A stretch of DNA of 64,000 nucleotides, from NCBI GenBank assembly GCA_902797165.1, contig CADBRU010000008.1, positions 1 through 64,000 on the forward strand, written 5' to 3'. The notes beneath the pieces are model-generated. The model did no database searches, was not told the origin of the DNA, and saw only the letters and a program-made list of their open reading frames with translations. Below are positions 1-64,000 of the stretch, in pieces. This DNA is from an uncultured Elusimicrobium sp. (GTDB lineage: Bacteria; Elusimicrobiota; Elusimicrobia; Elusimicrobiales; Elusimicrobiaceae). The stretch's first letter is position 1; every line of letters starts with the position of its first letter. The translations under genes were made by a program, and so were the position numbers.

Positions 1-65
1 CGGGAGGTTTGATGTCCGAAATGGACGCCCGCTTCCAACATAGACTTCATGGATACATTACTCAT
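1..65 (-). CDS. rpsB: 30S ribosomal protein S2, N-terminal fragment
   Basis: The first 21 codons of ribosomal protein S2 read leftwards off the window edge; the rest lies outside. The protein begins MSNVSMKSMLEAGVHFGHQT, and LEAGVHFGHQT is the diagnostic N-terminus of S2, a small-subunit head protein. A strong Shine-Dalgarno site (AAGGAGAG, 78..71) sits five bases before the ATG, which fixes the start. The gene is the first of its transcription unit: a promoter and long leader lie at 66-203 and a terminator separates it from the next gene. Confidence 0.95.
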   Translation of the reverse strand, partial: MSNVSMKSMLEAGVHFGHQTS

Positions 66-203
66 TATTACTCTCCTTGTGGGGTTTGCATCTAAATTTG
101 GAAATAAATTCCCGGTGATGTAATACCCAGATTTATCGAAGGAAGCGCTTGAATTTGCAAACGAGTTGCGCACTTGCCTAAAATAAATCCACTTATTATT
201 ATA
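66..203 (-). promoter_or_regulatory. rpsB promoter and structured 5' leader
   Basis: A TATAAT box lies at 203..198, giving a predicted transcript start near 191 and a leader of about 125 nt. Within it GTTTGCA (162..156) can pair with TGCAAAC (90..84), a perfect 7-bp long-range helix whose 3' strand ends just before the Shine-Dalgarno site. S2 operons in several phyla are autoregulated through leaders of this kind; whether this one binds S2 is an inference. The -10 box directly follows the U-tract of the neighbouring terminator and no good -35 is visible. Confidence 0.5.
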
Positions 204-238
204 CAAAAAAACGCGCCCCTTTGCAGGAGCGCGTTTTT
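204..238. terminator. Bidirectional rho-independent terminator
   Basis: The stem ACGCGC/GCGCGT (211-216 with 229-234), extended by CC/GG, is flanked by an A-run on the left and a T-run on the right. In the leftward direction it ends transcription of the gene at 253-870. Confidence 0.85.
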
Positions 239-252
239 GGATGATTCTAAAA

Positions 253-870
253 TTAGAAGCGTCCGTTTACTAAGACCATAACCGGTAACCAGTTTTTGGT
301 AGCAATGTTAACTAAACCGAGTTGCAAACCATAGATGGTTTCGGTGTAGTTCACAAAAGCGAGTTGCAAACCTTTTACGTCTTTAGCAACGTTTACCCAA
401 CCGACTTGCAAACCAGTGAAGCTTTCGGAATAGTTTCCTAAACCCCATTGCACACCGGTGAAATCACCTTTGTTGTAATCAATAAAACCTAATTGAGCAC
501 CGGTAAATTGTTGATTGTTGATGTTTGCAAGACCCCATTGGACACCTTGGAAGTTGTCAGCCACGTCAATTAAAGAGGATTGGATACCGTTAAAGGACGG
601 AGCAGAAGCATAGATCCAAGAGGCTTGAATACCGTTGAAGTCTTGATTTACACGAGAATAAATCAAGTCTAATTGTACACCGCAGATGTGGTCAGTGGTA
701 GAACCAATACCCAAATCCACACCGTGTACGGTATCAATACCGTTGGAAACACCTACTGCAATATCGCCCCACAAGGACAATTTGAGCCAAGAAGCATCTT
801 TGGCGGAAGCAACAGACGGCAAAGCGCACAATAAACCTAACAACGCAGCCGCAATGACTAGTTTCTTCAT
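253..870 (-). CDS. Secreted LA_2272-type surface-repeat protein
   Basis: This 205-residue exported protein has a Sec signal peptide (MKKLVIAAALLGLLCALPSVASA, written in parts: MKKLVIAAALL then ALPSVASA, cleavage after about residue 23) and a body of seven or more short imperfect repeats of the pattern G-hydrophobic-Q-x-G/S-hydrophobic-x-N/D, such as TGVQWGLGN, TGLQVGWVN and YGLQLGLVN. The repeat resembles the LA_2272 surface repeat first named in Leptospira; such arrays are probably beta-structured and surface or outer-membrane located. The start at 870 is chosen because the signal peptide begins there and is preceded by TAATAGGAGAG; a longer reading to 996 has no such support. It has its own full promoter and terminator and so is monocistronic. 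Function unknown. Confidence 0.8.
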   Translation of the reverse strand: MKKLVIAAALLGLLCALPSVASAKDASWLKLSLWGDIAVGVSNGIDTVHGVDLGIGSTTDHICGVQLDLIYSRVNQDFNGIQASWIYASAPSFNGIQSSLIDVADNFQGVQWGLANINNQQFTGAQLGFIDYNKGDFTGVQWGLGNYSESFTGLQVGWVNVAKDVKGLQLAFVNYTETIYGLQLGLVNIATKNWLPVMVLVNGRF

Positions 871-915
871 GTTTACTATCTCTCCTATTAATGTTTTAAG
901 TAGAACTACCTTTTT

Positions 916-944
916 ATTATATTCTTTTTGCAAAAAGAGTGCAA
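916..944 (-). promoter_or_regulatory. Promoter of the surface-repeat gene
   Basis: TTGCAC (944..939), a 17-bp spacer and TATAAT (921..916) form a near-consensus housekeeping promoter. The predicted leader of about 40 nt carries the Shine-Dalgarno AGGAGAG. Confidence 0.75.
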
Positions 945-1002
945 AAATTTTTTCAAAAAATAATTTTCGGGCAAAGGGGAAAATAATTTTCGGCACCCAA
1001 TT

Positions 1003-1011
1003 TGCTACAAT
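1003..1011 (+). promoter_or_regulatory. Extended -10 box, leaderless start of yceD
   Basis: TGCTACAAT ends seven bases before the ATG at 1019, so transcription should begin at or next to the start codon. No Shine-Dalgarno site is present. Confidence 0.55.
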
Positions 1012-1018
1012 AATATAT

Positions 1019-1513
1019 ATGTCGTCTGATAACTTTTATCAAGAATATGAAGTGCCCGAAGATTTGCGTTTCCGTACGCAAGATATTTTGCGTAATGGGG
1101 GACTGAATTGTTCGGCCAAATTGGCACCTAAATATTTTGAGGCAATTTTTACACCGCCTAATAAAATTACGGAGGTGCAAGTATCTTTGGAATTTTGGCC
1201 GACGGGTAAAGAAATAACGGTTCGCGGGCGTGTGTGGGGAAAACGCACCGTGCGCTGTGATCGTTGTTTAAAAGAAACCACACAGAATTTTGATGAAAAT
1301 TTTTTAGAGACGGCTAGCGCAAGTGCCGAAATAATTGATATAATGTTACTTGTGCGGCAAACACTTGCTTTGACCGAGGATATTCAATTTTTATGTACGC
1401 CGGATTGTAAGGGCTTGTGCTCTCAATGCGGTAAAAATTTGAATGAAGGTCCGTGTAACTGTAAGCCGGAAATCCTTTCGCCGTTTGCGGTGTTAAAAGG
1501 AAAATTTAAATAA
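1019..1513 (+). CDS. yceD: YceD/DUF177 family protein
   Basis: This 164-residue protein belongs to the DUF177/YceD family, small metal-binding-like proteins encoded next to rpmF in most bacteria and linked to 23S rRNA accumulation in E. coli and plants. The pairs CDRC (about residue 80) and the C-terminal cluster CTPDCKGLCSQCG followed by CNC are typical of the family. The ATG at 1019 is preferred over an upstream in-frame reading to 686 because the homologous region starts here and a TGCTACAAT -10 box ends seven bases upstream. It opens the operon yceD-rpmF-plsX-fabG-acpP-rnc. Confidence 0.85.
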   Translation: MSSDNFYQEYEVPEDLRFRTQDILRNGGLNCSAKLAPKYFEAIFTPPNKITEVQVSLEFWPTGKEITVRGRVWGKRTVRCDRCLKETTQNFDENFLETASASAEIIDIMLLVRQTLALTEDIQFLCTPDCKGLCSQCGKNLNEGPCNCKPEILSPFAVLKGKFK

Positions 1514-1543
1514 ATCAGAAGTAATTAGTATAGGAGTAATAAA

Positions 1544-1747
1544 ATGCCTAATCCGAAGAAAAAACATACTCGTTCCCGCAGAGATTTAAGAAGATCTCAT
1601 AACTCGGTAATCGAAGTGGCGCAACTGGTGGAATGCCCGAACTGCAAAGCCAAACGCTTGCCTCACAACGTTTGCCCTTCTTGCGGGTTTTATAAAGATC
1701 GTGTAGTTGTCGCCCAAAAAGCGGCCAAAAAAGAAGAAGCCAAATAA
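1544..1747 (+). CDS. rpmF: 50S ribosomal protein L32
   Basis: This is the 67-residue L32 protein of the large ribosomal subunit. It starts MPNPKKKHTRSRRDLRRSH and carries the zinc-ribbon cysteines CPNCKAKRLPHNVCPSCG (two CxxC pairs), so this is the zinc-binding form. It has a normal L32 length plus a lysine-rich tail. A Shine-Dalgarno-like AGGAG precedes the ATG. It lies 30 bp after yceD and 8 bp before plsX, the conserved yceD-rpmF-plsX order that couples ribosome and membrane synthesis. Confidence 0.97.
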   Translation: MPNPKKKHTRSRRDLRRSHNSVIEVAQLVECPNCKAKRLPHNVCPSCGFYKDRVVVAQKAAKKEEAK

Positions 1748-1755
1748 ACTTTCCT

Positions 1756-2793
1756 ATGATTAAGATAGCCCTCGATGCTTTAGGCGGGGATTTCGGAGCC
1801 AAACCCAACGTATTAGGTGCTCTAGAAGCAGCTAAAAAGTTGGGGTGCGAGATTATTTTGGTCGGAGATGAAACTGTCTTGCGCCGGGAGCTATCTTCCT
1901 TAGGACATTCAGATTTACCGAAACATATTTCTATTGTTCATGCCCCGGATGTAATTGATATGGGGGCTGAACCTGCCCGTGAAGTACGTACCAAAAAAAA
2001 TGCCAGCATTGTGGTTTGTGCCGAACTGGTCCATAAAGGACAAGCAGATGCCTTTGTATCTGCCGGACATAGCGGCGCGGCCATGGTGGCTTCTTTGTTT
2101 GGTATGGGGCGTATTAAAGGCGTGTTGCGCCCGGCCATTGCCAGCCCGATGCCTACCTATAATGGAGTGGCTTTGTTGCTGGATGCCGGTGCAAATGCCG
2201 ATTGTAAACCGATTCATTTATTACAATTTGCTGTGATGGGATCTACCTACATGCAAAAAGTATTTGATGTAGAAAAACCGAGGGTGGGTATCTTGTCTAT
2301 CGGAGAAGAAGAAACCAAAGGCAACATGCTTGTTAAACACACCACGCCGCACATGAAAGAAATCGGTATCAATTTTAAGGGTACTGTAGAAGGACGTGAT
2401 GTCAATGCCGGGGAAACGGATGTAATTGTGTGTGATGGTTTTGTGGGAAATATCGTTTTGAAAATGGCCGAAGGTTTAGCCAAAGCCATGATGAAAATGA
2501 TTAAACGAGAAGTGAAAAGACGGCCGCTTGCTATTTGTGGGGCTTTGATGTCAAAATCTGCTTTTAAGGCAGTAAAAGATCATACCAATCCGGATCAATA
2601 CGGTGGTGCGCCGCTTGTGGGTGTAAACGGAGTAGCCATTATTGCACATGGCAAATCAAATGAAGTAGCCATTTTTAACGCTTTAAAAACTGCTCAAAAA
2701 TTAGTAAAAAAGAATTTTGTAGAGGATGTGGCTCAAAAAATTGCTTCACTTAAGGATGTATTTGCTAAGATAGAAGCAGAGCAGGGGGAATAA
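1756..2793 (+). CDS. plsX: Phosphate acyltransferase PlsX
   Basis: PlsX converts acyl-ACP to acyl-phosphate, the acyl donor for PlsY at the first step of phospholipid synthesis; it is a peripheral membrane enzyme. The 345-residue product begins MIKIALDALGGDFGAKPNV, the family signature, and retains AGHSGAAM and the VCDGFVGNIVLKMAEG block near residue 235. Length is normal. The start lies 8 bp after rpmF with no clear Shine-Dalgarno, so translation may depend on coupling. It is followed after one base by fabG. Confidence 0.97.
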   Translation: MIKIALDALGGDFGAKPNVLGALEAAKKLGCEIILVGDETVLRRELSSLGHSDLPKHISIVHAPDVIDMGAEPAREVRTKKNASIVVCAELVHKGQADAFVSAGHSGAAMVASLFGMGRIKGVLRPAIASPMPTYNGVALLLDAGANADCKPIHLLQFAVMGSTYMQKVFDVEKPRVGILSIGEEETKGNMLVKHTTPHMKEIGINFKGTVEGRDVNAGETDVIVCDGFVGNIVLKMAEGLAKAMMKMIKREVKRRPLAICGALMSKSAFKAVKDHTNPDQYGGAPLVGVNGVAIIAHGKSNEVAIFNALKTAQKLVKKNFVEDVAQKIASLKDVFAKIEAEQGE

Positions 2794-2794
2794 T

Positions 2795-3538
2795 ATGGCA
2801 GATTTTACCGGACAAGTAGTCGCAATTACCGGTGCAACGCGGGGAATCGGATATGCTTTAGCGGAAGCCTTTGCCAAAGCCGGTGCAAAGGTGGCCATTT
2901 GCGGAACACATGAAGATGTGGTGCAAGAAACGGTGAAAAAATTGGCAGCGTTTGGAGGACAAGTATGGGGGATGCGCGCCAATATTGCCGATGAAAAAGA
3001 TTGCAATACTTTTATTGAAAATACCGTCAAAGAATTGGGCGGTTTAGATGTATTAGTTAATAATGCAGGTATTACCAAAGACGGTTTGATGGTGCGGATG
3101 AATAACGCAGATTGGCAGCAAGTAATTGATGTCAATTTAACCGGAACATTTTTGATGTCGCGGGCAGCGTTAAAGGTGATGTTCAAAAAACGCAGCGGAA
3201 ATATTGTAAACATATCTTCCGTTATCGGACAAATGGGTAATGCCGGACAAGCCAATTATGCAGCCAGTAAAGCCGGAATTATCGGGCTGACAAAATCATT
3301 GGCCAAAGAATTTGGTTCGCGCGGCGTGCGTGTTAATGCGGTTGCACCGGGTTTTGTGCATACGGCAATGACTGACGCTTTAAGCGAAGAAATGAAAGAA
3401 AAAGCATTACAAGCGGTCGCGCTGAAAAGATTTGCAGAACCGCAAGATATCGCCAAAGCAGTGATGTTTTTGGCCAGCCAAGACGCCTCTTACATAACAG
3501 GGCACGTATTGGCCGTCAATGGCGGACTGTATATTTAA
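2795..3538 (+). CDS. fabG: 3-oxoacyl-ACP reductase FabG
   Basis: This 247-residue short-chain dehydrogenase reduces beta-ketoacyl-ACP with NADPH in fatty acid elongation. It shows the Rossmann motif TGATRGIG (about residues 12-19), NNAG near 89, and the Ser-Tyr-Lys catalytic set in VNISSVIG and YAASK (about residue 150). The C-terminus [12 protein letters not shown] is typical of FabG. It sits between plsX and acpP. The fabH, fabD and fabF genes often found in this cluster are absent here. Confidence 0.95.
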
Positions 3539-3557
3539 GTTATATTCGGAGGACAAC

Positions 3558-3803
3558 ATGTCTGTAGAAAACGTACAAGAAAGAGTAAAAAACATTATCG
3601 TAGAACAATTGGGTGTTGAAGCCGATCAAGTCAAACCCGAAGCCCAATTCGTAAACGATTTAGGTGCCGATTCTTTGGATACCGTGGAACTCATCATGGC
3701 TTTAGAAGAAGAATTTGACATCGAAATCCCTGACGATAAAGCAGAAAAAATCAAAACTGTAGGCGAAGCTGTCAGTTATATCGAAGCCAACGCCAAAAAA
3801 TAA
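3558..3803 (+). CDS. acpP: Acyl carrier protein
   Basis: This 81-residue acidic protein carries growing fatty acyl chains on a 4'-phosphopantetheine attached to Ser39 in the invariant [12 protein letters not shown] motif. Length and helical layout match AcpP. The ATG at 3558 follows the strong Shine-Dalgarno CGGAGGA; an upstream in-frame reading overlaps fabG and is rejected. It lies 19 bp after fabG and 8 bp before rnc. Confidence 0.97.
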
Positions 3804-3811
3804 ATTATCCC

Positions 3812-4483
3812 GTGCCGACAGAGTTAGAATCTATTTTAGGTTATTGCTTTGAAGATACGGCCATTTTAAAGGAAGCACTCACTCATAAGTCTTTTGCGGG
3901 TGAACACCGGGCGACAGTCCATAATGAGCGCTTGGAGTTTTTAGGTGATAGTATATTAGGTTCTATTGTAGCCGATTATATTTACAGCCAATGTCCGCAT
4001 AGCGAAGAGGGAGTGCTTTCTAAAATCAAGTCAAACTTGGTTTCGAGGCATAATCTATATCTTTGGGCAAAAGAATTGGAGTTGGGCCGCTTTTTGCGTT
4101 TAGGTCATGGAGAACTTTCTACCGGCGGCCGTCAGCGTGATAGTATTTTGTCTAATGCTATAGAAGCCATCATTGGGGCAGTTTATTTAGACGGCGGATA
4201 TGAAGCCGCCCAACAAGTCATTTTACCGTGGGTGCGTACGCAAGAATTAACACCGGACAGCGGTGATTATAAAAGTATTTTGCAGGAATATACGCAAAAA
4301 CGCGCACACGGAATTCCTCAATATGAAATCGTGCAGACCGTCGGGCCTGAACATGATAAAATTTTTACCGTAGAAGTATCTCTGGACGGAAAACGGCTGG
4401 GGATCGGAAAAGGGCATAGTAAAAAATTAGCGGAGCAAGCCGCCGCGCGCGATGCCTATATACATTTAAAACACAGATCATAG
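3812..4483 (+). CDS. rnc: Ribonuclease III
   Basis: RNase III cuts double-stranded RNA in rRNA precursors and regulated mRNAs. The 223-residue product has the N-terminal endonuclease domain with the signature NERLEFLGDSILG (about residues 39-51) and a C-terminal double-stranded RNA-binding domain ending KLAEQAAARDAYIHL. The start is GTG with no strong Shine-Dalgarno, 8 bp after acpP, suggesting translational coupling. The acpP-rnc order is conserved in many bacteria. Confidence 0.95.
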   Translation: MPTELESILGYCFEDTAILKEALTHKSFAGEHRATVHNERLEFLGDSILGSIVADYIYSQCPHSEEGVLSKIKSNLVSRHNLYLWAKELELGRFLRLGHGELSTGGRQRDSILSNAIEAIIGAVYLDGGYEAAQQVILPWVRTQELTPDSGDYKSILQEYTQKRAHGIPQYEIVQTVGPEHDKIFTVEVSLDGKRLGIGKGHSKKLAEQAAARDAYIHLKHRS

Positions 4484-4492
4484 GATTTGCTT

Positions 4493-5686
4493 ATGGCATT
4501 TAAAAAGAATACTGCTAGTGTTACGTCGATTCAACCGGTACAACAAGTGCTAGATAAAGCCAAAAAGAAACCGAAAGTTTGGTTACTTGTTTTTGCGCTT
4601 ATTCCTCTTATTTTCTTAGTTTTATGGACGATCAAAAACGGTTGGGTTGCCTCCAAACCTATTAAACCTGTTTTTTCACAAGCAGAATTAAACCGTCAAA
4701 CCCCGCAAGAATTAGCCGAAGAAGCCACCGCGGCTTTGCGTCAAGGGGATACCAATGCGTTTATTGATTTATTGAATACAAAAATCAAAGATCCCAATAT
4801 TGTTAATAGCCAAGGGGATAGTTTGTTATTGTCTGCGGCTACGTTTGGAAATGAAGACGCCGTTCAATATTTGCTTTCCTTGGGTGCCGACGTTAATCAA
4901 CAAAATTATAATACCCGCGATACTGCTATCTTGCGTAGCGTTTATATGGGGCATGATAATATTACGCGGTTACTTGTCTATGAGCATGCCAATTTGAATA
5001 TACCGAACAATTACCGCCAAACCCCGATGGGACTGGCCGTCGAAAAACAAAATGGTGCTTTGGTAGATTTGTTTTTACAAAACGGAAATGTTACAGCAGG
5101 ACTGGACGGTGAAACTTTATTGCGTTCCAGTGCGCAAAAAAATTTGGTAGGTGTAATGGCTATGTTAAAAGGCGGTGTGGACCCGAACAGTGCCCGAAAT
5201 GAAGGGGGAAATACTCCTTTAATTATTTCGGCCTCTTTAGGAGATACGCCGAGCGTGCGGGCCTTGCTTGCCTATCGAGCCGATGTAAATGCCGCTAACA
5301 AAGAAGGAAATACGCCGGTCTTGTATGCGGCCCGTTATAATCATCCGGAAACTTTACTGGCTTTGTTTGCCCCGCTGACGATGCAATACCGCGCCGATAT
5401 TAATGCTAAAAATAATAAAGGGGAAACGGCCCTTTACTGGGCGGCGGCTAAAGGATATCCCGAAGTAGTCGAAATTTTACTTGCGTATGATGCCGATGAA
5501 ACCGTCAAAACGGATGCGGGTTTGACTCCGTTGGAAGCGGCCCGCAAATATAAACGCGAAGACGTTATCAAGTTGTTTGAAATGCCGCGTAACGAACTTA
5601 AAGAAATTTTTAATCAAAAAATGCAGGCTATGCAAGAACAAGCGGAACAAGAACGCTTGGCAAGAGAGCAACAAACAGCCGAGTAG
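4493..5686 (+). CDS. Membrane-anchored ankyrin-repeat protein
   Basis: This protein of about 397 residues has a short basic N-terminus, one membrane segment (about residues 29-49, VWLLVFALIPLIFLVLW) and then roughly seven ankyrin repeats of the form GNTPLIISASLGDTPSVRALL or GETALYWAAAKGYPEVVEILL. It ends in a charged, glutamine- and glutamate-rich helix. Ankyrin repeats bind proteins; the topology predicts either a periplasmic or cytoplasmic repeat domain tethered to the inner membrane. The ATG at 4493 is chosen over a TTG six bases upstream because AGGA is correctly spaced for it. It is the last gene of the yceD-rnc operon. Partner unknown. Confidence 0.85.
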   Translation: MAFKKNTASVTSIQPVQQVLDKAKKKPKVWLLVFALIPLIFLVLWTIKNGWVASKPIKPVFSQAELNRQTPQELAEEATAALRQGDTNAFIDLLNTKIKDPNIVNSQGDSLLLSAATFGNEDAVQYLLSLGADVNQQNYNTRDTAILRSVYMGHDNITRLLVYEHANLNIPNNYRQTPMGLAVEKQNGALVDLFLQNGNVTAGLDGETLLRSSAQKNLVGVMAMLKGGVDPNSARNEGGNTPLIISASLGDTPSVRALLAYRADVNAANKEGNTPVLYAARYNHPETLLALFAPLTMQYRADINAKNNKGETALYWAAAKGYPEVVEILLAYDADETVKTDAGLTPLEAARKYKREDVIKLFEMPRNELKEIFNQKMQAMQEQAEQERLAREQQTAE

Positions 5687-5708
5687 TATTTTACTGTTTC
5701 CACAAAAG

Positions 5709-5734
5709 CCCTACTTTTATAAGTGGGGTTTTTT
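5709..5734 (+). terminator. Rho-independent terminator of the yceD-rnc operon
   Basis: CCCTACTT (5709-5716) pairs with AAGTGGGG (5721-5728) around a TTAT loop, followed by six T. Confidence 0.85.
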
Positions 5735-5762
5735 ATATCTTTTCGGAAGAGACGATATTTCA

Positions 5763-5768
5763 TAAAAT
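5763..5768 (+). promoter_or_regulatory. -10 box, leaderless start of the MFS gene
   Basis: TAAAAT ends six bases before the ATG at 5775, and no Shine-Dalgarno exists between them; the predicted transcript starts at the A of ATG. A TATAAT overlapping it by one base would be too close. Confidence 0.5.
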
Positions 5769-5774
5769 ATAATT

Positions 5775-7034
5775 ATGGCACGTACAAATTACACCCGCCG
5801 CATTCTAATATGGCTTTCTGTAACTAACGGACTGTTATTGTTTGGTTATGGGCTTTCCTTACCCTTTTTTACCGTATATTTAATTGGCCAAAAAGGCCTT
5901 TCTGCCGCGATGGCGGGGCTGGTGATAGGTCTTAGTGCTTTAAGCCGCAGTGTGGCCAGCGCTATCGGGGGAGAATTATCGGATGTATTAGGCCGCAAGT
6001 GTGTCATGCAATGGGGAATTGCGCTGGAAGTAATTGCTATGTTTGCCATGGCAATTTGTATTAAATATCAAGCAGAAACAGGGTGGCTTTTACTGGCGTA
6101 TTTTTTTACTACTTTTTGGGGAGCCATTTTCCGTCCGGTATCCAATGCATGGATTACCGATCATACCCGTGCCAAACAAAGGGTACAGGCCTTCGGTATT
6201 ATCCGCATCGGCCTTAATGTGGGGTGGGCTTTGGGCCCTGCGGTGGGGGGATTTCTGGTGCGCTATTCTTACAGTGATGCTTTTTATTTAACGGCTCTTT
6301 CTTATTGTTTGACTGTTCTATTTTTGCAATATATCATTCCGCAAGATCACGCCCGTCGTACGCAATCGGTTAGCCGTCGGCCACATTTTGTGGCATTACT
6401 GGCCAGTTTGAAAGATTCGCGCTTGGCAAAAATTTGTTTTTATGTGTTTTTGATTACGCTTGTAAATGCACAACTGGTCGTCGGACTTTCAATCCATTGT
6501 CATACCTATTTGGGTATGCCGGAATATTATATCGGTTGGTTCTTTACCATTAACGGACTGGCAACCATTTTACTCCAATATCCCGCCAGCAAATGGATAA
6601 GCCGTTTACGTCTTTCTACCGGGATGTTAATCGGATGTATTTTATATGCGATCGGGTTCGGTTCGGTGGGATTTTTCAGTACGTTTTTATTAATCGGATG
6701 TGGGGTATTTTTATCGTCGGTGGGGGAATTAATTGTCAATCCCGGCGAACAAACAATGGCCTCCAATATTGCCACCAGCCAAAACCGCGGGCGTTATTTG
6801 GGTATGATTATGGTATTCTATAATATGGGGTCTTCGGCGGGATTTTTCACGGCCGGATGGCTGGGGCAATATGTAGCACCGCATTATTTGCCCGGTCCGT
6901 GGCTGATTATCGGGGCGGTGGCGTTGCTAGCCGGATGGGGGTTTTGGCGTATGCGGTATGATTTGACCGATGAGCAGGACGGCAAATTTACCGCACCGGT
7001 GCCGGTTAAAAAAGATACGGTTACTTTGCACTGA
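5775..7034 (+). CDS. MFS family transporter
   Basis: This 419-residue integral membrane protein has about 12 hydrophobic segments and the major facilitator loop motif GGELSDVLGRKCVM (about residues 60-74, matching GxLxDrxGRr). MFS proteins are secondary transporters, often drug or metabolite exporters. The region ASNIATSQNRGRYLGM in the second half is typical of the multidrug-exporter-like branch, but substrate cannot be read from sequence. It is a single gene followed after about 40 bp by a separately initiated small gene. Confidence 0.85.
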   Translation: MARTNYTRRILIWLSVTNGLLLFGYGLSLPFFTVYLIGQKGLSAAMAGLVIGLSALSRSVASAIGGELSDVLGRKCVMQWGIALEVIAMFAMAICIKYQAETGWLLLAYFFTTFWGAIFRPVSNAWITDHTRAKQRVQAFGIIRIGLNVGWALGPAVGGFLVRYSYSDAFYLTALSYCLTVLFLQYIIPQDHARRTQSVSRRPHFVALLASLKDSRLAKICFYVFLITLVNAQLVVGLSIHCHTYLGMPEYYIGWFFTINGLATILLQYPASKWISRLRLSTGMLIGCILYAIGFGSVGFFSTFLLIGCGVFLSSVGELIVNPGEQTMASNIATSQNRGRYLGMIMVFYNMGSSAGFFTAGWLGQYVAPHYLPGPWLIIGAVALLAGWGFWRMRYDLTDEQDGKFTAPVPVKKDTVTLH

Positions 7035-7073
7035 AAAGCCGATTTTTATTATCATAAAAGAAAAGGAGAAATT

Positions 7074-7292
7074 ATGAGAAAAATTATTTTCGGACTGCTG
7101 GTCTTAATTGTAGGCGGAGCAATTGCGCTGGGCATGGAATGGTTGGCCCGTTTGTTACCGGATCAATTAGAGATGGCTATGCTGCGTGTGTATGATATCG
7201 GGATTCATCCGTTTGGATTGGTAATCAATTTATGCGGACTACTCGGTTTGATTTTGAGTTATCTGATTATTTCCAAATTCATGAAAAAATAA
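7074..7292 (+). CDS. Small two-helix membrane protein, DUF4321-like
   Basis: This 72-residue protein has an N-terminal membrane segment (about residues 4-26) and a C-terminal one (about residues 47-68, VINLCGLLGLILSYLIISKF). Its size, two-segment layout and position directly before maf (one base between them) resemble DUF4321 proteins of other bacteria. AAAGGAGA precedes the ATG. Function unknown; the family match is from pattern memory and is uncertain. Confidence 0.65.
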   Translation: MRKIIFGLLVLIVGGAIALGMEWLARLLPDQLEMAMLRVYDIGIHPFGLVINLCGLLGLILSYLIISKFMKK

Positions 7293-7293
7293 T

Positions 7294-7842
7294 ATGAAAT
7301 TGGTGTTGGCTTCCAAATCGCCGCGCCGAATTGAAATTTTGCGCGGTCTTGGCAAAAAATTTGACATTGTCCCCGCCAAAGGGGGCGAGCATACCCATTA
7401 TACTCGGCCGCATTTAAAGGTGGCTGATTTGTCGGCGCATAAAGCCTTTGAAGTAGCGCAGAAATATCCGCGCGCTTTGATAATCGGCGCGGATACCTTG
7501 GTTTTTTGCGGCGGAGAAGTGATCGGAAAGCCGAAAGATAAAAAGGATGCCCTGCGTATTTTACGCAAATTAAACGGGGCGTGGCAAACGGTTTATACCG
7601 GCGTAACTTTGATTTGTTTAGCGGAAAAGAAACTGGTGCAAGGGGTGGCCAAAACCCGTTGCAAAGCCCGCAAATTACCGCTTGCACAACTAAAAGAAAT
7701 GGCGGGCAAACACTTAGATAAAGCAGGCGCTTATGCCGTGCAAGATAAGGATGATCAATTTATAGAAAAAATGATCGGAAGCCGGACCAATGTCGTCGGT
7801 TTTCCGGTGGAATTATTTACAGAGATGTTAAAGGAGTTTTAA
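7294..7842 (+). CDS. maf: Maf-type nucleoside triphosphate pyrophosphatase
   Basis: Maf proteins hydrolyse non-canonical or excess NTPs (dTTP/UTP or m7GTP branches) to monophosphates, sanitising the nucleotide pool. The 182-residue protein starts MKLVLASKSPRRIEILRGLG, with the invariant SPRR motif, and has IGADTLV (about residue 66) and GAYAVQDK near residue 147, all diagnostic. Length is normal. The start is one base after the preceding gene, and one base separates it from trxB, so the three genes form an operon. Confidence 0.95.
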   Translation: MKLVLASKSPRRIEILRGLGKKFDIVPAKGGEHTHYTRPHLKVADLSAHKAFEVAQKYPRALIIGADTLVFCGGEVIGKPKDKKDALRILRKLNGAWQTVYTGVTLICLAEKKLVQGVAKTRCKARKLPLAQLKEMAGKHLDKAGAYAVQDKDDQFIEKMIGSRTNVVGFPVELFTEMLKEF

Positions 7843-7843
7843 G

Positions 7844-8770
7844 ATGAAAAAAACAGATTTATTAATTATCGGGGCTGGGCCTGCGGGTTGCAGTGCCGCC
7901 ATTTATGCGGTGCGTGCGGGTCTGAAAACCATTATAGCCGGCGGTGCAATGCCCGGCGGGCAACTGTTACAAACTAACGATATTGAGAATTATGCGGGCT
8001 TTGTTAATCCGGTGGGCGGCTATGAACTGATGGACAATATGCTCAAGCAATGTAAGCGTTTGGGCGTGGAAATTACGACGGACCAAATTGTTAAATTGTC
8101 CGGTACAAAAACGCCTTTTACCGCTACTGCCGCGGGAGGGGAAACGTATGAAGCAACTGCGGTTGTAATTGCCACTGGAGCATCCGCCCGTTGGTTAGGC
8201 GCGCCGGGAGAGGATAAACTGCGCGGACATGGCGTATCTGCATGTGCCACGTGTGATGGATTTTTCTTTAAAGGAAAAAATGTGGTGGTAGTCGGTGGGG
8301 GAAATACCGCTTTTGAAGACGCTCTTTTTCTCTCTAAAATTTGTCCGAGTGTAACGCTTGTTCACCGCCGCGAAGGCTTTCGCGCCGATGCCGTTACCGT
8401 CGAAAAAGTAAAAAATACACCTAATATCAAAATGAAACTTAATTGCGTAGTGGACGAAGTGTTGGGAGATGGTAAAGTAACGGGTGCGCGGCTTAAAAAT
8501 GTGCAAACGGGTGCCATAGAGGAAATTGCGTGCGACGGAATTTTTGTAGCAGTAGGGGCAGTACCGCAAACCGGTTGGCTTAAAGACAGCCCGGTTGAAT
8601 TAGACGGAGCGGGCCTTGTAAAAGTAAATTATAAACAAGCCACCAATATCGACGGTATTTTTGCCGCGGGGGACTGCACCGAACCGGAATTTCGGCAGGC
8701 CAGTATTGCCGCCGGAACGGGTGCCAAAGCGGGCATCAGTGCCGCCGCTTTTGTAAATTTACATAAGTAA
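7844..8770 (+). CDS. trxB: Thioredoxin reductase
   Basis: This NADPH-dependent flavoenzyme reduces thioredoxin. The 308-residue product has the FAD-binding GAGPAGCSAA motif (about residues 10-19), the redox pair CATC at Cys134 and Cys137, the NADPH-binding VVGGGNTAFEDA (about residues 149-160) and the C-terminal GIFAAGDCTEPEFRQ. Length is standard for the low-molecular-weight class. It closes the maf operon and is followed by era with its own promoter. Confidence 0.96.
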   Translation: MKKTDLLIIGAGPAGCSAAIYAVRAGLKTIIAGGAMPGGQLLQTNDIENYAGFVNPVGGYELMDNMLKQCKRLGVEITTDQIVKLSGTKTPFTATAAGGETYEATAVVIATGASARWLGAPGEDKLRGHGVSACATCDGFFFKGKNVVVVGGGNTAFEDALFLSKICPSVTLVHRREGFRADAVTVEKVKNTPNIKMKLNCVVDEVLGDGKVTGARLKNVQTGAIEEIACDGIFVAVGAVPQTGWLKDSPVELDGAGLVKVNYKQATNIDGIFAAGDCTEPEFRQASIAAGTGAKAGISAAAFVNLHK

Positions 8771-8776
8771 ATCAAG

Positions 8777-8782
8777 TACAAT
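8777..8782 (+). promoter_or_regulatory. -10 box, leaderless start of era
   Basis: TACAAT ends six bases before the ATG at 8789. No Shine-Dalgarno lies between, so the mRNA should begin at the start codon. Confidence 0.55.
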
Positions 8783-8788
8783 AATACT

Positions 8789-9706
8789 ATGACAAACACA
8801 AATACTTTTCACAGCGGTTTTGCGGTACTGGCGGGATTACCTAATGCGGGGAAATCTACGCTGCTTAATGCCTTAGCGGGCGGATTATTATCGGCGGTAA
8901 CTGATAAACCGCAAACCACGCGCCAAAATATTTTGGCAATTGCCGAAGGGGAAAATTATCAAATTGTGTTTGTCGATACTCCGGGTTTTTTGCACCCGCG
9001 CTATAAATTGCAGCAAACCATGGCGGCGTGTGTAGACCGTGCCGTCGGAGAAGATGCCGATGTAATTTTGCTTTTAGTAGATGCACACGAGCCGGATTTG
9101 CCCGCGCATAAAGAATTATTTGCCAAAGTAAAACAGGCCTTTTGCCCCGTTTATTTAGTACTTACCAAAACCGATTTAGTGAAAGATAAAACTATTTTGT
9201 CTGCTTTGCAAAAACAAATTAAAACCGACGTGCCGAATATTGAAAAAGTATTTGAGATTTCCGCTTTGCGTGATAAAGGCGTTGCAGAACTGAAAGAAGC
9301 AGTGGCCAAAGCATTGCCCGAAAGCCCGGCCTATTTTCCGCCCGGACAATGGACGGACCGTTGGGAGCGGTTTTATGCGGCGGAATTTATCCGCGAACAG
9401 ATTTTCAAACTCTATCAGCAAGAAATTCCCTACAGTACACAAGTGGAAATTGAGAAATTTACTGAAGATTTGGGGAATAAAAATTTTATCCGCGCCATTA
9501 TTCACGTAGAGCGCGACGGACAAAAACCCATTATCATCGGCAAAGGCGGCTGTGCGATTGCCAAACTGCGTGAGCATGCGCAAAAACGCATTGAAGAGTT
9601 TCTCGGTAGGCCCTATCGTTTAGAATTGCAAGTTGTGGTTACGCCGAACTGGCGTAACAGTTCCGAGTGGCTTGAAAAATTCGGATATCTGGAGCGTGAA
9701 AATTAG
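8789..9706 (+). CDS. era: GTPase Era
   Basis: Era is an essential GTPase that binds the 3' end of 16S rRNA during small-subunit assembly. The 305-residue protein has G1 GLPNAGKST (about residues 16-24), the switch region ending TTRQNI, G3 VDTPGFL, G4 TKTD, and a C-terminal KH domain with KPIIIGKGGCAIAKLREHA. Length is normal. It is preceded by a leaderless-type promoter and followed by a bidirectional terminator, so it appears monocistronic. Confidence 0.97.
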   Translation: MTNTNTFHSGFAVLAGLPNAGKSTLLNALAGGLLSAVTDKPQTTRQNILAIAEGENYQIVFVDTPGFLHPRYKLQQTMAACVDRAVGEDADVILLLVDAHEPDLPAHKELFAKVKQAFCPVYLVLTKTDLVKDKTILSALQKQIKTDVPNIEKVFEISALRDKGVAELKEAVAKALPESPAYFPPGQWTDRWERFYAAEFIREQIFKLYQQEIPYSTQVEIEKFTEDLGNKNFIRAIIHVERDGQKPIIIGKGGCAIAKLREHAQKRIEEFLGRPYRLELQVVVTPNWRNSSEWLEKFGYLEREN

Positions 9707-9720
9707 ATTTATATAGTAAA

Positions 9721-9747
9721 AACCTCGAATAAGTTCGAGGTTTTTTA
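9721..9747. terminator. Bidirectional terminator between era and the FtsA-like gene
   Basis: AACCTCGAA (9721-9729) pairs with TTCGAGGTT (9734-9742), with A-rich and T-rich flanks. It serves both converging genes. Confidence 0.9.
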
Positions 9748-9750
9748 ATC

Positions 9751-10896
9751 TTAATTCATCCCCAATTTGGCAAGGACGCGGCTAAATAGACTGGTGGCTT
9801 TTTGTTGAATTTGGTTGCGGCGTATCGGCTCACCGTGTCGTTGCGAATAGAGCGCCAAAGAAATAGCAGAGGTATAACCGGCAATAAGTAAATCTTCACT
9901 ATCGGCAATTAAATTGTCATGTGTAGCTACGCGCGCGCGGCGTGCGTTTAATACTTCTTTGGCGGCATTTTTGACAGGCAATATGGCCCCGCCGCCGCTT
10001 AGTACAATTTGCTGCGGTGCATTTTTAATATAACTGATAGATTGCGTAAATTCTTGGCGGAATTTTTTAAGTAAATTCTTGGCAGCTTCGTCTAACACAT
10101 CATCTAATACTTCATCTTCCCCGTATTCGTAATTACGAAGTAAAGATTGCGTTTCGTCCGGTTCGGTTTGCAGCACGTCGGATACTTCTTGTATGATATG
10201 TTGAAATCCCTCGGAAATTTCCCACGCAGTTTCTAAAATACCTTTGTGATATAAGGCGGCGGAACTGTGCTGATATCCGATATCAAGCAGTAAAGTGCGG
10301 TTCTTTTTCTCTTCGGGTTTTAACAAACTGTCACACAAAGCGATAATGGACGGCACTCCTTCATAATCTTCGTAACCCACGGCCGCCATGACCCGGTTTA
10401 AGTTATTAAGCGGGCCTTTTAAGGCACAGGACACTAGGGTCTCCACATCTAGCCAATTACCGGTCAGTCCGATCGGTTTTACGCCTTCTTTTCCGTCTAA
10501 AATAAACAGTTGTGGCAAAATGTTCACAATCTCTAATTGTTCACCGATATTTTTCGGATAGGCTTCATCTAATACCGCATGTACATCTTTTTCTTGTATG
10601 ACTTGTTGTGAGTTTAAGGTGTGCGTGCCACTGGAGCGGTGGAAACTTAAAAATTCACCGCGCAGTCCTACTACTACCGTCGGAGTTAATTTGGCATATT
10701 CACTGATTTCCTGTAGTAACTCTGCGACGGCTTGGACGGCTTTATCAAAATCTAAAATATAACAGGCACTGATAGCGGTACATTTTTTGCGCGTAGCATA
10801 ACGCACCCGGCACGTGGCGGTGTCTTCATCATAGGTAAGCAAAACAGCCGAAATTTGGCTGCTGCCGAAATCGAGTGCGATAAATGATTCTTCCAT
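9751..10896 (-). CDS. ftsA: FtsA-like actin-family ATPase
   Basis: This 381-residue protein has the actin/HSP70 fold of FtsA: an N-terminal phosphate-binding strand ALDFGSSQISAVL (residues 7-19), an SHS2-like insert, a second phosphate motif LLLDIGYQHSSAALY (about 205-219) and SGGGAILP (about 298-305). It ends in a predicted amphipathic helix, ATSLFSRVLAKLGMN, matching the membrane-targeting tail of FtsA, which tethers FtsZ to the inner membrane. It is shorter than E. coli FtsA (420 residues) and no ftsQ or ftsZ lies beside it. PilM has the same fold but normally sits in pilMNOPQ and lacks this tail. A TGCTACAAT box ends nine bases upstream of the ATG. Confidence 0.72.
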   Translation of the reverse strand: MEESFIALDFGSSQISAVLLTYDEDTATCRVRYATRKKCTAISACYILDFDKAVQAVAELLQEISEYAKLTPTVVVGLRGEFLSFHRSSGTHTLNSQQVIQEKDVHAVLDEAYPKNIGEQLEIVNILPQLFILDGKEGVKPIGLTGNWLDVETLVSCALKGPLNNLNRVMAAVGYEDYEGVPSIIALCDSLLKPEEKKNRTLLLDIGYQHSSAALYHKGILETAWEISEGFQHIIQEVSDVLQTEPDETQSLLRNYEYGEDEVLDDVLDEAAKNLLKKFRQEFTQSISYIKNAPQQIVLSGGGAILPVKNAAKEVLNARRARVATHDNLIADSEDLLIAGYTSAISLALYSQRHGEPIRRNQIQQKATSLFSRVLAKLGMN

Positions 10897-10905
10897 GGGA
10901 AATTT

Positions 10906-10914
10906 ATTGTAGCA
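10906..10914 (-). promoter_or_regulatory. Extended -10 box of the FtsA-like gene
   Basis: TGCTACAAT (10914..10906) ends nine bases before the ATG at 10896, predicting a leader of two or three bases at most. Confidence 0.5.
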
Positions 10915-10970
10915 AATTTAAGTAGCGGCTGCTTTCGTCTTACCTTCGGCGGAAAGAATATAGAATTTCA

Positions 10971-10976
10971 TATAAT
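10971..10976 (+). promoter_or_regulatory. -10 box, leaderless GTG start of the ABC-F gene
   Basis: TATAAT ends exactly six bases before the GTG at 10983 and no Shine-Dalgarno is present, predicting a leaderless mRNA beginning with GTG. Confidence 0.55.
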
Positions 10977-10982
10977 ATATAC

Positions 10983-12845
10983 GTGATAGAAATTAAGGAT
11001 TTATCGTTTCATTTTGGACTACGCACTTTGTTTGAAGGGGCGAATTTGTTAGTGCCGGACGGCTTGAAAATAGGAGTCGTGGGGTTGAACGGGTGCGGAA
11101 AATCTACCTTATTTAAACTTATTACCGGAGATTTATTTCCCGACGGGGGAAAAATAGAAATTTCCCGCGGTACGCAAATTGCTTCTGTTTCGCAAGAAAT
11201 CAAGGACCCGTCTAAGAAATTATTGGAATTTGTGTTAGAGTCTGATCATGAAATGACACGGTTGCAACACAAATTAACGGAAAATTTATCCGGTGAAAAA
11301 TTGGCGGAAATTTATGATAGGCTGGATAGTTTGGGGGTACATTCGGCTCAGGCCCGTGCCAGTGCCATTTTAAGCGGACTTGGGTTTGTTAATGAAGATT
11401 TTGACCGCCCGCTTAAAGAGTTTTCAGGCGGTTGGCAAGTGCGCGCTAATTTGGCCGCCACTTTGTACGCGCCGAGCAATTGTCTGCTTTTAGATGAACC
11501 GACCAACCATCTGGATTTAGAAACCGCTACCTGGCTTGAAAATTATCTTGCTAAGACGGATAAAACGGTGCTGCTTATCAGCCATGACCGCCATATTTTA
11601 AACCGCTTGTGCGATAAAATCGTGCATGTGGAGCAAGCACAATTAAAACTTTACAACGGTAATTACGATACATACGAACGCACCCGCGAAGCCGAACAGG
11701 AAGGTGCGCGTTTGGCGGCTGCCAAGCATGAACGGGTGGTGGCACATTTGCAGAGTTTTGTGGATCGTTTCCGTTATAAAGCCACCAAAGCAAAACAGGC
11801 CCAAAGCCGCTTGAAAATGATTGAAAAACTGGGGGATCCTCCGGAAATTATCAAAGATCCGGAAATTCATTTTCAGTTTCCGTCTCCGACGCATTTAACG
11901 CAAGCCTTGATTACTTTGGAAGATGCAGTGGCGGGTTATGATGATAAGCCGGTATTGCAAAATTTAACGTTGCGCATTGAACCTGACGACCGCATTGCAC
12001 TGCTGGGTGCCAACGGAAACGGTAAATCTACGCTGGCCAAGGTGCTTTCGCACCGTTTGCTGCTGATGAGCGGGCGCATGACTATTGCTAAAAAAATTAA
12101 GATTGCTTATTTTTCGCAACATCAAACCGAAGAATTAGACGTAGAAAAAACACCTTTTGAAATGTTAGCCGGACTCATGCCGCCGGGGACCGGTGAAACG
12201 CAAATTCGCGCGCAATTGGGGGCCTTTGGGTTAAACAAAGCCAAATCGGATACGGTAATCGGTAAACTTTCCGGCGGAGAAAAGAGCCGTCTGTTACTTT
12301 CCATTATTACCAAAGATGCCCCGCATTTACTGATTTTAGACGAGCCGACGAACCACTTGGACATTTTATCGCGCCAAGCATTACTTGAGGCACTAAATCA
12401 TTATGAAGGGGCAGTGGTGCTTATTACGCACGATTTGCACGTCATTGAAACGGCGTGTGATACATTGTGGCTTGTGCGGGGCGGTACTTGTCAGATATAC
12501 CGCGGAGATTTGGAAGATTACAAAGCCAGTTTGCTCAAGCATAACGAGAAAGGTGCCAGCGCGGCCAGTGATAAAGAAAATTCTGCCGAAGCGCGCCGGC
12601 GCAATGCCGCGCAACGTCGGGCGCAGTTGGCTCCTTTGAAAAAAGAAATCCGCGAATTAGATAAAAAGTTAGAAAAACTAAATCACCGTAAACAGGAATT
12701 AGAAAATGCCTTACTGGTGCGCTACGATGCCGATAACAGTATTGAACTTGCCTTGCTGGGGGATCAAATTTCTAATATAGAAGAGCGGTGGTTTGCATTA
12801 AATCAAGAGTGTGAAGATATTTTAAGCGGCAAAGAGGAAGCATGA
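10983..12845 (+). CDS. ABC-F family ribosome-associated ATPase
   Basis: This 620-residue protein has two ABC ATPase domains and no membrane segments, the layout of the ABC-F family (Uup, YheS, EttA), which act on stalled or translating ribosomes. Walker A motifs are GLNGCGKST (about residue 34) and GANGNGKST (about 340); signatures are FSGGWQVR and LSGGEKSR; Walker B motifs are LLLDEPTNHLDLE and LLILDEPTNHLDIL. A charged linker lies between the domains and a C-terminal coiled coil (about residues 535-615) follows, as in Uup-type members. The start is GTG. It overlaps the helicase gene by four bases. Confidence 0.93.
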   Translation: MIEIKDLSFHFGLRTLFEGANLLVPDGLKIGVVGLNGCGKSTLFKLITGDLFPDGGKIEISRGTQIASVSQEIKDPSKKLLEFVLESDHEMTRLQHKLTENLSGEKLAEIYDRLDSLGVHSAQARASAILSGLGFVNEDFDRPLKEFSGGWQVRANLAATLYAPSNCLLLDEPTNHLDLETATWLENYLAKTDKTVLLISHDRHILNRLCDKIVHVEQAQLKLYNGNYDTYERTREAEQEGARLAAAKHERVVAHLQSFVDRFRYKATKAKQAQSRLKMIEKLGDPPEIIKDPEIHFQFPSPTHLTQALITLEDAVAGYDDKPVLQNLTLRIEPDDRIALLGANGNGKSTLAKVLSHRLLLMSGRMTIAKKIKIAYFSQHQTEELDVEKTPFEMLAGLMPPGTGETQIRAQLGAFGLNKAKSDTVIGKLSGGEKSRLLLSIITKDAPHLLILDEPTNHLDILSRQALLEALNHYEGAVVLITHDLHVIETACDTLWLVRGGTCQIYRGDLEDYKASLLKHNEKGASAASDKENSAEARRRNAAQRRAQLAPLKKEIRELDKKLEKLNHRKQELENALLVRYDADNSIELALLGDQISNIEERWFALNQECEDILSGKEEA

Positions 12846-14248
12846 GTGCATTTAACAGTTTAGCGGAAGATTTACAAGCATCCTTAAAACGACTCGGGAT
12901 CGAAACGCCGACGCAAGTGCAGCAATCGGCGCTGCCGCCCGCGCTCAAAGGGCGCGATGTGCTTGTTACCGCGCAAACCGGCACGGGAAAAACATTTGCA
13001 TTTTTATTGCCGCTCATTACACAGTTGCGCGCAAAACCGGATAGCGCGGCTTTGATTTTATCACCAACTCGAGAACTGGCGCAGCAAACACAAAGTGCTT
13101 TAGAAAGTTTAATCACGGCGGAAGATTTACTTTCCGTACTGATTATCGGCGGGGATAATATACACAAGCAGTATGCACTACTACGTCGTAAGCCGCGCAT
13201 TATTATCGGTACGCCGGGGCGCATTATTGACCACATCGGACGCAAAAGTATCGTGCTTAAAAATATTGCATTTTTGATACTGGACGAAGCAGATCGTATG
13301 TTGGATATGGGCTTTATTCCCGACGTACGTAAAATATGTGCGGCTCTGCCGATGCCACGTCAAACCTCTCTTTTTTCCGCTACTTTGCCTAAAGAAATAG
13401 AACAACTGGCGGGGGGACTTTTAAAAGATCCGGTGCGGGTGCAAATCGGTTCCGTTTCCCGTCCGGTTGATTTGGTAGTGCAGCAAATTATCCGTCTGGG
13501 AACGCGGGAGAGACTGAGTCAATTATTAGTTGAACTGGAAAGCCGCCGCGGCCAAATTCTAGTATTCGTAAAAAGTAAACATTTGGCAGACAAATTGGCC
13601 AAGCAACTCAAGCAATACGGCGTGAAAGCCAATGCCTTGCATGGGGACTTGCGCCAAAACCGCCGCCGCCAAGTAATGGAATTTTTCCGCGAAGGAAGTG
13701 TGCCGGTATTGGTGGCTACGGATGTGGCGGCGCGCGGGCTTGATATAGACGGTATGTCCTGTGTGATTAATTATGATTTGCCGCAATGTGCGGAAGATTA
13801 TATTCACCGCATTGGGCGCACGGGGCGCGCGGGCAGTGTGGGGACGGCCCTTTCCTTTATACTAGAGGAAGATGATAGCAAGTGGAAAGAAATTTGCCGC
13901 GTGTGTCACTTAGGTAAAATTACGGAGTTGACTAAAACTAACCGGGCCTTGCCTAAGCCGAAATTTGTGGCGGCTGATGTGCGCAAAAAAATAATTCATA
14001 AGCCGTTGCCCGCTGCGGCAAAAACGGTTGAGCCGGTTGTTTCCGTAAAAACAAAACCGACAATTTCTATCCCAAAAAAGAAATCCGCTCCGGCGGTAAT
14101 TGAAACACAAAAAGAGCCTAGTGCCGAACAGGGTTTTCGCGTTTTGCATGTGGGCAGTAAGAAAAAACAAGTTGCGGAAAAGAAAATTTTCCGGCGGACT
14201 AAACCCCAAAAATTCTTTTCATTTAAACGCAAGAAACACCGTAAATAA
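12842..14248 (+). CDS. DEAD-box RNA helicase, RhlE-like
   Basis: This 468-residue ATP-dependent RNA helicase shows every core motif in order: Q motif around residue 22, AQTGTGKT, PTRELAQQ, GTPGRIIDHIG, LDEADRML, SAT, ATDVAARGLDID and HRIGRTGRAG. The last 110 residues are lysine- and arginine-rich with low complexity, a common RNA-binding tail in RhlE and CsdA types. It starts inside the stop of the ABC-F gene (ATGA overlap), pointing to coupled translation of two RNA- or ribosome-acting proteins. A terminator follows. Confidence 0.93.
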   Translation: MSAFNSLAEDLQASLKRLGIETPTQVQQSALPPALKGRDVLVTAQTGTGKTFAFLLPLITQLRAKPDSAALILSPTRELAQQTQSALESLITAEDLLSVLIIGGDNIHKQYALLRRKPRIIIGTPGRIIDHIGRKSIVLKNIAFLILDEADRMLDMGFIPDVRKICAALPMPRQTSLFSATLPKEIEQLAGGLLKDPVRVQIGSVSRPVDLVVQQIIRLGTRERLSQLLVELESRRGQILVFVKSKHLADKLAKQLKQYGVKANALHGDLRQNRRRQVMEFFREGSVPVLVATDVAARGLDIDGMSCVINYDLPQCAEDYIHRIGRTGRAGSVGTALSFILEEDDSKWKEICRVCHLGKITELTKTNRALPKPKFVAADVRKKIIHKPLPAAAKTVEPVVSVKTKPTISIPKKKSAPAVIETQKEPSAEQGFRVLHVGSKKKQVAEKKIFRRTKPQKFFSFKRKKHRK

Positions 14249-14250
14249 AA

Positions 14251-14278
14251 ACTCCCGCTAAGTGGCGGGAGTTTTTTT
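14251..14278. terminator. Rho-independent terminator after the helicase
   Basis: ACTCCCGC (14251-14258) pairs with GCGGGAGT (14265-14272), followed by seven T and preceded by an A-run. Confidence 0.9.
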
Positions 14279-14298
14279 AAAAGTAAATATAGGGGCAC

Positions 14299-14844
14299 TT
14301 ATTTTATTTCGTTACAATGCACGTTACCGCTATCGCTTTCATTGGCTCCGGTCATATTATTGCACAACCAAAGTCCCGTGGGACTATTGGGTTCATTGCA
14401 ACACATAATGGGTGCATATACTCCGGTGGAATCTTGTTGCGGATACATAAAGCGCAATTGATACCCGGCCTTGGCATTACGCACGGTAATATATTGCAAG
14501 GGAAGCGGATTTAGTTTGTACGTAAAACTTCCGTCGTTAAATTCATTGGTATATACCAAATGGTTTTCTTCATCTCTGTAAGAATCTGTATCGGAACCTA
14601 TAAAGCCGATATCGATTTGGCTAAAGGAAGTGGGCGGTACATTATTTACATCCATGTAGCGCACTACCGAATCGTAGATGGTGCGGCCTTGTGTTAAACC
14701 TTCCACCATTTCTGCGCGAAATACAGAACGTCTGTATTTGGGTAAAGCCACACCGGTTAGAATACCGATAATCAATACTACCATGACAAGTTCCATCAAT
14801 GTGAAACCTTTACGGTTGAAAAAATGTTTTTGTTTTTTTAGCAT
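14299..14844 (-). CDS. Type IV prepilin-like protein (orphan)
   Basis: This 181-residue protein has a prepilin signal: a basic leader MLKKQKHFFNRKG, cleavage between Gly13 and Phe14, then FTLMELVMVVLIIGIL, the hydrophobic helix with Glu at mature position 5. The rest is a predicted globular beta domain with four cysteines (CC, C and C near the C-terminus) that may form disulfides. Pilin-like proteins build type IV pili or type II secretion pseudopili, but no assembly genes lie nearby. It has its own promoter and Shine-Dalgarno (TAATAGGAGAG), so it is a stand-alone gene. Three other orphan prepilins lie at 24313, 34913 and 62047. Confidence 0.9.
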   Translation of the reverse strand: MLKKQKHFFNRKGFTLMELVMVVLIIGILTGVALPKYRRSVFRAEMVEGLTQGRTIYDSVVRYMDVNNVPPTSFSQIDIGFIGSDTDSYRDEENHLVYTNEFNDGSFTYKLNPLPLQYITVRNAKAGYQLRFMYPQQDSTGVYAPIMCCNEPNSPTGLWLCNNMTGANESDSGNVHCNEIK

Positions 14845-14862
14845 AGTTACTCTCCTATTAAT

Positions 14863-14891
14863 AGTATAAAGATTTAAAAGAAAGGCTGCAA
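14863..14891 (-). promoter_or_regulatory. Promoter of the orphan prepilin
   Basis: TTGCAG (14891..14886), a 17-bp spacer and TATACT (14868..14863); the short leader carries AGGAGAG. Confidence 0.75.
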
Positions 14892-14960
14892 GTTTTTTTA
14901 GAAAGTGTAATAATGTAGCAATATTGATAGAGCCTTGTCAATGGGTTATTAAAAAAAGAC

Positions 14961-14989
14961 TTGCAAAAGTTTTTCTAATAAGTTTTAAT
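14961..14989 (+). promoter_or_regulatory. Probable promoter of the porin-like gene
   Basis: TTGCAA (14961-14966), a 17-bp spacer and the weak -10 TTTAAT (14984-14989). The leader of about 38 nt carries the strong Shine-Dalgarno AAGGAGG. Confidence 0.5.
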
Positions 14990-15033
14990 AGATATGTAGG
15001 GTAGTTTAAAAAATAACAAGGAGGAAGTACTGC

Positions 15034-16269
15034 ATGAAGAAACTACTAGGCTTGTTAGTGGTATTGGCTGTAGCCTTGCCCGCAAGCGCAGATGTATTGA
15101 AGAACGTAGAAATCAAAGGTGAAATTCAAACCATCGCCTCTGATGTCAACCACAATGAAGTTGATGGCGATCCTATCACTCCCGCTGACATTTATAATGC
15201 CGGCACGGGATATCGTGTATTAGCCGGTTTATCTGCCAACTTGGTAGAAGATGTAACCGCTAATTTAACCTTCCAACAAGCAGATATGTGGAATGGTGCT
15301 ATTGCCGGTGATTCTTATCTCAACCACGAAGGTAATACCGCTCTCGCCGAAGCAAATGTAGTATTGAGCAATTTATTTGATTGCTTTGAAGCTACGATCG
15401 GTCGCCAATTCTACGGTGAAGAAGATAGCGCCGTAATGTATTTTGGTCCGAACCACTACAATGCAGAAGGCATGTATGCTCCGTCAGTAGACGCTGCCAA
15501 ATTGACCTATGCCGATGATGCAAAAGCCTTAACCGTCATCGCCGGTAAAATAGACTTAACCACCGGATTAGGTTTGGCTCCGAACACCTTTGCGGGTGCT
15601 GATTTCCGCATGAACTTAACCGATGCTATCAAATTGCAAGCCTATTTGTATGACTTCAACAATGTTGATGATGGTACCGGTACCGGCACTGAAACCCGCT
15701 ATGTTGGTTTCTATGGTGCCAAATTAAGTTTTGCTCCGGAAGCTTTCTTACTGAGCGCTGAATATGCCCGCAACTTTGGCGGTCACAAATTCTTGAAAGA
15801 AGAAGGCAAAGAAAACCGTGGTTATATGTTGAAAGTTGACGGTGCTGTCAACGTAGAAGCTTTCAAAGTCCGCGGTGCTTTCTTGTATGAAACCGAAGAC
15901 TTCTGGGCTTTCGGCAACTATACTCCGGGCTTGTTAATCGGCCACGTATTTGGTGGACAAACCAACTTGTACTCTGCAGAAGGTGTCCGCATGTTCAACG
16001 TGGGTATTGATGTAAACCCGTTTGAAAAATGGACCTTCTCCTTGGACGGCTATTCCTTCCAAGATCGCTTTGGCCATCACTCTGCCACCTTTGAAGGTGA
16101 CTTAGTAGCCAAATATCAACATAATGAATATGTACAATTGTTCGCCGGTTTCGGTTATGCCAAATATGGTACCAATGAACCGATGAACGCTCCTGCCGGT
16201 GTAACCTATAAAGGTTATCTCCACAAAGATAACTTCAAAGGTCAACTCGGTATGTTGATTAACTTCTAA
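15034..16269 (+). CDS. Outer-membrane porin-like beta-barrel protein
   Basis: This 411-residue exported protein has a clean Sec signal peptide (residues 1-19, ending LPASA before DVLK) and a body with alternating short hydrophobic strands, many Tyr, Phe and Gly residues, and a final strand ending KGQLGMLINF. A C-terminal phenylalanine is the classic signal for BAM-dependent insertion of outer-membrane barrels. It is therefore probably a porin-like barrel, but no named porin family was recognised. The strong Shine-Dalgarno and codon choice suggest high expression. It is monocistronic with its own promoter and terminator. Confidence 0.75.
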   Translation: MKKLLGLLVVLAVALPASADVLKNVEIKGEIQTIASDVNHNEVDGDPITPADIYNAGTGYRVLAGLSANLVEDVTANLTFQQADMWNGAIAGDSYLNHEGNTALAEANVVLSNLFDCFEATIGRQFYGEEDSAVMYFGPNHYNAEGMYAPSVDAAKLTYADDAKALTVIAGKIDLTTGLGLAPNTFAGADFRMNLTDAIKLQAYLYDFNNVDDGTGTGTETRYVGFYGAKLSFAPEAFLLSAEYARNFGGHKFLKEEGKENRGYMLKVDGAVNVEAFKVRGAFLYETEDFWAFGNYTPGLLIGHVFGGQTNLYSAEGVRMFNVGIDVNPFEKWTFSLDGYSFQDRFGHHSATFEGDLVAKYQHNEYVQLFAGFGYAKYGTNEPMNAPAGVTYKGYLHKDNFKGQLGMLINF

Positions 16270-16285
16270 TCTTTTAGAAGATATA

Positions 16286-16315
16286 AACCCCGCTCAAACG
16301 AGCGGGGTTTTTTAT
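16286..16315 (+). terminator. Rho-independent terminator after the porin-like gene
   Basis: AACCCCGCT (16286-16294) pairs with AGCGGGGTT (16301-16309), followed by a T-run. Confidence 0.9.
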
Positions 16316-16375
16316 TGTGTGTAGACTCTCAAAAAGGTGTAAAATAAAGGTATATCTTATTATAAGGAGAACCTT

Positions 16376-19300
16376 ATGTCCTATAAGTCCTTTATATCTT
16401 TTCTATGCCTGTTTGTGAGTGCTACTTTCCTTTATGCAACCGATTTACAAGTTGTTACCGTTACTCCGAAAGGGGAAAATGCCCCGGGCGGCCGCTCGCC
16501 TGTGAGCGTCACCTTTAATCAGCCGGTGGCGGCATTGGGGGAAAGCAGTGCTTTCTCTTCGGAAAATTGTCCGCTGATTATTTCACCAGAGGTAAAAGGC
16601 ACGTGCCGTTTTGTGGGGACGCAAACCTTGCAATTTGAACCGGAAGGAAATTGGCCGCCGGCCACGCAATATACTGCTTTACTGCCGGGCACTTTTACTT
16701 CTAAAGTAAGTGAAGAAAAATTAGGAAAAGATTATCAATGGACTTTTACGACGAAGCGCCCGCAAATCGAGCAAGTAATTCCCAGTAACGGCGAACAGTG
16801 GATTGATGTGCGGCCGTTAATTTATGTAACTCTATCGCAACCGGTGGATTTGGTTTCCGCACAAGAGGCAACCCAAGTGTCTTACCGGGTGTTGGAAAAA
16901 GAAACGCCGACGTGGTGGGAACAATTCAAATCAGCCTTATTGCGTAAACCCGTTAAACACAGTAAAGGCGTCGTGTCAGTGCCGGTAAAAGTGCGCGGAG
17001 TGACGGATACGGAATATAGAGAGCATTATTCTTATTTGGATAAAAAACAAATTTTTGTGGTCGAATTAGAGCAGGATTTGGCCCCGCATGCCGAAGTTAC
17101 TTTGCAAATTTCTTCCGCTTTACGCAGCGTAGGGGGGATGATAGGCCCCGAAACCGATTTTAAATCTGTTTTTTACACTTATCCAAAATTGGAAATTGTG
17201 GGCGGTAAGTTTGAGGGTTGTTTGCCTTTTGATGCAAAAGTGGCGTTTACTTCTCCGGTGCGGTTAGGAGATTTGTTGGCGCATATTTCCATCGAACCTA
17301 AAGAAGCAATGGAAAAAGTGTCCGATTCGGAAAAAGAAACATTGGGATATCAAAATTATGTTTCAAAATCGCAAAATAAAGAGAAAAAAGAACTGATTTC
17401 TTTGCCTGTTGGAAACGGCTATTTTGCCATGCCCTTTTCTTTCTTACATCTCAATCCCGAACAAACAATTACGGTCAAAATTGACAAAGATTTAACCGAT
17501 ATTTACGGCCAAAAATTGGGTACTACGCAATATGTCACCTTGCATAATAACGGTTATTGTCCGTCGGTAGTATTTGAGGGCGGAACGGGTGTTTTGGAAA
17601 GTTATTTGCCTGCGCGTCACCCGATTGATGTGATGAATGTGTCGGAGGTGGAAGTAAAAGCGGCGCGTTTTAACCGTACAAATTTTATTCCGTTTACGGA
17701 GAACCAAAGAGATTCCTATTGTTCGGAAGAAGAAATTGCGGGAAAGCAAATGCAGTACGACGGTAATTATTCTTTTGATATTATCCCGAATAAAAGTAAA
17801 AAAACTTATTTAGATTTGCAAAAATTTAATCCTACAGCGCGCGAAAGCATTATTTATTCTCAGGTGCGTGTGCCCAGTAAATATCGTCAGAGCGGCTTTT
17901 GTTGGGAAGCGGCTACGGATAATATTACCGATTTAGGTGTGTTGTTTAAAACCTCTCGTGAAAATATATTAGTATGGGTAACTTCCTTAAAGGACGCTAC
18001 GCCTAAAGCAGATGCTACGGTAGAACTTCGCGATCAAGACAACCGTATTTTATGGACGGGAAAGACAGACAGTCAAGGGGTAGCATTGGCACCGGGGATG
18101 AAAGAATTAAATGTAACGTCCAAGCATAGATGGAGCCGCCCCATTGTTTATGCTTTTGTAGGCAGTGAAAACGGAGATGCGGTGATTGCCAGTAATTGGG
18201 ATGACGGCATAGAACCGTGGCGGTTTAACTTGAATTTCAATTACGGTTATGAACCAAACCATTTAATAACGGCTCTTTTTACAGATCGCGGGATTTATCG
18301 TCCCGGAGAAACGGTATACGTAAAGGGCTTAACCCGCCGCCAACAAGACGGACAATGGCAACTACCTAGCCTGAAAAAAGGAACTTTAAAAGTTATCAAT
18401 TCTCGTGAAGAAGAAGTATTGAAAAAAGAAGTTTCTTATACGGCAAACGGCGCTTTTGACATTTCTTTTGAAATACCGCAAGAAGCCGCCACCGGTTCTT
18501 GGTCTTTGCAATTTTCGACGGAAAATGATGAAACGGAGGCTGACTATTCTTTCCGGGTGGAGGCAGTCAAGCAGGCGGATTTTGCGGTCCATTTGCGCTC
18601 TTTAAAAGATAGTTATTTAAGCGCAGAAAAGGCCGAATTTAGCGGATCAGCCGAATATTTATTCGGAGCCCCTGTGACGGGCGGCAAAGCCAAGTGGACC
18701 TTGCGCCGCAGCAGCAGTTGGTTTAGTCCGCAAGGGTATGAAGATTATGAATTTATGCCTTATTTCTTGACGGAAGACGAGAAATACGGAGAATCTTTAC
18801 TAGCCGAATCTTCCGGAGAATTAAATGCGCAAGGGCAAATTAATTTTGAAGTACTTTTGCCCAAAGTGTCTCACCGGGAAATGATTTATGCGGAATTAGG
18901 GGTGCAAGCGCCGACGGGTGAACAACTATTCTCTCGCACGCAGGTTGCTTTAAATCCGGCCAGTCTTTACATCGGTGCGTTTATGGACAAATGGGCCGCA
19001 GAACAAGGACAAACCGCCTCTGCGCGTATTGTTGCACTGACGCCGGAGGGGAAACCGACAGGTCCTGTCAAAGTAAGTGCGCAAATTGAGAAAGTAGAAT
19101 ATTTCTCCGTGCGAAAAAAAGGTCTTGCCGGACGCTTGGAATGGGTCAATGACCGTCGTATCAAAAAAGTTGATACGAAAACATTTACCGTTTCCGAAGA
19201 AGGTACGAACTTTGATTTTTCACTTCAGGAACCTGGCTCTTACCGCGTCACACTCTCTGCTAAAGATAAACAAGGGCAAGAAGTGCGCGGCGGTTTTACT

Positions 19301-22069
19301 ATGTATATATACGGAAAAGGGGAATCTTATTGGAGTCAAAATGATGACGATATCTTGATTCTAAAACAAGATAAAGAAGAATACCTCCCCGGAGAAACTG
19401 CCCGCATTTTAGTGCAAAGCCCATATGAAGAAGCCACGGCTTTAGTGACGGTAGAACGCAACGGTATTTTGAAACATTGGACGACTCAAATTCATAGCGG
19501 GGCAGATTATGTGGATATCCCGGTAGAAGCAGATTATACGCCCAACGTGTTTGTAAACGTAACCGTAGTGCGCGGACGTGCCGCAGAGCCCGCGTATGAT
19601 AAAGAAGGGCTAGATTTGGCTAAACCGCAAGGCAAAACCGGTTATGCGGTTTTGAAAGTGAGTCGCCGTGAGCGGGAAATAGAAACCCAAGTTTCTACCG
19701 CTCAAAAGCAGTATTTACCCAAAGAAGAAGTCACGGTTAATTTAACCACCGCCCTGCAAGGGAAACCCATTTCTGCCGACGTAACGGTGATGGTGGTGGA
19801 CGAAGGTATTTTGGCTTTAACCGGATACAAAATGCCAAACTTACTGGACGTCTTTTATGCTCCGTTCCGTTTATCTGTTTCGACGGCAGACAACCGCGTT
19901 TTCTTAATCGGTCAACGTAACTTCGGTGAAAAAGGGGAAAACCGCGGCGGTGGCGGCGGTTTATTCAATCAATTAGGCGGTACGGATTTGCGCAGTCATT
20001 TTGAATTTACGCCTTATTTCAATGCCCGCGTTCAGACGGACGAACAAGGACAAGCACAAGTCAAATTTACCTTGCCGGATAATTTAACTACGTTTCGCAT
20101 TATGGCGGTTTCAGCGGCGGTGCAAGAATTTGGCGGAGCGCAAACTTCTGTTAAAGTGTCTAAACCGCTTATGGTTTTGCCTAAACTACCTCGGTTTGCT
20201 CGTCGTGCAGACCAATTTCAGTGCGGAGCGGTAGTGTATAATTATGAAACGGAAGAGCAACAAATTACCGTAGCCGCGCAAGCCGACGGAGCCGTTTCTT
20301 TGATAAATGCCAAACCGCAACAAATTAAAGTGGCTTCCGGGGCTTCTGCGGAAGTAACTTGGAATTGTCATGCTATCTCTATAGGAGAGAGTGAACTGAC
20401 ATTTGCTGCCCAAGCCGGTCAAGCAAAAGATGCGGTTCGTATTACTTTACCGGTTAAAGAAGTGGAGAAAGAACAGCAACTGGCCGTGTATGCCGAGACC
20501 CAAGAAACCGCTATGCAATTACTAGAGCGTCCGACGGATATTAATCAGGCCAGTACCAATACGGTTACATTGTCTTTGACTTCGAGTGCATTATTGAATT
20601 TGCGCGGAAGTATGCTGTATTTGTTGACCTATCCGTATGATTGTTTGGAACAACAAATGTCCAAGATTCTGCCTGTAGTGGAAGGGGCGGATTTGATGAA
20701 AGCCTTCCAACTGGCAGATCCGCAAGAATATCAGAAAACCGTTCAATCTATTTTAAATAAGATGCCTACCTATCAAACCGAAACGGGTGCCATGGCCTAT
20801 TGGCCGGAAATCTTGCCGGATCCTTACGTAACGGCGTATGCGTTGGAAGTGGCTCACCTTGCCAAACAAGCGGGTTACGAAGTGCCTACGGCCGCTTTAG
20901 AGAAAGCGGTAACTTGGTTGAAAGGCGTCTTCGGGGGAGAACAAGTGCAGGCTTACTTATATTCTCCTATCGAAACACAAACAATGCGCGCTTATGCGGT
21001 GTATGTGTTGTCTTTATACAATGAAAAAATGGAAAGTCAATTTAACACGTTGTATACGCAACGCAATGCCCTAAGTATAGCGGCACAATCGTATTTGTTA
21101 TTGGCAGCGGAGCGTCTGAATAAATCTGTCGAAATACAACAAGCACTTGCGCAAGAAATTATCAATCATGCGCAATATACGCCGCAGACAATTCATTTTG
21201 CAACGGACAAAGAATTGGGATGGTTGCATATCAGTTCCGTCAAAACAACGGCGCTTGCCTTAGAGGCGTTGTTAAAATCGAGCGTGCAATTTCCGCAAGC
21301 CTACCAAGTGGTACGTTGGTTATTGCAACAACTTAATACCCGCGGACATTGGCAAAATACAAGTGATAATGCGGCCGTATTTAAGGCATTACATACTTTC
21401 TATAAATTAAATGAAAAGGACACTCCTAATTTCAGAACGAATGTGTCATTAAACGGGGAAATACTGTTCTCTCCTCAGTTTGTAGGCCGCAGTGTGGAAG
21501 CCCAACAAACCGCTTGGCCGTTTGACCAGGTTTATGCGCAAGGGGATCAGTCTCGCGTAGAATTGGCCAAATTCGGCACCGGTACTTTGTATTATTCGAT
21601 TATGCAGACCTATACGCCGAGTAATTATGCAAACGAAATTAATGCCGGTATGACGGTATCGCGTGAAATTACGGACTTAAAAGGCAACGTTGTAACCGAA
21701 TTTAAAACCGGAGAACGCTACAAAGTAACCTTACATATTAATACGCCGTCCGATTATACTTTTGTGGTTTTGGAAGACCATATCCCGGCCGGATTTGTGA
21801 TTGCAAATACGGATTTGACCACGGAAAGCCAAGCAGATGCGGCTCAATTGCAACAAAGCACATGGCGCGGTTTCCAACGAAACGAAAAATATGATGACCA
21901 CATTGTGGCGTTTGCCGATTCTTTACCGAGCGGAGAACATGAATACAGTTATTTAGTACAGACTACCACTGCCGGCACGTTTAGTTATCCGAGCATGTGG
22001 GGTAGTCAAATGTATGAACCGGCGGTATTTGGACGCAATGCCACTTCTTCACTCGTGGTGTTACCGTAA
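16376..22069 (+). CDS. Bacterial alpha-2-macroglobulin (YfhM-like)
   Basis: This 1897-residue periplasmic protein is a bacterial alpha-2-macroglobulin: a string of MG domains, a TGYAVLKVSRRE-containing MG region, the alpha-2-macroglobulin domain near FTPYFNARVQTDEQGQAQVKF, and the thioester site in YPYDCLEQQMS with Cys1423. These proteins trap proteases and guard the periplasm. A signal peptide (about residues 1-21, ending FLYA) is present but there is no lipobox, unlike lipid-anchored E. coli YfhM. It overlaps pbpC by one base (TAATG); the pairing with PBP1C is conserved and suggests a shared role in surviving cell-wall breach. AAGGAG precedes the ATG. Confidence 0.93.
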   Translation: MSYKSFISFLCLFVSATFLYATDLQVVTVTPKGENAPGGRSPVSVTFNQPVAALGESSAFSSENCPLIISPEVKGTCRFVGTQTLQFEPEGNWPPATQYTALLPGTFTSKVSEEKLGKDYQWTFTTKRPQIEQVIPSNGEQWIDVRPLIYVTLSQPVDLVSAQEATQVSYRVLEKETPTWWEQFKSALLRKPVKHSKGVVSVPVKVRGVTDTEYREHYSYLDKKQIFVVELEQDLAPHAEVTLQISSALRSVGGMIGPETDFKSVFYTYPKLEIVGGKFEGCLPFDAKVAFTSPVRLGDLLAHISIEPKEAMEKVSDSEKETLGYQNYVSKSQNKEKKELISLPVGNGYFAMPFSFLHLNPEQTITVKIDKDLTDIYGQKLGTTQYVTLHNNGYCPSVVFEGGTGVLESYLPARHPIDVMNVSEVEVKAARFNRTNFIPFTENQRDSYCSEEEIAGKQMQYDGNYSFDIIPNKSKKTYLDLQKFNPTARESIIYSQVRVPSKYRQSGFCWEAATDNITDLGVLFKTSRENILVWVTSLKDATPKADATVELRDQDNRILWTGKTDSQGVALAPGMKELNVTSKHRWSRPIVYAFVGSENGDAVIASNWDDGIEPWRFNLNFNYGYEPNHLITALFTDRGIYRPGETVYVKGLTRRQQDGQWQLPSLKKGTLKVINSREEEVLKKEVSYTANGAFDISFEIPQEAATGSWSLQFSTENDETEADYSFRVEAVKQADFAVHLRSLKDSYLSAEKAEFSGSAEYLFGAPVTGGKAKWTLRRSSSWFSPQGYEDYEFMPYFLTEDEKYGESLLAESSGELNAQGQINFEVLLPKVSHREMIYAELGVQAPTGEQLFSRTQVALNPASLYIGAFMDKWAAEQGQTASARIVALTPEGKPTGPVKVSAQIEKVEYFSVRKKGLAGRLEWVNDRRIKKVDTKTFTVSEEGTNFDFSLQEPGSYRVTLSAKDKQGQEVRGGFTMYIYGKGESYWSQNDDDILILKQDKEEYLPGETARILVQSPYEEATALVTVERNGILKHWTTQIHSGADYVDIPVEADYTPNVFVNVTVVRGRAAEPAYDKEGLDLAKPQGKTGYAVLKVSRREREIETQVSTAQKQYLPKEEVTVNLTTALQGKPISADVTVMVVDEGILALTGYKMPNLLDVFYAPFRLSVSTADNRVFLIGQRNFGEKGENRGGGGGLFNQLGGTDLRSHFEFTPYFNARVQTDEQGQAQVKFTLPDNLTTFRIMAVSAAVQEFGGAQTSVKVSKPLMVLPKLPRFARRADQFQCGAVVYNYETEEQQITVAAQADGAVSLINAKPQQIKVASGASAEVTWNCHAISIGESELTFAAQAGQAKDAVRITLPVKEVEKEQQLAVYAETQETAMQLLERPTDINQASTNTVTLSLTSSALLNLRGSMLYLLTYPYDCLEQQMSKILPVVEGADLMKAFQLADPQEYQKTVQSILNKMPTYQTETGAMAYWPEILPDPYVTAYALEVAHLAKQAGYEVPTAALEKAVTWLKGVFGGEQVQAYLYSPIETQTMRAYAVYVLSLYNEKMESQFNTLYTQRNALSIAAQSYLLLAAERLNKSVEIQQALAQEIINHAQYTPQTIHFATDKELGWLHISSVKTTALALEALLKSSVQFPQAYQVVRWLLQQLNTRGHWQNTSDNAAVFKALHTFYKLNEKDTPNFRTNVSLNGEILFSPQFVGRSVEAQQTAWPFDQVYAQGDQSRVELAKFGTGTLYYSIMQTYTPSNYANEINAGMTVSREITDLKGNVVTEFKTGERYKVTLHINTPSDYTFVVLEDHIPAGFVIANTDLTTESQADAAQLQQSTWRGFQRNEKYDDHIVAFADSLPSGEHEYSYLVQTTTAGTFSYPSMWGSQMYEPAVFGRNATSSLVVLP

Positions 22070-24186
22070 TGAAAAGCAAATGGATTATTTTGCTTATAGT
22101 GGGACTGTTGGGAAATGGGCTATTATATGCCCAACCGCAGTTGCCTGTTGAAAACAGGGATCTTTCCATACAAATTTATGACAGGCAAAATAATCCTTTG
22201 CGTACCTTTTTATCTTCTCAAGATACCTATGCTCAATCTGTCTCTTTAAGCCAAATTTCACCTTGGTTTGTTTTAGCCGCATTGGCTGCGGAAGACCGCC
22301 GATTTTATAAGCACCACGGTATAGACAGCCGGGCCGTTTTGCGGGCTATGTGGCAAAATATACGAGGGGGCGGGGTTATTTCCGGAGCATCTACGATTAC
22401 ACAGCAATTAGCGCGGCTACTACATCCGCGTCCTAAAAATTGGCGCAGTAAATGGGCCGAAGCATGGGATGCTGTCAAATTGGAACGCCGCTACAGTAAA
22501 GATGAAATTTTAGAGCAATATTTTAATTTGTTGGAATTTGGGAATCAAACACAGGGAATAGAAGCCGCCTCTAAATTTTATTTTTCACTGCCGGCGGCCG
22601 AATTATCTTTAGCGCAAAGTGCCTTACTGGCCGGTATGATTCAAGCACCGTCAAGATTAAATCCGCTTAGTAACCCGGACGGAGCGTTGGCGCGGCGGGG
22701 GCGGGTATTATCAGCCATGCTTAAAAATAATTCTATCACGCAAGAGCAATATCAATTGGCCATGCAAGAACCGCTAGGCATTTTTATAGGGCCTCGTCCT
22801 TTTGCAGCGCCTCATTTCGTGCGGAGAATTGCTCAATTGTCCGACGGAAATAACCGCATTTATACTTCCTTAGATAAAGATATTCAGTTATATGCGGAAA
22901 AAACAATACAAAATCATTTAACTACGCTGGCGGACAATCATGTAACCAATGCCGCGGCGGTAGTTCTAAATAATACTACCGGGGAAATACTGGCTTATGT
23001 GGGATCGGCTGATTTCTACGATAAACAACATGCCGGTGAAGTGGACGGTATTATGGCTAGACGTCAGCCGGGCTCTACGCTAAAACCTTTTGTCTATGCG
23101 CTGGCTTTGCAGCACGGATTAACTGCGGCCAGTTTGCTTGCAGATGAGGACACCTTTTTTGAAGGAGGCTTCCGCCCGCGTAATTATGACGGTAAATTTC
23201 ATGGAACCATGTCACTGCGTAAAGCCTTGGCCAATTCTTACAATATTCCCGTTATTAAAGTGGCAGAGCCATTGGGGGCGTCTTCCATATTAACGTATTT
23301 GCACGCTTTCGGTTTTTCTTCTTTAAATCGTCCGGCGGAATTTTATGGTTTGGGAATTGCATTGGGAGGGGGAGAAGTAACGCTGCTGGAACTTGCCAAC
23401 GCTTATGCCACTTTGGCGCGCGGGGGGATTGCGCGTCCGGTGGTGGCATCCAAACAACCGTATTTATCTTTTTCAAATACATCCGGTCGGGTGATACCGG
23501 AGGAAATCAGTTATATTATCACGGATATTTTGGCCGATAATACCGCGCGTGCGGAAGCCTTTGGCCTTAATTCTCCTTTATACTTTCCGTTTCCGGTGGC
23601 GGCCAAAACCGGCACAAGCAAAGATTATAAAGATAATTATGCCGTCGGCTATACCCCGCGTTTAACGGTAGCGGTATGGGTGGGTAATTTTGACGGGAGT
23701 GCTATGCAAAAAGTATCGGGCATTTCCGGCGCAGCCCCAATTTTGCATGACATTATGATGTATGCAAATGAAAAATATCCGTCGGGTAGTTTTGTGCGTC
23801 CGAGTAATATTGTATCAGCCCGTATTTGCACGCAAAGCGGCCTTGTGGCCGGAGAAAAATGTTTGCATACGCGCGAAGAAATTTTTACGCAAGATACCTT
23901 ACCGCAGCAAATTTGCGATGGCAAACATGAAAGCGTTTCACAAGAATTAGAAATTGTTTTCCCCGTGCAAGGCGATGTATACACCTATGACCCGGCTTTG
24001 CCGCCAGCCGCGCAGGCTTTACATATACAAACGGTGGGGGCGGATACTCCATGTCATTGGGTATTAAACGATAAGGAACTCTCTGAAATAGGAAATAATT
24101 TTTGGTGGCCGCTGACGCGCGGGAAATGGAAATTGTCCGTTACTTGCCAAGATAAATCTGCCGAAGTGTCTTTTTCCGTATTGTAA
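22069..24186 (+). CDS. pbpC: Penicillin-binding protein 1C
   Basis: This 705-residue bifunctional peptidoglycan synthase has an N-terminal membrane anchor (about residues 4-21), a GT51 glycosyltransferase domain with AAEDRRFYKHHGID (about residues 70-83), and a transpeptidase domain with SxxK at PGSTLKPF (Ser336), SYN and KTGTS. The C-terminal portion resembles the BiPBP_C domain of PBP1C, which is shorter than in class A PBPs 1A/1B. It is translationally coupled to the alpha-2-macroglobulin gene, the usual partner of PBP1C. Confidence 0.94.
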   Translation: MKSKWIILLIVGLLGNGLLYAQPQLPVENRDLSIQIYDRQNNPLRTFLSSQDTYAQSVSLSQISPWFVLAALAAEDRRFYKHHGIDSRAVLRAMWQNIRGGGVISGASTITQQLARLLHPRPKNWRSKWAEAWDAVKLERRYSKDEILEQYFNLLEFGNQTQGIEAASKFYFSLPAAELSLAQSALLAGMIQAPSRLNPLSNPDGALARRGRVLSAMLKNNSITQEQYQLAMQEPLGIFIGPRPFAAPHFVRRIAQLSDGNNRIYTSLDKDIQLYAEKTIQNHLTTLADNHVTNAAAVVLNNTTGEILAYVGSADFYDKQHAGEVDGIMARRQPGSTLKPFVYALALQHGLTAASLLADEDTFFEGGFRPRNYDGKFHGTMSLRKALANSYNIPVIKVAEPLGASSILTYLHAFGFSSLNRPAEFYGLGIALGGGEVTLLELANAYATLARGGIARPVVASKQPYLSFSNTSGRVIPEEISYIITDILADNTARAEAFGLNSPLYFPFPVAAKTGTSKDYKDNYAVGYTPRLTVAVWVGNFDGSAMQKVSGISGAAPILHDIMMYANEKYPSGSFVRPSNIVSARICTQSGLVAGEKCLHTREEIFTQDTLPQQICDGKHESVSQELEIVFPVQGDVYTYDPALPPAAQALHIQTVGADTPCHWVLNDKELSEIGNNFWWPLTRGKWKLSVTCQDKSAEVSFSVL

Positions 24187-24312
24187 AATGATTTAATTTT
24201 CCGTCGGAAAACCAAAAAACTTTCAAAAAAGACTTGATAAGTACAGTTTTTTTAGAATAATAGTTGCAAAGGTCTGTGTAAAAATTTGTATAGTGTGAAA
24301 AAGGAGAAAAAT

Positions 24313-24804
24313 ATGAACAAAGCATTTACCTTGATTGAATTATTGGTGGTGGTTTTAATTATCGGCATTTTATCCGCCATTGCTTTACCGCAATACCAAA
24401 AAGCAGTGGTAAAGGCACGATTTGCGGAAGCGTTTGCCAATCTAAAGACAATTAAAGAAGCTATTTCTGTTTGTGAATTAGAAAGAGGTGATAGTTCAGC
24501 GTGTTACAATATGGATAATCTAAATATAGAGATAGGAAGCCCGGTCAATGATTGTGGAGATGGCACTTTTACAAACGAATTTCATTATCTGCCGGGGCAT
24601 GGTGTTAATGGAGAGGAAGATATAGAAGCCGTCGCGCTGAGTAGAAGAGTAGATATGGCTATTTGTATTCATAAAGATGGACATTTTTCAGGTGGCGGAA
24701 TAGGGAATTGTAGCAGTGACTGCGGTAGACAGTTATCTACACCTCCTGATAATATTTTACAATCATTAAGTCTCGAAGAAAATGGTGATTGTGGTGTTTG
24801 TTAA
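24313..24804 (+). CDS. Type IV prepilin-like protein (orphan, Ala at -1)
   Basis: This 163-residue prepilin has a minimal leader MNKA followed by FTLIELLVVVLIIGIL and SAIALPQYQKAV, the pattern abundant in Elusimicrobium. The residue before the cleavage Phe is Ala instead of the usual Gly. The C-terminal domain is rich in cysteine (ten, including CSSDC and CGVC), so several disulfides are likely. The ATG at 24313 is set by AAGGAG and the prepilin leader; nine extra in-frame codons upstream are rejected. It lies 126 bp after pbpC with TTGCAA as a candidate -35 in the gap and a terminator behind, so it is an independent gene. Confidence 0.9.
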   Translation: MNKAFTLIELLVVVLIIGILSAIALPQYQKAVVKARFAEAFANLKTIKEAISVCELERGDSSACYNMDNLNIEIGSPVNDCGDGTFTNEFHYLPGHGVNGEEDIEAVALSRRVDMAICIHKDGHFSGGGIGNCSSDCGRQLSTPPDNILQSLSLEENGDCGVC

Positions 24805-24810
24805 TATAAA

Positions 24811-24838
24811 AAACCCCGCGTAAGGCGGGGTTTTTTAA
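24811..24838. terminator. Bidirectional terminator between prepilin and pyrG
   Basis: AAACCCCGC (24811-24819) pairs with GCGGGGTTT (24825-24833), with A-run and T-run flanks. Confidence 0.9.
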
Positions 24839-24852
24839 TTCTGCATATGAAT

Positions 24853-26439
24853 TTATTTCTTCTGATGTTTCAAACTGGCTTTGACCAGTCCGTCAAATAA
24901 CGGGTGCGGACGTTGCGGACGAGAGCCGAACTCCGGATGGAACTGACCCGCAATAAAATACGGATGGTCTTTGCGTTCCACGATTTCAGGCAGCACGCCT
25001 TCATGCCAACCGGTTACCAGTAAACCTACTTTTTCCAATTGCTTCACATAGTCCGGGTTTAATTCATAGCGGTGGCGGTGGCGTTCTACAATATGCGTTT
25101 TTCCGTACAATTTATGGGCCAGAGAGCCTTTTTTCAAATCGGCGGTGTAATTGCCCAAACGCATGGTACCGCCTTTATAAACGACGTTTTTCTGCTGCGG
25201 CGTCAAATCGACCACCGGATATTTCGTTTTGGGGTCAAATTCGGTAGAGTTGGCCTTTTTTAAGCCGCATAAATTACGGGCGGCTTCAATAACCGCGCAT
25301 TGCATGCCGACGCAAATGCCCAAAAAAGGCAACTTGTGTTCGCGCGCATAACGTACGGTTTCTATTTTTCCTTCAATACCGCGCGTGCCAAATCCGCCGG
25401 GGATTAACACACCGTCTACTTCTTTTAATTTGGCCACTACATCATCTTTTTCGGTATTGATATAGGTAATTTGTACTTTGGCATTGTTGTTCATGCCGGC
25501 GTGGCGTAAGGCCTCATTGACCGATTTATAAGCATCTTGCAATTCGGAATATTTACCGGCAATCGCAATTTTGACCATCTTGGTGGGATGCAAGGCTTTA
25601 TCAAAAAATTTGAACCATTTTTCGTCCACTTTGTGTTTGGGTTTTAAGTGTAATAATTCTAACACGCGTTTATCTAATTGTTGTTTATAGAAATTGCGCG
25701 GGACTTCATAAATGGACTTGGCATCGGCACATTCAATTACGTGGGTGGTCGGCACGCTGCAGAATAAGGAAAGTTTATTTCTTAAACCGACGGAGAGCGG
25801 CTTTTCCGTGCGGCAAATTAACATGCTGGGTTGAATACCAAGTTCACGTAATTTATTGACAGAGTGTTGGGACGGTTTGGTTTTTAATTCTTGGGCTACG
25901 GCAATATAGGGAATTAAAGTTACATGGATATTGATTACATTTTCCGGTCCCTTTTCTTGGATAAGTTGCCGCGCGGCCTCCAAGAACGGCAGAGATTCAA
26001 TATCACCTACCGTACCGCCGATTTCGATAATGGATACATCAAAATCTTTTTCAAAAGCACAAAAACGTTTTTTGATTTCATTGGTAATATGCGGAATGAC
26101 TTGCACGGTAGCACCCAAATATTCACCGCGGCGTTCTTTATCAATAACGGTTTGATAAATACTGCCGGCGGTATTGGTGTTGGCTTTGGTCATTTCTACA
26201 TCTAAAAAGCGCTCATAGTGTCCTAAATCCAAATCGGCCTCTGCACCGTCGGTGGTGACAAATACTTCACCATGTTGATAGGGGGACATAGTGCCGGGAT
26301 CGACGTTAATGTAAGGGTCACATTTGATCATATTGACCTTGAGTCCGTGTAATTGCAAAAGTTTACCGATACTGGCACCCGAAATGCCTTTTCCTAATGA
26401 ACTTACCACACCGCCTGTAATAATAATGAACTTACTCAT
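24853..26439 (-). CDS. pyrG: CTP synthase
   Basis: CTP synthase makes CTP from UTP with glutamine as the amino donor. The 528-residue protein begins [19 protein letters not shown], the amidoligase P-loop signature, and has the glutamine amidotransferase triad region GICVGMQ (Cys near residue 375) with the C-terminal HPEF. Length is normal. The start follows AGGAGAG (rightward sequence CTCTCCT at about 26446-26452). It stands alone downstream of the kdsB terminator. Confidence 0.97.
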
Positions 26440-26481
26440 GTTGCTCTCCTATCAAATAAAATGAAATGGATATAAAAGGGA

Positions 26482-26503
26482 AACTCCCGCCGGAGCGGGA
26501 GTT
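26482..26503 (-). terminator. Terminator of the LPS operon
   Basis: AACTCCCGC (26482-26490) pairs with GCGGGAGTT (26495-26503); leftward it is followed by a pyrimidine-rich TTTCCCTTTT tract. It lies between kdsB and pyrG. Confidence 0.75.
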
Positions 26504-26509
26504 CTCGCT

Positions 26510-27247
26510 TTATTGTATTTTAAGATATTCTTCCGCCGCTTGTAAATCTTGTGCGGTATCAATGGCCGGACCGGCCGATTCGATCACTACGCATTTAAGC
26601 GTCATGCCGGCTTCTAAGGCGCGTAATTGTTCCAACTTTTCCAGTATCTCCAGTGGACTTTGCGGTAAATTGACAAAACGTTCCAACGCTTTGCGCTGAT
26701 ATCCGTAAATGCCGCAATGTTGCCAATAAGGAACATTTTTGTTTTCTTCGGTAATATCGCGTTTGTACGGCACGCGTGAGCGGGAAAAATAGAGGGCTTT
26801 GCCTTCTTTGTTTAAAACCGCTTTTACACAGTTAGGATTGTCAATTTTTTTATCATCTAAAGTAGGGGCTACCGCAGAAGCAATGTCACACGTCGGATCT
26901 GCTTGCAAAAGAGCCGCAATTTTTTGCACGGTTTTCGGGGCAATAAACGGCTCATCTCCTTGCACGTTAATAATGATTTTTTCGGGGCGGTTTTGGGCCG
27001 CTTCATACACGCGGTCGGTTCCGCTTTGGCAATTCTCACTGGTCAGAACAGCCTTTGCACCAAATTGTGCCAAAGCGTCCACAACAAATTGACTTTCGGT
27101 AGCAATTAAAACCTCGCCTATATTGGCTTTTTTGCAAGCCTCATAGACGTGCATAACAACGGGTTTTCCCGCCAATAATTTAAGCATTTTACCCGGCAAA
27201 CGGGAAGAACCGTACCGTGCCGGAATTACAATTAAAATATCACTCAT
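26510..27247 (-). CDS. kdsB: CMP-KDO synthetase
   Basis: KdsB activates KDO as CMP-KDO for attachment to lipid A in the cytoplasm. The 245-residue protein starts with the nucleotidyltransferase motif IPARYGSSRLPGKML (residues 7-21) and retains NVQGDEPFI (about residue 94) and QHCGIYGY. Length is normal. Its start overlaps the hldE kinase stop by four bases (ATGA), and it is the last gene of the operon lpxL-gmhB-DUF3108-hldE1-kdsB. Confidence 0.96.
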   Translation of the reverse strand: MSDILIVIPARYGSSRLPGKMLKLLAGKPVVMHVYEACKKANIGEVLIATESQFVVDALAQFGAKAVLTSENCQSGTDRVYEAAQNRPEKIIINVQGDEPFIAPKTVQKIAALLQADPTCDIASAVAPTLDDKKIDNPNCVKAVLNKEGKALYFSRSRVPYKRDITEENKNVPYWQHCGIYGYQRKALERFVNLPQSPLEILEKLEQLRALEAGMTLKCVVIESAGPAIDTAQDLQAAEEYLKIQ

Positions 27248-28233
27248 GGAAGTACCTTCTCGATTTCTTGCACTGTTGCAGTGGCAGTGCCGGATTTACT
27301 TACTACAATACCGGCCGCATAATTGGATAAAACGGCCGCTTCGTGTAATTTAGCCCCGCAGGCCAGTGCCAGTGTGAAAACGGAAATAACCGTATCGCCC
27401 GCGCCCGTTACATCAAATACTTCTTGGGCGGTGGCTTTGACTGTGATAGGTTTTTTCTTTCCTTTTTCAAATAGGCTCATGCCGTCGGCACTGCGGGTAA
27501 TTAAAATAGAATCTGCTTGCAGCATTTTCAAAATTTTCTGTCCTAATTTTTCAATGGCTTGTTCACCGGGTTTTGCTGCTTCTCCGACTCCTTCCCAAGC
27601 CTCTTTGGTATTAGGTGTCATGCAAGTAATGTGTTTGTATTTTGAAAAATTATCGATTTTTGGATCGACGCAAACGGGGATGTTGCGTTTGCGGCAAGCC
27701 TCAATTAAATTTTTGATATTGCGGTCACTGAGCATACCCTTGCCGTAATCGGACAAAACCACGCCTTTGGCGGTTTTAAGCGCGCGCAAAAAGTTTTGCA
27801 TGCATTCTTCCGATACACCGTGACTGATGGTTTGTTTGCTTTCGCGGTCATAACGGACAATTTGTTGTTGTTCGGCCATGACACGTATCTTTTGGGTGGT
27901 AGGTCTATCGTAATCTTCCGCAATGCCTTGGATATTGACATTCTTTTTACGCAAGAAATCTTTTAACAGTTCACCGCCGGCATCTTGTCCGATGACGGAA
28001 ATTAAAGTCGGTTTTGCACCCAAAGCAGCCAAATTAACCGCTACGTTTCCGGCACCGCCGGCCACAAAAAATTCTTTATTCACCGCCACGACGGGAACCG
28101 GGGCTTCCGGGGAGATGCGGGAGACGGAACCTTTAATGAAGTGATCGAGCATCACATCACCCACTACAATCATTTCTTTTCCCTTAAATGCATGTAAAAT
28201 TTGTTTTAGTCTTTTAGTGTTTACGGTTGGCAT
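27244..28233 (-). CDS. rfaE1: D-beta-D-heptose 7-phosphate kinase
   Basis: This 329-residue PfkB/ribokinase-family protein matches the kinase half of HldE/RfaE: VVGDVMLDHFIKGSVSRISPEAPVP (early, split here as GDVMLDHFIKG and SRISPEAPVP) is characteristic, and DVTGAGDTVISVF (about residue 265) is the PfkB catalytic motif. It phosphorylates heptose 7-phosphate at O-1 in the ADP-heptose pathway. The adenylyltransferase half is not fused or adjacent. GAGG precedes the ATG. It lies 20 bp after the DUF3108 gene and overlaps kdsB. Confidence 0.93.
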   Translation of the reverse strand: MPTVNTKRLKQILHAFKGKEMIVVGDVMLDHFIKGSVSRISPEAPVPVVAVNKEFFVAGGAGNVAVNLAALGAKPTLISVIGQDAGGELLKDFLRKKNVNIQGIAEDYDRPTTQKIRVMAEQQQIVRYDRESKQTISHGVSEECMQNFLRALKTAKGVVLSDYGKGMLSDRNIKNLIEACRKRNIPVCVDPKIDNFSKYKHITCMTPNTKEAWEGVGEAAKPGEQAIEKLGQKILKMLQADSILITRSADGMSLFEKGKKKPITVKATAQEVFDVTGAGDTVISVFTLALACGAKLHEAAVLSNYAAGIVVSKSGTATATVQEIEKVLP

Positions 28234-28253
28234 AAGAAACCTCTATTCCTTCA

Positions 28254-29351
28254 TTATAAGATATTTTCCGGGGCTTGTCTCTGATACTCCAGTAACTCTC
28301 CGGTTACGGAGCCGATGAATACTTCTACAGCCATTTTGACCGGCATTTTATACTCGTCATCCGTGAGCCATACTTTCAAACTTTTTCCTTTGGCTACAAA
28401 AATACCTTCCCCGCGAAATTGCGGTTCCACTAGTACACAATCAAATTTCCCGGCGGCTACTTTTACTTTTTCTTTCTTCAATACTTTAACAATTAACGGA
28501 TATTGCTTTTCGCGGTTAATAATATCAAATACCACATCTTCCCCGACGTTCAGTTCATGCGCGCGTACATAATACAGGGCACTTAACATATCCACCACGT
28601 GCATATCTAACGGTCCGCCGATGTCGTATTGATCCACTTTTTTGCGTACTTGTCCGAAGAATTTTTTGGCAGGATAATCAAACGTAACCCATTCGTCGCG
28701 CTTATAATTTCCTTCTCGTACACTTTGGTCATATCCGTAGGAGAAAAATTCAGTAGCATCTAACCAAGATTGGTTGATATCGCGCACTTTAAATACGGTA
28801 TTAATGACTGCGGCGGAAAATGCGGTAGTCTGCAATAAATACGCCGGATGCCCGTTGATTTCCACCAGTCCGCGGTTATGTATATAAGCGGTACCGGCTT
28901 TCACAAAACCGTAATACAAACCGTATTTTAATTGTTCATACGCCCACGGTGAGGTTTGCTTGGCTGTGGCACTCGGCACTAAATCTGCATACGGATGCAA
29001 GCGGCGGTCTGTGGTGGGTATTGTGGGTTCATCTTTAAAAGTAGGCGTAAACGGTGCCGGATTGGTGGCCGGAGTTAACGGAGACGGTTCAACGGCCGCA
29101 GTAGCGGTGGTGGTTTCTTGAGATTGTTGAGTCGTTTGAGCGGGGGAATCGGTTTTTGCGGAGGTTTGTGTTTTTATCGGCTCTGATATGTTTTTTGAGT
29201 CGACAACAGGAGCATCTTCATTACTAATAGTTTGTTCAATTGCAGTATCACTTTCTGGGGTAGCGGCAACATCTTGAGACATATTTTTTTTGTGTGCATA
29301 ACAGGCACCCAGTAGTAATAGTACGGCTAGTAAAGTATAAATTTTATTCAT
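28254..29351 (-). CDS. DUF3108 lipoprotein
   Basis: This 365-residue protein starts with a lipoprotein signal (MNKIYTLLAVLLLLGACYA, lipobox LGAC, lipidated Cys16). A threonine-, proline- and glutamine-rich linker (about residues 20-125) follows, then a DUF3108 domain (about residues 130-360) that begins EQLKYGLYYGFVKAGTAYI. DUF3108 proteins are periplasmic beta-rich proteins found beside LPS genes; function is not established. The ATG at 29351 is chosen over an upstream in-frame start because the lipobox is correctly placed and AGGAGAA precedes it. It overlaps gmhB by eight bases. Confidence 0.85.
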   Translation of the reverse strand: MNKIYTLLAVLLLLGACYAHKKNMSQDVAATPESDTAIEQTISNEDAPVVDSKNISEPIKTQTSAKTDSPAQTTQQSQETTTATAAVEPSPLTPATNPAPFTPTFKDEPTIPTTDRRLHPYADLVPSATAKQTSPWAYEQLKYGLYYGFVKAGTAYIHNRGLVEINGHPAYLLQTTAFSAAVINTVFKVRDINQSWLDATEFFSYGYDQSVREGNYKRDEWVTFDYPAKKFFGQVRKKVDQYDIGGPLDMHVVDMLSALYYVRAHELNVGEDVVFDIINREKQYPLIVKVLKKEKVKVAAGKFDCVLVEPQFRGEGIFVAKGKSLKVWLTDDEYKMPVKMAVEVFIGSVTGELLEYQRQAPENIL

Positions 29352-29904
29352 ATTTTTTATTCTCCTGTAGAATATAGCGTGCTGCGGCAAGCATATTTTT
29401 TGCTACAAAATTCGGTTTTAAATCGGGATACTTTTTTAGATGATGTTTCCCGTTGGCGGTAGTCATTAAAACAGTGCGCATATGTAAAGCCTGTCCGAAT
29501 TGTACGTCGGCTTTTTTATCACCCACCATAAAGGAGCGGGCGGGATCAATATGGTATTTCTTTATGAGTTTTTCACCTAATAAGGGGCTCGGTTTGCGGC
29601 AAGCACATTTATCTTCGGGTGCGTGCGGACAAAATACGATTTCGCAAATTGGAACCGGTTTTAATAATTGACACAAACGCGCATGTACGGCATTGACTTC
29701 CTTTTGTGTGAAATAGCCGCGTCCGATACCGGATTGATTGGAAATAATAAAAAATTGAAAACCGGCTTGGGCTAATTTTTGTAAAGCGGGTTTTACGGGT
29801 GCGTACAAACGCACTTTTTTCGGATCCGATAAATATGTACCGGGTCTTTCATGAATTAATGTGCCGTCTCTATCGAAAAATATGGCTTTTATTTGATTTG
29901 ACAT
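29344..29904 (-). CDS. gmhB: Heptose 1,7-bisphosphate phosphatase
   Basis: GmhB removes the 7-phosphate from heptose 1,7-bisphosphate before ADP-heptose formation. The 186-residue HAD-family protein has the nucleophile motif FFDRDGTLI (about residues 8-16), SNQSGIGRG (about 55-63), the zinc-site cysteines CPHAPEDKCACRKP, and VGDKKADV. The ATG at 29904 fits the HAD N-terminus; a longer reading inside lpxL is rejected. It overlaps the end of lpxL by 16 bases. Histidinol-phosphatase (HisB-N) is a close relative, but the LPS context favours GmhB. Confidence 0.9.
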   Translation of the reverse strand: MSNQIKAIFFDRDGTLIHERPGTYLSDPKKVRLYAPVKPALQKLAQAGFQFFIISNQSGIGRGYFTQKEVNAVHARLCQLLKPVPICEIVFCPHAPEDKCACRKPSPLLGEKLIKKYHIDPARSFMVGDKKADVQFGQALHMRTVLMTTANGKHHLKKYPDLKPNFVAKNMLAAARYILQENKKYE

Positions 29905-30827
29905 TGAGGATGCTCCGCAAACCAACGCTTTCCTTCTTCTTCTCGTTTCCAACGATTATGCGCCCATAACCAATTGCCGGGATCTTGGCGTATCCACCCT
30001 TCGTATATATCGGTCAATTGCCGTGTAAATTTACGCACATTTTCCTGATTATATTCTGCGGGGGGATAAATAGGATCTTGCACCGTACAAATCAGTTTTC
30101 CGTTTTCACGCGTAACGACTACGGGGAAAATAGGTACTTTCATGCGAATGGATAATAAAGCGGTAATGGGGGAAATGGCGGCAATTCGTCCTAAAAAGTG
30201 CATGAAAATTTCGGCACCCGGTACATTCTGGTCCGTTAAAATGCCGAGCAGACGGCCTTTTTTAAGTTGGCGTGTGGTGCTGAAAAAAGGATTGGCGTCA
30301 TGATTGCTGTAAATGGTAAAACCGCCGAATACATGACGTAAACGATTGGTTTCTTCATCTACATAAGGGTTGTCCACGCGTTGTGCCATGACGATACTGT
30401 CAATGCCCGCAGCCGATACACCCAGTCCAAATGCCTCCCAGTTAGTAAAGTGTCCGATATGAATAATACCGCCGGTTTTTTCCGCTTCCGCTTTGCGTAA
30501 TTTTTCCATACCGCGGATGGTGACGCGTTTCAATACTTCTTCACGAGAATAAGAGGATAATTTTACAAATTCGGCCAAAATTTGCCCTATATTGCGCCAA
30601 GATTGCATGGCTATTTGGCGGACTTCTTGCGGGGTTTTATCGGGGAAGGCCAATTGTATATCGTGCATACAACGCTCAAAGCGCTTGCGCATAATATAAG
30701 GAATAAGTCCGGTGCAATTTCTGCCGAGCATACAAGCGGTTTGATAGGGCAATATACGCAGGCCTAAACAAAGTGTTTTTAGCCCTATATATTGGATAAA
30801 GTAAGAAGGAGATTTCTCAAACCGCAT
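29889..30827 (-). CDS. lpxL: Lipid A acyltransferase, LpxL/HtrB-like
   Basis: This 312-residue inner-membrane acyltransferase adds a secondary acyl chain to KDO2-lipid A. It has the catalytic HxxxxE in IHIGHFTNWEAFG (about residues 122-134), DQNVPGAEIFMHFLGR (about 195-210) and the C-terminal WLWAHNRWKRE typical of the family. It is the first gene of the leftward LPS operon. A TATAAT (30838..30833) ends five bases before the ATG, so the operon mRNA is predicted to be leaderless or nearly so. Specificity (LpxL or LpxM) cannot be set from sequence. Confidence 0.9.
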   Translation of the reverse strand: MRFEKSPSYFIQYIGLKTLCLGLRILPYQTACMLGRNCTGLIPYIMRKRFERCMHDIQLAFPDKTPQEVRQIAMQSWRNIGQILAEFVKLSSYSREEVLKRVTIRGMEKLRKAEAEKTGGIIHIGHFTNWEAFGLGVSAAGIDSIVMAQRVDNPYVDEETNRLRHVFGGFTIYSNHDANPFFSTTRQLKKGRLLGILTDQNVPGAEIFMHFLGRIAAISPITALLSIRMKVPIFPVVVTRENGKLICTVQDPIYPPAEYNQENVRKFTRQLTDIYEGWIRQDPGNWLWAHNRWKREEEGKRWFAEHPQCQIK

Positions 30828-30832
30828 ACTTT

Positions 30833-30838
30833 ATTATA
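30833..30838 (-). promoter_or_regulatory. -10 box, leaderless start of the LPS operon
   Basis: TATAAT (30838..30833) ends five bases before the lpxL ATG at 30827 and no Shine-Dalgarno is present. Confidence 0.5.
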
Positions 30839-30935
30839 CTAATTTTAAGATATTTAACCTGTGTTGCCGCAAGGTTATGTAAAAGAAATAAAAATAAATG
30901 CTAAAATATATCCATTCATGATTAAGGAGTAATTT

Positions 30936-32036
30936 ATGGATTTCTTATCTTTACGTGAAAAATGGAAACAAAACTGGGCGGGACGATCTCTTTTATTACT
31001 TGCCAGCAAATTATATGGTTTAGGGGTTAAATTAAATTTACTAGCGTATGAAACCGGTTGGAAACCGTCCAAGTCGGTCAACTCGCGCGTAGTGTGTATC
31101 GGCAATATTACTGCCGGCGGCACGGGTAAAACAACTACGGTACTACTGGCGGCCATGGCACTGGCCAAAAAAGGCTTACGCGTAAGTATTGTATCGCGCG
31201 GATATAAACGTCAGCAACAAGATAAAAAAGAAGTGGTGGTTTTGTTTGATAATCCGGATACAGATTGGCGTTTGGCGGGAGATGAACCGTATATGATGAG
31301 CCGTCTGCTTATTCAATATAAAGTGCCTATCGTGATTGCCCGTAACCGCGTGGAAGCCGCTACGGAGGCCTTGCGGCGCTTTCGCAGTCAAATTATTTTG
31401 CTTGACGACGGATTTCAACATCATAAACTCAAACGGGATGCAAACATTGTACTGGTGGATGCTAAAAATCCTTTTGGCGGCGGACATTTATTGCCGCTGG
31501 GAAATTTGCGTGAGCCTTTAACTTCTTTGAAACGGGCCGATTTGGTTATTTTGACGCATTGTGATCAGGCTACCGAGCGCGAATTAGAGCAGACCAAAGA
31601 CACAATTCGGCAATATAATCAAGATGTGGAAATTTTGGAAAGTGAACACAAGCCGGACTATTTTTTCGACGTGTGTAAAGCCGAAAAAGTAGATTTAAAA
31701 TCTGTTACGGGAGACGTGGCCTGCGTCAGCGCATTAGGTCATCCGGAAACATTTGAAAATACCTTAAAAGGCCTTGGACTGAATCTCAAACAAGTTTGGC
31801 GTTTTGCCGATCATCAAACTTATAATGAAGCGCATTTACGCACCTTTGAAGACACCCGTGCGGGTATGCCGCTGATTACTACGTTTAAAGATTTTGTGAA
31901 ATTTCCGGATAACTGGCGCGATATTTTGACAGGAAATGTATATGTATTATCCGTCAATTTACATATTCGTGGCGGAGAAGGGGAATTTGATAAATTCACC
32001 GATGTTTTATATCCCAAATTTTCCAAAATGAGATAA
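30936..32036 (+). CDS. lpxK: Tetraacyldisaccharide 4'-kinase
   Basis: LpxK phosphorylates the lipid A disaccharide at the 4' position on the inner membrane. The 366-residue protein has the P-loop GNITAGGTGKTTTV (about residues 51-64), SRGYKR, GDEPYMM (about 111-117) and the DDGFQHHKLKRDANIVL block (about 153-169), all diagnostic. AAGGAG precedes the ATG and a TGCTAAAAT box lies about 25 bases upstream of it. It diverges from the LPS operon, completing lipid A functions in this neighbourhood, and ends at a bidirectional terminator. Confidence 0.95.
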   Translation: MDFLSLREKWKQNWAGRSLLLLASKLYGLGVKLNLLAYETGWKPSKSVNSRVVCIGNITAGGTGKTTTVLLAAMALAKKGLRVSIVSRGYKRQQQDKKEVVVLFDNPDTDWRLAGDEPYMMSRLLIQYKVPIVIARNRVEAATEALRRFRSQIILLDDGFQHHKLKRDANIVLVDAKNPFGGGHLLPLGNLREPLTSLKRADLVILTHCDQATERELEQTKDTIRQYNQDVEILESEHKPDYFFDVCKAEKVDLKSVTGDVACVSALGHPETFENTLKGLGLNLKQVWRFADHQTYNEAHLRTFEDTRAGMPLITTFKDFVKFPDNWRDILTGNVYVLSVNLHIRGGEGEFDKFTDVLYPKFSKMR

Positions 32037-32040
32037 TAAA

Positions 32041-32069
32041 AACCCTTCCGGAAATCGGAAGGGTTTTTT
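32041..32069. terminator. Bidirectional terminator between lpxK and uppS
   Basis: AACCCTTCCG (32041-32050) pairs with CGGAAGGGTT (32056-32065), a perfect 10-bp stem with A-run and T-run flanks. Confidence 0.92.
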
Positions 32070-32083
32070 GTCGGAAATATATT

Positions 32084-32779
32084 TTAAATTCCGCCGAATC
32101 TTCTAGCGCGGTGCTGATAAGCCAGCACCGCTTTTTTTAGTTCTTTTTCGTCAAAATCGGGCCATAAAACAGGCGTAAAATAAAATTCACTGTACGCCGC
32201 TTGCCATAATAAGAAATTAGACAGGCGTTCTTCACCGGAGGTGCGGATCAGCAGTTCCGGGTCGGGTAAATTGGGTTGATATAAATGCGCACTGATATCT
32301 TGCTGCGTAATAGATTTCTTACCTTCGGCTAAACAAGCATTAACCGCGTGCAGAATTTCTTGGCGCGCACCGTAATTTAAAGCCAAATTGACCGTTAGCC
32401 CGGTATTTTTTGCGGTATCGGCCACCAACTCATCTATTTTGTTTAATAAATGAGCGGGCAAAGGTTCGCGCGCACCGCTTACCCATAAGCGTAAATTTTG
32501 TTTGTCGGCTGATTTTTGGTATTCGTCTATTGTTTTGTCTAACAAATCCATGAGAGTATCAATTTCTTCTTGTGGCCGAGTCCAATTTTCGGTAGAGAAA
32601 GCATAGAGCGTTACATATTTAATTCCCAAAGACGGAGTGGCTTCAATAACGCGGCGTACCGCTTTGGCGCCCTCGCGGTGCCCGGCGGAACGCGGTAAAT
32701 GATGCGCTTTTGCCCAACGGCCGTTACCGTCCATAATAATGGCTACATGGGCAGGGGGGAGATTTTTTGTTTCGCTCAT
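32084..32779 (-). CDS. uppS: Undecaprenyl diphosphate synthase
   Basis: This cis-prenyltransferase makes the C55 lipid carrier for peptidoglycan and LPS. The 231-residue protein has IIMDGNGRWAKAHHLPRSAGHR (early, catalytic Asp in MDGNGRW), YAFSTENWTRP (about residues 66-76) and the C-terminal RTSGEERLSNFLLWQAAYSE region, split here, with FYFTPVLWPDF after it. Length is normal. No Shine-Dalgarno is present; a TACAAT box ends six bases before the ATG. It is divergent from dapF. Confidence 0.97.
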   Translation of the reverse strand: MSETKNLPPAHVAIIMDGNGRWAKAHHLPRSAGHREGAKAVRRVIEATPSLGIKYVTLYAFSTENWTRPQEEIDTLMDLLDKTIDEYQKSADKQNLRLWVSGAREPLPAHLLNKIDELVADTAKNTGLTVNLALNYGARQEILHAVNACLAEGKKSITQQDISAHLYQPNLPDPELLIRTSGEERLSNFLLWQAAYSEFYFTPVLWPDFDEKELKKAVLAYQHRARRFGGI

Positions 32780-32785
32780 ACTTAT

Positions 32786-32791
32786 ATTGTA
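32786..32791 (-). promoter_or_regulatory. -10 box, leaderless start of uppS
   Basis: TACAAT (32791..32786) ends six bases before the ATG at 32779. Confidence 0.55.
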
Positions 32792-32832
32792 CTTTATTGT
32801 AGTGTGTATTGGCGCGGGGGGCTTTCTTTTTA

Positions 32833-32838
32833 TACAAT
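32833..32838 (+). promoter_or_regulatory. -10 box, leaderless start of dapF
   Basis: TACAAT ends six bases before the ATG at 32845. It faces the uppS promoter across about 40 bp. Confidence 0.55.
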
Positions 32839-32844
32839 AGATTT

Positions 32845-33678
32845 ATGAAATTTTCTAAATATCACGGATTGGGTAATGATTTTGTGCTGGTAGATATGTC
32901 TGCTAACACAATTACCGATTTTTGCAAAGCGGCACAAATTTTATGCAACCGTCGCACAGGTATTGGAGCGGACGGCCTTGTTTTGTTGTGGCCGATAGAC
33001 ACGGAAAATGCCAAAATGCGTATTTTTAATGCCGACGGCAGTGAAGCGGAAATGTGCGGTAATGTTTCGCGTTGCGCTCCGCTTTTTTGGCGGCAACAAG
33101 GACATTTGAAAGGTACGCATTTGGTATTACATACTTTGGCGGGGTTGATTGTTACCGATATCACGGATGAGGGAAAAAATTGGGTAAGAGTAAATATGGG
33201 GGCTCCCCGTTTAACACGTGGGGAAATTCCTATGACAGGCACACCGACCGAACAAGCATGCAATGTCTCTTTGCAAGCACTTGGGCAAAATTGGATGGGT
33301 ACTGCTGTGTCTATGGGCAATCCGCATTTCGTAATTTTCGTCGATGATATAAGCAAAATTGATTTACAAAGCATAGGCCCCGCGTTGGAGACTCATCCCG
33401 CGTTTCCGCGTAAAACCAATGTGGAATTTGTACAAAAATTAGATGAGCAAACCTTACGTATGCGGGTGTGGGAACGCGGAGTCGGTATTACGCAAGCCTG
33501 CGGTACGGGTGCATGTGCAACGTCGGTTGCATCGGTTTTAACCAAGCATACCGGGCGTAAAGTGCACGTTTTATTAGACGGCGGAGAATTGCAAATTGAG
33601 TGGCCGGAAGAAGGGAAAGTATTAATGACCGGGCCGGCGCAAAAAGTTTTTGACGGAGAATATACAGGAAATTTATGA
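32845..33678 (+). CDS. dapF: Diaminopimelate epimerase
   Basis: DapF interconverts LL- and meso-diaminopimelate using two cysteines, supplying peptidoglycan and lysine. The 277-residue protein begins MKFSKYHGLGNDFVLVD and has catalytic Cys71 in EMCGNVSRC and Cys219 in ACGTGACAT. The first motif is normally MCGNGxRC, so the Gly after Asn is Val here. The ATG at 32845 is preferred to an in-frame codon 36 bases upstream because it fits the family N-terminus and a TACAAT box lies six bases before it. Its stop overlaps dapL (ATGA). Confidence 0.94.
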   Translation: MKFSKYHGLGNDFVLVDMSANTITDFCKAAQILCNRRTGIGADGLVLLWPIDTENAKMRIFNADGSEAEMCGNVSRCAPLFWRQQGHLKGTHLVLHTLAGLIVTDITDEGKNWVRVNMGAPRLTRGEIPMTGTPTEQACNVSLQALGQNWMGTAVSMGNPHFVIFVDDISKIDLQSIGPALETHPAFPRKTNVEFVQKLDEQTLRMRVWERGVGITQACGTGACATSVASVLTKHTGRKVHVLLDGGELQIEWPEEGKVLMTGPAQKVFDGEYTGNL

Positions 33679-34901
33679 CATTACTTAATGAAAATTATTT
33701 GAATTTGCAAGGTAGTTATTTATTTGCCGAAGTAGCGCGTCGCACGGCGGCTTTTAAGGCAGCCCATCCGGATGCGCAAGTGATTAGTTTAGGAATCGGG
33801 GATGTGAGTCAGCCGTTAGTGCCGGCAGTGGTGCAAGCCTTAAAAAAAGCCTGTGATGAAATGGGCCGTGCGGAAACTTTCCGCGGATATGGCCCTTATG
33901 AAGGATATGACTTTTTGCGCAGTGCCATTGCAAAACATGATTATCAAGCACGCGGAATGGATATTATGGCGGAGGAGATTTTTGTCAGTGACGGTGCAAA
34001 GAGCGATGTGGCCAATTTTCAAGAATTATTTTCGTCCGATGCGCGTATTGCTTTGCAAGATCCGGTGTATCCGGTTTATTTAGATACCAACGTAATGGCC
34101 GGGCGCAGCGGTGTCTTTTCAGACGGTCAATTTAAGCGCATTGTATATTTGCCGTGCACTGCCGAAAATAATTTTAAACCGGCATTGCCTGCCAAACCGG
34201 TAGATTTAATTTATTTATGCTCACCCAATAATCCGACGGGTAGTGTGTTGACTCGCGAAGATTTGGAAAAATGGGTCAACTGGGCTTTGGCACATAAAGC
34301 CGTTATTTTATTTGACTCGGCGTATGAAGCATTTATTCGGCAGCCGGATTTGCCGCATAGTATTTTTGAAATTGCGGGTGCGCGCAAGTGTGCCGTAGAG
34401 TTCCGCTCTTTTTCCAAAACGGCGGGTTTTACAGGGACACGTTGCGCCTACTGCGTAGTACCTAAAGAATTGCAAATTTATGATAAAGCCGGTAATGCGC
34501 ATGGAGTGCATGATTTATGGCTCCGTCGGCAAAGTACTAAATTTAATGGAGTTCCGTATATTGTGCAACGTGGAGCGGAGGCTGTTTTTTCGTCAGAGGG
34601 ACAGGCGCAAACCCGTGTCGTGATAGATCATTATTTGGCCAATGCAAAAGTTATTTTATCCTCGGCCAAAGCAGCCGGTTTGCAAGCATACGGCGGAGAA
34701 AATGCCCCGTATGTGTGGTTAAAAACACCAAAAGGATGCACTTCTTGGGAATTTTTTGATATGATGTTAAATAAGTTGCAAGTGGTGGGAACACCGGGGT
34801 CCGGGTTCGGTAAAGCGGGAGAAGGATATTTTAGATTAACTGCTTTTAATACACCGCAGTTGACTCAAGCGGCGGCCGATCGTTTAGCAACCTTAAAATA
34901 A
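33675..34901 (+). CDS. dapL: LL-diaminopimelate aminotransferase
   Basis: DapL converts tetrahydrodipicolinate to LL-diaminopimelate in one step, bypassing the acylated intermediates. The 408-residue class I aminotransferase has LGIGDVSQPL (about residues 40-49), FVSDGAKSD (about 103-111), SPNNPTG (about 180), the PLP-lysine motif SFSKTAGFTGTRCAY (about 250-264) and the terminal FRLTAF. GDVSQPL and DGAKSD separate it from aspartate aminotransferases. Pairing with dapF marks the DapL route to meso-DAP. Translation is coupled to dapF. Confidence 0.95.
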   Translation: MTLLNENYLNLQGSYLFAEVARRTAAFKAAHPDAQVISLGIGDVSQPLVPAVVQALKKACDEMGRAETFRGYGPYEGYDFLRSAIAKHDYQARGMDIMAEEIFVSDGAKSDVANFQELFSSDARIALQDPVYPVYLDTNVMAGRSGVFSDGQFKRIVYLPCTAENNFKPALPAKPVDLIYLCSPNNPTGSVLTREDLEKWVNWALAHKAVILFDSAYEAFIRQPDLPHSIFEIAGARKCAVEFRSFSKTAGFTGTRCAYCVVPKELQIYDKAGNAHGVHDLWLRRQSTKFNGVPYIVQRGAEAVFSSEGQAQTRVVIDHYLANAKVILSSAKAAGLQAYGGENAPYVWLKTPKGCTSWEFFDMMLNKLQVVGTPGSGFGKAGEGYFRLTAFNTPQLTQAAADRLATLK

Positions 34902-34912
34902 AGGAGCGAAAT

Positions 34913-35395
34913 ATGAAGAAAGGTTTTACCTTGATTGAATTGTTAGTCAGTGTGTTGATTATCGGAATTTTATCCGGAATAGCCATACCGAATTATATCA
35001 GATCTATCGAGCGGACACGTTCGACGGAAGCCATGGAAATGATTAAATCACTTAATGATTCGGTATATGCTTATGCGGCGGCAAACGGTACTTGTCCGGC
35101 TACTTTCAAAAAACTATTGGTAGATGTGCCGGGTACCATGAATAACGATAGGACGCAAGTTACCTCAAATGGTTTTATATATCACCTTAACAAGGCAACC
35201 AACAGCCCCATTCCGGGCACTTCCTGCGGCGGTGTAGTGGCCGAACGTGAGAACCGCGGATATTTGTTATGGAACCCGTATAAAATAGTGAACCAAACCA
35301 CCAAAGCACGCACGATGGCTTGCACCGCCACGGCGGCAGATGCTATTAAATTGTGTGAAGGTTTCGGGGTTTATACGACAAGCAAACCGTATTAA
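34913..35395 (+). CDS. Type IV prepilin-like protein (orphan, in the dap operon)
   Basis: This 160-residue prepilin has leader MKKG, cleavage before FTLIELLVSVLIIGIL, Glu at mature position 5, and NYIRSIERTRSTEAMEM leading into the globular domain, which contains CP, SCGG, AC and LC cysteines. It begins 11 bp after dapL with AAAGGAG and ends at the operon terminator, so it is probably co-transcribed with dapF-dapL, an unexpected place for a pilin. No pilus machinery lies nearby. Confidence 0.9.
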   Translation: MKKGFTLIELLVSVLIIGILSGIAIPNYIRSIERTRSTEAMEMIKSLNDSVYAYAAANGTCPATFKKLLVDVPGTMNNDRTQVTSNGFIYHLNKATNSPIPGTSCGGVVAERENRGYLLWNPYKIVNQTTKARTMACTATAADAIKLCEGFGVYTTSKPY

Positions 35396-35410
35396 TTTAG
35401 ATTTCTGCAA

Positions 35411-35443
35411 AACTCCCTGCTAAAAACGGCAGGGAGTTTTTTA
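35411..35443. terminator. Bidirectional terminator after the dap operon
   Basis: AACTCCCTGC (35411-35420) pairs with GCAGGGAGTT (35429-35438) followed by a T-run; the A-rich left flank also serves the leftward thiN transcript. Confidence 0.9.
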
Positions 35444-35447
35444 TGGG

Positions 35448-36068
35448 CTAGTTTTCTAAATAGACAAGTAGCAAACCTTTACGAAAAGAGATTTCCGTTT
35501 TGGAGGCGGAAATTTCATTGGATAAAGTATGTCCGATATGCTGCATATCCCAATTTTCGTGTTGCACACGGTATTTTACGCCCTTTAGCGTTACATCTAT
35601 GCAAGATGTCAGCGGAATAAAACTGCACCGTGCTCCTTTGCGGGCGGTAAAACATTGGCTTTGTGTTAAAGGCCATAAGGTCCAATTTTTTCCGCAAAAA
35701 TAAATTTCCATTTTACTTTTGTACGGCAAAGCAGAAAGAATATTTCCGAGTGTAAAATCCAATCGTCCACCGGTTGCTCCGGCGATAAAACACGTGTCAA
35801 ATTTTTGTGCGGCAATCCAATCTAAGGCTTTTTCTAAATCGGTATTATCTTGGCGTTTGATATGCAAAAAAGCAACGTCTTTGAGACTTTGACGGGTGAG
35901 GGGGGAAACAGAATCTAAATCTCCGATAACGGCATCGGGCCGAATTTTGGCGGCTAAAGCGCGGTCGGCGCCTGCGTCGGCGGCCAGTACAAAATCAACT
36001 TGGCGGGCTAATTTTTTAAGCCACGGCCCGGTTTCGGAGCCATTACAAATCAGTAGAATTTTCGACAT
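35448..36068 (-). CDS. thiN: Thiamine pyrophosphokinase
   Basis: ThiN transfers pyrophosphate from ATP to thiamine, a salvage step giving TPP. The 206-residue protein has the family motifs AADAGADRAL (about residues 29-38), IGDLDSVSP (about 47-55), KRQDNTDLEKAL (about 72-83) and GATGGRLDFTLGNI (about 97-110). Length is normal. Its start overlaps the end of the SSS symporter gene by 26 bases, so the two are co-translated and probably functionally linked. Confidence 0.94.
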   Translation of the reverse strand: MSKILLICNGSETGPWLKKLARQVDFVLAADAGADRALAAKIRPDAVIGDLDSVSPLTRQSLKDVAFLHIKRQDNTDLEKALDWIAAQKFDTCFIAGATGGRLDFTLGNILSALPYKSKMEIYFCGKNWTLWPLTQSQCFTARKGARCSFIPLTSCIDVTLKGVKYRVQHENWDMQHIGHTLSNEISASKTEISFRKGLLLVYLEN

Positions 36069-37461
36069 AAATTTGAGATCCTTTTTTACATCTAAAAAGT
36101 AAAATAAATCCGCTTGTTATAAGCCCAATATAAAACGCATCTATTTGTGCCCAAAAACCGCTAAGCGGCAGACATTTCCATAAAGTCATTACTGCCGCAC
36201 TGGTTAAGGCACTTGTGACGAATAAACGATCACTGATAGACTTAGGATATATATATCCTAGCAAAATAGGAGCCAGCAAACAGGCCGAGAGATAAGAGCC
36301 TATGGTTAGCCAAATTTCTTTAAAACTACCGTTAAAAAATCGAGCCAAACACGCCGATATAATGCCGACCAAAAATAAAGCGATTCGGTTTGATAGAATT
36401 ACATTTTTAAAACGGTTACGCAGTAAATCAAAACTCAAAGTGTTGGAAGCAATAAATAAATAGGAATTAAGTGTAGATAAAATAATGGCCAAAATACCGG
36501 CGATAAAAAATCCTTTTAATCCGATGGGTAATAATTGTACCGAATAGAAGAAATAGGCTTGCGTAGGTTGCGCTTGCGGCAAGATAGCGCGTGCATAAAG
36601 AGAGCCGAGTGTCGTGCAAATATCGAAACAAAACCAAATGAGGGTGGATATTAAAATGCCTTTTTTAACGATTTGCGGATTTTTAGCCGCAAAGCACCGT
36701 TGGTAAAAACTCGGATCAATCAACGTGGCTAAGGCAATAAATCCCCAAATTAAGGTGTTTAGCCATCCGTTGCCGCCCGTTAAACTAAAATGCGTAGCGG
36801 GTAAATGGGTTGTCAGAAAAGTTGCCCCGCCGAAATGATAAGCGGAAAATAAAACGACTAATAATACCGAAGTACACATCACGAAAAATTGTATTACGTC
36901 GGAAAACACCACCGCTCTAAACCCGCCCCACGCCGTATATAAACACGTAAATAATACTCCGATGATCATTGCGTTCCAAACCGAAATACCGAAAATCATA
37001 TTTAAAAATAAACCCAAACTAAGTACATAAGCCACGGGCAGTACATTGACCAGTGTAAATACGGCCGCCACTTTGGCCGATTTGGGACCGAACATTTGCG
37101 CGGTTAAATCAGGTAGTGTTATAGATTTGTATTTTGCGATTTTATCGACGATAAAAAAGGCAAAAATTAAATAAGCGATATACCAAAAAAATCCTTGTGT
37201 AACAAAATTGTAAATACCGTAATTAAATGTAATTTCGTTTACGCCGAAAATGCCGCCATACCACGTAGCCACCAAAGTAGCCACGAATAAAGGTAAGGTG
37301 AGTTGACGGCCCATTAACAGATAATCAAGCGGGGTGTTTTTGGTGTGTTTTTTGCGGTAATTTCCGTAGAGCGCCGCGGCAAAAGTCAAAGCAAGTACCA
37401 AGCCGAAAATGAGCCAATCGGGCGTAGTCAAATAGGAAATGATGGTTAATTTTGATTGCAT
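36043..37461 (-). CDS. Sodium:solute symporter family protein, possibly thiamine uptake
   Basis: This 472-residue membrane protein has about 13 hydrophobic segments and belongs to the SSS family (pantothenate/proline symporter type), with the early LLMGRQLTLPLFVATLVATWYGG region (split: LLMGRQLTLP, LVATWYGGIFG) typical of it. The substrate is not visible in the sequence. The 26-base overlap with thiN suggests a thiamine or thiamine-precursor substrate; SSS-type ThiV transporters have been proposed from TPP-riboswitch regulons in other organisms. No TPP riboswitch fits in the 63-bp gap upstream. A TATAAT box directly abuts the assigned ATG, so the true start or promoter is uncertain. Confidence 0.8.
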   Translation of the reverse strand: MQSKLTIISYLTTPDWLIFGLVLALTFAAALYGNYRKKHTKNTPLDYLLMGRQLTLPLFVATLVATWYGGIFGVNEITFNYGIYNFVTQGFFWYIAYLIFAFFIVDKIAKYKSITLPDLTAQMFGPKSAKVAAVFTLVNVLPVAYVLSLGLFLNMIFGISVWNAMIIGVLFTCLYTAWGGFRAVVFSDVIQFFVMCTSVLLVVLFSAYHFGGATFLTTHLPATHFSLTGGNGWLNTLIWGFIALATLIDPSFYQRCFAAKNPQIVKKGILISTLIWFCFDICTTLGSLYARAILPQAQPTQAYFFYSVQLLPIGLKGFFIAGILAIILSTLNSYLFIASNTLSFDLLRNRFKNVILSNRIALFLVGIISACLARFFNGSFKEIWLTIGSYLSACLLAPILLGYIYPKSISDRLFVTSALTSAAVMTLWKCLPLSGFWAQIDAFYIGLITSGFILLFRCKKGSQIYVENSTDL

Positions 37462-37467
37462 ATTATA

Positions 37468-37491
37468 AAAGGACTCCCGAAGGAGTCCCTT
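37468..37491 (-). terminator. Terminator after yfcC
   Basis: GGACTCC (37471-37477) pairs with GGAGTCC (37482-37488) around CGAA, extended by AAA/TTT. Leftward its U-tract runs directly into the TATAAT and ATG of the symporter gene. Confidence 0.8.
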
Positions 37492-37524
37492 TATTTTACT
37501 AAATTAAGTCAGTTACCTGCTTTA

Positions 37525-38991
37525 TTACCAATGCATAAAATACGGCGGTACGAGCGCGGCAAAAGATAACAAATACATGATAATCAGCAGCGGCAATAGC
37601 CATTTAAGCCATTTGGCAAACGGAATACTGGCAAAACCGATGGCAGCCAAAGTAACCGGATCGGTCGGGAAAATCATATTAAGCCAACTGCCGCCCAACT
37701 GGAACGAAAGTACCATCGTTTGGCGCGTAATGCCGATTAAATCGGCCAGCGGGGCCAAGATGGGCATAGTTAGCACGGCTTTGCTGGAGCCGGACGGGAT
37801 AAAGAAATCAATGACCGTCTGCAACATCATAGCCGCCCACGAGGCGCAAATCGGGTGCAATTTGGAAATACCTTTAGACATAAAATCTAAAACGGTATCT
37901 AAAATTTGTCCGTTTTGAGCAATAATTACGATGGCTTGCGCAAAACATAAAGTAATGGCAATAGAGGCCATACCGCGCACACCTTCAAAGAAACTGTCGG
38001 TAAATTCGTTCATGGATAGTTTGCCCAAAATAGCGGCGGCAAAACCGATTCCCAAAAACAGCGCGGCAATTTCCGTAATATACCAACCGCTGTCTTCTAA
38101 ATGTAGTAGCGTCATTACATCAATGCCGGTCCAACTTTGAATCAGCGCGCATACTTGCGGTTTAAGTACGCCGAGCACCAATAGTACCATACCGGTACCG
38201 AAGGCAAGCAGTACCAGTTTTTGACGCGTTGTGATTTTGGAAACTTCTTGATTAATGCCTAGTTCATGGCGTTTTAATTGGTCATGCTGATAGGTAATAC
38301 TTTTGGTGGGATCTTTTTGGATGCGGTGCGCGTAAATCATGAAATAAATAATTACCACCGTGGTACAAATAGCCCAAATAGCCACACGATACCCTAAACC
38401 GGAGTAAAGCGGTACTTGGGCAATTCCCTGTGCAATACCGACGGTAAACGGATTTGTAAATGCGGCGGCAAAACCCACACCCGCACCTACAAACGGAATA
38501 GCGGTACCGATGGCAGAGTCATATCCTAAAGAAAGAGCAAGGGGGATTAAAATGGGAATAAAAATCAATGTTTCTTCGCACATGCCGAAGGTCGCACCGC
38601 AGAGAGAAAACAAAATCAGTCCCATCGGAATAAATAGAAATTTAAATTTCGGGTTGCGTCCGAAAAACAAACTGGCTTCTTTAATACCCGCGGCAATAGC
38701 GCCGGTTTTTTCAATAACGGCAAGTACGCCGCCGATTAAAAGTAAGAAAGCAATAATCAGCGCGGTATTTTCAAACCCTGTTACAGGGGCTTTGAGTACA
38801 TCAAAGATGCCTTGAGGACTGCTGGCTACGGCATGATAAGTGCCGGGAACAACCACTTCGCGTCCGTCGGTAAGCACGCGGTCATAAGAGCCACTGGGCA
38901 CGAGCCAAGTCATCACGGTCACCAGTAAAATAATTGAAAAGATAATACTGAGTGTATTGAATTGCGGCAATTTAAACGTCCATTTTTTCAT
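37525..38991 (-). CDS. YfcC family membrane transporter
   Basis: This 488-residue protein has about 12 membrane segments and matches the YfcC family: LVPSGSYDRVLTDGREVVVPGTY near residues 30-52 (split: VPSGSYDRV, REVVVPGTYH), GGVLAVIEKTGAI, PLALSLGYDSAIGTAIPFVG and IPSGSSKAVLTMPILAPLAD. YfcC proteins belong to the ion-transporter superfamily and are proposed amino acid or carboxylate carriers; the substrate is unproven. GGAGAA precedes the ATG, and a highly structured leader of about 135 nt lies upstream, implying control by a metabolite or RNA. Confidence 0.88.
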   Translation of the reverse strand: MKKWTFKLPQFNTLSIIFSIILLVTVMTWLVPSGSYDRVLTDGREVVVPGTYHAVASSPQGIFDVLKAPVTGFENTALIIAFLLLIGGVLAVIEKTGAIAAGIKEASLFFGRNPKFKFLFIPMGLILFSLCGATFGMCEETLIFIPILIPLALSLGYDSAIGTAIPFVGAGVGFAAAFTNPFTVGIAQGIAQVPLYSGLGYRVAIWAICTTVVIIYFMIYAHRIQKDPTKSITYQHDQLKRHELGINQEVSKITTRQKLVLLAFGTGMVLLVLGVLKPQVCALIQSWTGIDVMTLLHLEDSGWYITEIAALFLGIGFAAAILGKLSMNEFTDSFFEGVRGMASIAITLCFAQAIVIIAQNGQILDTVLDFMSKGISKLHPICASWAAMMLQTVIDFFIPSGSSKAVLTMPILAPLADLIGITRQTMVLSFQLGGSWLNMIFPTDPVTLAAIGFASIPFAKWLKWLLPLLIIMYLLSFAALVPPYFMHW

Positions 38992-39139
38992 TTCTATTAT
39001 TCTCCATTTGATTTATACAAAATAATACGGATTTTTACCTCTGTACCACCCGGCTGTCGAAGTATCGATACCATAGGGCCCTGTAGGGTTGGCATAGCCA
39101 ACAAGTACAAAAATAAAAATCCGTCTTTTTTATATTATA
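38992..39139 (-). promoter_or_regulatory. Riboswitch-like structured leader of yfcC
   Basis: TATAAT (39139..39134) predicts a start near 39127. Three bases later ACGGATTTTTA (39124..39114) pairs perfectly with TAAAAATCCGT (39037..39027), an 11-bp closing helix around about 76 nt. Inside are the hairpin TTGGC-TAT-GCCAA, CCAACCC that can pair with GGGTGG (one bulge), and palindromic AGGGCCCT and GTATCGATAC. After the closing helix, TATTATT can pair with AATAATA beside the Shine-Dalgarno GGAG, a possible translation switch. The GGGTGGTAC segment recalls a T-box core, but the rest does not fit. No known class was recognised. Confidence 0.6.
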
Positions 39140-39159
39140 CTAAAACATGCAATGAATTA

Positions 39160-40542
39160 CTAAAAATACAAGTCACGTTTTCCACTCTTGATTTTTGCCA
39201 AATTATCGTCAATGAGTTTGCGGATAGCAGACCCTTCGGCAAAACTTTCTTTGGCGGTGGAATTAATCAATGCGTAGCCTTTTTCTTTGAGCGGGGCCGG
39301 CGCAAAATCTTCCAAATACTCGGCAAAGGTAAACATGGCATTGGGCAGACAATGTTTTTTAATCAGCCCCGGTTTTGCCATATCCATAAAGTCTTTACCC
39401 ACGCGGCCCAAACGGTAGCAACCCGTGCAGAAAGACGGCATATGTTTGGCATCTACCACTGCATCAATCACTTCTGCCAAACTGCGCTCGTCAGTTAGCG
39501 TAAACTGGCTGCCGTTTTGCTTATCGTATGAATAGCCGCCCGGGTTAACGCGGGACGCCGCGGAAATTTGAGACACGCCCAATTCCAAGCATGCATTACG
39601 CATAGCGGGCGATTCGCGCGTACTTAAAATAATACCCGTATAAGGTACCGCTAAGCGGATAACTGCTACTACTTTCTTGAAATCATTATCGGTCAGTTGA
39701 TACGGCGGGTGCAAACTAAAATCAGAACCTTCCGCCGGCTCTATGCGTGGAATAGAAATAGTGTGCGGACCGACGCCATAAGTGCGGTCCAAATAAAACG
39801 AATGTTCCAAGGTGGCCAGCACTTCATATTTGTAATCATATAAACCGAGCAGGGGCCCGATCCCGACGTCATTAATACCCGCTTTCAAAGCGCGGTCCAT
39901 GGCGTCCAAACGGAATTGATAATCTTTTTTCGCACCGGCCAAATGCAACTTTTCATAAGTTTCTTTGTGATAGGTTTCTTGGAAAAGTTGATAAGTGCCG
40001 ATACCGCATTTTTTGAGTTCTTCAAATTCTGCTTGTACAAGCGGCGCGATATTTACGTTTACGCGGCGGATATTCTGCCCGTTCCAACGGGTCTCGTAAA
40101 TGGCTTTAATACTGTCGTAAACATATTGCAAACCGCCGCCCGGGTATGCCTCACCCGCCACCATTAAAATACGTTTGTGGCCTTGTTGCAAAAGCGCGGT
40201 GACTTCTTGATGAATTTCGTCCATGGTGCTGGCATGGCGTTTGAGTTTGGTATTGCTGCGGCGGAACGCACAATAAATGCATTCGTTCGTGCAAATATTA
40301 GAAATGTAAAGGGGGGCAAAAAGTACAATGCGGTTACCGTAAATTTCTTCTTTGACGTATTTGGCCGCATCAAATAATTTTTGCAAAAGTTTTTCGTCGG
40401 TAATGTTTAAGAGTACCGCGGTTTCTTCCAAAGAAATACCTTTGAGTTCTTTGGCTTTATTTAAGATATCCGTCACCTCGGCGTCTGTGTGAGACTTGGC
40501 TTTTTCCAAGGTTCGTTGCAGTTTTTCATCATCTATAATCAT
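39160..40542 (-). CDS. hydG: [FeFe]-hydrogenase maturase HydG
   Basis: HydG is a radical SAM tyrosine lyase that makes the CO and cyanide ligands of the hydrogenase H-cluster. The 460-residue protein has the radical SAM cluster CTNECIYCAF (Cx3Cx2C, about residues 85-92), a ThiH-like core, and the C-terminal cluster motif CTGCYRLGRVG (Cx2C, about residue 390) that distinguishes HydG from ThiH. It implies fermentative hydrogen metabolism. hydE and hydF are not in the window. A TAAAAT box ends six bases before the ATG. Confidence 0.95.
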   Translation of the reverse strand: MIIDDEKLQRTLEKAKSHTDAEVTDILNKAKELKGISLEETAVLLNITDEKLLQKLFDAAKYVKEEIYGNRIVLFAPLYISNICTNECIYCAFRRSNTKLKRHASTMDEIHQEVTALLQQGHKRILMVAGEAYPGGGLQYVYDSIKAIYETRWNGQNIRRVNVNIAPLVQAEFEELKKCGIGTYQLFQETYHKETYEKLHLAGAKKDYQFRLDAMDRALKAGINDVGIGPLLGLYDYKYEVLATLEHSFYLDRTYGVGPHTISIPRIEPAEGSDFSLHPPYQLTDNDFKKVVAVIRLAVPYTGIILSTRESPAMRNACLELGVSQISAASRVNPGGYSYDKQNGSQFTLTDERSLAEVIDAVVDAKHMPSFCTGCYRLGRVGKDFMDMAKPGLIKKHCLPNAMFTFAEYLEDFAPAPLKEKGYALINSTAKESFAEGSAIRKLIDDNLAKIKSGKRDLYF

Positions 40543-40548
40543 ACTTAT

Positions 40549-40554
40549 ATTTTA
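40549..40554 (-). promoter_or_regulatory. -10 box, leaderless start of hydG
   Basis: TAAAAT (40554..40549) ends six bases before the ATG at 40542. The string TAAAATATAAGTATG is identical to that before the HAD gene at 61389. Confidence 0.55.
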
Positions 40555-40636
40555 TCACTTTTCAGAGTGCTCAAACAAAGGAAAAATTAAGTAGATTTTT
40601 GCTACAATAAACTAAGTTATAATCGAGGAGTTGATG

Positions 40637-41014
40637 ATGTTTGGTTTATTTAGATTAAGTGGTCGCATGAACAGATTTCCGTATTTTATGTGGACTGTTT
40701 TTTTGAATACTTTATTTCCCATTATCGGGATTCTTATTGTTCTTTCTATTCTTACGGTTGTATCTGATAATTCTAATAGTGAAGATTTAGAAATTACGAT
40801 AAGTGTTCTAGGGGGTGTGCTTGTATTTGTTTTGTGCGCAATAGCACAATTGGCTATCACAGTTAGACGATTGCATGATATAGATACACACGGAATTGTT
40901 GCATTTTTGTTATTCACGGGAATAGGAATACTTATGATATTTATATTATGGTTTATTCCGGGGACACGAGGAAATAATAAATATGGACCTGATCCACTTT
41001 TAAAAAAGGAATAA
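40637..41014 (+). CDS. DUF805 family membrane protein
   Basis: This protein of about 125 residues has three membrane segments and the DUF805 hallmarks: FRLSGRMNRFPYFMW at the N-terminus, RRLHDIDTHG in the middle and GNNKYGPDPL at the end. DUF805 proteins are inner-membrane proteins of unknown function. Two adjacent ATG codons (40634, 40637) are possible; 40637 is better spaced from GAGGAG. A TGCTACAAT box lies upstream, giving a leader of about 20 nt. It is a single gene with a shared terminator. Confidence 0.88.
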   Translation: MFGLFRLSGRMNRFPYFMWTVFLNTLFPIIGILIVLSILTVVSDNSNSEDLEITISVLGGVLVFVLCAIAQLAITVRRLHDIDTHGIVAFLLFTGIGILMIFILWFIPGTRGNNKYGPDPLLKKE

Positions 41015-41020
41015 ATTCAA

Positions 41021-41048
41021 AAAGCCCCGCTAGTCAGCGGGGCTTTTA
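41021..41048. terminator. Bidirectional terminator between DUF805 and asnS
   Basis: AAAAGCCCCGCT (41021-41032) pairs with AGCGGGGCTTTT (41037-41048), a 12-bp stem. Confidence 0.92.
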
Positions 41049-41061
41049 TTTTCTATAAAAC

Positions 41062-42360
41062 TTACGGTCTGATTTTATCCATCATACGCGGGAAAGGAAT
41101 GGTCTCGCGCACGTGTTGAATACCGCAAATCCAGCGCACCATACGTTCAATGCCCATACCAAAACCGGAGTGGGGGACAGAACCGTATTTGCGCAAATCC
41201 AAATACCAATCGTATCCGGCGGGATCTAAACCGCTTTCCTTCATGCGGCGCACCATGGTTTCATAATCATCTTCACGCTGGCTGCCGCCGATAATTTCAC
41301 CCGCACCTTCCGGCCCGATCACATCCACCGCCAAAACTACTTTGGGGTTTTGCGGGTCTTGTTTCATATAAAAGGCCTTAATGGCGGTCGGGTAGCGGTG
41401 AATCATAATAGGTGTGTCGTAATCTTCACCGAGTAACGTTTCTTCATCACCGCCGATATCTCCGCCCCACGGTGTGTTATTGCCTTTTTTATGCAAAATT
41501 TCAATGGCATCGGTGTAATCAATGCGCGGAAATTTCTTTTCTACCGTGGCTTGCAGTTTAGTTGTATCGCGCTCTAATACTTTCAGTTCGGCGGCGCGGT
41601 TTTTCAGAACTTGCGCAACGATATATTTAATGAAATCTTCCGCCAAATCCATATTGTCATCTAGGTCGTTGTAGGCTACTTCCGGCTCTACCATCCAAAA
41701 TTCCGTCAAGTGGCGGCGGGTTTTAGATTTTTCTGCGCGGAAAGTCGGTCCAAAACAATACGTGCGACCGAGTGCCATGGCAGAGGCTTCCCCGTACAGT
41801 TGGCCGCTTTGGCTCAAGAACGCTTTTTCACCGAAATAATCGGTTTCAAATAAAGTGCTGGTGCCTTCGCACGCAGCGGGTGTTAAAATGGGGGAGTCCG
41901 ATAATACAAACCCGTTTTTATGTAAGTATTCGCGAATGGCAAAAATAATTTCATCACGGATTTTTAAAATGGCATTTTGTTTAGCCGAGCGCAACCACAA
42001 GTGGCGGTTGTGCATTAAAAATTCCGGCCCGTGTTCTTTAGGAGAAATGGGATAATCTTTGGCCATTTGTAATACTTTCAAATCTTTTACACCCATTTCA
42101 AAACCCAGCGGAGAGCGTTTGTCTTCGCGAATCGTTCCCGTTACGATAATGGAAGATTCTTGTGTTAGTTTATCGGCTAAATCAAACAGTTCCGGTGAAA
42201 CTTCACCCTTAAACATAACGCATTGAATAATGGCACTACCGTCGCGCAGTTGCAAGAAATGCAATTTGCCGCTAGAACGTTTGTTATAGAGCCATCCTTT
42301 TAATGTAATTTCTTGGCCGACATATTGGCCCACATCTGCTACACGAATTTTGCTTGCCAT
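41062..42360 (-). CDS. asnS: Asparaginyl-tRNA synthetase
   Basis: This class IIb synthetase charges tRNA-Asn directly, so the organism does not need the transamidation route for Asn-tRNA. The 432-residue protein has an N-terminal OB-fold anticodon-binding domain, motif 2 [20 protein letters not shown] (about residues 211-230) and motif 3 [12 protein letters not shown] (about 405-416). Length is slightly below the 460 of E. coli. It lies downstream of the tRNA-Ala gene on the same strand, separated by a terminator. Confidence 0.95.
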
Positions 42361-42377
42361 AAAATTTTCCTTTTTGA

Positions 42378-42400
42378 AAAAACCCCGCTTGGGCGGGGTC
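42378..42400 (-). terminator. Terminator after tRNA-Ala
   Basis: Leftward, GACCCCGC and GCGGGGTT form a stem around CCAA followed by six T; it separates the tRNA from asnS. Confidence 0.8.
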
Positions 42401-42408
42401 TTAAAGTT

Positions 42409-42482
42409 TGGACGTGATCGGGATCGAACCGACGACCTCCTCGTTGCGAACGAGGCGCTCTCCCAAACTGAGCTACACGCCC
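42409..42482 (-). tRNA. tRNA-Ala (anticodon CGC)
   Basis: The 74-nt sequence folds as a full cloverleaf: acceptor GGGCGTG/CACGTCC, anticodon stem CCTCG/CGAGG with loop TTCGCAA, and T-arm with GGTTCGATCCC. The anticodon is CGC (codon GCG), and the G3-U70 pair, the alanine identity element, is present. The CCA end is not encoded. An upstream TGCTATAAT box on the same strand is a likely promoter. Confidence 0.95.
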
Positions 42483-42580
42483 GTAAATCGTTCTCTCGTC
42501 TTGCGACACTACTATTATAGCATATACGAAATTGAAAAGTAAATTTTCATCATTTAACTGCCTTTCATCCTCTAAAATGC

Positions 42581-42586
42581 TAAAAT
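42581..42586 (+). promoter_or_regulatory. -10 box of the hisS-aspS operon
   Basis: TAAAAT, preceded by TGC, ends eight bases before the hisS ATG at 42595. No Shine-Dalgarno is visible, so the leader is zero to two bases. Confidence 0.5.
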
Positions 42587-42594
42587 AAATATGT

Positions 42595-43824
42595 ATGAGC
42601 AAATTAGTCAGAGGTTTTAGGGACATTTTTGAGCCCCAATCCAATTTATTTACCGAACTGGAAAACTGTGCGCGCGGGGTACTGCGCCGCTATGGGTTTT
42701 CCGAACTTCGTTTGCCGACGGTAGAACAAAAAGAACTTTTTATTAAATCTACCGGAGAAACGACCGATATTGTACAAAAAGAAATGTACGCCTTTGAAGA
42801 TGCCGGTCATCGGCAACTGGCCATCCGCCCCGAAGGTACGCCGGGGGTGGTGCGTGCCTATTTGGAAAATAATTTTACGCAAGCCGCTCCGGTGCAAAAA
42901 TTCTTTTATATAGGCAATATGTTCCGCGCCGAGCGTCCGCAAGCGGGCCGCTACCGCGAATTTGAGCAAATCGGTGCCGAGTCTATCGGCAATTCCGCTC
43001 CGGCGGCAGATGCCGAAATGATTTTGATGCTTAAAGATATTGTATCGGCTTTCGGCGCAAAAAATTATTCCGTCAAAATCAATAGTTTAGGGTGTGATAA
43101 ATGCCGCCCACTCTATCGGCAAACTTTAATTGATTTCTTATCAAAAGAAAAAGATACCTTGTGTGAAAATTGCCAAACGCGCCTTGAAAAAAATCCGCTG
43201 CGTGTGCTAGATTGCAAAATTGACGGGCCGCGCTTTGCGGGTAAAGTGCCGACGATGCAACTTTGCCCGGAATGTCAGGCACATTTTGATGAAGTGCAGC
43301 GGTTGTTAAAGGGAAAAATTGATTTTATTGTAGATCCTATGCTGGTGCGCGGACTGGATTATTACAGCCGCACGGTGTTTGAATTTCAAGCGGGGGATAC
43401 CTCTCAAAATGCCATCGCGGCCGGTGGACGCTATGACGGACTGATTAAAAGTATGGGCGGTCCGGCCACGCCCGCGGTCGGTTGGGCAATGGGGGTGGAG
43501 CGCGTGATTGCTTCGCGCGGTGATGTCACCGCAAAAACCGAAAAAAGCGTATATATGGTTTCCCTTGGTCCCTCGTGCAATGAAAAAGCATTTAATTTAA
43601 TGCAAGAGTTGCGCGCGGCGGGCATTCGCACGGAAGGTGGACTCTTTGAAAAAAACGCCAAAGGCCAAATGAAACAGGCCAACCGTTGCGGGGCGGCAAT
43701 AGCCTTAATTCTGGGCGAAGATGAACTGGCCGCCAATCAAATTACGCTTAAAGATTTAACAAGCGGAGAGCAGAAACAGATTCCGCTTGATACAGTTATT
43801 ACCGAGGTAAAAAATTTACTATGA
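42595..43824 (+). CDS. hisS: Histidyl-tRNA synthetase
   Basis: This class IIa synthetase charges tRNA-His. The 409-residue protein has motif 2 FYIGNMFRAERPQAGRYREF (about residues 103-122), the histidine-specific LVRGLDYYSRTVFEF (about 249-263) and AAGGRYDGL (about 275-283), plus a C-terminal anticodon-binding domain. Length is normal. Its stop overlaps the aspS start by four bases; hisS-aspS is a widely conserved pair. Confidence 0.96.
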   Translation: MSKLVRGFRDIFEPQSNLFTELENCARGVLRRYGFSELRLPTVEQKELFIKSTGETTDIVQKEMYAFEDAGHRQLAIRPEGTPGVVRAYLENNFTQAAPVQKFFYIGNMFRAERPQAGRYREFEQIGAESIGNSAPAADAEMILMLKDIVSAFGAKNYSVKINSLGCDKCRPLYRQTLIDFLSKEKDTLCENCQTRLEKNPLRVLDCKIDGPRFAGKVPTMQLCPECQAHFDEVQRLLKGKIDFIVDPMLVRGLDYYSRTVFEFQAGDTSQNAIAAGGRYDGLIKSMGGPATPAVGWAMGVERVIASRGDVTAKTEKSVYMVSLGPSCNEKAFNLMQELRAAGIRTEGGLFEKNAKGQMKQANRCGAAIALILGEDELAANQITLKDLTSGEQKQIPLDTVITEVKNLL

Positions 43825-45569
43825 AAAGAACATCTTATTGCGGCTTATTAAATGCCTCACACATTGATACCAAGCAAACCGTTTGCGGGTGGATTAACAG
43901 TTACCGCAATCACGGCGGAGTATTATTCTTAGACGTGCGTGACCGTAGCGGGTTGGTGCAAATTGTAGTCGGCCCGGAAAGCAAATTTTTTGAATTGGCT
44001 TCTACGCTGCGCAATGAATATGTAGTAGAGGTGACAGGAACGGTTAAACACCGCATTGAAGGGGCAGTAAACCCCAATTTGCCGACGGGTGAAATTGAAA
44101 TTGCGGTGGAAAATTTAAAACTGTTAAATACTTCCGTGCCGCTTCCTTTTGATATTGAAAAATCACGCGGTGCCAGTGAAGAAACCCGTATGAAATACCG
44201 CTATTTAGATTTGCGCAATCCCGTCATGGTGCGCAATTTAACCATGCGTCACAAAGTAGCGCAAGCGGCGCGCCGCTATTTAGATGGTCAAGGATTTTTG
44301 GAAGTAGAAACGCCGGTGCTTACGCGTTCTACGCCCGAAGGCGCACGCGATTACTTGGTGCCGTCTCGTATCCATCACGGGCAATTTTATGCTCTGCCGC
44401 AAAGCCCGCAAATGTTTAAGCAAACTTTAATGGCCAGCGGTATTGATCGTTATTTCCAACTGGCACGGTGTTTCCGCGATGAAGATTTACGTGCCGACCG
44501 CCAACCCGAACACACGCAAATTGATATGGAAATGTCCTTTGTTACCATTGAGGATATTCACGAGGTGGTGGAAGGGTTAATGAAGGAACTTTTTAAGGTG
44601 GGGGGATATGAAATCACCACTCCGTTCCCGAAACTTCCTTTTAATGACGCCATGAATTTATACGGTTCGGACAAACCCGATTTGCGCTACGATTTGCAAA
44701 TCAAAAACGTGAGTGATATCTTTGCCAAGACGGGTTTTAAAGTATTTGCCGATGTATTAGCCGCCAAGGGTGCCATTTATGCCGTGCGCGGTGAAAAAGG
44801 CGCGGCTATGTCGCGCGGGCAAATTGATAAAATGACCGATTTAGCCAAAAAGAACGGTGCCAAAGGACTCGTATGGCTCAAAGTCAAAGACGGCAAATTG
44901 GAAAGCCCGACCGCTAAATTTTTCACACCGGAAGAAATGACCGCCTTGCAAAAAGCAGTAGATGCGCAAGAGGGGGACATTATCCTAGTCGGCAGTGATG
45001 CCAACGTGCGCACTTGTCAAACCTTTATGGGCGCACTGCGCAAAGAACTTGTGAAAAATCTAACACCGAAATGTCAGTGGGCATTTGCGTGGATTACCGA
45101 TTTCCCGCTTTTGGAATATATTCCGGAAGAGGATCGTTGGGATGCCGCACACAACCCGTTTACTGCCCCACATGAGGAAGATTTGGATAAATTAGAATCT
45201 GACCCGGGCTCGGTGCGTTCCTATCAATTTGATATGGTTTTGAACGGAAATGAATTGGCTTCCGGTTCCGTGCGTAACTGCCGGCGCGAAGTGCAAGAGC
45301 GCATTTTGGCTTTAATGAAACACAGTAAAGAGCAAGCCGCCTTGCGCTTTGGTATGCTTTTAAATGCGTTGCAATACGGTGCACCTCCGCACGGCGGTAT
45401 CGGGATCGGACTAGACCGTGTGACTGCGCTACTAGTTGGGGAAGATTCTATTCGTGAAGTAATCGCATTTCCCAAGACCACGCAGGCGGTTTGTCCGCTG
45501 ACCGAATCACCCAATGTGGTGGACGAACAGCAACTCAAAGATTTAGGAATTGAGATTGCTAAAGAATAA
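43821..45569 (+). CDS. aspS: Aspartyl-tRNA synthetase
   Basis: This 582-residue class IIb synthetase is the bacterial type with the GAD insertion domain: N-terminal OB fold, motif 2 FRDEDLRADRQPEHTQID (about residues 214-231), insertion around residues 290-410 and motif 3 GIGIGLDRVTALLVG (about 526-540). With asnS also present, a discriminating rather than non-discriminating role is likely. It is coupled to hisS and followed by a strong terminator. Confidence 0.96.
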   Translation: MKRTSYCGLLNASHIDTKQTVCGWINSYRNHGGVLFLDVRDRSGLVQIVVGPESKFFELASTLRNEYVVEVTGTVKHRIEGAVNPNLPTGEIEIAVENLKLLNTSVPLPFDIEKSRGASEETRMKYRYLDLRNPVMVRNLTMRHKVAQAARRYLDGQGFLEVETPVLTRSTPEGARDYLVPSRIHHGQFYALPQSPQMFKQTLMASGIDRYFQLARCFRDEDLRADRQPEHTQIDMEMSFVTIEDIHEVVEGLMKELFKVGGYEITTPFPKLPFNDAMNLYGSDKPDLRYDLQIKNVSDIFAKTGFKVFADVLAAKGAIYAVRGEKGAAMSRGQIDKMTDLAKKNGAKGLVWLKVKDGKLESPTAKFFTPEEMTALQKAVDAQEGDIILVGSDANVRTCQTFMGALRKELVKNLTPKCQWAFAWITDFPLLEYIPEEDRWDAAHNPFTAPHEEDLDKLESDPGSVRSYQFDMVLNGNELASGSVRNCRREVQERILALMKHSKEQAALRFGMLLNALQYGAPPHGGIGIGLDRVTALLVGEDSIREVIAFPKTTQAVCPLTESPNVVDEQQLKDLGIEIAKE

Positions 45570-45585
45570 GAAAATCTAATTATAA

Positions 45586-45614
45586 AAACCCGGTACTCGG
45601 TACCGGGTTTTTTT
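45586..45614 (+). terminator. Terminator of hisS-aspS
   Basis: AAACCCGGTA (45586-45595) pairs with TACCGGGTTT (45601-45610) with a T-run. Confidence 0.9.
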
Positions 45615-45647
45615 AGGGCTTTGGAGCTTTTTGTTTGAAATTTTTGC

Positions 45648-45676
45648 TTGCGTCTAAGTCCACTTTTAGGCATAAT
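45648..45676 (+). promoter_or_regulatory. Promoter of the coiled-coil gene pair
   Basis: TTGCGT (45648-45653), a 17-bp spacer and CATAAT (45671-45676). The leader of about 24 nt carries TAGGAG before the ATG at 45707. Confidence 0.55.
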
Positions 45677-45706
45677 ATAGGTATATATCCCTATTTAGGA
45701 GCGTTT

Positions 45707-46747
45707 ATGAAAAAAATACTGCTTTTTATGTTGTGTGTGTTAGTCAGTTTGTCCGCTTGCGTTAAACCGGAAGAAGGAACTACCGTTGAAGAAAAACGCA
45801 AAGAAAAATTAAATCAATATTTGCACCGCGCCAAAGCCGCCAATGAACTGGATGCAAAACGGATGCAAACCTTAGATATCCCCACCCCGTTAGACGTTTC
45901 GCATATCTTAAACGAAGCACAGAGCATTCGTATCGGTTCGTTAAAAAGAGCCTTTGAAGAAAATGCAGATTATTTACAGGAACACCTCCAGCAACATTAT
46001 ACGGACCGTATTACAGAAGAAGTAACCAAATTATTTGAAACGCACAAACAAGAGGCGCGCCATGCGGCCGAGGAGGCCGTGTCTCCGTGGGATTTAGGGG
46101 CCAAATTAACTTCTTTGCAAATGAGTCATGATAAAGAAATTAAAGATTTTATTTCTAAACAAACGGCCATGTCTCGTCTGCAACCGGATGAAAAATTAAT
46201 TGAGCAAAGCCGCCAGCATTTATTGCAACGCAGCGACGCAATTATGGACAGAATCCGCCGCTATTATGACAATGATACCGCAAGCAAGTGTCAACCTGTT
46301 TTAGATCAGGCGGTTTATGATTATACTAATGCATTGACGGGACCTTCCAATGAGCAAGAACTTAAAAATGAAATCGACAGTATTATAGATAAAACACAAA
46401 ATAAACTAGATGAAATTTTGCGCACCAGTAATGATCCTATGGGCGTTACGTCTGAGGAAACCCAAAAAACTTTACGTCGCGAAATGATTTTGGCCCACCA
46501 AGATTTTGAAAAAGAAATCGAAACCTTATACGGCAAAAATGCGGTGCTGCAAACGCGGGAAGTGTTTAACCACTTGCTTTCCGAAACCCAAAAAGTTTTG
46601 CAAACCAATATGTATTTGAGCCATAAGAAAACTTTGTTGGAATATTTAAACAACGATTATCGTCAGAAAATGTTAGCCTTGCAAACACAATGGAATGAGG
46701 AATTATCTTTACCGGCGCCCGTGCCGGCGGCTAATGAAGCACAATAA
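45707..46747 (+). CDS. Coiled-coil lipoprotein of unknown function
   Basis: This 346-residue protein has a lipoprotein signal (MKKILLFMLCVLVSLSAC, lipobox LSAC with Cys18) and then is almost entirely charged, glutamine-rich alpha helix with heptad-like spacing, for example in the stretches around residues 85-130 and 225-335. No known domain was recognised. It ends in a short Pro/Ala tail. It is five bases before a second, larger coiled-coil gene, so the pair is an operon; a structural or scaffolding role in the periplasm is a guess. The ATG at 45707 is chosen for the lipobox and TAGGAG. Confidence 0.8.
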   Translation: MKKILLFMLCVLVSLSACVKPEEGTTVEEKRKEKLNQYLHRAKAANELDAKRMQTLDIPTPLDVSHILNEAQSIRIGSLKRAFEENADYLQEHLQQHYTDRITEEVTKLFETHKQEARHAAEEAVSPWDLGAKLTSLQMSHDKEIKDFISKQTAMSRLQPDEKLIEQSRQHLLQRSDAIMDRIRRYYDNDTASKCQPVLDQAVYDYTNALTGPSNEQELKNEIDSIIDKTQNKLDEILRTSNDPMGVTSEETQKTLRREMILAHQDFEKEIETLYGKNAVLQTREVFNHLLSETQKVLQTNMYLSHKKTLLEYLNNDYRQKMLALQTQWNEELSLPAPVPAANEAQ

Positions 46748-46752
46748 TCTAT

Positions 46753-48621
46753 ATGAGTAAAAAGAGTTTATATTTACTGATAGGAATTATTGTAATAGGC
46801 ATGCTTCTTTTTGTCTATTTGCGAAGTAACCAGTCTGCTAATTCCTCTGAGCAAAATTCTTTTTCTACTCCTACCCATTCGGTTAAGGGCAAACGACCTA
46901 CTAAACCAACCCGTCCCGATTTTACGCAATTATTAGACGAATCAGAGGATAAAGCCGCTGAGCCTGATTATCAAGATCCGGCTTATTCTGCGCGTTTGCA
47001 AAGACCCGCGCAAGGAGCCGCTTTATTTACTGCGCAACCCACTATACCGTCTGAGCAGAGATACGGTGTTTCAAAATATAACAATAATTCTAACCGTCTG
47101 CCGAGTCAAATAAACACAGAGCGTTCGATCCCATCGGCCTATACAACCTCTTCTTCCGCAAATTATTCCGCTGCGGGCTCTCAAACGGGTCCTCGAAAAG
47201 TGATGGGCCGGGATGTGGATATGAGTACTTATCCAATGAATAAAAAGGCCGGCTCGGGGGGACTGGGCGATTTGGGAGAGATGGAAGGATATCTATCTAA
47301 ACTTAGTTATCAAGAGCAGAAAGAGTTAGACTTGAAAATCAACAATATGTCGGCTGGTTTGGAGCGGGCTATTTTGCGTGCCATGGCCCCGAAAAGTAAA
47401 CAAGATGAAATGATAGAAAAATACCTAAATCGCCGTGGGACAAACGGAGAAGAATCTGAAGATAGCGGTAAAACAATCGGCGGTTTCCCGGTTAATTCTG
47501 CGGAAGGAAAGATTTTACAACAGTTGGCAAATCAAACTCAAAATATAGTGCAGGCTATGCGGGAGACATTCGGAAACGAGGCCGCGTCCGGTGCACAAAA
47601 AATCATGCAAGATTTTCAGCGGGAAATGCAGGCCGTATTAGCCGGCCCGGGCACGGCAGAGGAAAAGCAAGCCCGTCTGCAAGCACTTAATAAAAAATAC
47701 AACGATAAATTACAAAAATTCAATCAAAAAGAAAGTGATAAAAAACTCAGATCGCAAATGCAAGCGGAAAATGCCAAACAGTTAACTCAAATTCGCAAAG
47801 AGTTCGGTGCGACTACCGCCGCAGCCGTACAGGCTAAATTAGATGAAAACATTGCTCAGCGTATTGAAATTATGAATCAAGGGCTTCCCGAAGAGGAAAT
47901 GTATAAGCAACTCTTAGCCTTAGAGCAACAGGAACGCCAAGATATTGAAGATATTATTCGGCAAAATAACCCGCAAGATGTGGCCGCGGTTGATAAATGG
48001 CGTGCTTTACAAAACCAAGAAATGAAAGAACGTATTTTACAAGCCGATCAAGCAGTTAAAGACGGTGCGGAAGAGGCGCAACTCTTTCGCGTAAATGATA
48101 CCACTATCAAAGAATTTCAGAAAGATTGGCAAGTAGAAGATCAGACCATTCAGCAAGGATTGTCCGGATATGGGTCCGAGATGCAAGCGCGTGCTTTGCA
48201 AATTCAACAAGATTTGCGTGCACAACAAGCCCAACTCTATTCGGAAGGGGGAACTGCTCAAGAATTAGATCGTAAAAGTATGGAACTGACCGAAAAAGCC
48301 AACAGTGAATTAGAAGCCTTGCGCAACGAATATAAAGAAACCTATATCCAAAATACAGCCGCCGAATTTAATGCCGCTAACGAGCGGAATATTCAACAAG
48401 CCACCGTGAAATTTTTGTCTGAGGCCAGTGAGGATACCAAAGAAGCTTTTAGGCAGCAAGCAAATGCTATTTTGGAGCATTATAATACGGAACGTGCTAA
48501 ATTGCTGGCAGATAGAGATAAAAACCCCGATTATACCGACCAATGGGAAGAAATCTACAGACAAGAACAAAATCAATTGGCTATTTTGCTACAATCATTA
48601 CAACAACAAGAGCAACAATAA
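46753..48621 (+). CDS. Membrane-anchored coiled-coil protein of unknown function
   Basis: This 622-residue protein has one N-terminal membrane helix (about residues 5-24, LYLLIGIIVIGMLLFVYL), a low-complexity Ser/Pro/Asn/Tyr-rich linker to about residue 165, and a long helical region rich in Gln, Glu, Ala and Lys (about 175-622), including many EEKQARLQAL-like heptads, ending QSLQQQEQQ. No known family was recognised. Composition and architecture resemble those of the lipoprotein just upstream, with which it forms an operon. The start has no clear Shine-Dalgarno and may be coupled. It converges with the SpoIID gene across 15 bp without an evident terminator. Confidence 0.8.
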   Translation: MSKKSLYLLIGIIVIGMLLFVYLRSNQSANSSEQNSFSTPTHSVKGKRPTKPTRPDFTQLLDESEDKAAEPDYQDPAYSARLQRPAQGAALFTAQPTIPSEQRYGVSKYNNNSNRLPSQINTERSIPSAYTTSSSANYSAAGSQTGPRKVMGRDVDMSTYPMNKKAGSGGLGDLGEMEGYLSKLSYQEQKELDLKINNMSAGLERAILRAMAPKSKQDEMIEKYLNRRGTNGEESEDSGKTIGGFPVNSAEGKILQQLANQTQNIVQAMRETFGNEAASGAQKIMQDFQREMQAVLAGPGTAEEKQARLQALNKKYNDKLQKFNQKESDKKLRSQMQAENAKQLTQIRKEFGATTAAAVQAKLDENIAQRIEIMNQGLPEEEMYKQLLALEQQERQDIEDIIRQNNPQDVAAVDKWRALQNQEMKERILQADQAVKDGAEEAQLFRVNDTTIKEFQKDWQVEDQTIQQGLSGYGSEMQARALQIQQDLRAQQAQLYSEGGTAQELDRKSMELTEKANSELEALRNEYKETYIQNTAAEFNAANERNIQQATVKFLSEASEDTKEAFRQQANAILEHYNTERAKLLADRDKNPDYTDQWEEIYRQEQNQLAILLQSLQQQEQQ

Positions 48622-48636
48622 CTATTCCCAGTAAAA

Positions 48637-50733
48637 TCATTTATTGGATTCCTTCTCTTCTTTGTTAACGAGTTCCGTACCGGGGAAATAATGCGCTAAA
48701 ATTTCCGTGTAATCTTGTCCGGCTTCTGCCCGTCCGGCAGATCCGGTTTGGCAGAAACCTACGCCATGGCCCCAACCTCCGCCGTAAAAAACGAAATTTT
48801 TAAGTTTACGGTTTTCATAATTCGGTACGACGATAAAATAACTGCTACGTAACATACCGGGGGCTAAATTATTGCGGATTACATTTTCTTTAGAAAGCGT
48901 AACGGATCCTTTCGTTCCTTTTACCAATACTTGCGTGACGTAGCCGGAGCGGCCGCGTTTTTGAGGGATGATGGCCGTAATATTACCGATATCTTTTTTC
49001 TGACGTTTTATTAAAGCACGCAGATCCGCCTCGTCAATTACGCGCGCCCAACGGAAAGCGGCCTTGCTGACGTATTTATCGTAGCGGCTATAGGCTTGTT
49101 GGGCATGTTGTAATAAATTTTTAAACTGATACGGTTGTAGCGCGTCGAAATTGAAGTTTTTATAATCAGATACGGGATTTAAGTAGGGAGTCGGCGTCCA
49201 TCCGGCGTCCTTGGAACTTTGCGTAACGCCGCCGCAATTAGCGGAAAATACACTTTCAATCGGTTTATTTTTATATAACAGCACTTCTCCTACGGTAGAT
49301 TCCACGGCGGCATTTCCTTTTTCCGTTTCGGCAGTTACTCCGCCGTATACCTGACAATTTTGAGTATCACACAAATCATATCCGTAGGCTTTGTGTTTTC
49401 CTAAATGTTTCAGCGCATAAGTGCGTGCAAGCACGGCTTGGGCCCGTTGTGCATTTACCGGGAAGGCAGACGGCATTTCAGAAGACATAACTCCCATAAG
49501 ATATTCTTCTATATTGACAATATTGATAGGAAGTAACGTGTTGTGTTTTTTGTCATGCTCAATTTCTAATTGGCCGCGGTATTCTTTGTCGTCTACGCTG
49601 GCCCATGTCATACCCGCGCCGCTCATTACTTTTTGAATTAAAATGGTGGCTCCGCGTTGGGAATCGGTAGTTTTGGGAGTTACAATTACTGCGCCTGAAA
49701 AAGGATGTCTTTTTCCGTCGGGAGACACCAAAGAGGCCTTGCCTTCTTGCAGTTCGGCGCGCCAAGTTTCTTTTGCTTTTCCGGTGAATAATATATTCCC
49801 GTTGGATTTTTGGGTAATTGTAAAAGGATGAGAGGGGGTAAAAATAACGCTGTTCCTGGGAGAGGGACGTCCACCCGCGGTGGTTCCCAAGGCCACACGT
49901 AATGGCTTCATTTCACTGCTTACCGGAATGATGGGGTTAATAAAAGTATGTCCGTGTCCTTGCCGAGTGTCGGGCTCTGCGGGTTTGGAAGTCGGTGTAA
50001 GTTTGGGCTTAAGGCGTTGTAATGCCTGAATATAAATTTGGTTTTTGGGAGAGGTGTTATGCAAAATACGATATTGCCGATAGGCGTCATTATATTGTTT
50101 GTCTTTTTCTAATGCATTAGCATAATGTACGCGGGCTTCGGTAAACTGATGGTCGTAGTCAATAGATTGTTTGAAATTTTCTGCCGCTTCCGCCCATTGT
50201 TTTTCTTGTTCGTATATTTGCCCCAATAAATAATGAGAAAGGGGGGTATGTTCTTTGCCGGCGGTTGCGCGAATTAAATTGCGTTTGGCAAGTTCACTCT
50301 CTCCAATCCCAAGTTGCGTGCGGGCTAGATTAATAAATAAAAACTCGGCACGTTCCGGGTCATCTTCCAGCAAAGCAAAGAATTTTTCGGCGTTCATGTA
50401 TTGCCCGTCGGCCAAATAAGCCTCGGCGGTAAATTCGGTCACTTCCGGATCTTGCGGATATAACAAGTAGGCAGTGCTGGTAATATCTACGGCTTGTTTA
50501 GGGTTGCCTTGCTCTAAAGAAATAAATGCCGCATTTAAAAAAGCATCTTTATTTTGTGTGTTTTTAGAAATTTCCAAATAATGCTCTAAGGCTTGTTTCG
50601 GATTGCCGGAAAAGTACAAATCAGCCGCTTCCTGTAATTGTTTTTTGACGGAGGAAGTATCTTGCTCTGCGGCATACACAAAGCCAAGTGGGAATAATAA
50701 AAACGCAAAAAGTACGATAAGTGCTCTTTTCAT
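48637..50733 (-). CDS. TPR-SpoIID/LytB domain exported protein
   Basis: This 698-residue protein has a signal peptide (about residues 1-21, ending FVYAAEQ), about six tetratricopeptide-like repeats (residues 25-270) and a C-terminal SpoIID/LytB domain. SpoIID features are INIVNIEEYLMGVMSSEMPS, QAVLARTYAL, FSANCGGVTQSSKDAGW and GWGHGVGFCQTGS. SpoIID in sporulating bacteria is a lytic transglycosylase acting on denuded glycan; relatives in non-sporulating Gram-negative bacteria probably trim peptidoglycan. The ATG at 50733 is chosen for the signal peptide; a longer reading runs into lipA. Its promoter overlaps that of lipA. Confidence 0.88.
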   Translation of the reverse strand: MKRALIVLFAFLLFPLGFVYAAEQDTSSVKKQLQEAADLYFSGNPKQALEHYLEISKNTQNKDAFLNAAFISLEQGNPKQAVDITSTAYLLYPQDPEVTEFTAEAYLADGQYMNAEKFFALLEDDPERAEFLFINLARTQLGIGESELAKRNLIRATAGKEHTPLSHYLLGQIYEQEKQWAEAAENFKQSIDYDHQFTEARVHYANALEKDKQYNDAYRQYRILHNTSPKNQIYIQALQRLKPKLTPTSKPAEPDTRQGHGHTFINPIIPVSSEMKPLRVALGTTAGGRPSPRNSVIFTPSHPFTITQKSNGNILFTGKAKETWRAELQEGKASLVSPDGKRHPFSGAVIVTPKTTDSQRGATILIQKVMSGAGMTWASVDDKEYRGQLEIEHDKKHNTLLPINIVNIEEYLMGVMSSEMPSAFPVNAQRAQAVLARTYALKHLGKHKAYGYDLCDTQNCQVYGGVTAETEKGNAAVESTVGEVLLYKNKPIESVFSANCGGVTQSSKDAGWTPTPYLNPVSDYKNFNFDALQPYQFKNLLQHAQQAYSRYDKYVSKAAFRWARVIDEADLRALIKRQKKDIGNITAIIPQKRGRSGYVTQVLVKGTKGSVTLSKENVIRNNLAPGMLRSSYFIVVPNYENRKLKNFVFYGGGWGHGVGFCQTGSAGRAEAGQDYTEILAHYFPGTELVNKEEKESNK

Positions 50734-50739
50734 ATTTAA

Positions 50740-50752
50740 TATAATCATTATA
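50740..50752. promoter_or_regulatory. Overlapping divergent promoters of lipA and the SpoIID gene
   Basis: In the 25-bp gap, TATAAT on the plus strand (50740-50745) and TATAAT on the minus strand (50752..50747) flank one base. Each ends 13 bases before its own ATG. Simultaneous use looks sterically impossible. Confidence 0.5.
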
Positions 50753-50758
50753 TAAAGT

Positions 50759-51664
50759 ATGACTGCACAAATTCCTACTTGGTTAAAAGAAATGGTCGGC
50801 CGAAACAAAGCGGCCCTGCGTACTACCCAAGCCAAACAAGCACAACAAGGTTTGGATCATGCGGCCTTGCATACCGTCTGTGTAGAGGCCCAATGTCCTA
50901 ACCGCGGAGAGTGCTTAAATTGCGGGGATGCTACCTTTATGATTTTGGGTGAATATTGTACGCGCGGATGTAAATTCTGTGCCGTCAGTAAGCAAAAACC
51001 GTTACCGCCCGACCCGCAAGAACCGGCTAAAATAGCCCAAACGATACAAGAATGGAAAATTCGTTATGCCGTTTTAACTTCTCCGACGAGAGATGACTTG
51101 CCGGACGGAGGGGCGGGGCATTTTGCGCATGTGATTAAAGCAATTTATCAAATGGATCCTACGGTTCGCACGGAGCCGCTTATTCCTGATTTTCGCGGCC
51201 AAACGGAAGATTTACAAACGGTTTTACAAGCAGAACCGACGGTCCTGGCACACAATATAGAAACCGTACCGCAACTGTATAGTGAGGTGCGCATTGGAGC
51301 AGATTATCGGCGCTCTTTAGATCTGTTGGCTGCCAGTAAGAAACTGGCCCCGCATATTTTGACAAAGTCCGGTATTATGTTGGGGTTGGGGGAAAGTGAA
51401 AGCCAAATTAAATCTACTTTGCAAGATTTACGCACGGTAGGAGTAGATTTATTAACCATCGGGCAGTATTTGGCCCCTTCCAAAAAACATCACGAGGTGC
51501 TGCGCTATGCCGAACCCGCCGAATATAAAATGTGGCAAGAATATGCCCTGTCTATCGGCTTTTTGGCGGCGGCTTGCGGCCCTTTGGTGCGTAGTAGTTA
51601 CCATGCCGGGGCCTTGTATCAGCAAGCCAAATTGATGCAAAAAATAGACAAAAAAGAGATATAA
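50759..51664 (+). CDS. lipA: Lipoyl synthase
   Basis: LipA is a radical SAM enzyme that inserts two sulfurs into protein-bound octanoate. The 301-residue protein has the auxiliary cluster motif CVEAQCPNRGEC (Cx4Cx5C), the radical SAM motif CTRGCKFC (Cx3Cx2C, about residues 66-73) and the C-terminal RSSYHAG that donates the serine ligand. Length is normal. lipB is not adjacent. The following lipoprotein gene has a TATAAT spanning the lipA stop codon. Confidence 0.96.
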   Translation: MTAQIPTWLKEMVGRNKAALRTTQAKQAQQGLDHAALHTVCVEAQCPNRGECLNCGDATFMILGEYCTRGCKFCAVSKQKPLPPDPQEPAKIAQTIQEWKIRYAVLTSPTRDDLPDGGAGHFAHVIKAIYQMDPTVRTEPLIPDFRGQTEDLQTVLQAEPTVLAHNIETVPQLYSEVRIGADYRRSLDLLAASKKLAPHILTKSGIMLGLGESESQIKSTLQDLRTVGVDLLTIGQYLAPSKKHHEVLRYAEPAEYKMWQEYALSIGFLAAACGPLVRSSYHAGALYQQAKLMQKIDKKEI

Positions 51665-51665
51665 T
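51660..51665 (+). promoter_or_regulatory. -10 box over the lipA stop, leaderless start of the lipoprotein
   Basis: TATAAT ends seven bases before the ATG at 51673 and includes the lipA TAA; no Shine-Dalgarno is present. Confidence 0.45.
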
Positions 51666-51672
51666 ACAAAGT

Positions 51673-52062
51673 ATGAGATTAATCGTTTTAGGACTCTTTG
51701 CCGTTTTATTGACCGCTTGCGCGGGTAATCCGCCGGAGTGGTGGAATCCGTCGGGCATCTACAATACGGACAAGACCAAAAATACATCTGCGCAAAGTGT
51801 GCAATCTGTTCCGTCCGGTTCTTCTACGGTACAGGCCGAAGATGAAACCCCGGCCGAGCAGACCATTGATGCGGTGTGGGATGAAAGTTATGAAGAAATG
51901 AATTTAGAGCCCATTGATGAAAAGGCCGAAGCCGAACGGGCTATTTCCCAAGCGGCCAATAAATCTTTGACGGATACTTCCGGGCAAGTACAGGTACCTG
52001 TCAAAAAAGTAGAACCGATTCCTACGGATACTTCTCTACCGCCGCCCAGTGTATTAGACTGA
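51673..52062 (+). CDS. Small lipoprotein of unknown function
   Basis: This 129-residue protein has a lipoprotein signal (MRLIVLGLFAVLLTAC, lipobox LTAC with Cys16) followed by GNPPEWWNPSGIYN and an acidic, low-complexity, probably disordered body ending in a proline-rich tail. No domain was recognised. It starts nine bases after lipA and may also be read through from it. It converges with the RNA gene at 52078-52508. Confidence 0.75.
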   Translation: MRLIVLGLFAVLLTACAGNPPEWWNPSGIYNTDKTKNTSAQSVQSVPSGSSTVQAEDETPAEQTIDAVWDESYEEMNLEPIDEKAEAERAISQAANKSLTDTSGQVQVPVKKVEPIPTDTSLPPPSVLD

Positions 52063-52077
52063 TTTTACATGTATAAA

Positions 52078-52508
52078 AAGACCCCCCGATATCCCATCGA
52101 GGGGTCACTTCTGTTCACACATGTTCCTTTCCTTGTTATTCGGCTAGGCGATTTAAGTTACGGGGTCGCTTCACACAGGCCGAACCAAAATATCAACCTC
52201 CGCTCCGCATACCGTACGTCCTAGCCGCGCATTTATGGATCTACGACTCACGACCACGGACTACGCTTACCTCTAAGCCAAGACAGCCCATAACCTGCCT
52301 TACTACACCTACTCCCAGCCCAAGCCTTCCGACCACTTGCCACCGGGAACCGCGTCCCAACCCGGGTACAACCTTTCTCCCACGCCGGGAACACTCGCCA
52401 CCGCAAGCCTTTGTGCCTACAGCAGCCTAAATGCCGCAACCGGCACTCCGCCGGCCGCCGCACGGTGCGGCTTAACTCCCCATACAACGCCCAACCTTTA
52501 TTGCGTCT
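52078..52508 (-). ncRNA. Large structured non-coding RNA of unrecognised class
   Basis: A leftward transcript of about 430 nt is bounded by a near-consensus promoter (TTGACA 52542..52537, 16-bp spacer, TATACT 52520..52515, predicted start near 52508) and a terminator (52106..52080, stem of 11 with one G-U, then five U). The body is far richer in G+C than its surroundings (38 of 60 bases in 52321-52380) and has no convincing ORF. Stems include GCCGCA/TGCGGC (52471..52466 with 52462..52457), CCGGC/GCCGG (52454..52450 with 52444..52440), TTCGGC/GCCGAA (52184..52179 with 52144..52139) and a possible 9-bp long-range helix joining 52496..52488 to 52150..52142. I looked for and did not find RNase P, tmRNA, SRP or 6S hallmarks. 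Confidence 0.7.
52080..52106 (-). terminator. Terminator of the large RNA
   Basis: Leftward, GACCCCTCGAT pairs with ATCGGGGGGTC around GGGAT (one U-G pair), followed by TTTTT. Confidence 0.88.
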
Positions 52509-52514
52509 AACACC

Positions 52515-52542
52515 AGTATAAGCGTATTTGAAAATTTGTCAA
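52515..52542 (-). promoter_or_regulatory. Strong promoter of the large RNA
   Basis: TTGACA (52542..52537), 16-bp spacer, TATACT (52520..52515). This is the closest match to a consensus -35 box noted in the window, as expected for an abundant stable RNA. Confidence 0.8.
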
Positions 52543-52583
52543 GGGGTAAATTTAAAAATTTTTTGATTAAAAATTTACTTTGG

Positions 52584-52640
52584 AGGACCTAGTTTTTTTA
52601 TAGGACCTTTTTGCCAAATAATTTAGGCCCTTAAGACCTT
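52584..52640 (+). repeat. 57-bp imperfect repeat, copy 1
   Basis: It aligns without gaps to 55144-55200 at roughly 70% identity. It starts AGGACCTAG, contains TAGGACC plus a T-run, then TTTAGGCC. It lies 74 bp upstream of the exported-protein gene at 52715. CCTA and TAGG can form a small hairpin before the T-run. Confidence 0.6.
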
Positions 52641-52642
52641 GT

Positions 52643-52675
52643 TTTTTCGTAGATAAATTAGTAGACTACGAAAAA
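52643..52675 (+). other. 10-bp inverted repeat upstream of the first paralogue
   Basis: TTTTTCGTAG (52643-52652) is perfectly complementary to CTACGAAAAA (52666-52675) around a 13-base loop. A candidate promoter TAGACT-18-TATAAG (52662-52691) overlaps its right arm, so it may be an operator or a leader hairpin. Confidence 0.5.
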
Positions 52676-52714
52676 GAGGCCATGATATAAGGGTATTTAG
52701 AGGATAAAATACTT

Positions 52715-53923
52715 ATGAAAAAAATAATTTCTATTTTGCTTGCTTTACTCTTACTTACTCAAAGTAGTGCGTTGGCTTTTGCACAAACAAGAAAAAATTA
52801 TGTGGAAGAGTACCCCGACCGCGTGAATGGGCATCACGCCATGCCCAGAATTGTAGATTTTTGCAAATATAGCCACAATAAAGATATCTGTGACCTGCAC
52901 TACAAATACGGGGTCAAAAAAGCAGAGGCATGGGATAACTATTACTATGCTTATGTAACTCCGGATTTGACCGACTATTGGAGTGAAACCCCAATGGATT
53001 TATATAAAAAGTATGGTGCAGTTGCGGATGAAATCGGCTTTTTGTGGAATAAAAACCCGGAATATATAAATGCCAGGGTGGTATCTATATTAAGAAAATT
53101 ATTAATCACTATGGCTTCTGTGTGGACGGCGGTAATTATAGGTGCGGCTGTAGGGCCTGTGTTAACTCAGGCAGGATTTCCTATTGCAGGATCTTTTGCT
53201 CAAATTATTCCTACCGGAACTGGAGCATCGGCCGGAGTTGCTTCCAAAGCAGTCGGTTTTTCTATTAAAGGGATTTTGAACTCTTTAATTACCAAAGTAA
53301 CTACCGCACGTTTTTGGGGAGATATCGGGCTTACTTTAGTAGTGATGGCGGCAGATGCCGCACTTGTCGAAGGAACCATTTGGACTTTTTATACATTAGA
53401 TGCAGAATTGCAATTAATACAATCAGAAACGGCAACCGGTAAAAAAGTAATTAAAACCCGTCATTTACTTCAAGAAATGATGGGCTATAATCTAACGCAA
53501 GAACAAAAAGATGAAGTAAATAATGAAGAAAAAGAAATTGAAAAATTATCGGCAGATTTGAAATCTAAATTTGAAGAGGCTATACGGGAAGATAACACAT
53601 GGGGGGATATGACTAATACGCAAGCGTATCTGCTGCATCGGGAAGCGGTGGTCACTTTGTATGCTTTGGAATATTTGCGTGCGGAACTGTCTGATTTGTC
53701 CGATAAGATGCGCTATAGATCAGGGGCTGTAGATCTTGCTGCCATTTATCTTTCGGAGGATTTACTAAAACTGTCTGATCCGCGCGAAACACATGAAATA
53801 GTAAAAGAAGCCTATAATACATCCGAACAGAAAAAATGGGACGAGCAGGCTGCCATTACAAAGGACGGAATTATCCGCTGGGAAAATACGAATTATTGGA
53901 ACGGTTTTCATAAACATATGTAA
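52715..53923 (+). CDS. Exported protein of unknown family, paralogue A
   Basis: This 402-residue protein has a Sec signal peptide (MKKIISILLALLLLTQSSALAFA in two halves: MKKIISILLALLLL and SSALAFA, cleavage near residue 23). A region with three cysteines follows (FCKYSHNKDICDLHY), then YAYVTPDLTDYW, a hydrophobic, Gly/Ala-rich centre (about residues 130-235) with one to three possible membrane segments, and a charged helical C-terminal part with NTWGDMTNTQAYLLHREAVV. I do not recognise the family. It is paralogous along its whole length to the next gene. AGAGGA lies upstream of the ATG. Membrane insertion or pore formation is possible but is speculation. Confidence 0.75.
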   Translation: MKKIISILLALLLLTQSSALAFAQTRKNYVEEYPDRVNGHHAMPRIVDFCKYSHNKDICDLHYKYGVKKAEAWDNYYYAYVTPDLTDYWSETPMDLYKKYGAVADEIGFLWNKNPEYINARVVSILRKLLITMASVWTAVIIGAAVGPVLTQAGFPIAGSFAQIIPTGTGASAGVASKAVGFSIKGILNSLITKVTTARFWGDIGLTLVVMAADAALVEGTIWTFYTLDAELQLIQSETATGKKVIKTRHLLQEMMGYNLTQEQKDEVNNEEKEIEKLSADLKSKFEEAIREDNTWGDMTNTQAYLLHREAVVTLYALEYLRAELSDLSDKMRYRSGAVDLAAIYLSEDLLKLSDPRETHEIVKEAYNTSEQKKWDEQAAITKDGIIRWENTNYWNGFHKHM

Positions 53924-53938
53924 TAGAGGAATAAATTT

Positions 53939-55120
53939 ATGAAAAAATTAATCTCTGTTTTACTTGCTGTTTTACTTCTTACGCAAAGTGCTTCGGTGGC
54001 TTTTGCTCATATTCCCGAAGAGCAGTATCATATGTCCAAAGAGCAAATTAAACATTATTGTTCTTTTGGGTTTACGCAAGATATTTGCAGCGGTTATAAG
54101 AAATGGGGAAAAAATGTGCAAGCGGCTTGGGAGGACTATGACTATGCTTATGTAACTCCCGACTTAACTGATTATTGGAAAGAGACTCCTTCCGATTTAT
54201 TTAAGAAATATGAAAGCGTATCCAAAGATATTTCCGACTTATGGGAAATTAACCCTGAATATAAAGATATGCAATTAGGTCTGACTATCGGAAAAGTGCT
54301 TTTTGTATGGGATGTAACGTTTATTGCTGTGTTGGCGGGTGCCATAATAGGTCCTGCATTGGCGAAGGCCGGATTCCCGATGGCCGGAAATATGGCAAAT
54401 TTCTTACCTAATGCTGTTGGCAGTGTGGGGCGGGTAGCCACTGCAGCTGGAATAAAAGGCTTTTTCCGCGGTCTATTGGCCAAGATGGCAACCGGTCGCT
54501 TCTGGGCAGATTTAGGGATTACTTTCGGGGTTATTGTAGCGGATGCTTTATATACGGAAGGGGCAATATATGTCTTTGGACAAGCAACGCAGGAAGCCAA
54601 CGCTTATTTAGCCGAACATAAAACACATAAAGCCGCTATTAAACAACGTGATTTATTACAAGAAATCATGGGATACAATTTAACGGCAAAACAAAAAGAA
54701 GAACTTCAAGACAATGCAAAAGAAATTCAAAATTTGCAAGATCAAGTAAGAGAAAAATTTAAAAAATCTCTCAATGAACAAAATACATGGGGGGATATGA
54801 CTGATACGCAAGCGTATCTATTGCATCGGGAAGCGGTAGTTTCTTTATATGCATTGGAATATATCCGTGCGGAAATGGCAGATGTTTCAAACGGATTTAG
54901 ATATCGCGAAGCCGCATATGATTTGATTAATCTATATTTCTCGGAAGATCTGACGAACTTGCCGGATCGAGAGGAGTTATATAGTTTTGTGGAAGATGCC
55001 TATATGGAAGAACTTAGACAGTATGAGGTTGAAATGCATAGACGAATGGTCATCCAAAATGCCGGCTTGCCGTTAGATTCCAAATATGTGCCGCCCTTTC
55101 ATGTAGGGCATCATATGTAA
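53939..55120 (+). CDS. Exported protein of unknown family, paralogue B
   Basis: This 393-residue protein matches paralogue A in order: signal peptide ending SASVAFA (about residue 22), cysteine pair in HYCSFGFTQDICSGY, DYAYVTPDLTDYW, a hydrophobic centre (about residues 118-225) with GPALAKAGFPMAGN, and a C-terminal helical part with NTWGDMTDTQAYLLHREAVV. It starts 15 bp after paralogue A with AGAGGAAT as Shine-Dalgarno, so the two are co-transcribed. A 56-base stretch of its coding DNA is almost identical to paralogue A, well above the general level. Function unknown. Confidence 0.75.
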   Translation: MKKLISVLLAVLLLTQSASVAFAHIPEEQYHMSKEQIKHYCSFGFTQDICSGYKKWGKNVQAAWEDYDYAYVTPDLTDYWKETPSDLFKKYESVSKDISDLWEINPEYKDMQLGLTIGKVLFVWDVTFIAVLAGAIIGPALAKAGFPMAGNMANFLPNAVGSVGRVATAAGIKGFFRGLLAKMATGRFWADLGITFGVIVADALYTEGAIYVFGQATQEANAYLAEHKTHKAAIKQRDLLQEIMGYNLTAKQKEELQDNAKEIQNLQDQVREKFKKSLNEQNTWGDMTDTQAYLLHREAVVSLYALEYIRAEMADVSNGFRYREAAYDLINLYFSEDLTNLPDREELYSFVEDAYMEELRQYEVEMHRRMVIQNAGLPLDSKYVPPFHVGHHM

Positions 55121-55143
55121 TAAGGTCCAAGAAAAGGGCCTAA

Positions 55144-55200
55144 AGGACCTAGATTTTATGTAGGACTTTTTTCTGAACTGTTTTAGGCCATAAGGCCCTA
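55144..55200 (+). repeat. 57-bp imperfect repeat, copy 2
   Basis: It aligns to 52584-52640. Its first half can fold as a hairpin (GGACCTA with TAGGACT, one mismatch) followed by six T and may act as the terminator of the paralogue operon. Its second half holds TAGGCC-ATAA-GGCC. Its last two bases are the first two of the next promoter's -35 box. Confidence 0.6.
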
Positions 55201-55227
55201 GACAAGGATGAAAAAAGTAGATATACT
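55199..55227 (+). promoter_or_regulatory. Promoter of the 598-residue exported protein
   Basis: TAGACA (55199-55204), 17-bp spacer, TATACT (55222-55227). The leader of about 41 nt carries AAGGAGA before the ATG at 55275. Confidence 0.7.
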
Positions 55228-55274
55228 GAAGGTAGAAGGGCAATTTTACGCAAACAAAAAGGAGAAACAAATAG

Positions 55275-57071
55275 ATGAAAACAGCAAAAAAATGGATGAG
55301 CCTTGCATTAACGGTAGTTATGTTAATGACTTGTGTTCCTGCAGAAATTTTTGCAGCCCCTGCACCGCGGGTATTTACTTCTTTTGAAGAATTATTTACC
55401 AGTGGCTTGGTTACTACAAAATCGCTAGTTCCCACACCGGTACAAGTTATTCCCGTAACCGGTAAGGAAAGTTTTTTAACTTCAGTTCCTCAACACCGCG
55501 GAATTAAAGGTTCTTATGGTAAAGAAGGATATATGGCTTTGCTTCCGGACGGTTCCAGAACGTGGCTTGGTGCCGGGGACATTGACTGGCGCTTTACCTC
55601 CAAAGAAATTGGTGAAGATTTCGGTCTTAGAACGGGTTCGGCAGCCAAAGACATGCCGAAGGGTTGGGTGCGTCTTAAAGCAACCGAAGAAACTGTAGCC
55701 AGAGTAAACAGCCCCGTAAAGGTCAGAATTACAGAACCTGCCATGATGGACGGTGGTGTAGTTCGTGTTACCAAAGAGATAGAATTCAAAGCGGGTGAAA
55801 TTATTGAATACAATGCGGCAACCCGTGAATGGGCTTCTGCTACTTATCCGGAATTTTTCATGAGAAAGGGTGAGTATAATTTGGAAAAAATTATGGCAGA
55901 TGCTCCGGGTTTAACCCAAAGAGAACTGGCTGACATCTTGCAATACGGTGATCAAAGTTTATTCTCCAGAACAGATCGTTTTGCTAAATTCTCTCGCATT
56001 CAAGCAGAACCGGCTAAAGCAGGTGAAGTAGTGGAAACTATCTTAAAAGATGGTACCAAAGAAACCGTCGGTGTTGCTAAAGCGGGTGATATGATTGTTA
56101 CCAACCCGGGCGGAGAAAGATATATTGTATCCGGTGAAAAATTTGCCAAGAGATATGAAGCCGCCGCTGATTTAGGAAAAGGTTGGTTCAAACCGAAAGG
56201 GGCTGTGCAAGACTTCCGTGTCATCAGCCGGGATATGATCATTGTGGCTCCTTGGGGTGAAAAACAAATCTTAAAAGAAGGCGCTTCTTTAAACGTTACC
56301 AATATCAAAAATTATGCAAATCCGGATATTTACGGTGTAGCCAAAGGCGAATTTGCCGACACTTATAAAACTGTCCGTGCTATGTATCAAGAAAACTTGA
56401 AGGGTATCAGAGCGTTAGTGGCCAAAATCGAAACGAAGATGCAAGCCAAAATTGCGGGATATAATGGATTATTTTTCCGCCGCATGTTAGCCAATGATAC
56501 CAAATTCATGGAAAGAAAATTGGAACAAGCCAGTGCCAGAAGAGCCGAACGTCTCGCGATGGAAGAAGCCGCTCGTAAAGGTGCTCAAAGAAGAGCCTTG
56601 AACCATGCAGCCTTGCGCAGATTCGGTGGTATCTTCTTGGGTGTAGGTTTAGTAGCCGTATTGACCTTTACCAGCATTCCGGGTGCTCAAGCGGCCAACG
56701 TAAATGTTCGTGCCAAATCTGAAACGATTGCACAAGTGGCAGCAGAAGCGGAAAGTTTGCAAGATGACAATACGTTAACCACGTTTGAACAAATGCAAGT
56801 CTATGCTAATCCGGCCAACGAAGCGGCTATTTTAGGCAATCCGGCCTTGTTAGAAAAGATGGGAACCTATATCCCGACCATTAAAGCAGCAGGTTTAATG
56901 GAATTGGATGACAATGGTAAACCTGTAGTGGATACAAATGGTAACCCTGTTTTCGAAGCAGCCTCCAGCGTAATTGCAGATCAATTGCAAGAAGACTTAG
57001 ATGAATTCGAAAAAGAACAATTGAAAAGCAAATTATGCGTAGGTGGCAGATGTGAAGTTGCCAATTGGTAA
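55275..57071 (+). CDS. Large exported protein of unknown family with internal hydrophobic segment
   Basis: This 598-residue protein has a signal peptide (about residues 1-27, ending AEIFAA), then several beta-rich modules. One of them, AGDMIVTNPGGERYIVSGEKF (split: GDMIVTNPGGERYIV, GEKFAKRYE, about residues 275-300), resembles small PGD-type domains. A basic Arg/Ala-rich helix (about 400-450) precedes a second hydrophobic segment, FLGVGLVAVLTFTSIPGAQA (about 455-474), which itself ends in an AxA signal-peptidase-like site. The last 120 residues are acidic and end with CVGGRCEVANW. Codon use suggests good expression. It has its own promoter and terminator. Family and function unknown. Confidence 0.75.
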   Translation: MKTAKKWMSLALTVVMLMTCVPAEIFAAPAPRVFTSFEELFTSGLVTTKSLVPTPVQVIPVTGKESFLTSVPQHRGIKGSYGKEGYMALLPDGSRTWLGAGDIDWRFTSKEIGEDFGLRTGSAAKDMPKGWVRLKATEETVARVNSPVKVRITEPAMMDGGVVRVTKEIEFKAGEIIEYNAATREWASATYPEFFMRKGEYNLEKIMADAPGLTQRELADILQYGDQSLFSRTDRFAKFSRIQAEPAKAGEVVETILKDGTKETVGVAKAGDMIVTNPGGERYIVSGEKFAKRYEAAADLGKGWFKPKGAVQDFRVISRDMIIVAPWGEKQILKEGASLNVTNIKNYANPDIYGVAKGEFADTYKTVRAMYQENLKGIRALVAKIETKMQAKIAGYNGLFFRRMLANDTKFMERKLEQASARRAERLAMEEAARKGAQRRALNHAALRRFGGIFLGVGLVAVLTFTSIPGAQAANVNVRAKSETIAQVAAEAESLQDDNTLTTFEQMQVYANPANEAAILGNPALLEKMGTYIPTIKAAGLMELDDNGKPVVDTNGNPVFEAASSVIADQLQEDLDEFEKEQLKSKLCVGGRCEVANW

Positions 57072-57088
57072 GAAGTTTGTTAAATAGT

Positions 57089-57119
57089 AAAAGCCGCCAA
57101 GAAAACTTGGCGGCTTTTC
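57089..57119 (+). terminator. Terminator after the 598-residue protein gene
   Basis: AAGCCGCCAAG (57091-57101) pairs with CTTGGCGGCTT (57106-57116) around AAAA, with A- and T-rich flanks. Confidence 0.9.
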
Positions 57120-57170
57120 TTATGCATCAAATTTATTTGATATTTCATTGTAATATTAGATAACATATAA

Positions 57171-57198
57171 AAACCCCGCTGATTTAAGCGGGGTTTTT
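57171..57198 (-). terminator. Terminator of glyQ-glyS
   Basis: AAACCCCGCT (57171-57180) pairs with AGCGGGGTTT (57187-57196); leftward it is followed by a U-tract. Confidence 0.88.
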
Positions 57199-57218
57199 AA
57201 GACTTTTGGAAGTGTTTC

Positions 57219-59297
57219 TTACAGTTTGCTGATATCGACCAGCCCTTGCGTCAGTAAAGCGCGTACGCGCCATAATAGGGCCAAACGATTGTTGCGCACG
57301 GCGGCATCTTCCACATTTACCATTACATCGGCAAAGAATTTGGCCAGTGGCGCACCGAATTTACCAAAAGCGCTCAAAGTCCACAAACAGTCTTGTTCAC
57401 TTTGGCAACCGGCCGACAGGGCCGCAATGCGGTTTTCCGTCATGGTAACGGTGGCAAATAATTCTTTTTCCGCGTCTGTGGTAAATAATTGCTCATTAAC
57501 CCGCCCGTCGGAAGGTTCGGCTTTCTTTAAGATATTGCATACACGTTTGGCGGAATTGGCCGCGGTTAAAAAGGCCTCACTGCCGCGCTCTTTCTTGAGT
57601 ACGTTTAGCAATAATTCCACGTTAGCCAGCGGCATTTCATACCATTTATTAACGGCTTCCAATAATCCGGCTTCATGACCACGTTGTTGCATGAGCAAGG
57701 CTAGACGTTGGAACAAAAAGTCCTTGAGCAACGGTTCGGCCTTAGTCGAATCTTTTTTATACAAAGCAAATGCTTTTTGTACGATTTCCTTGAGGGAAAT
57801 ATTTAATTCATTTTCCAGTAAAATGCGTACTACGCCAAATGCTTGACGGCGCAAAGCATAGGGGTCTTCACTGCCGGTCGGAATTTGTCCGATTAAAAAG
57901 TTTCCGGCCAGTGTATCTATTTTTCCCGCTACAGATACTAGGGCACCCGTTAAAGTATCGGGCAAGGGGGAAGAAGCGGAAAGCGGCCAATAGGCTTGTG
58001 CCATGGCTTTTCCTTCTTCTTCATGGTTTTCCAGTTCCGCATAGCGGCCGCCCATATAGCCCTGTAATTCCGGAAATTCATAGACTACACTGCTTGCCAA
58101 ATCGGCATACACATATCCGGCGGCATAGGTAACGGAATCTTTAATAGAATCTTCATGTAAACGGTCGCATAGCCACATGGCCAGTTCGCGCGTGCGTTCG
58201 GATTTATCCAGTAAAGTTCCCAGTCCTTCTACAAAAGTCCGTTCAGCCAATTTGTTTTTGAAATAGTCCAAACTTTCTTTCTTATCGTTTTCATAGAAGA
58301 AAACGGCATCGGACAAACGTGCTGACATTACTTTTTTAAATCCGTCTCGCACTTCGTTTTGGTTCACGGATACCCCGTCGCGCACCGCAATAAAATACGG
58401 CTCGATTTCATTATTTCCGTTTACGACAGGGAACATTTTGAGTTGGGTTTTAAATACCGTGGTGATGAGTTCCTTGGGTAAAGTTAAAAATTTCAAATCA
58501 AAATCACCCGCTACTGCTACCGGATGCTCGGTAAAATAGACCGTTTCTTCAATTAAAGCCGGGTCTAAATCGGCATGATAGCCGCGCGCTTTTGCTTCGG
58601 CCATAATACTGCGGATTAATGCTTCGCGGCGATCCTGCGGCAAGGCCAAAATAGGTTGCGGTTGCGACTTAAGCAACTCTACATAATAGTCTTTATCGGC
58701 TTTTTCCACGCGAATGGGTTTACGGCCGAAAGAGGTGATCGGATAGGTAAATCGGTTTGATTTGATACCGGCTACCGTAAACGGAATAATTTTGGTGCCG
58801 TATAAACCGATTAAACTGCGTATCGGCCGGCCCCATTTCAGTCCGCTTTCTTCCCAGACCATATTTTTGGCAAATTCAATATGGGTGATGATATGAGTAA
58901 AAATTTCCGGCAAGAGTTTTGCGGTTTTTTCACCTTTGATTTTTACGTCGGCAAATATAAACGGTCCTTTGTCGGTTTCTTTAATGACTAATTTTTCCGG
59001 TTTGATTCCGTTCTTTTGCGCAAAACCCGCGCTTTGAGGGGTAAAATTACCGTTAGCATCTTTTAAGAGTTTGGCGGGAGGACCTTTTACTTCTTTTTGC
59101 ACGTCGGCCGATTTATCCGCAATGCCTTCAATAATCAAGCATAAGCGGCGGTACGTACCGAAAGCGCTGACGGACTCATAAGCAATACGTTTCTCTTCTA
59201 AAATGTTTTTAGCCAAGGTTTCCATTTGTTCCATGGCGGGTTTAACAAAACGGGACGGCAGATGTTCGGTACCGATTTCTAAAAAAGCATTGTTCAT
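57219..59297 (-). CDS. glyS: Glycyl-tRNA synthetase beta subunit
   Basis: The beta subunit of the heterotetrameric bacterial GlyRS binds tRNA-Gly. The 692-residue protein begins with [20 protein letters not shown] (early residues), shows the [13 protein letters not shown] block and [21 protein letters not shown] (split: [15 protein letters not shown]), and has the HD-like central part plus a C-terminal anticodon-binding domain. Length is normal (E. coli 689). Its start overlaps glyQ by four bases. A stem-loop terminator follows. Confidence 0.96.
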
Positions 59298-60181
59298 TTG
59301 GCTGCCTCCTCTTTTTTATCTTCTTTTGGCTCTACACTATCGACGTACACTTTGGCGCACGCTTTGGCCAAGTTGCGTATTTTGGTAATAATATTCGTGC
59401 GGTCCGAGACGGAAATTGCCCCGCGCGCTTCAAGCATATTAAAATAATGTGACACACGCATTGCACATTCATAGGCGGGCAAATACAGTCCTTTTTTGCA
59501 CAAAGCGTGACATTCTTTTTCATTTTCTTCAATGTCGCGGCGTAGGCGTTCCACGTCCGATTCTTCGAAGTAATAATGGGAGAATTGCCGTTCTTGTTCG
59601 TAGTGAACATCTCTATAAGTCACTTTATCATTCCAGCGGATATCAAATACATTATCTACCTTTTGACAATACATGGCAATACGTTCAAGTCCGTAGGTGA
59701 TTTCGACGGTAATCGGGTTTAGAGAATAACCCGCCATATTTTGGAAATAAGTAAACTGCGTAATTTCCATACCGTCTAACCAAATTTCCCAGCCTACACC
59801 GGAAGCGCCCAAGGTGGGGGATTGCCAATCGTCCTCAATAAAACGCATATCATGTTCTTGCGGATTAATGCCGATGGCTTTTAAGGAATTTAAGTAAATT
59901 TCTTGGATATTGGCCGGAGCCGGTTTCATGATCACTTGGTATTGATAATACTTACCCAAGCGATTCGGATTTTCTCCGTAGCGGCCGTCGGCAGGACGCC
60001 GGCAGGGTTCCACATAAGCGCGGTTGACGGGAGTCTTGGTTAATGCGCCCAGTACAGTAGCGGGGTTAAAAGTGCCCGCTCCTTTTTCCATATCATACGG
60101 TTGTACTAAAATACAACCTTGTTTCTTCCAATAATCGTTTAAAGAAGAAATAATATCTTGAAAGTTCATGCCATGTTTCAT
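59294..60181 (-). CDS. glyQ: Glycyl-tRNA synthetase alpha subunit
   Basis: The alpha subunit carries the class II catalytic core. The 295-residue protein has [28 protein letters not shown] (split: [25 protein letters not shown]), [19 protein letters not shown] and [17 protein letters not shown], all typical. Two in-frame starts four codons apart are possible. The upstream one is used because a TATAAT (60197..60192) ends ten bases before it and no Shine-Dalgarno favours the other. A lysine- and glutamate-rich tail is present. Confidence 0.96.
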
Positions 60182-60218
60182 ACGTATTTATATTATATAA
60201 AATACGCGTGGGGAGATG

Positions 60219-61280
60219 TCACATGGAGGAGGCTTCTTGAAATAAACGCAAGGTATAACGGTCTATGGATAAGCCGTCAAGGCAATCAGTTTCCGGGGTA
60301 ATTGTGTTTGTGTAAGTTTGGTGAGTGGCACCCGAGTAACACCATTGCGTTAAAATAGACGTCCGTAAGGTAGATTTAAGTTGCCTTGCCTGAGGGGTGT
60401 CATGCGTATCCAACACCTCATACAATGACACTTTCTTGGGTTGAATAGAAAAATCAGCGGGTAATTGAGTGATCCAATTTTTCAGCGGTTGTTTTAATTG
60501 AGTCAAATCTAACAGTAACAAATTATGGGTTTTTCGGTCCGTGGAAGAATTGAGCAAATGGGCTGTTTCTTGGCTGGTTGCCAATGCCGTTTGCAAAGGA
60601 TCGTTTTGTAATTGTGTTAATAAATAATAATACATCTGATATCTGGATCCTCTGCGCCGATCGGAAGGCAAAAGAATATAATGGATACGTTCGGATTTGG
60701 CTAATTGATAGGCATTAAAAATATTTCCGGTAAAGCAAGCCTGCAAGTCCATCACGTCAATATATAAATATTGTTTTTCCAATTGTTCCAAAACTTGCGA
60801 CAATAAAAGTTTTCCATCTTTGCCGTAATGCATAATAACCCCGTCGGGGCTGTCTGCATTTAGTATCAGTGCGGTATGAAAGGAGGAATAGAGAGTAAGT
60901 TCTCTAAACAAAGCGTGCAAAAGTTCTGCATTTTCGGCAGTTTTAGACAATTTGATTTTTTCGTTTTCTTGCTCGGAAAGTATGTATAAAACAGGGGTCT
61001 CTTCAGAGAAAGAAAGCACCGCCGCGCGTACGATATTGCCCTGTTTGATTTGCTGGCGGATAACGTCTAAAGTTTCTTGCGTGGGGCGCAATTCCTTGCC
61101 TAGGAACATGGCCACTTGCCACGGTTTGTGTTGCGGAACATTTTGATAAAAAATAGTTTCTAGATTTTGTTGCCAATTTGCCGGCACACCGGTCCGCAGA
61201 TATGGTGTATCATACAAAGATTGCGCATATCCGACCGATGTAACAAATAAAGTAATCAAAATAATTAAATACTTTTTCAT
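60219..61280 (-). CDS. Exported protein, possibly clan CD (clostripain-like) peptidase relative
   Basis: This 353-residue protein has a signal peptide (about residues 1-19, ending SVGYA). The middle reads HTALILNADSPDG (about 137-149), then YIDVMDLQACFTGNIFNAY (about 172-190), then YILLPSDRRRGS (about 200-211). The order resembles the HG...DACL...SE layout of C11 (clostripain) caspase-like peptidases, but the catalytic His-Gly dyad is not evident and the cysteine sits in QACFTG. It may be an inactive relative or unrelated; the assignment is weak. It lies downstream of a repeat-like inverted repeat and a candidate TTGACT -35. Confidence 0.5.
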   Translation of the reverse strand: MKKYLIILITLFVTSVGYAQSLYDTPYLRTGVPANWQQNLETIFYQNVPQHKPWQVAMFLGKELRPTQETLDVIRQQIKQGNIVRAAVLSFSEETPVLYILSEQENEKIKLSKTAENAELLHALFRELTLYSSFHTALILNADSPDGVIMHYGKDGKLLLSQVLEQLEKQYLYIDVMDLQACFTGNIFNAYQLAKSERIHYILLPSDRRRGSRYQMYYYLLTQLQNDPLQTALATSQETAHLLNSSTDRKTHNLLLLDLTQLKQPLKNWITQLPADFSIQPKKVSLYEVLDTHDTPQARQLKSTLRTSILTQWCYSGATHQTYTNTITPETDCLDGLSIDRYTLRLFQEASSM

Positions 61281-61330
61281 ATGTCTCTATGATATAGAAT
61301 ATTTAATTTTAGACACAAACACAAGAGTCA

Positions 61331-61362
61331 AAAGGCCTAATTAAAGATAGGCCTTAGGTCCC
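61331..61362 (-). repeat. Inverted repeat related to the 57-bp repeats
   Basis: AAGGCCTA (61332-61339) is a perfect complement of TAGGCCTT (61348-61355) across eight bases. On the minus strand GGGACCTA precedes it and a T-run with TTGACT follows, resembling the AGGACCTA-N-TAGGACC-T-run pattern of copies 1 and 2. It lies in the divergent promoter region between the genes at 61280 and 61389. Confidence 0.45.
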
Positions 61363-61376
61363 AGCATACTTTTTGT

Positions 61377-61382
61377 TAAAAT
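61377..61382 (+). promoter_or_regulatory. -10 box, leaderless start of the HAD gene
   Basis: TAAAAT preceded by TGT ends six bases before the ATG at 61389, and no Shine-Dalgarno is present. Confidence 0.55.
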
Positions 61383-61388
61383 ATAAGT

Positions 61389-62045
61389 ATGATTCGCACA
61401 GTAATTTTCGATATGGACGGTACGCTAGTTAGTACGGAACCTATTTATTTCAAATGTTACCAGCAAGCCGCGGCCGAGCAGGGGCTTAATTTTACGTTTG
61501 AATTATTCGAAAAATGTATCGGCATCAGCACCGAGGAAGCATTGCCGATGGTGATCAGTTATTTCGGGCGGAAAGTAGATGTGGACGCTATTTATAAAGG
61601 ATGTTGCCGCAATTTTGAAAAATATATGCAAACAAACCCCATCCCACTTAAGCCCGGCGCCCGGCAAGCCGTGGAGTATTTCCATAAACGCGGATTTAAA
61701 TTGGGGATAGCCACTTCTAATATACATGAATGGGTTAGTAAAATCTTATGTAAAAATCAGTTAGACTCGTATTTTTCGGTGATGGTTACTTCGGAAGATG
61801 TCACAACGCCCAAGCCGGATCCGGAAGTATATTTGCGTTGCGCGCAACAACTCAAAACGGATGTAGCACAATGTTTGGCATTTGATGATTCGGTGGCGGG
61901 GGCCACGGCGGCCATTTCCGCCGGCATGCGCACCGTAGTAGTACCCGATTTGAAACAACCCGATACTTTTGTGCGCGAGCACGCCTTTAAAATCTACAAA
62001 TCTTTAGAAGATATTTATCCCGATATGGATGAACTGCTGGGGTAA
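61389..62045 (+). CDS. HAD-superfamily phosphatase, subfamily IA
   Basis: This 218-residue protein has the HAD motifs VIFDMDGTLVSTEP (residues 5-18, nucleophile Asp9), GIATSNIHEW (about 101-110), TPKPDPEVY (about 135-143) and FDDSVAGATAAISAG (about 159-173), with a helical cap between motifs 1 and 2. The pattern fits beta-phosphoglucomutase- or phosphoglycolate-phosphatase-like sugar-phosphate phosphatases; substrate cannot be set. Length is normal. It ends one base from the converging prepilin gene with no terminator visible. Confidence 0.88.
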   Translation: MIRTVIFDMDGTLVSTEPIYFKCYQQAAAEQGLNFTFELFEKCIGISTEEALPMVISYFGRKVDVDAIYKGCCRNFEKYMQTNPIPLKPGARQAVEYFHKRGFKLGIATSNIHEWVSKILCKNQLDSYFSVMVTSEDVTTPKPDPEVYLRCAQQLKTDVAQCLAFDDSVAGATAAISAGMRTVVVPDLKQPDTFVREHAFKIYKSLEDIYPDMDELLG

Positions 62046-62046
62046 A

Positions 62047-62583
62047 CTAATAAGGTAGTTTGTAAACTTTATGACCGGATCCTTCATTTCCTACATAGGT
62101 TCCGCCCATAGATTGGCAAGCCTTTTGATAAGTTTCATTGAGTCCGGCACAATGTACACCTTCTCTTTGAGCTCCCGTTGAAAGATGATCGAAGTAAAAA
62201 GTAATGGCTCCTTTGGAAGTGCCATTTGGGTCCGGTACGCCGATAAATACACGGCTATTAAACGAATTGACTCCATATAAAGAAATTTCTATCCAACCAT
62301 TATTAGCCAGTTGAGCTTGTAGGTGTGTATCGGTTTGGGTGGAAGGAGTGTACCCGCCTATATCTATACCTAAATTCTCTAAACGTGCGGTATATTGCCC
62401 GTTTTCTAAATAATAAACTTCTTCGGCATCTTTAATAGAGCGTGCGGTTATAAATGCTTGAGATAAACGAGATTTTGCCACTGCCACTTGATATTGCGGC
62501 AGAGCAATGGCAGAGAGTATGCCGATAATCAAAACTACTACCAATAGTTCAATGAGTGTAAAGGCTTTGTTATTTTTTATCAT
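62047..62583 (-). CDS. Type IV prepilin-like protein (orphan, Ala at -1)
   Basis: This 178-residue prepilin has leader MIKNNKA and helix FTLIELLVVVLIIGIL followed by SAIALPQYQVAVAKSR. As at 24313, the residue before the cleavage Phe is Ala. The globular domain has ENGQYTARLENLGID, common in such proteins, and two cysteines near the C-terminus. The ATG at 62583 follows AAAGGA and fits the prepilin leader; a longer upstream reading is rejected. It begins ten bases after the recO stop and is probably co-transcribed with recO. Confidence 0.9.
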   Translation of the reverse strand: MIKNNKAFTLIELLVVVLIIGILSAIALPQYQVAVAKSRLSQAFITARSIKDAEEVYYLENGQYTARLENLGIDIGGYTPSTQTDTHLQAQLANNGWIEISLYGVNSFNSRVFIGVPDPNGTSKGAITFYFDHLSTGAQREGVHCAGLNETYQKACQSMGGTYVGNEGSGHKVYKLPY

Positions 62584-62593
62584 ATTTTTTCCT

Positions 62594-63286
62594 TTAATTA
62601 AGAACGGCCGTCGGTGTAACAGAAACAGAATGTTCAATAGGATTATGTTCACTTTGCAACCCCAGCGGCTTGAGTGTTTGCAAAGGGAAATTGAGATACT
62701 GATTTAAAAAGCGGCGGCATACTTCTTGGCATTTGCCTAAAGAAAGTAAATCTTCCGGTTCCGAAAAATTCAAACTGCTAAATGCTTCTTCGTGCATGCG
62801 GCGCCAAAACTCAGGTGTAATTTGCAGTACAGGGTGATCTAACCCAAAGCCGGCAGCCGCCATTAAACGTAGCGTAAAAGCCGGGGCAAATGCGGGCGTC
62901 GGGTCTGACAAATCTAATTCGGTTAAGGCTTGCAGTAACAAACGATATTTGTCCGGGCTGGGTTGGCGCAGCGGGGTTAGGCGCATCATCAGTTCGCAAC
63001 AATGCAGCGCCATGGTTTGCCGCCGGAGATTTTGCCGAATGGCGGGGAAAATATGGTTAATTTTGCCGCCGGTTACCGTTCCGATAACTTGCGGACTTTT
63101 TTGGTAAATGCGATATTCCGCACAGGCAAAAGGTTCGGACAGTGCTTTTAGTTTGCCTTTGGCTTTATTTACACCGGGAATACGCAAGTTAATCCGCCCG
63201 TAATTTTGTGTGTATAAAGACACAATACGGTCGTTTTCACGGAAATCTTGGCGGAACAAAATAATGCCCATGTCCGAAAAAATCAT
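62594..63286 (-). CDS. recO: DNA repair protein RecO
   Basis: RecO helps RecR load RecA onto SSB-coated DNA. The 230-residue protein has the N-terminal OB-fold (GIILFRQDFRENDRIVSLYTQNYGRI in parts: IILFRQDFRENDRIV, TQNYGRI), LKALSEPFACAEYRIYQ (about residues 46-62) and a helical C-terminal domain with LRLMAAAGFGLDHPVL and FLNQYLNFPLQTLKPL. The zinc-finger cysteines seen in some RecO proteins are not obvious. No Shine-Dalgarno is present; TGCTACATT ends seven bases before the ATG. Confidence 0.88.
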   Translation of the reverse strand: MIFSDMGIILFRQDFRENDRIVSLYTQNYGRINLRIPGVNKAKGKLKALSEPFACAEYRIYQKSPQVIGTVTGGKINHIFPAIRQNLRRQTMALHCCELMMRLTPLRQPSPDKYRLLLQALTELDLSDPTPAFAPAFTLRLMAAAGFGLDHPVLQITPEFWRRMHEEAFSSLNFSEPEDLLSLGKCQEVCRRFLNQYLNFPLQTLKPLGLQSEHNPIEHSVSVTPTAVLN

Positions 63287-63293
63287 ATATATA

Positions 63294-63302
63294 AATGTAG
63301 CA
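63294..63302 (-). promoter_or_regulatory. Extended -10 box, leaderless start of recO
   Basis: TGCTACATT (63302..63294) ends seven bases before the ATG at 63286. Confidence 0.5.
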
Positions 63303-63339
63303 AATTTAGCGCGCGCGTGCGTAACCTTTCAAAAAATAT

Positions 63340-63369
63340 TTGGAAAAGGACTATTTGATAAGTTATAAT
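63340..63369 (+). promoter_or_regulatory. Upstream promoter of rpmH-rnpA
   Basis: TTGGAA (63340-63345), 18-bp spacer, TATAAT (63364-63369), giving a leader of about 95 nt. Further TATAAT strings occur around 63420 and at 63456-63461. Confidence 0.55.
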
Positions 63370-63430
63370 ATATAGGTCCTTTTGTGCCGCAAAATGCGGT
63401 CAAGGAGAATTTAACTTATAATATAGGAGT

Positions 63431-63461
63431 ATACGGGCCTGAAAAATTCCGCCCGTATAAT
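63431..63461 (+). promoter_or_regulatory. Leader hairpin and proximal -10 box of rpmH
   Basis: ATACGGGC (63431-63438) pairs perfectly with GCCCGTAT (63451-63458). The TATAAT at 63456-63461 overlaps its 3' arm and ends nine bases before the rpmH ATG, so it could give an almost leaderless second transcript lacking the hairpin. Confidence 0.5.
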
Positions 63462-63470
63462 AGAAGCAAA

Positions 63471-63608
63471 ATGTTACCTACATACAGACCTAATAAAGCC
63501 AAAAGAGCGAAACATATCGGATTCCGTGCCCGTATGGCCACTGCCGGCGGACGGAAAGTCCTTAGTTCCAGAAGAGCCAAAGGCCGCCACGAATTAATCC
63601 GGGCCTAA
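63471..63608 (+). CDS. rpmH: 50S ribosomal protein L34
   Basis: This 45-residue, very basic protein is L34: [19 protein letters not shown], then [20 protein letters not shown], matching the invariant TYRPxKxKRxxxxGFRxRM and GRKVLxxRRxKGR pattern. An upstream in-frame reading is rejected because homology begins at this ATG. It is followed after one base by rnpA, the conserved rpmH-rnpA pair often close to the replication origin; no dnaA or origin is visible inside the window. Confidence 0.96.
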
Positions 63609-63609
63609 T

Positions 63610-64000
63610 ATGCTTAAACAGGGCTTGTCCAAAGGGCACCGCCTACATCTTAAAAACGATTTTAAAGAGATTATACAAGGCGGCAAACGCATACAAGATA
63701 AAAATCTTGTCCTTTGGTACAAGCCGGCCTCATTGGATACTTGTAAAAAACGTATGGGGCTGGTTGTATCTAAAAAGTTGGGTAGTGCGGTGGTGCGTAA
63801 CCGGACTAAACGGCTTCTTCGGGAAGCTTTCAGATTAAACCGGGAAAAATTGAAAGACGGGGTAGATTATATTTTTAGTCCTCGTCGCAGCGAAGAATGG
63901 ACTACACTTTTACGAGCAACTGATTTTTTGCTCAGTGTGTGTCAAAAGGCCGATTTATTAAAAGAAAACGTAACCCTATCGGCAACTGAAAAAAATGCAT
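63610..64000 (+). CDS. rnpA: Ribonuclease P protein component, C-terminally cut by window edge
   Basis: RnpA assists the RNase P RNA in maturing tRNA 5' ends. The visible 130 residues begin MLKQGLSKGHRLHLKNDFKE and include the signature VVSKKLGSAVVRNRTKRLLREAFR (in parts: LVVSKKLGSAVVRNRTKR, LLREAFR), the RNR motif that contacts the RNA. No stop is reached before the window end. It starts one base after the rpmH stop, so it is co-transcribed. Confidence 0.95.
   Translation, partial: MLKQGLSKGHRLHLKNDFKEIIQGGKRIQDKNLVLWYKPASLDTCKKRMGLVVSKKLGSAVVRNRTKRLLREAFRLNREKLKDGVDYIFSPRRSEEWTTLLRATDFLLSVCQKADLLKENVTLSATEKNA

Follow-up and report, generated by a model that had tools for sequence, protein, structure and literature searches.

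The window, the whole 64,000-nucleotide stretch of DNA analyzed here, raises the question of what the 5′ leader of its yfcC gene does. An earlier note had proposed a new riboswitch or thermosensor at this leader, laid out as an aptamer plus expression platform before a transporter gene. Our analysis indicates that a folded RNA precedes a vitamin B1 operon in one genus of gut bacteria, and that this RNA probably acts as a switch for gene control, of a class not described before.

Architecture and Fold of the yfcC Leader

All features described below lie on the minus strand unless noted. The conserved RNA element (model R1, about 105 nt) spans 39024..39127, as judged from alignments and cmsearch (109.3 bits, E 6.8e-23). 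Positions 39124-39114 (ACGGATTTTTA) and 39037-39027 (TAAAAATCCGT) form a perfect 11-bp pairing, exactly where the earlier note had placed it. This helix (P1) extends inward, UUUUUGUAC with GUACAGAGG, to approximately 21 bp in the window, and its inner part is rich in G-U pairs. By fold and alignment, the P1 5′ strand lies at 39105..39124, with the inner half UUUUUGUAC invariant, and the P1 3′ strand (GUACAGAGGUAAAAAUCCGU) at 39027..39046, with covariation in its lower part.

The region enclosed by P1 is predicted to consist of P2, a weak CCC-UACA-GGG hairpin (P2b) and P3, in agreement with the internal hairpins expected in the core. P2 (39088..39102) is variable in length and sequence and covaries. 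The invariant UACAGGG (39079..39085) provides the loop and the 3′ side of P2b. P3 (39049..39078; CCC-UAU-GGUAUC ... GACAGCC-GGG) has an invariant base and a covarying tip. The minimum free energy of 38980-39130(-) was -48.9 kcal/mol, compared with -28.8 ± 3.8 kcal/mol for shuffled sequences (z -5.24), and 0 of 200 dinucleotide shuffles folded as well as the leader.

A TATAAT -10 box at 39134..39139 places the transcription start near 39127, three bases before the helix arm as had been predicted. The box reads TANAAT in all 18 homologous leaders and ends 6-9 nt before the element. Directly 3′ of P1, a U-rich linker (38992..39026), which is terminator-like by U-run counts and leader folds, contains the Shine-Dalgarno sequence GGAG (39005-39002).

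Distribution, Selection and Covariation

Relatives were fetched with the YfcC of the window as the query. The same leader was found at YfcC orthologues with 77-89% identity, and it was not present at those near 72%. A covariance model built from 11 leaders detected the element in 18 of the 66 genomes of the genus (Avelusimicrobium), one copy each. Under stricter filters, the search of 341 genomes of the phylum returned only the same 18 and no element in other genera. Across 84,980 species, a degenerate pattern matched 15 loci in Elusimicrobiota, among them one labelled Candidatus Avelusimicrobium. It also matched five further loci, none of which the covariance model supported, and the model detected no element in viral contigs. 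The element was 5′ of yfcC in each leader inspected. Its distance to the start codon is fixed at 33-43 nt in the 18 species, one of which has a replaced core. In the YfcC tree, the genomes with the element group in a single, fully supported clade, which includes the genome with the replaced core (G034).

Among 17 species, 61 of the 64 core columns are invariant, and the corresponding number for fourfold-degenerate sites of the adjacent yfcC is 5 of 142 (mean fourfold identity 0.53). Parsimony on the YfcC tree revealed at least 10 independent compensatory double changes, summed over pairs, in lower P1, P2 and the P3 tip. With an alignment that had not been adjusted to the structure, both partners had changed in nine pairs, whereas slid registers gave 0-2 such pairs and shuffles 4.1. 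Since some of the pair variants are G-U, the function can be assigned to RNA of the same sense as yfcC. Hardly any variation is seen in upper P1, in the CCC-UACA-GGG hairpin or at the P3 base; because these parts are near-invariant, their pairing lies outside the covariation evidence.

The element is thus structured and under purifying selection, and the leader is almost certainly a real, conserved, structured RNA. The 5′ UTR contains a conserved structured domain with covariation, as is expected of riboswitches in general. Very probably the element is cis-regulatory.

Comparison with Known RNA Classes

The window and six homologues were searched against Rfam 15 at gathering and relaxed thresholds. 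No family reached its cut-off at the leader; the best match up to E = 10 was antisense psbNH (E 2.1), and the six homologous loci gave no Rfam match at the leader. The view that no known aptamer class is recognizable has therefore held. The earlier note had named two results that would speak against its proposal, a match to a known class and an absence of covariation among homologous leaders; neither was obtained. A tRNA or T-box-like leader was also considered and rejected, with no tRNA found and no Rfam match.

Two known riboswitches occur before comparable genes elsewhere. The TPP riboswitch (RF00059) controls thiamine transport and salvage genes, including the SSS symporter gene thiV of SAR11, whose product is a likely HMP importer (PMC11452348); the leader matches it neither in sequence nor in structure. 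The lysine riboswitch (RF00168) is found in front of a yfcC gene in C. difficile (PMC11477304), and the leader does not match it.

The closest likeness in layout is to the HMP-PP (thiS motif) riboswitch, in which a terminator with a stem rich in G-U pairs contains the aptamer (PMC6478431). Both have a conserved aptamer, here a putative one, in one long, terminator-like, G-U-rich hairpin followed by a U-run, and both are associated with thiamine-related genes. However, the HMP-PP aptamer is unusually small, with its terminator located near nucleotide 66 of the construct that was tested (PMC6478431), whereas the leader element is approximately 105 nt long, with a multi-branched core and a different sequence; the two are set apart by published size and branching. 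They also differ in context, in that neither ThiC nor an above-cutoff ThiE was found in the genus of the leader. With the orphan riboswitch candidates of comparative-genomics surveys, the element shares a conserved core, covarying stems, a fixed position before a transporter gene and the lack of an assigned ligand. In contrast to those candidates, it is unmatched by Rfam 15 and was found in one genus only.

The Downstream Operon and Thiamine

The order of the operon is element-yfcC-(yfcC2)-Na+/SSS symporter-thiN. By gene and domain annotation, the first gene, yfcC (37525..38991), encodes a DcuC/YfcC family transporter. It is followed by a sodium:solute symporter family gene (36043..37461), for which the context suggests thiamine or HMP as the substrate, and by thiN (35448..36068), encoding thiamine pyrophosphokinase. 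The start of thiN overlaps the symporter stop by 26 bases (window 36043-36068), which suggests translational coupling.

thiN is present as a single copy in 28 of 31 genomes, in the yfcC operon, and is the only thiamine pyrophosphokinase gene of the genus in the genomes searched. One genome without thiN (G003) is also without yfcC and the symporter. ThiC was absent in 41 of 41 genomes of the genus, and there was no match above the cut-off for ThiE in the 41 genomes or for ThiT in 31. Known thiamine regulators are lacking as well: the TPP riboswitch was found in 0 of 66 genomes of the genus and not at E ≤ 10 in the leader, and the same result was obtained for the lysine riboswitch. The single thiN and these negative results make the operon probably the uptake and activation route from imported thiamine (vitamin B1) to TPP. 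The symporter would then carry thiamine. The amino acids, guanidine and polyamines that the earlier note had put forward as ligands are unsupported, given that the genus has its sole thiamine pyrophosphokinase locus in this operon and has no lysine riboswitch in the genomes searched; vitamin B1, and not basic amino acids, is what the gene context suggests.

We consider that there is about an even chance that the clade-specific leader is a small-molecule riboswitch of an orphan class, controlling the thiamine-salvage operon yfcC-(yfcC2)-SSS-thiN. Ligand binding, termination and the identity of the ligand are what we infer for the leader; since the element occurs in one clade and at one locus only, gene association does not triangulate the ligand. 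It is rather unlikely that thiamine or TPP is sensed here by a second class of riboswitch, one without relation to the TPP riboswitch and with the aptamer set into a long stem that closes at the terminator. Such a class, with the same small chance, would have arisen in a gut Elusimicrobiota lineage in which neither TPP riboswitches nor ThiC were found. If confirmed, the leader would add a riboswitch class, possibly a second natural solution to vitamin B1 sensing beside the very widespread TPP riboswitch. Other genera of the family also have the yfcC-SSS-thiN operon, in their case lacking the element, and that the operon works there in this form counts against the riboswitch reading.

Expression Platform and Proposed Mechanism

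Shine-Dalgarno region: The second stem that had been suggested next to the Shine-Dalgarno sequence exists in the window, where the probability that the sequence is unpaired is 0.26, but it is not conserved. Over 18 leaders this probability ranged from 0.06 to 0.98 with unrelated folds, and no conserved sequestering stem was found. Thus, of the proposed layout, the structured and selected RNA and its placement between promoter and start codon stand, whereas the expression platform based on this stem does not. A thermosensor is unlikely, because neither the upper stem nor the core varies, both are very stable, and the Shine-Dalgarno pairing is not conserved.

U-rich tract: In the 18 leaders, U accounts for 7-11 of the 12 nt directly 3′ of P1. 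The long P1 stem ending at this tract resembles a terminator-embedded aptamer. However, orthologous leaders without the element have 5-9 U in 12 nt, and therefore the tract may not be a terminator.

Alternative pairing: UACAGGG has an alternative partner in prefix folds, 5′ UUUUGUA at 39112-39106. This helix (P1′), a hypothetical antiterminator, can pair in all 17 sequences and is nearly invariant. In prefix folds it was partly populated before the P1 3′ strand emerges (0.0-0.94) and vanished afterwards. The single natural variant, UACAAGG in G010, keeps or strengthens P1′ and breaks the P2b hairpin; that it favors P1′ over P2b is suggestive, as a single event. Since three of the seven pairs are G-U, chance complementarity is a live alternative for P1′.

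In the riboswitch reading, the transcript would begin at the base of P1, and during elongation the 5′ strand, P2 and P3 would build the conserved core. When the P1 3′ strand emerges, P1 would zip closed, ending in the U-rich tract, and this closed form may be the OFF state, in which transcription terminates or translation is hindered. Binding of a metabolite to the invariant core would shift P1 closure, with P1′ as the candidate competing helix. The logic of feedback suggests that thiamine or TPP would repress. Because P1 is so stable in silico, ligand-dependent closure would need kinetic control.

Natural Variants of the Leader

G034 (L048, L104): P1 is retained with pairing-preserving changes, and the core is replaced by an unrelated sequence. 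This is possibly a decayed or re-targeted sensor.

G071 (L153:4780-4834): The element is cleanly absent, and the promoter is followed directly by a U-rich untranslated region and the start codon. The YfcC is 87% identical to that of the window. Thus, G071 is a member of the clade that lost the element, a natural deletion.

The leader of a sister (L026) aligns by eye with the linker. From G071 and G034, the element behaves as a module between the promoter and an older 5′ UTR, and it is dispensable, since it was lost in the one and its core replaced in the other. If confirmed, this would mean that a young, lineage-restricted RNA sensor can be set between an existing promoter and 5′ UTR. G071 and G034 are natural controls in close relatives and make the question directly testable.

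Alternative Explanations

The same structural and selection evidence would be expected of a leader recognized by a protein, either for autoregulation or by a global RNA-binding regulator, whose binding alters termination or translation of the operon. The narrow phylogenetic range is also common for such leaders. However, approximately 60 invariant nucleotides over the junction, stem and hairpin bases exceed what most protein sites need, and the operon contains no candidate RNA-binding protein. We regard this explanation as unlikely.

The predicted 5′ end lies 3 nt from the start of P1, and G034 has kept this helix despite its replaced core. These features would suit a stabilizer or processing element, in which the 5′-end stem would protect the transcript or serve as an RNase III cleavage site, and nothing would be sensed. 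A plain stabilizer needs neither 61 invariant core positions nor an invariant G-U-rich inner stem, and hence this role is improbable.

The promoter, the closed 105-nt fold and the U-rich tract could also produce a separate trans-acting small RNA, ended by the P1 hairpin and U-tract, possibly together with attenuation. This is quite doubtful given the fixed position of the element before the start codon. Moreover, the sequence that follows the element has neither the space for a separate yfcC promoter nor a conserved one, and the yfcC mRNA must therefore run through the element. Cis-regulation by the leader is strongly implied.

A compact, nearly invariant core might also belong to a self-cleaving ribozyme or another catalytic RNA, but no Rfam ribozyme matched up to E 10, and we judge this very improbable. 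Finally, a leader-peptide attenuator starting at the AUG in CUAUGG, which is kept in the 17 leaders with the core, has a virtually negligible chance, contradicted by the loss of frame: the downstream frame is 0 in eight and 2 in nine sequences, and the lengths range from 20 codons to running into yfcC, with no conserved peptide.

Other Features of the Locus

An antisense ORF at 38962-39498(+) was rejected as a conserved frame, because the P2 lengths differ by non-multiples of three. Upstream, approximately 20 bases separate the -10 box from the end of hydG, which encodes the [FeFe]-hydrogenase maturase (window 39134-39160). The gap between them holds a canonical terminator in several relatives, and none is apparent in the window. 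Prepilin-like genes with the N-terminus MKKGFTLIELLV, including the one at window 34913-35395, belong to a family scattered around the locus in the genus.
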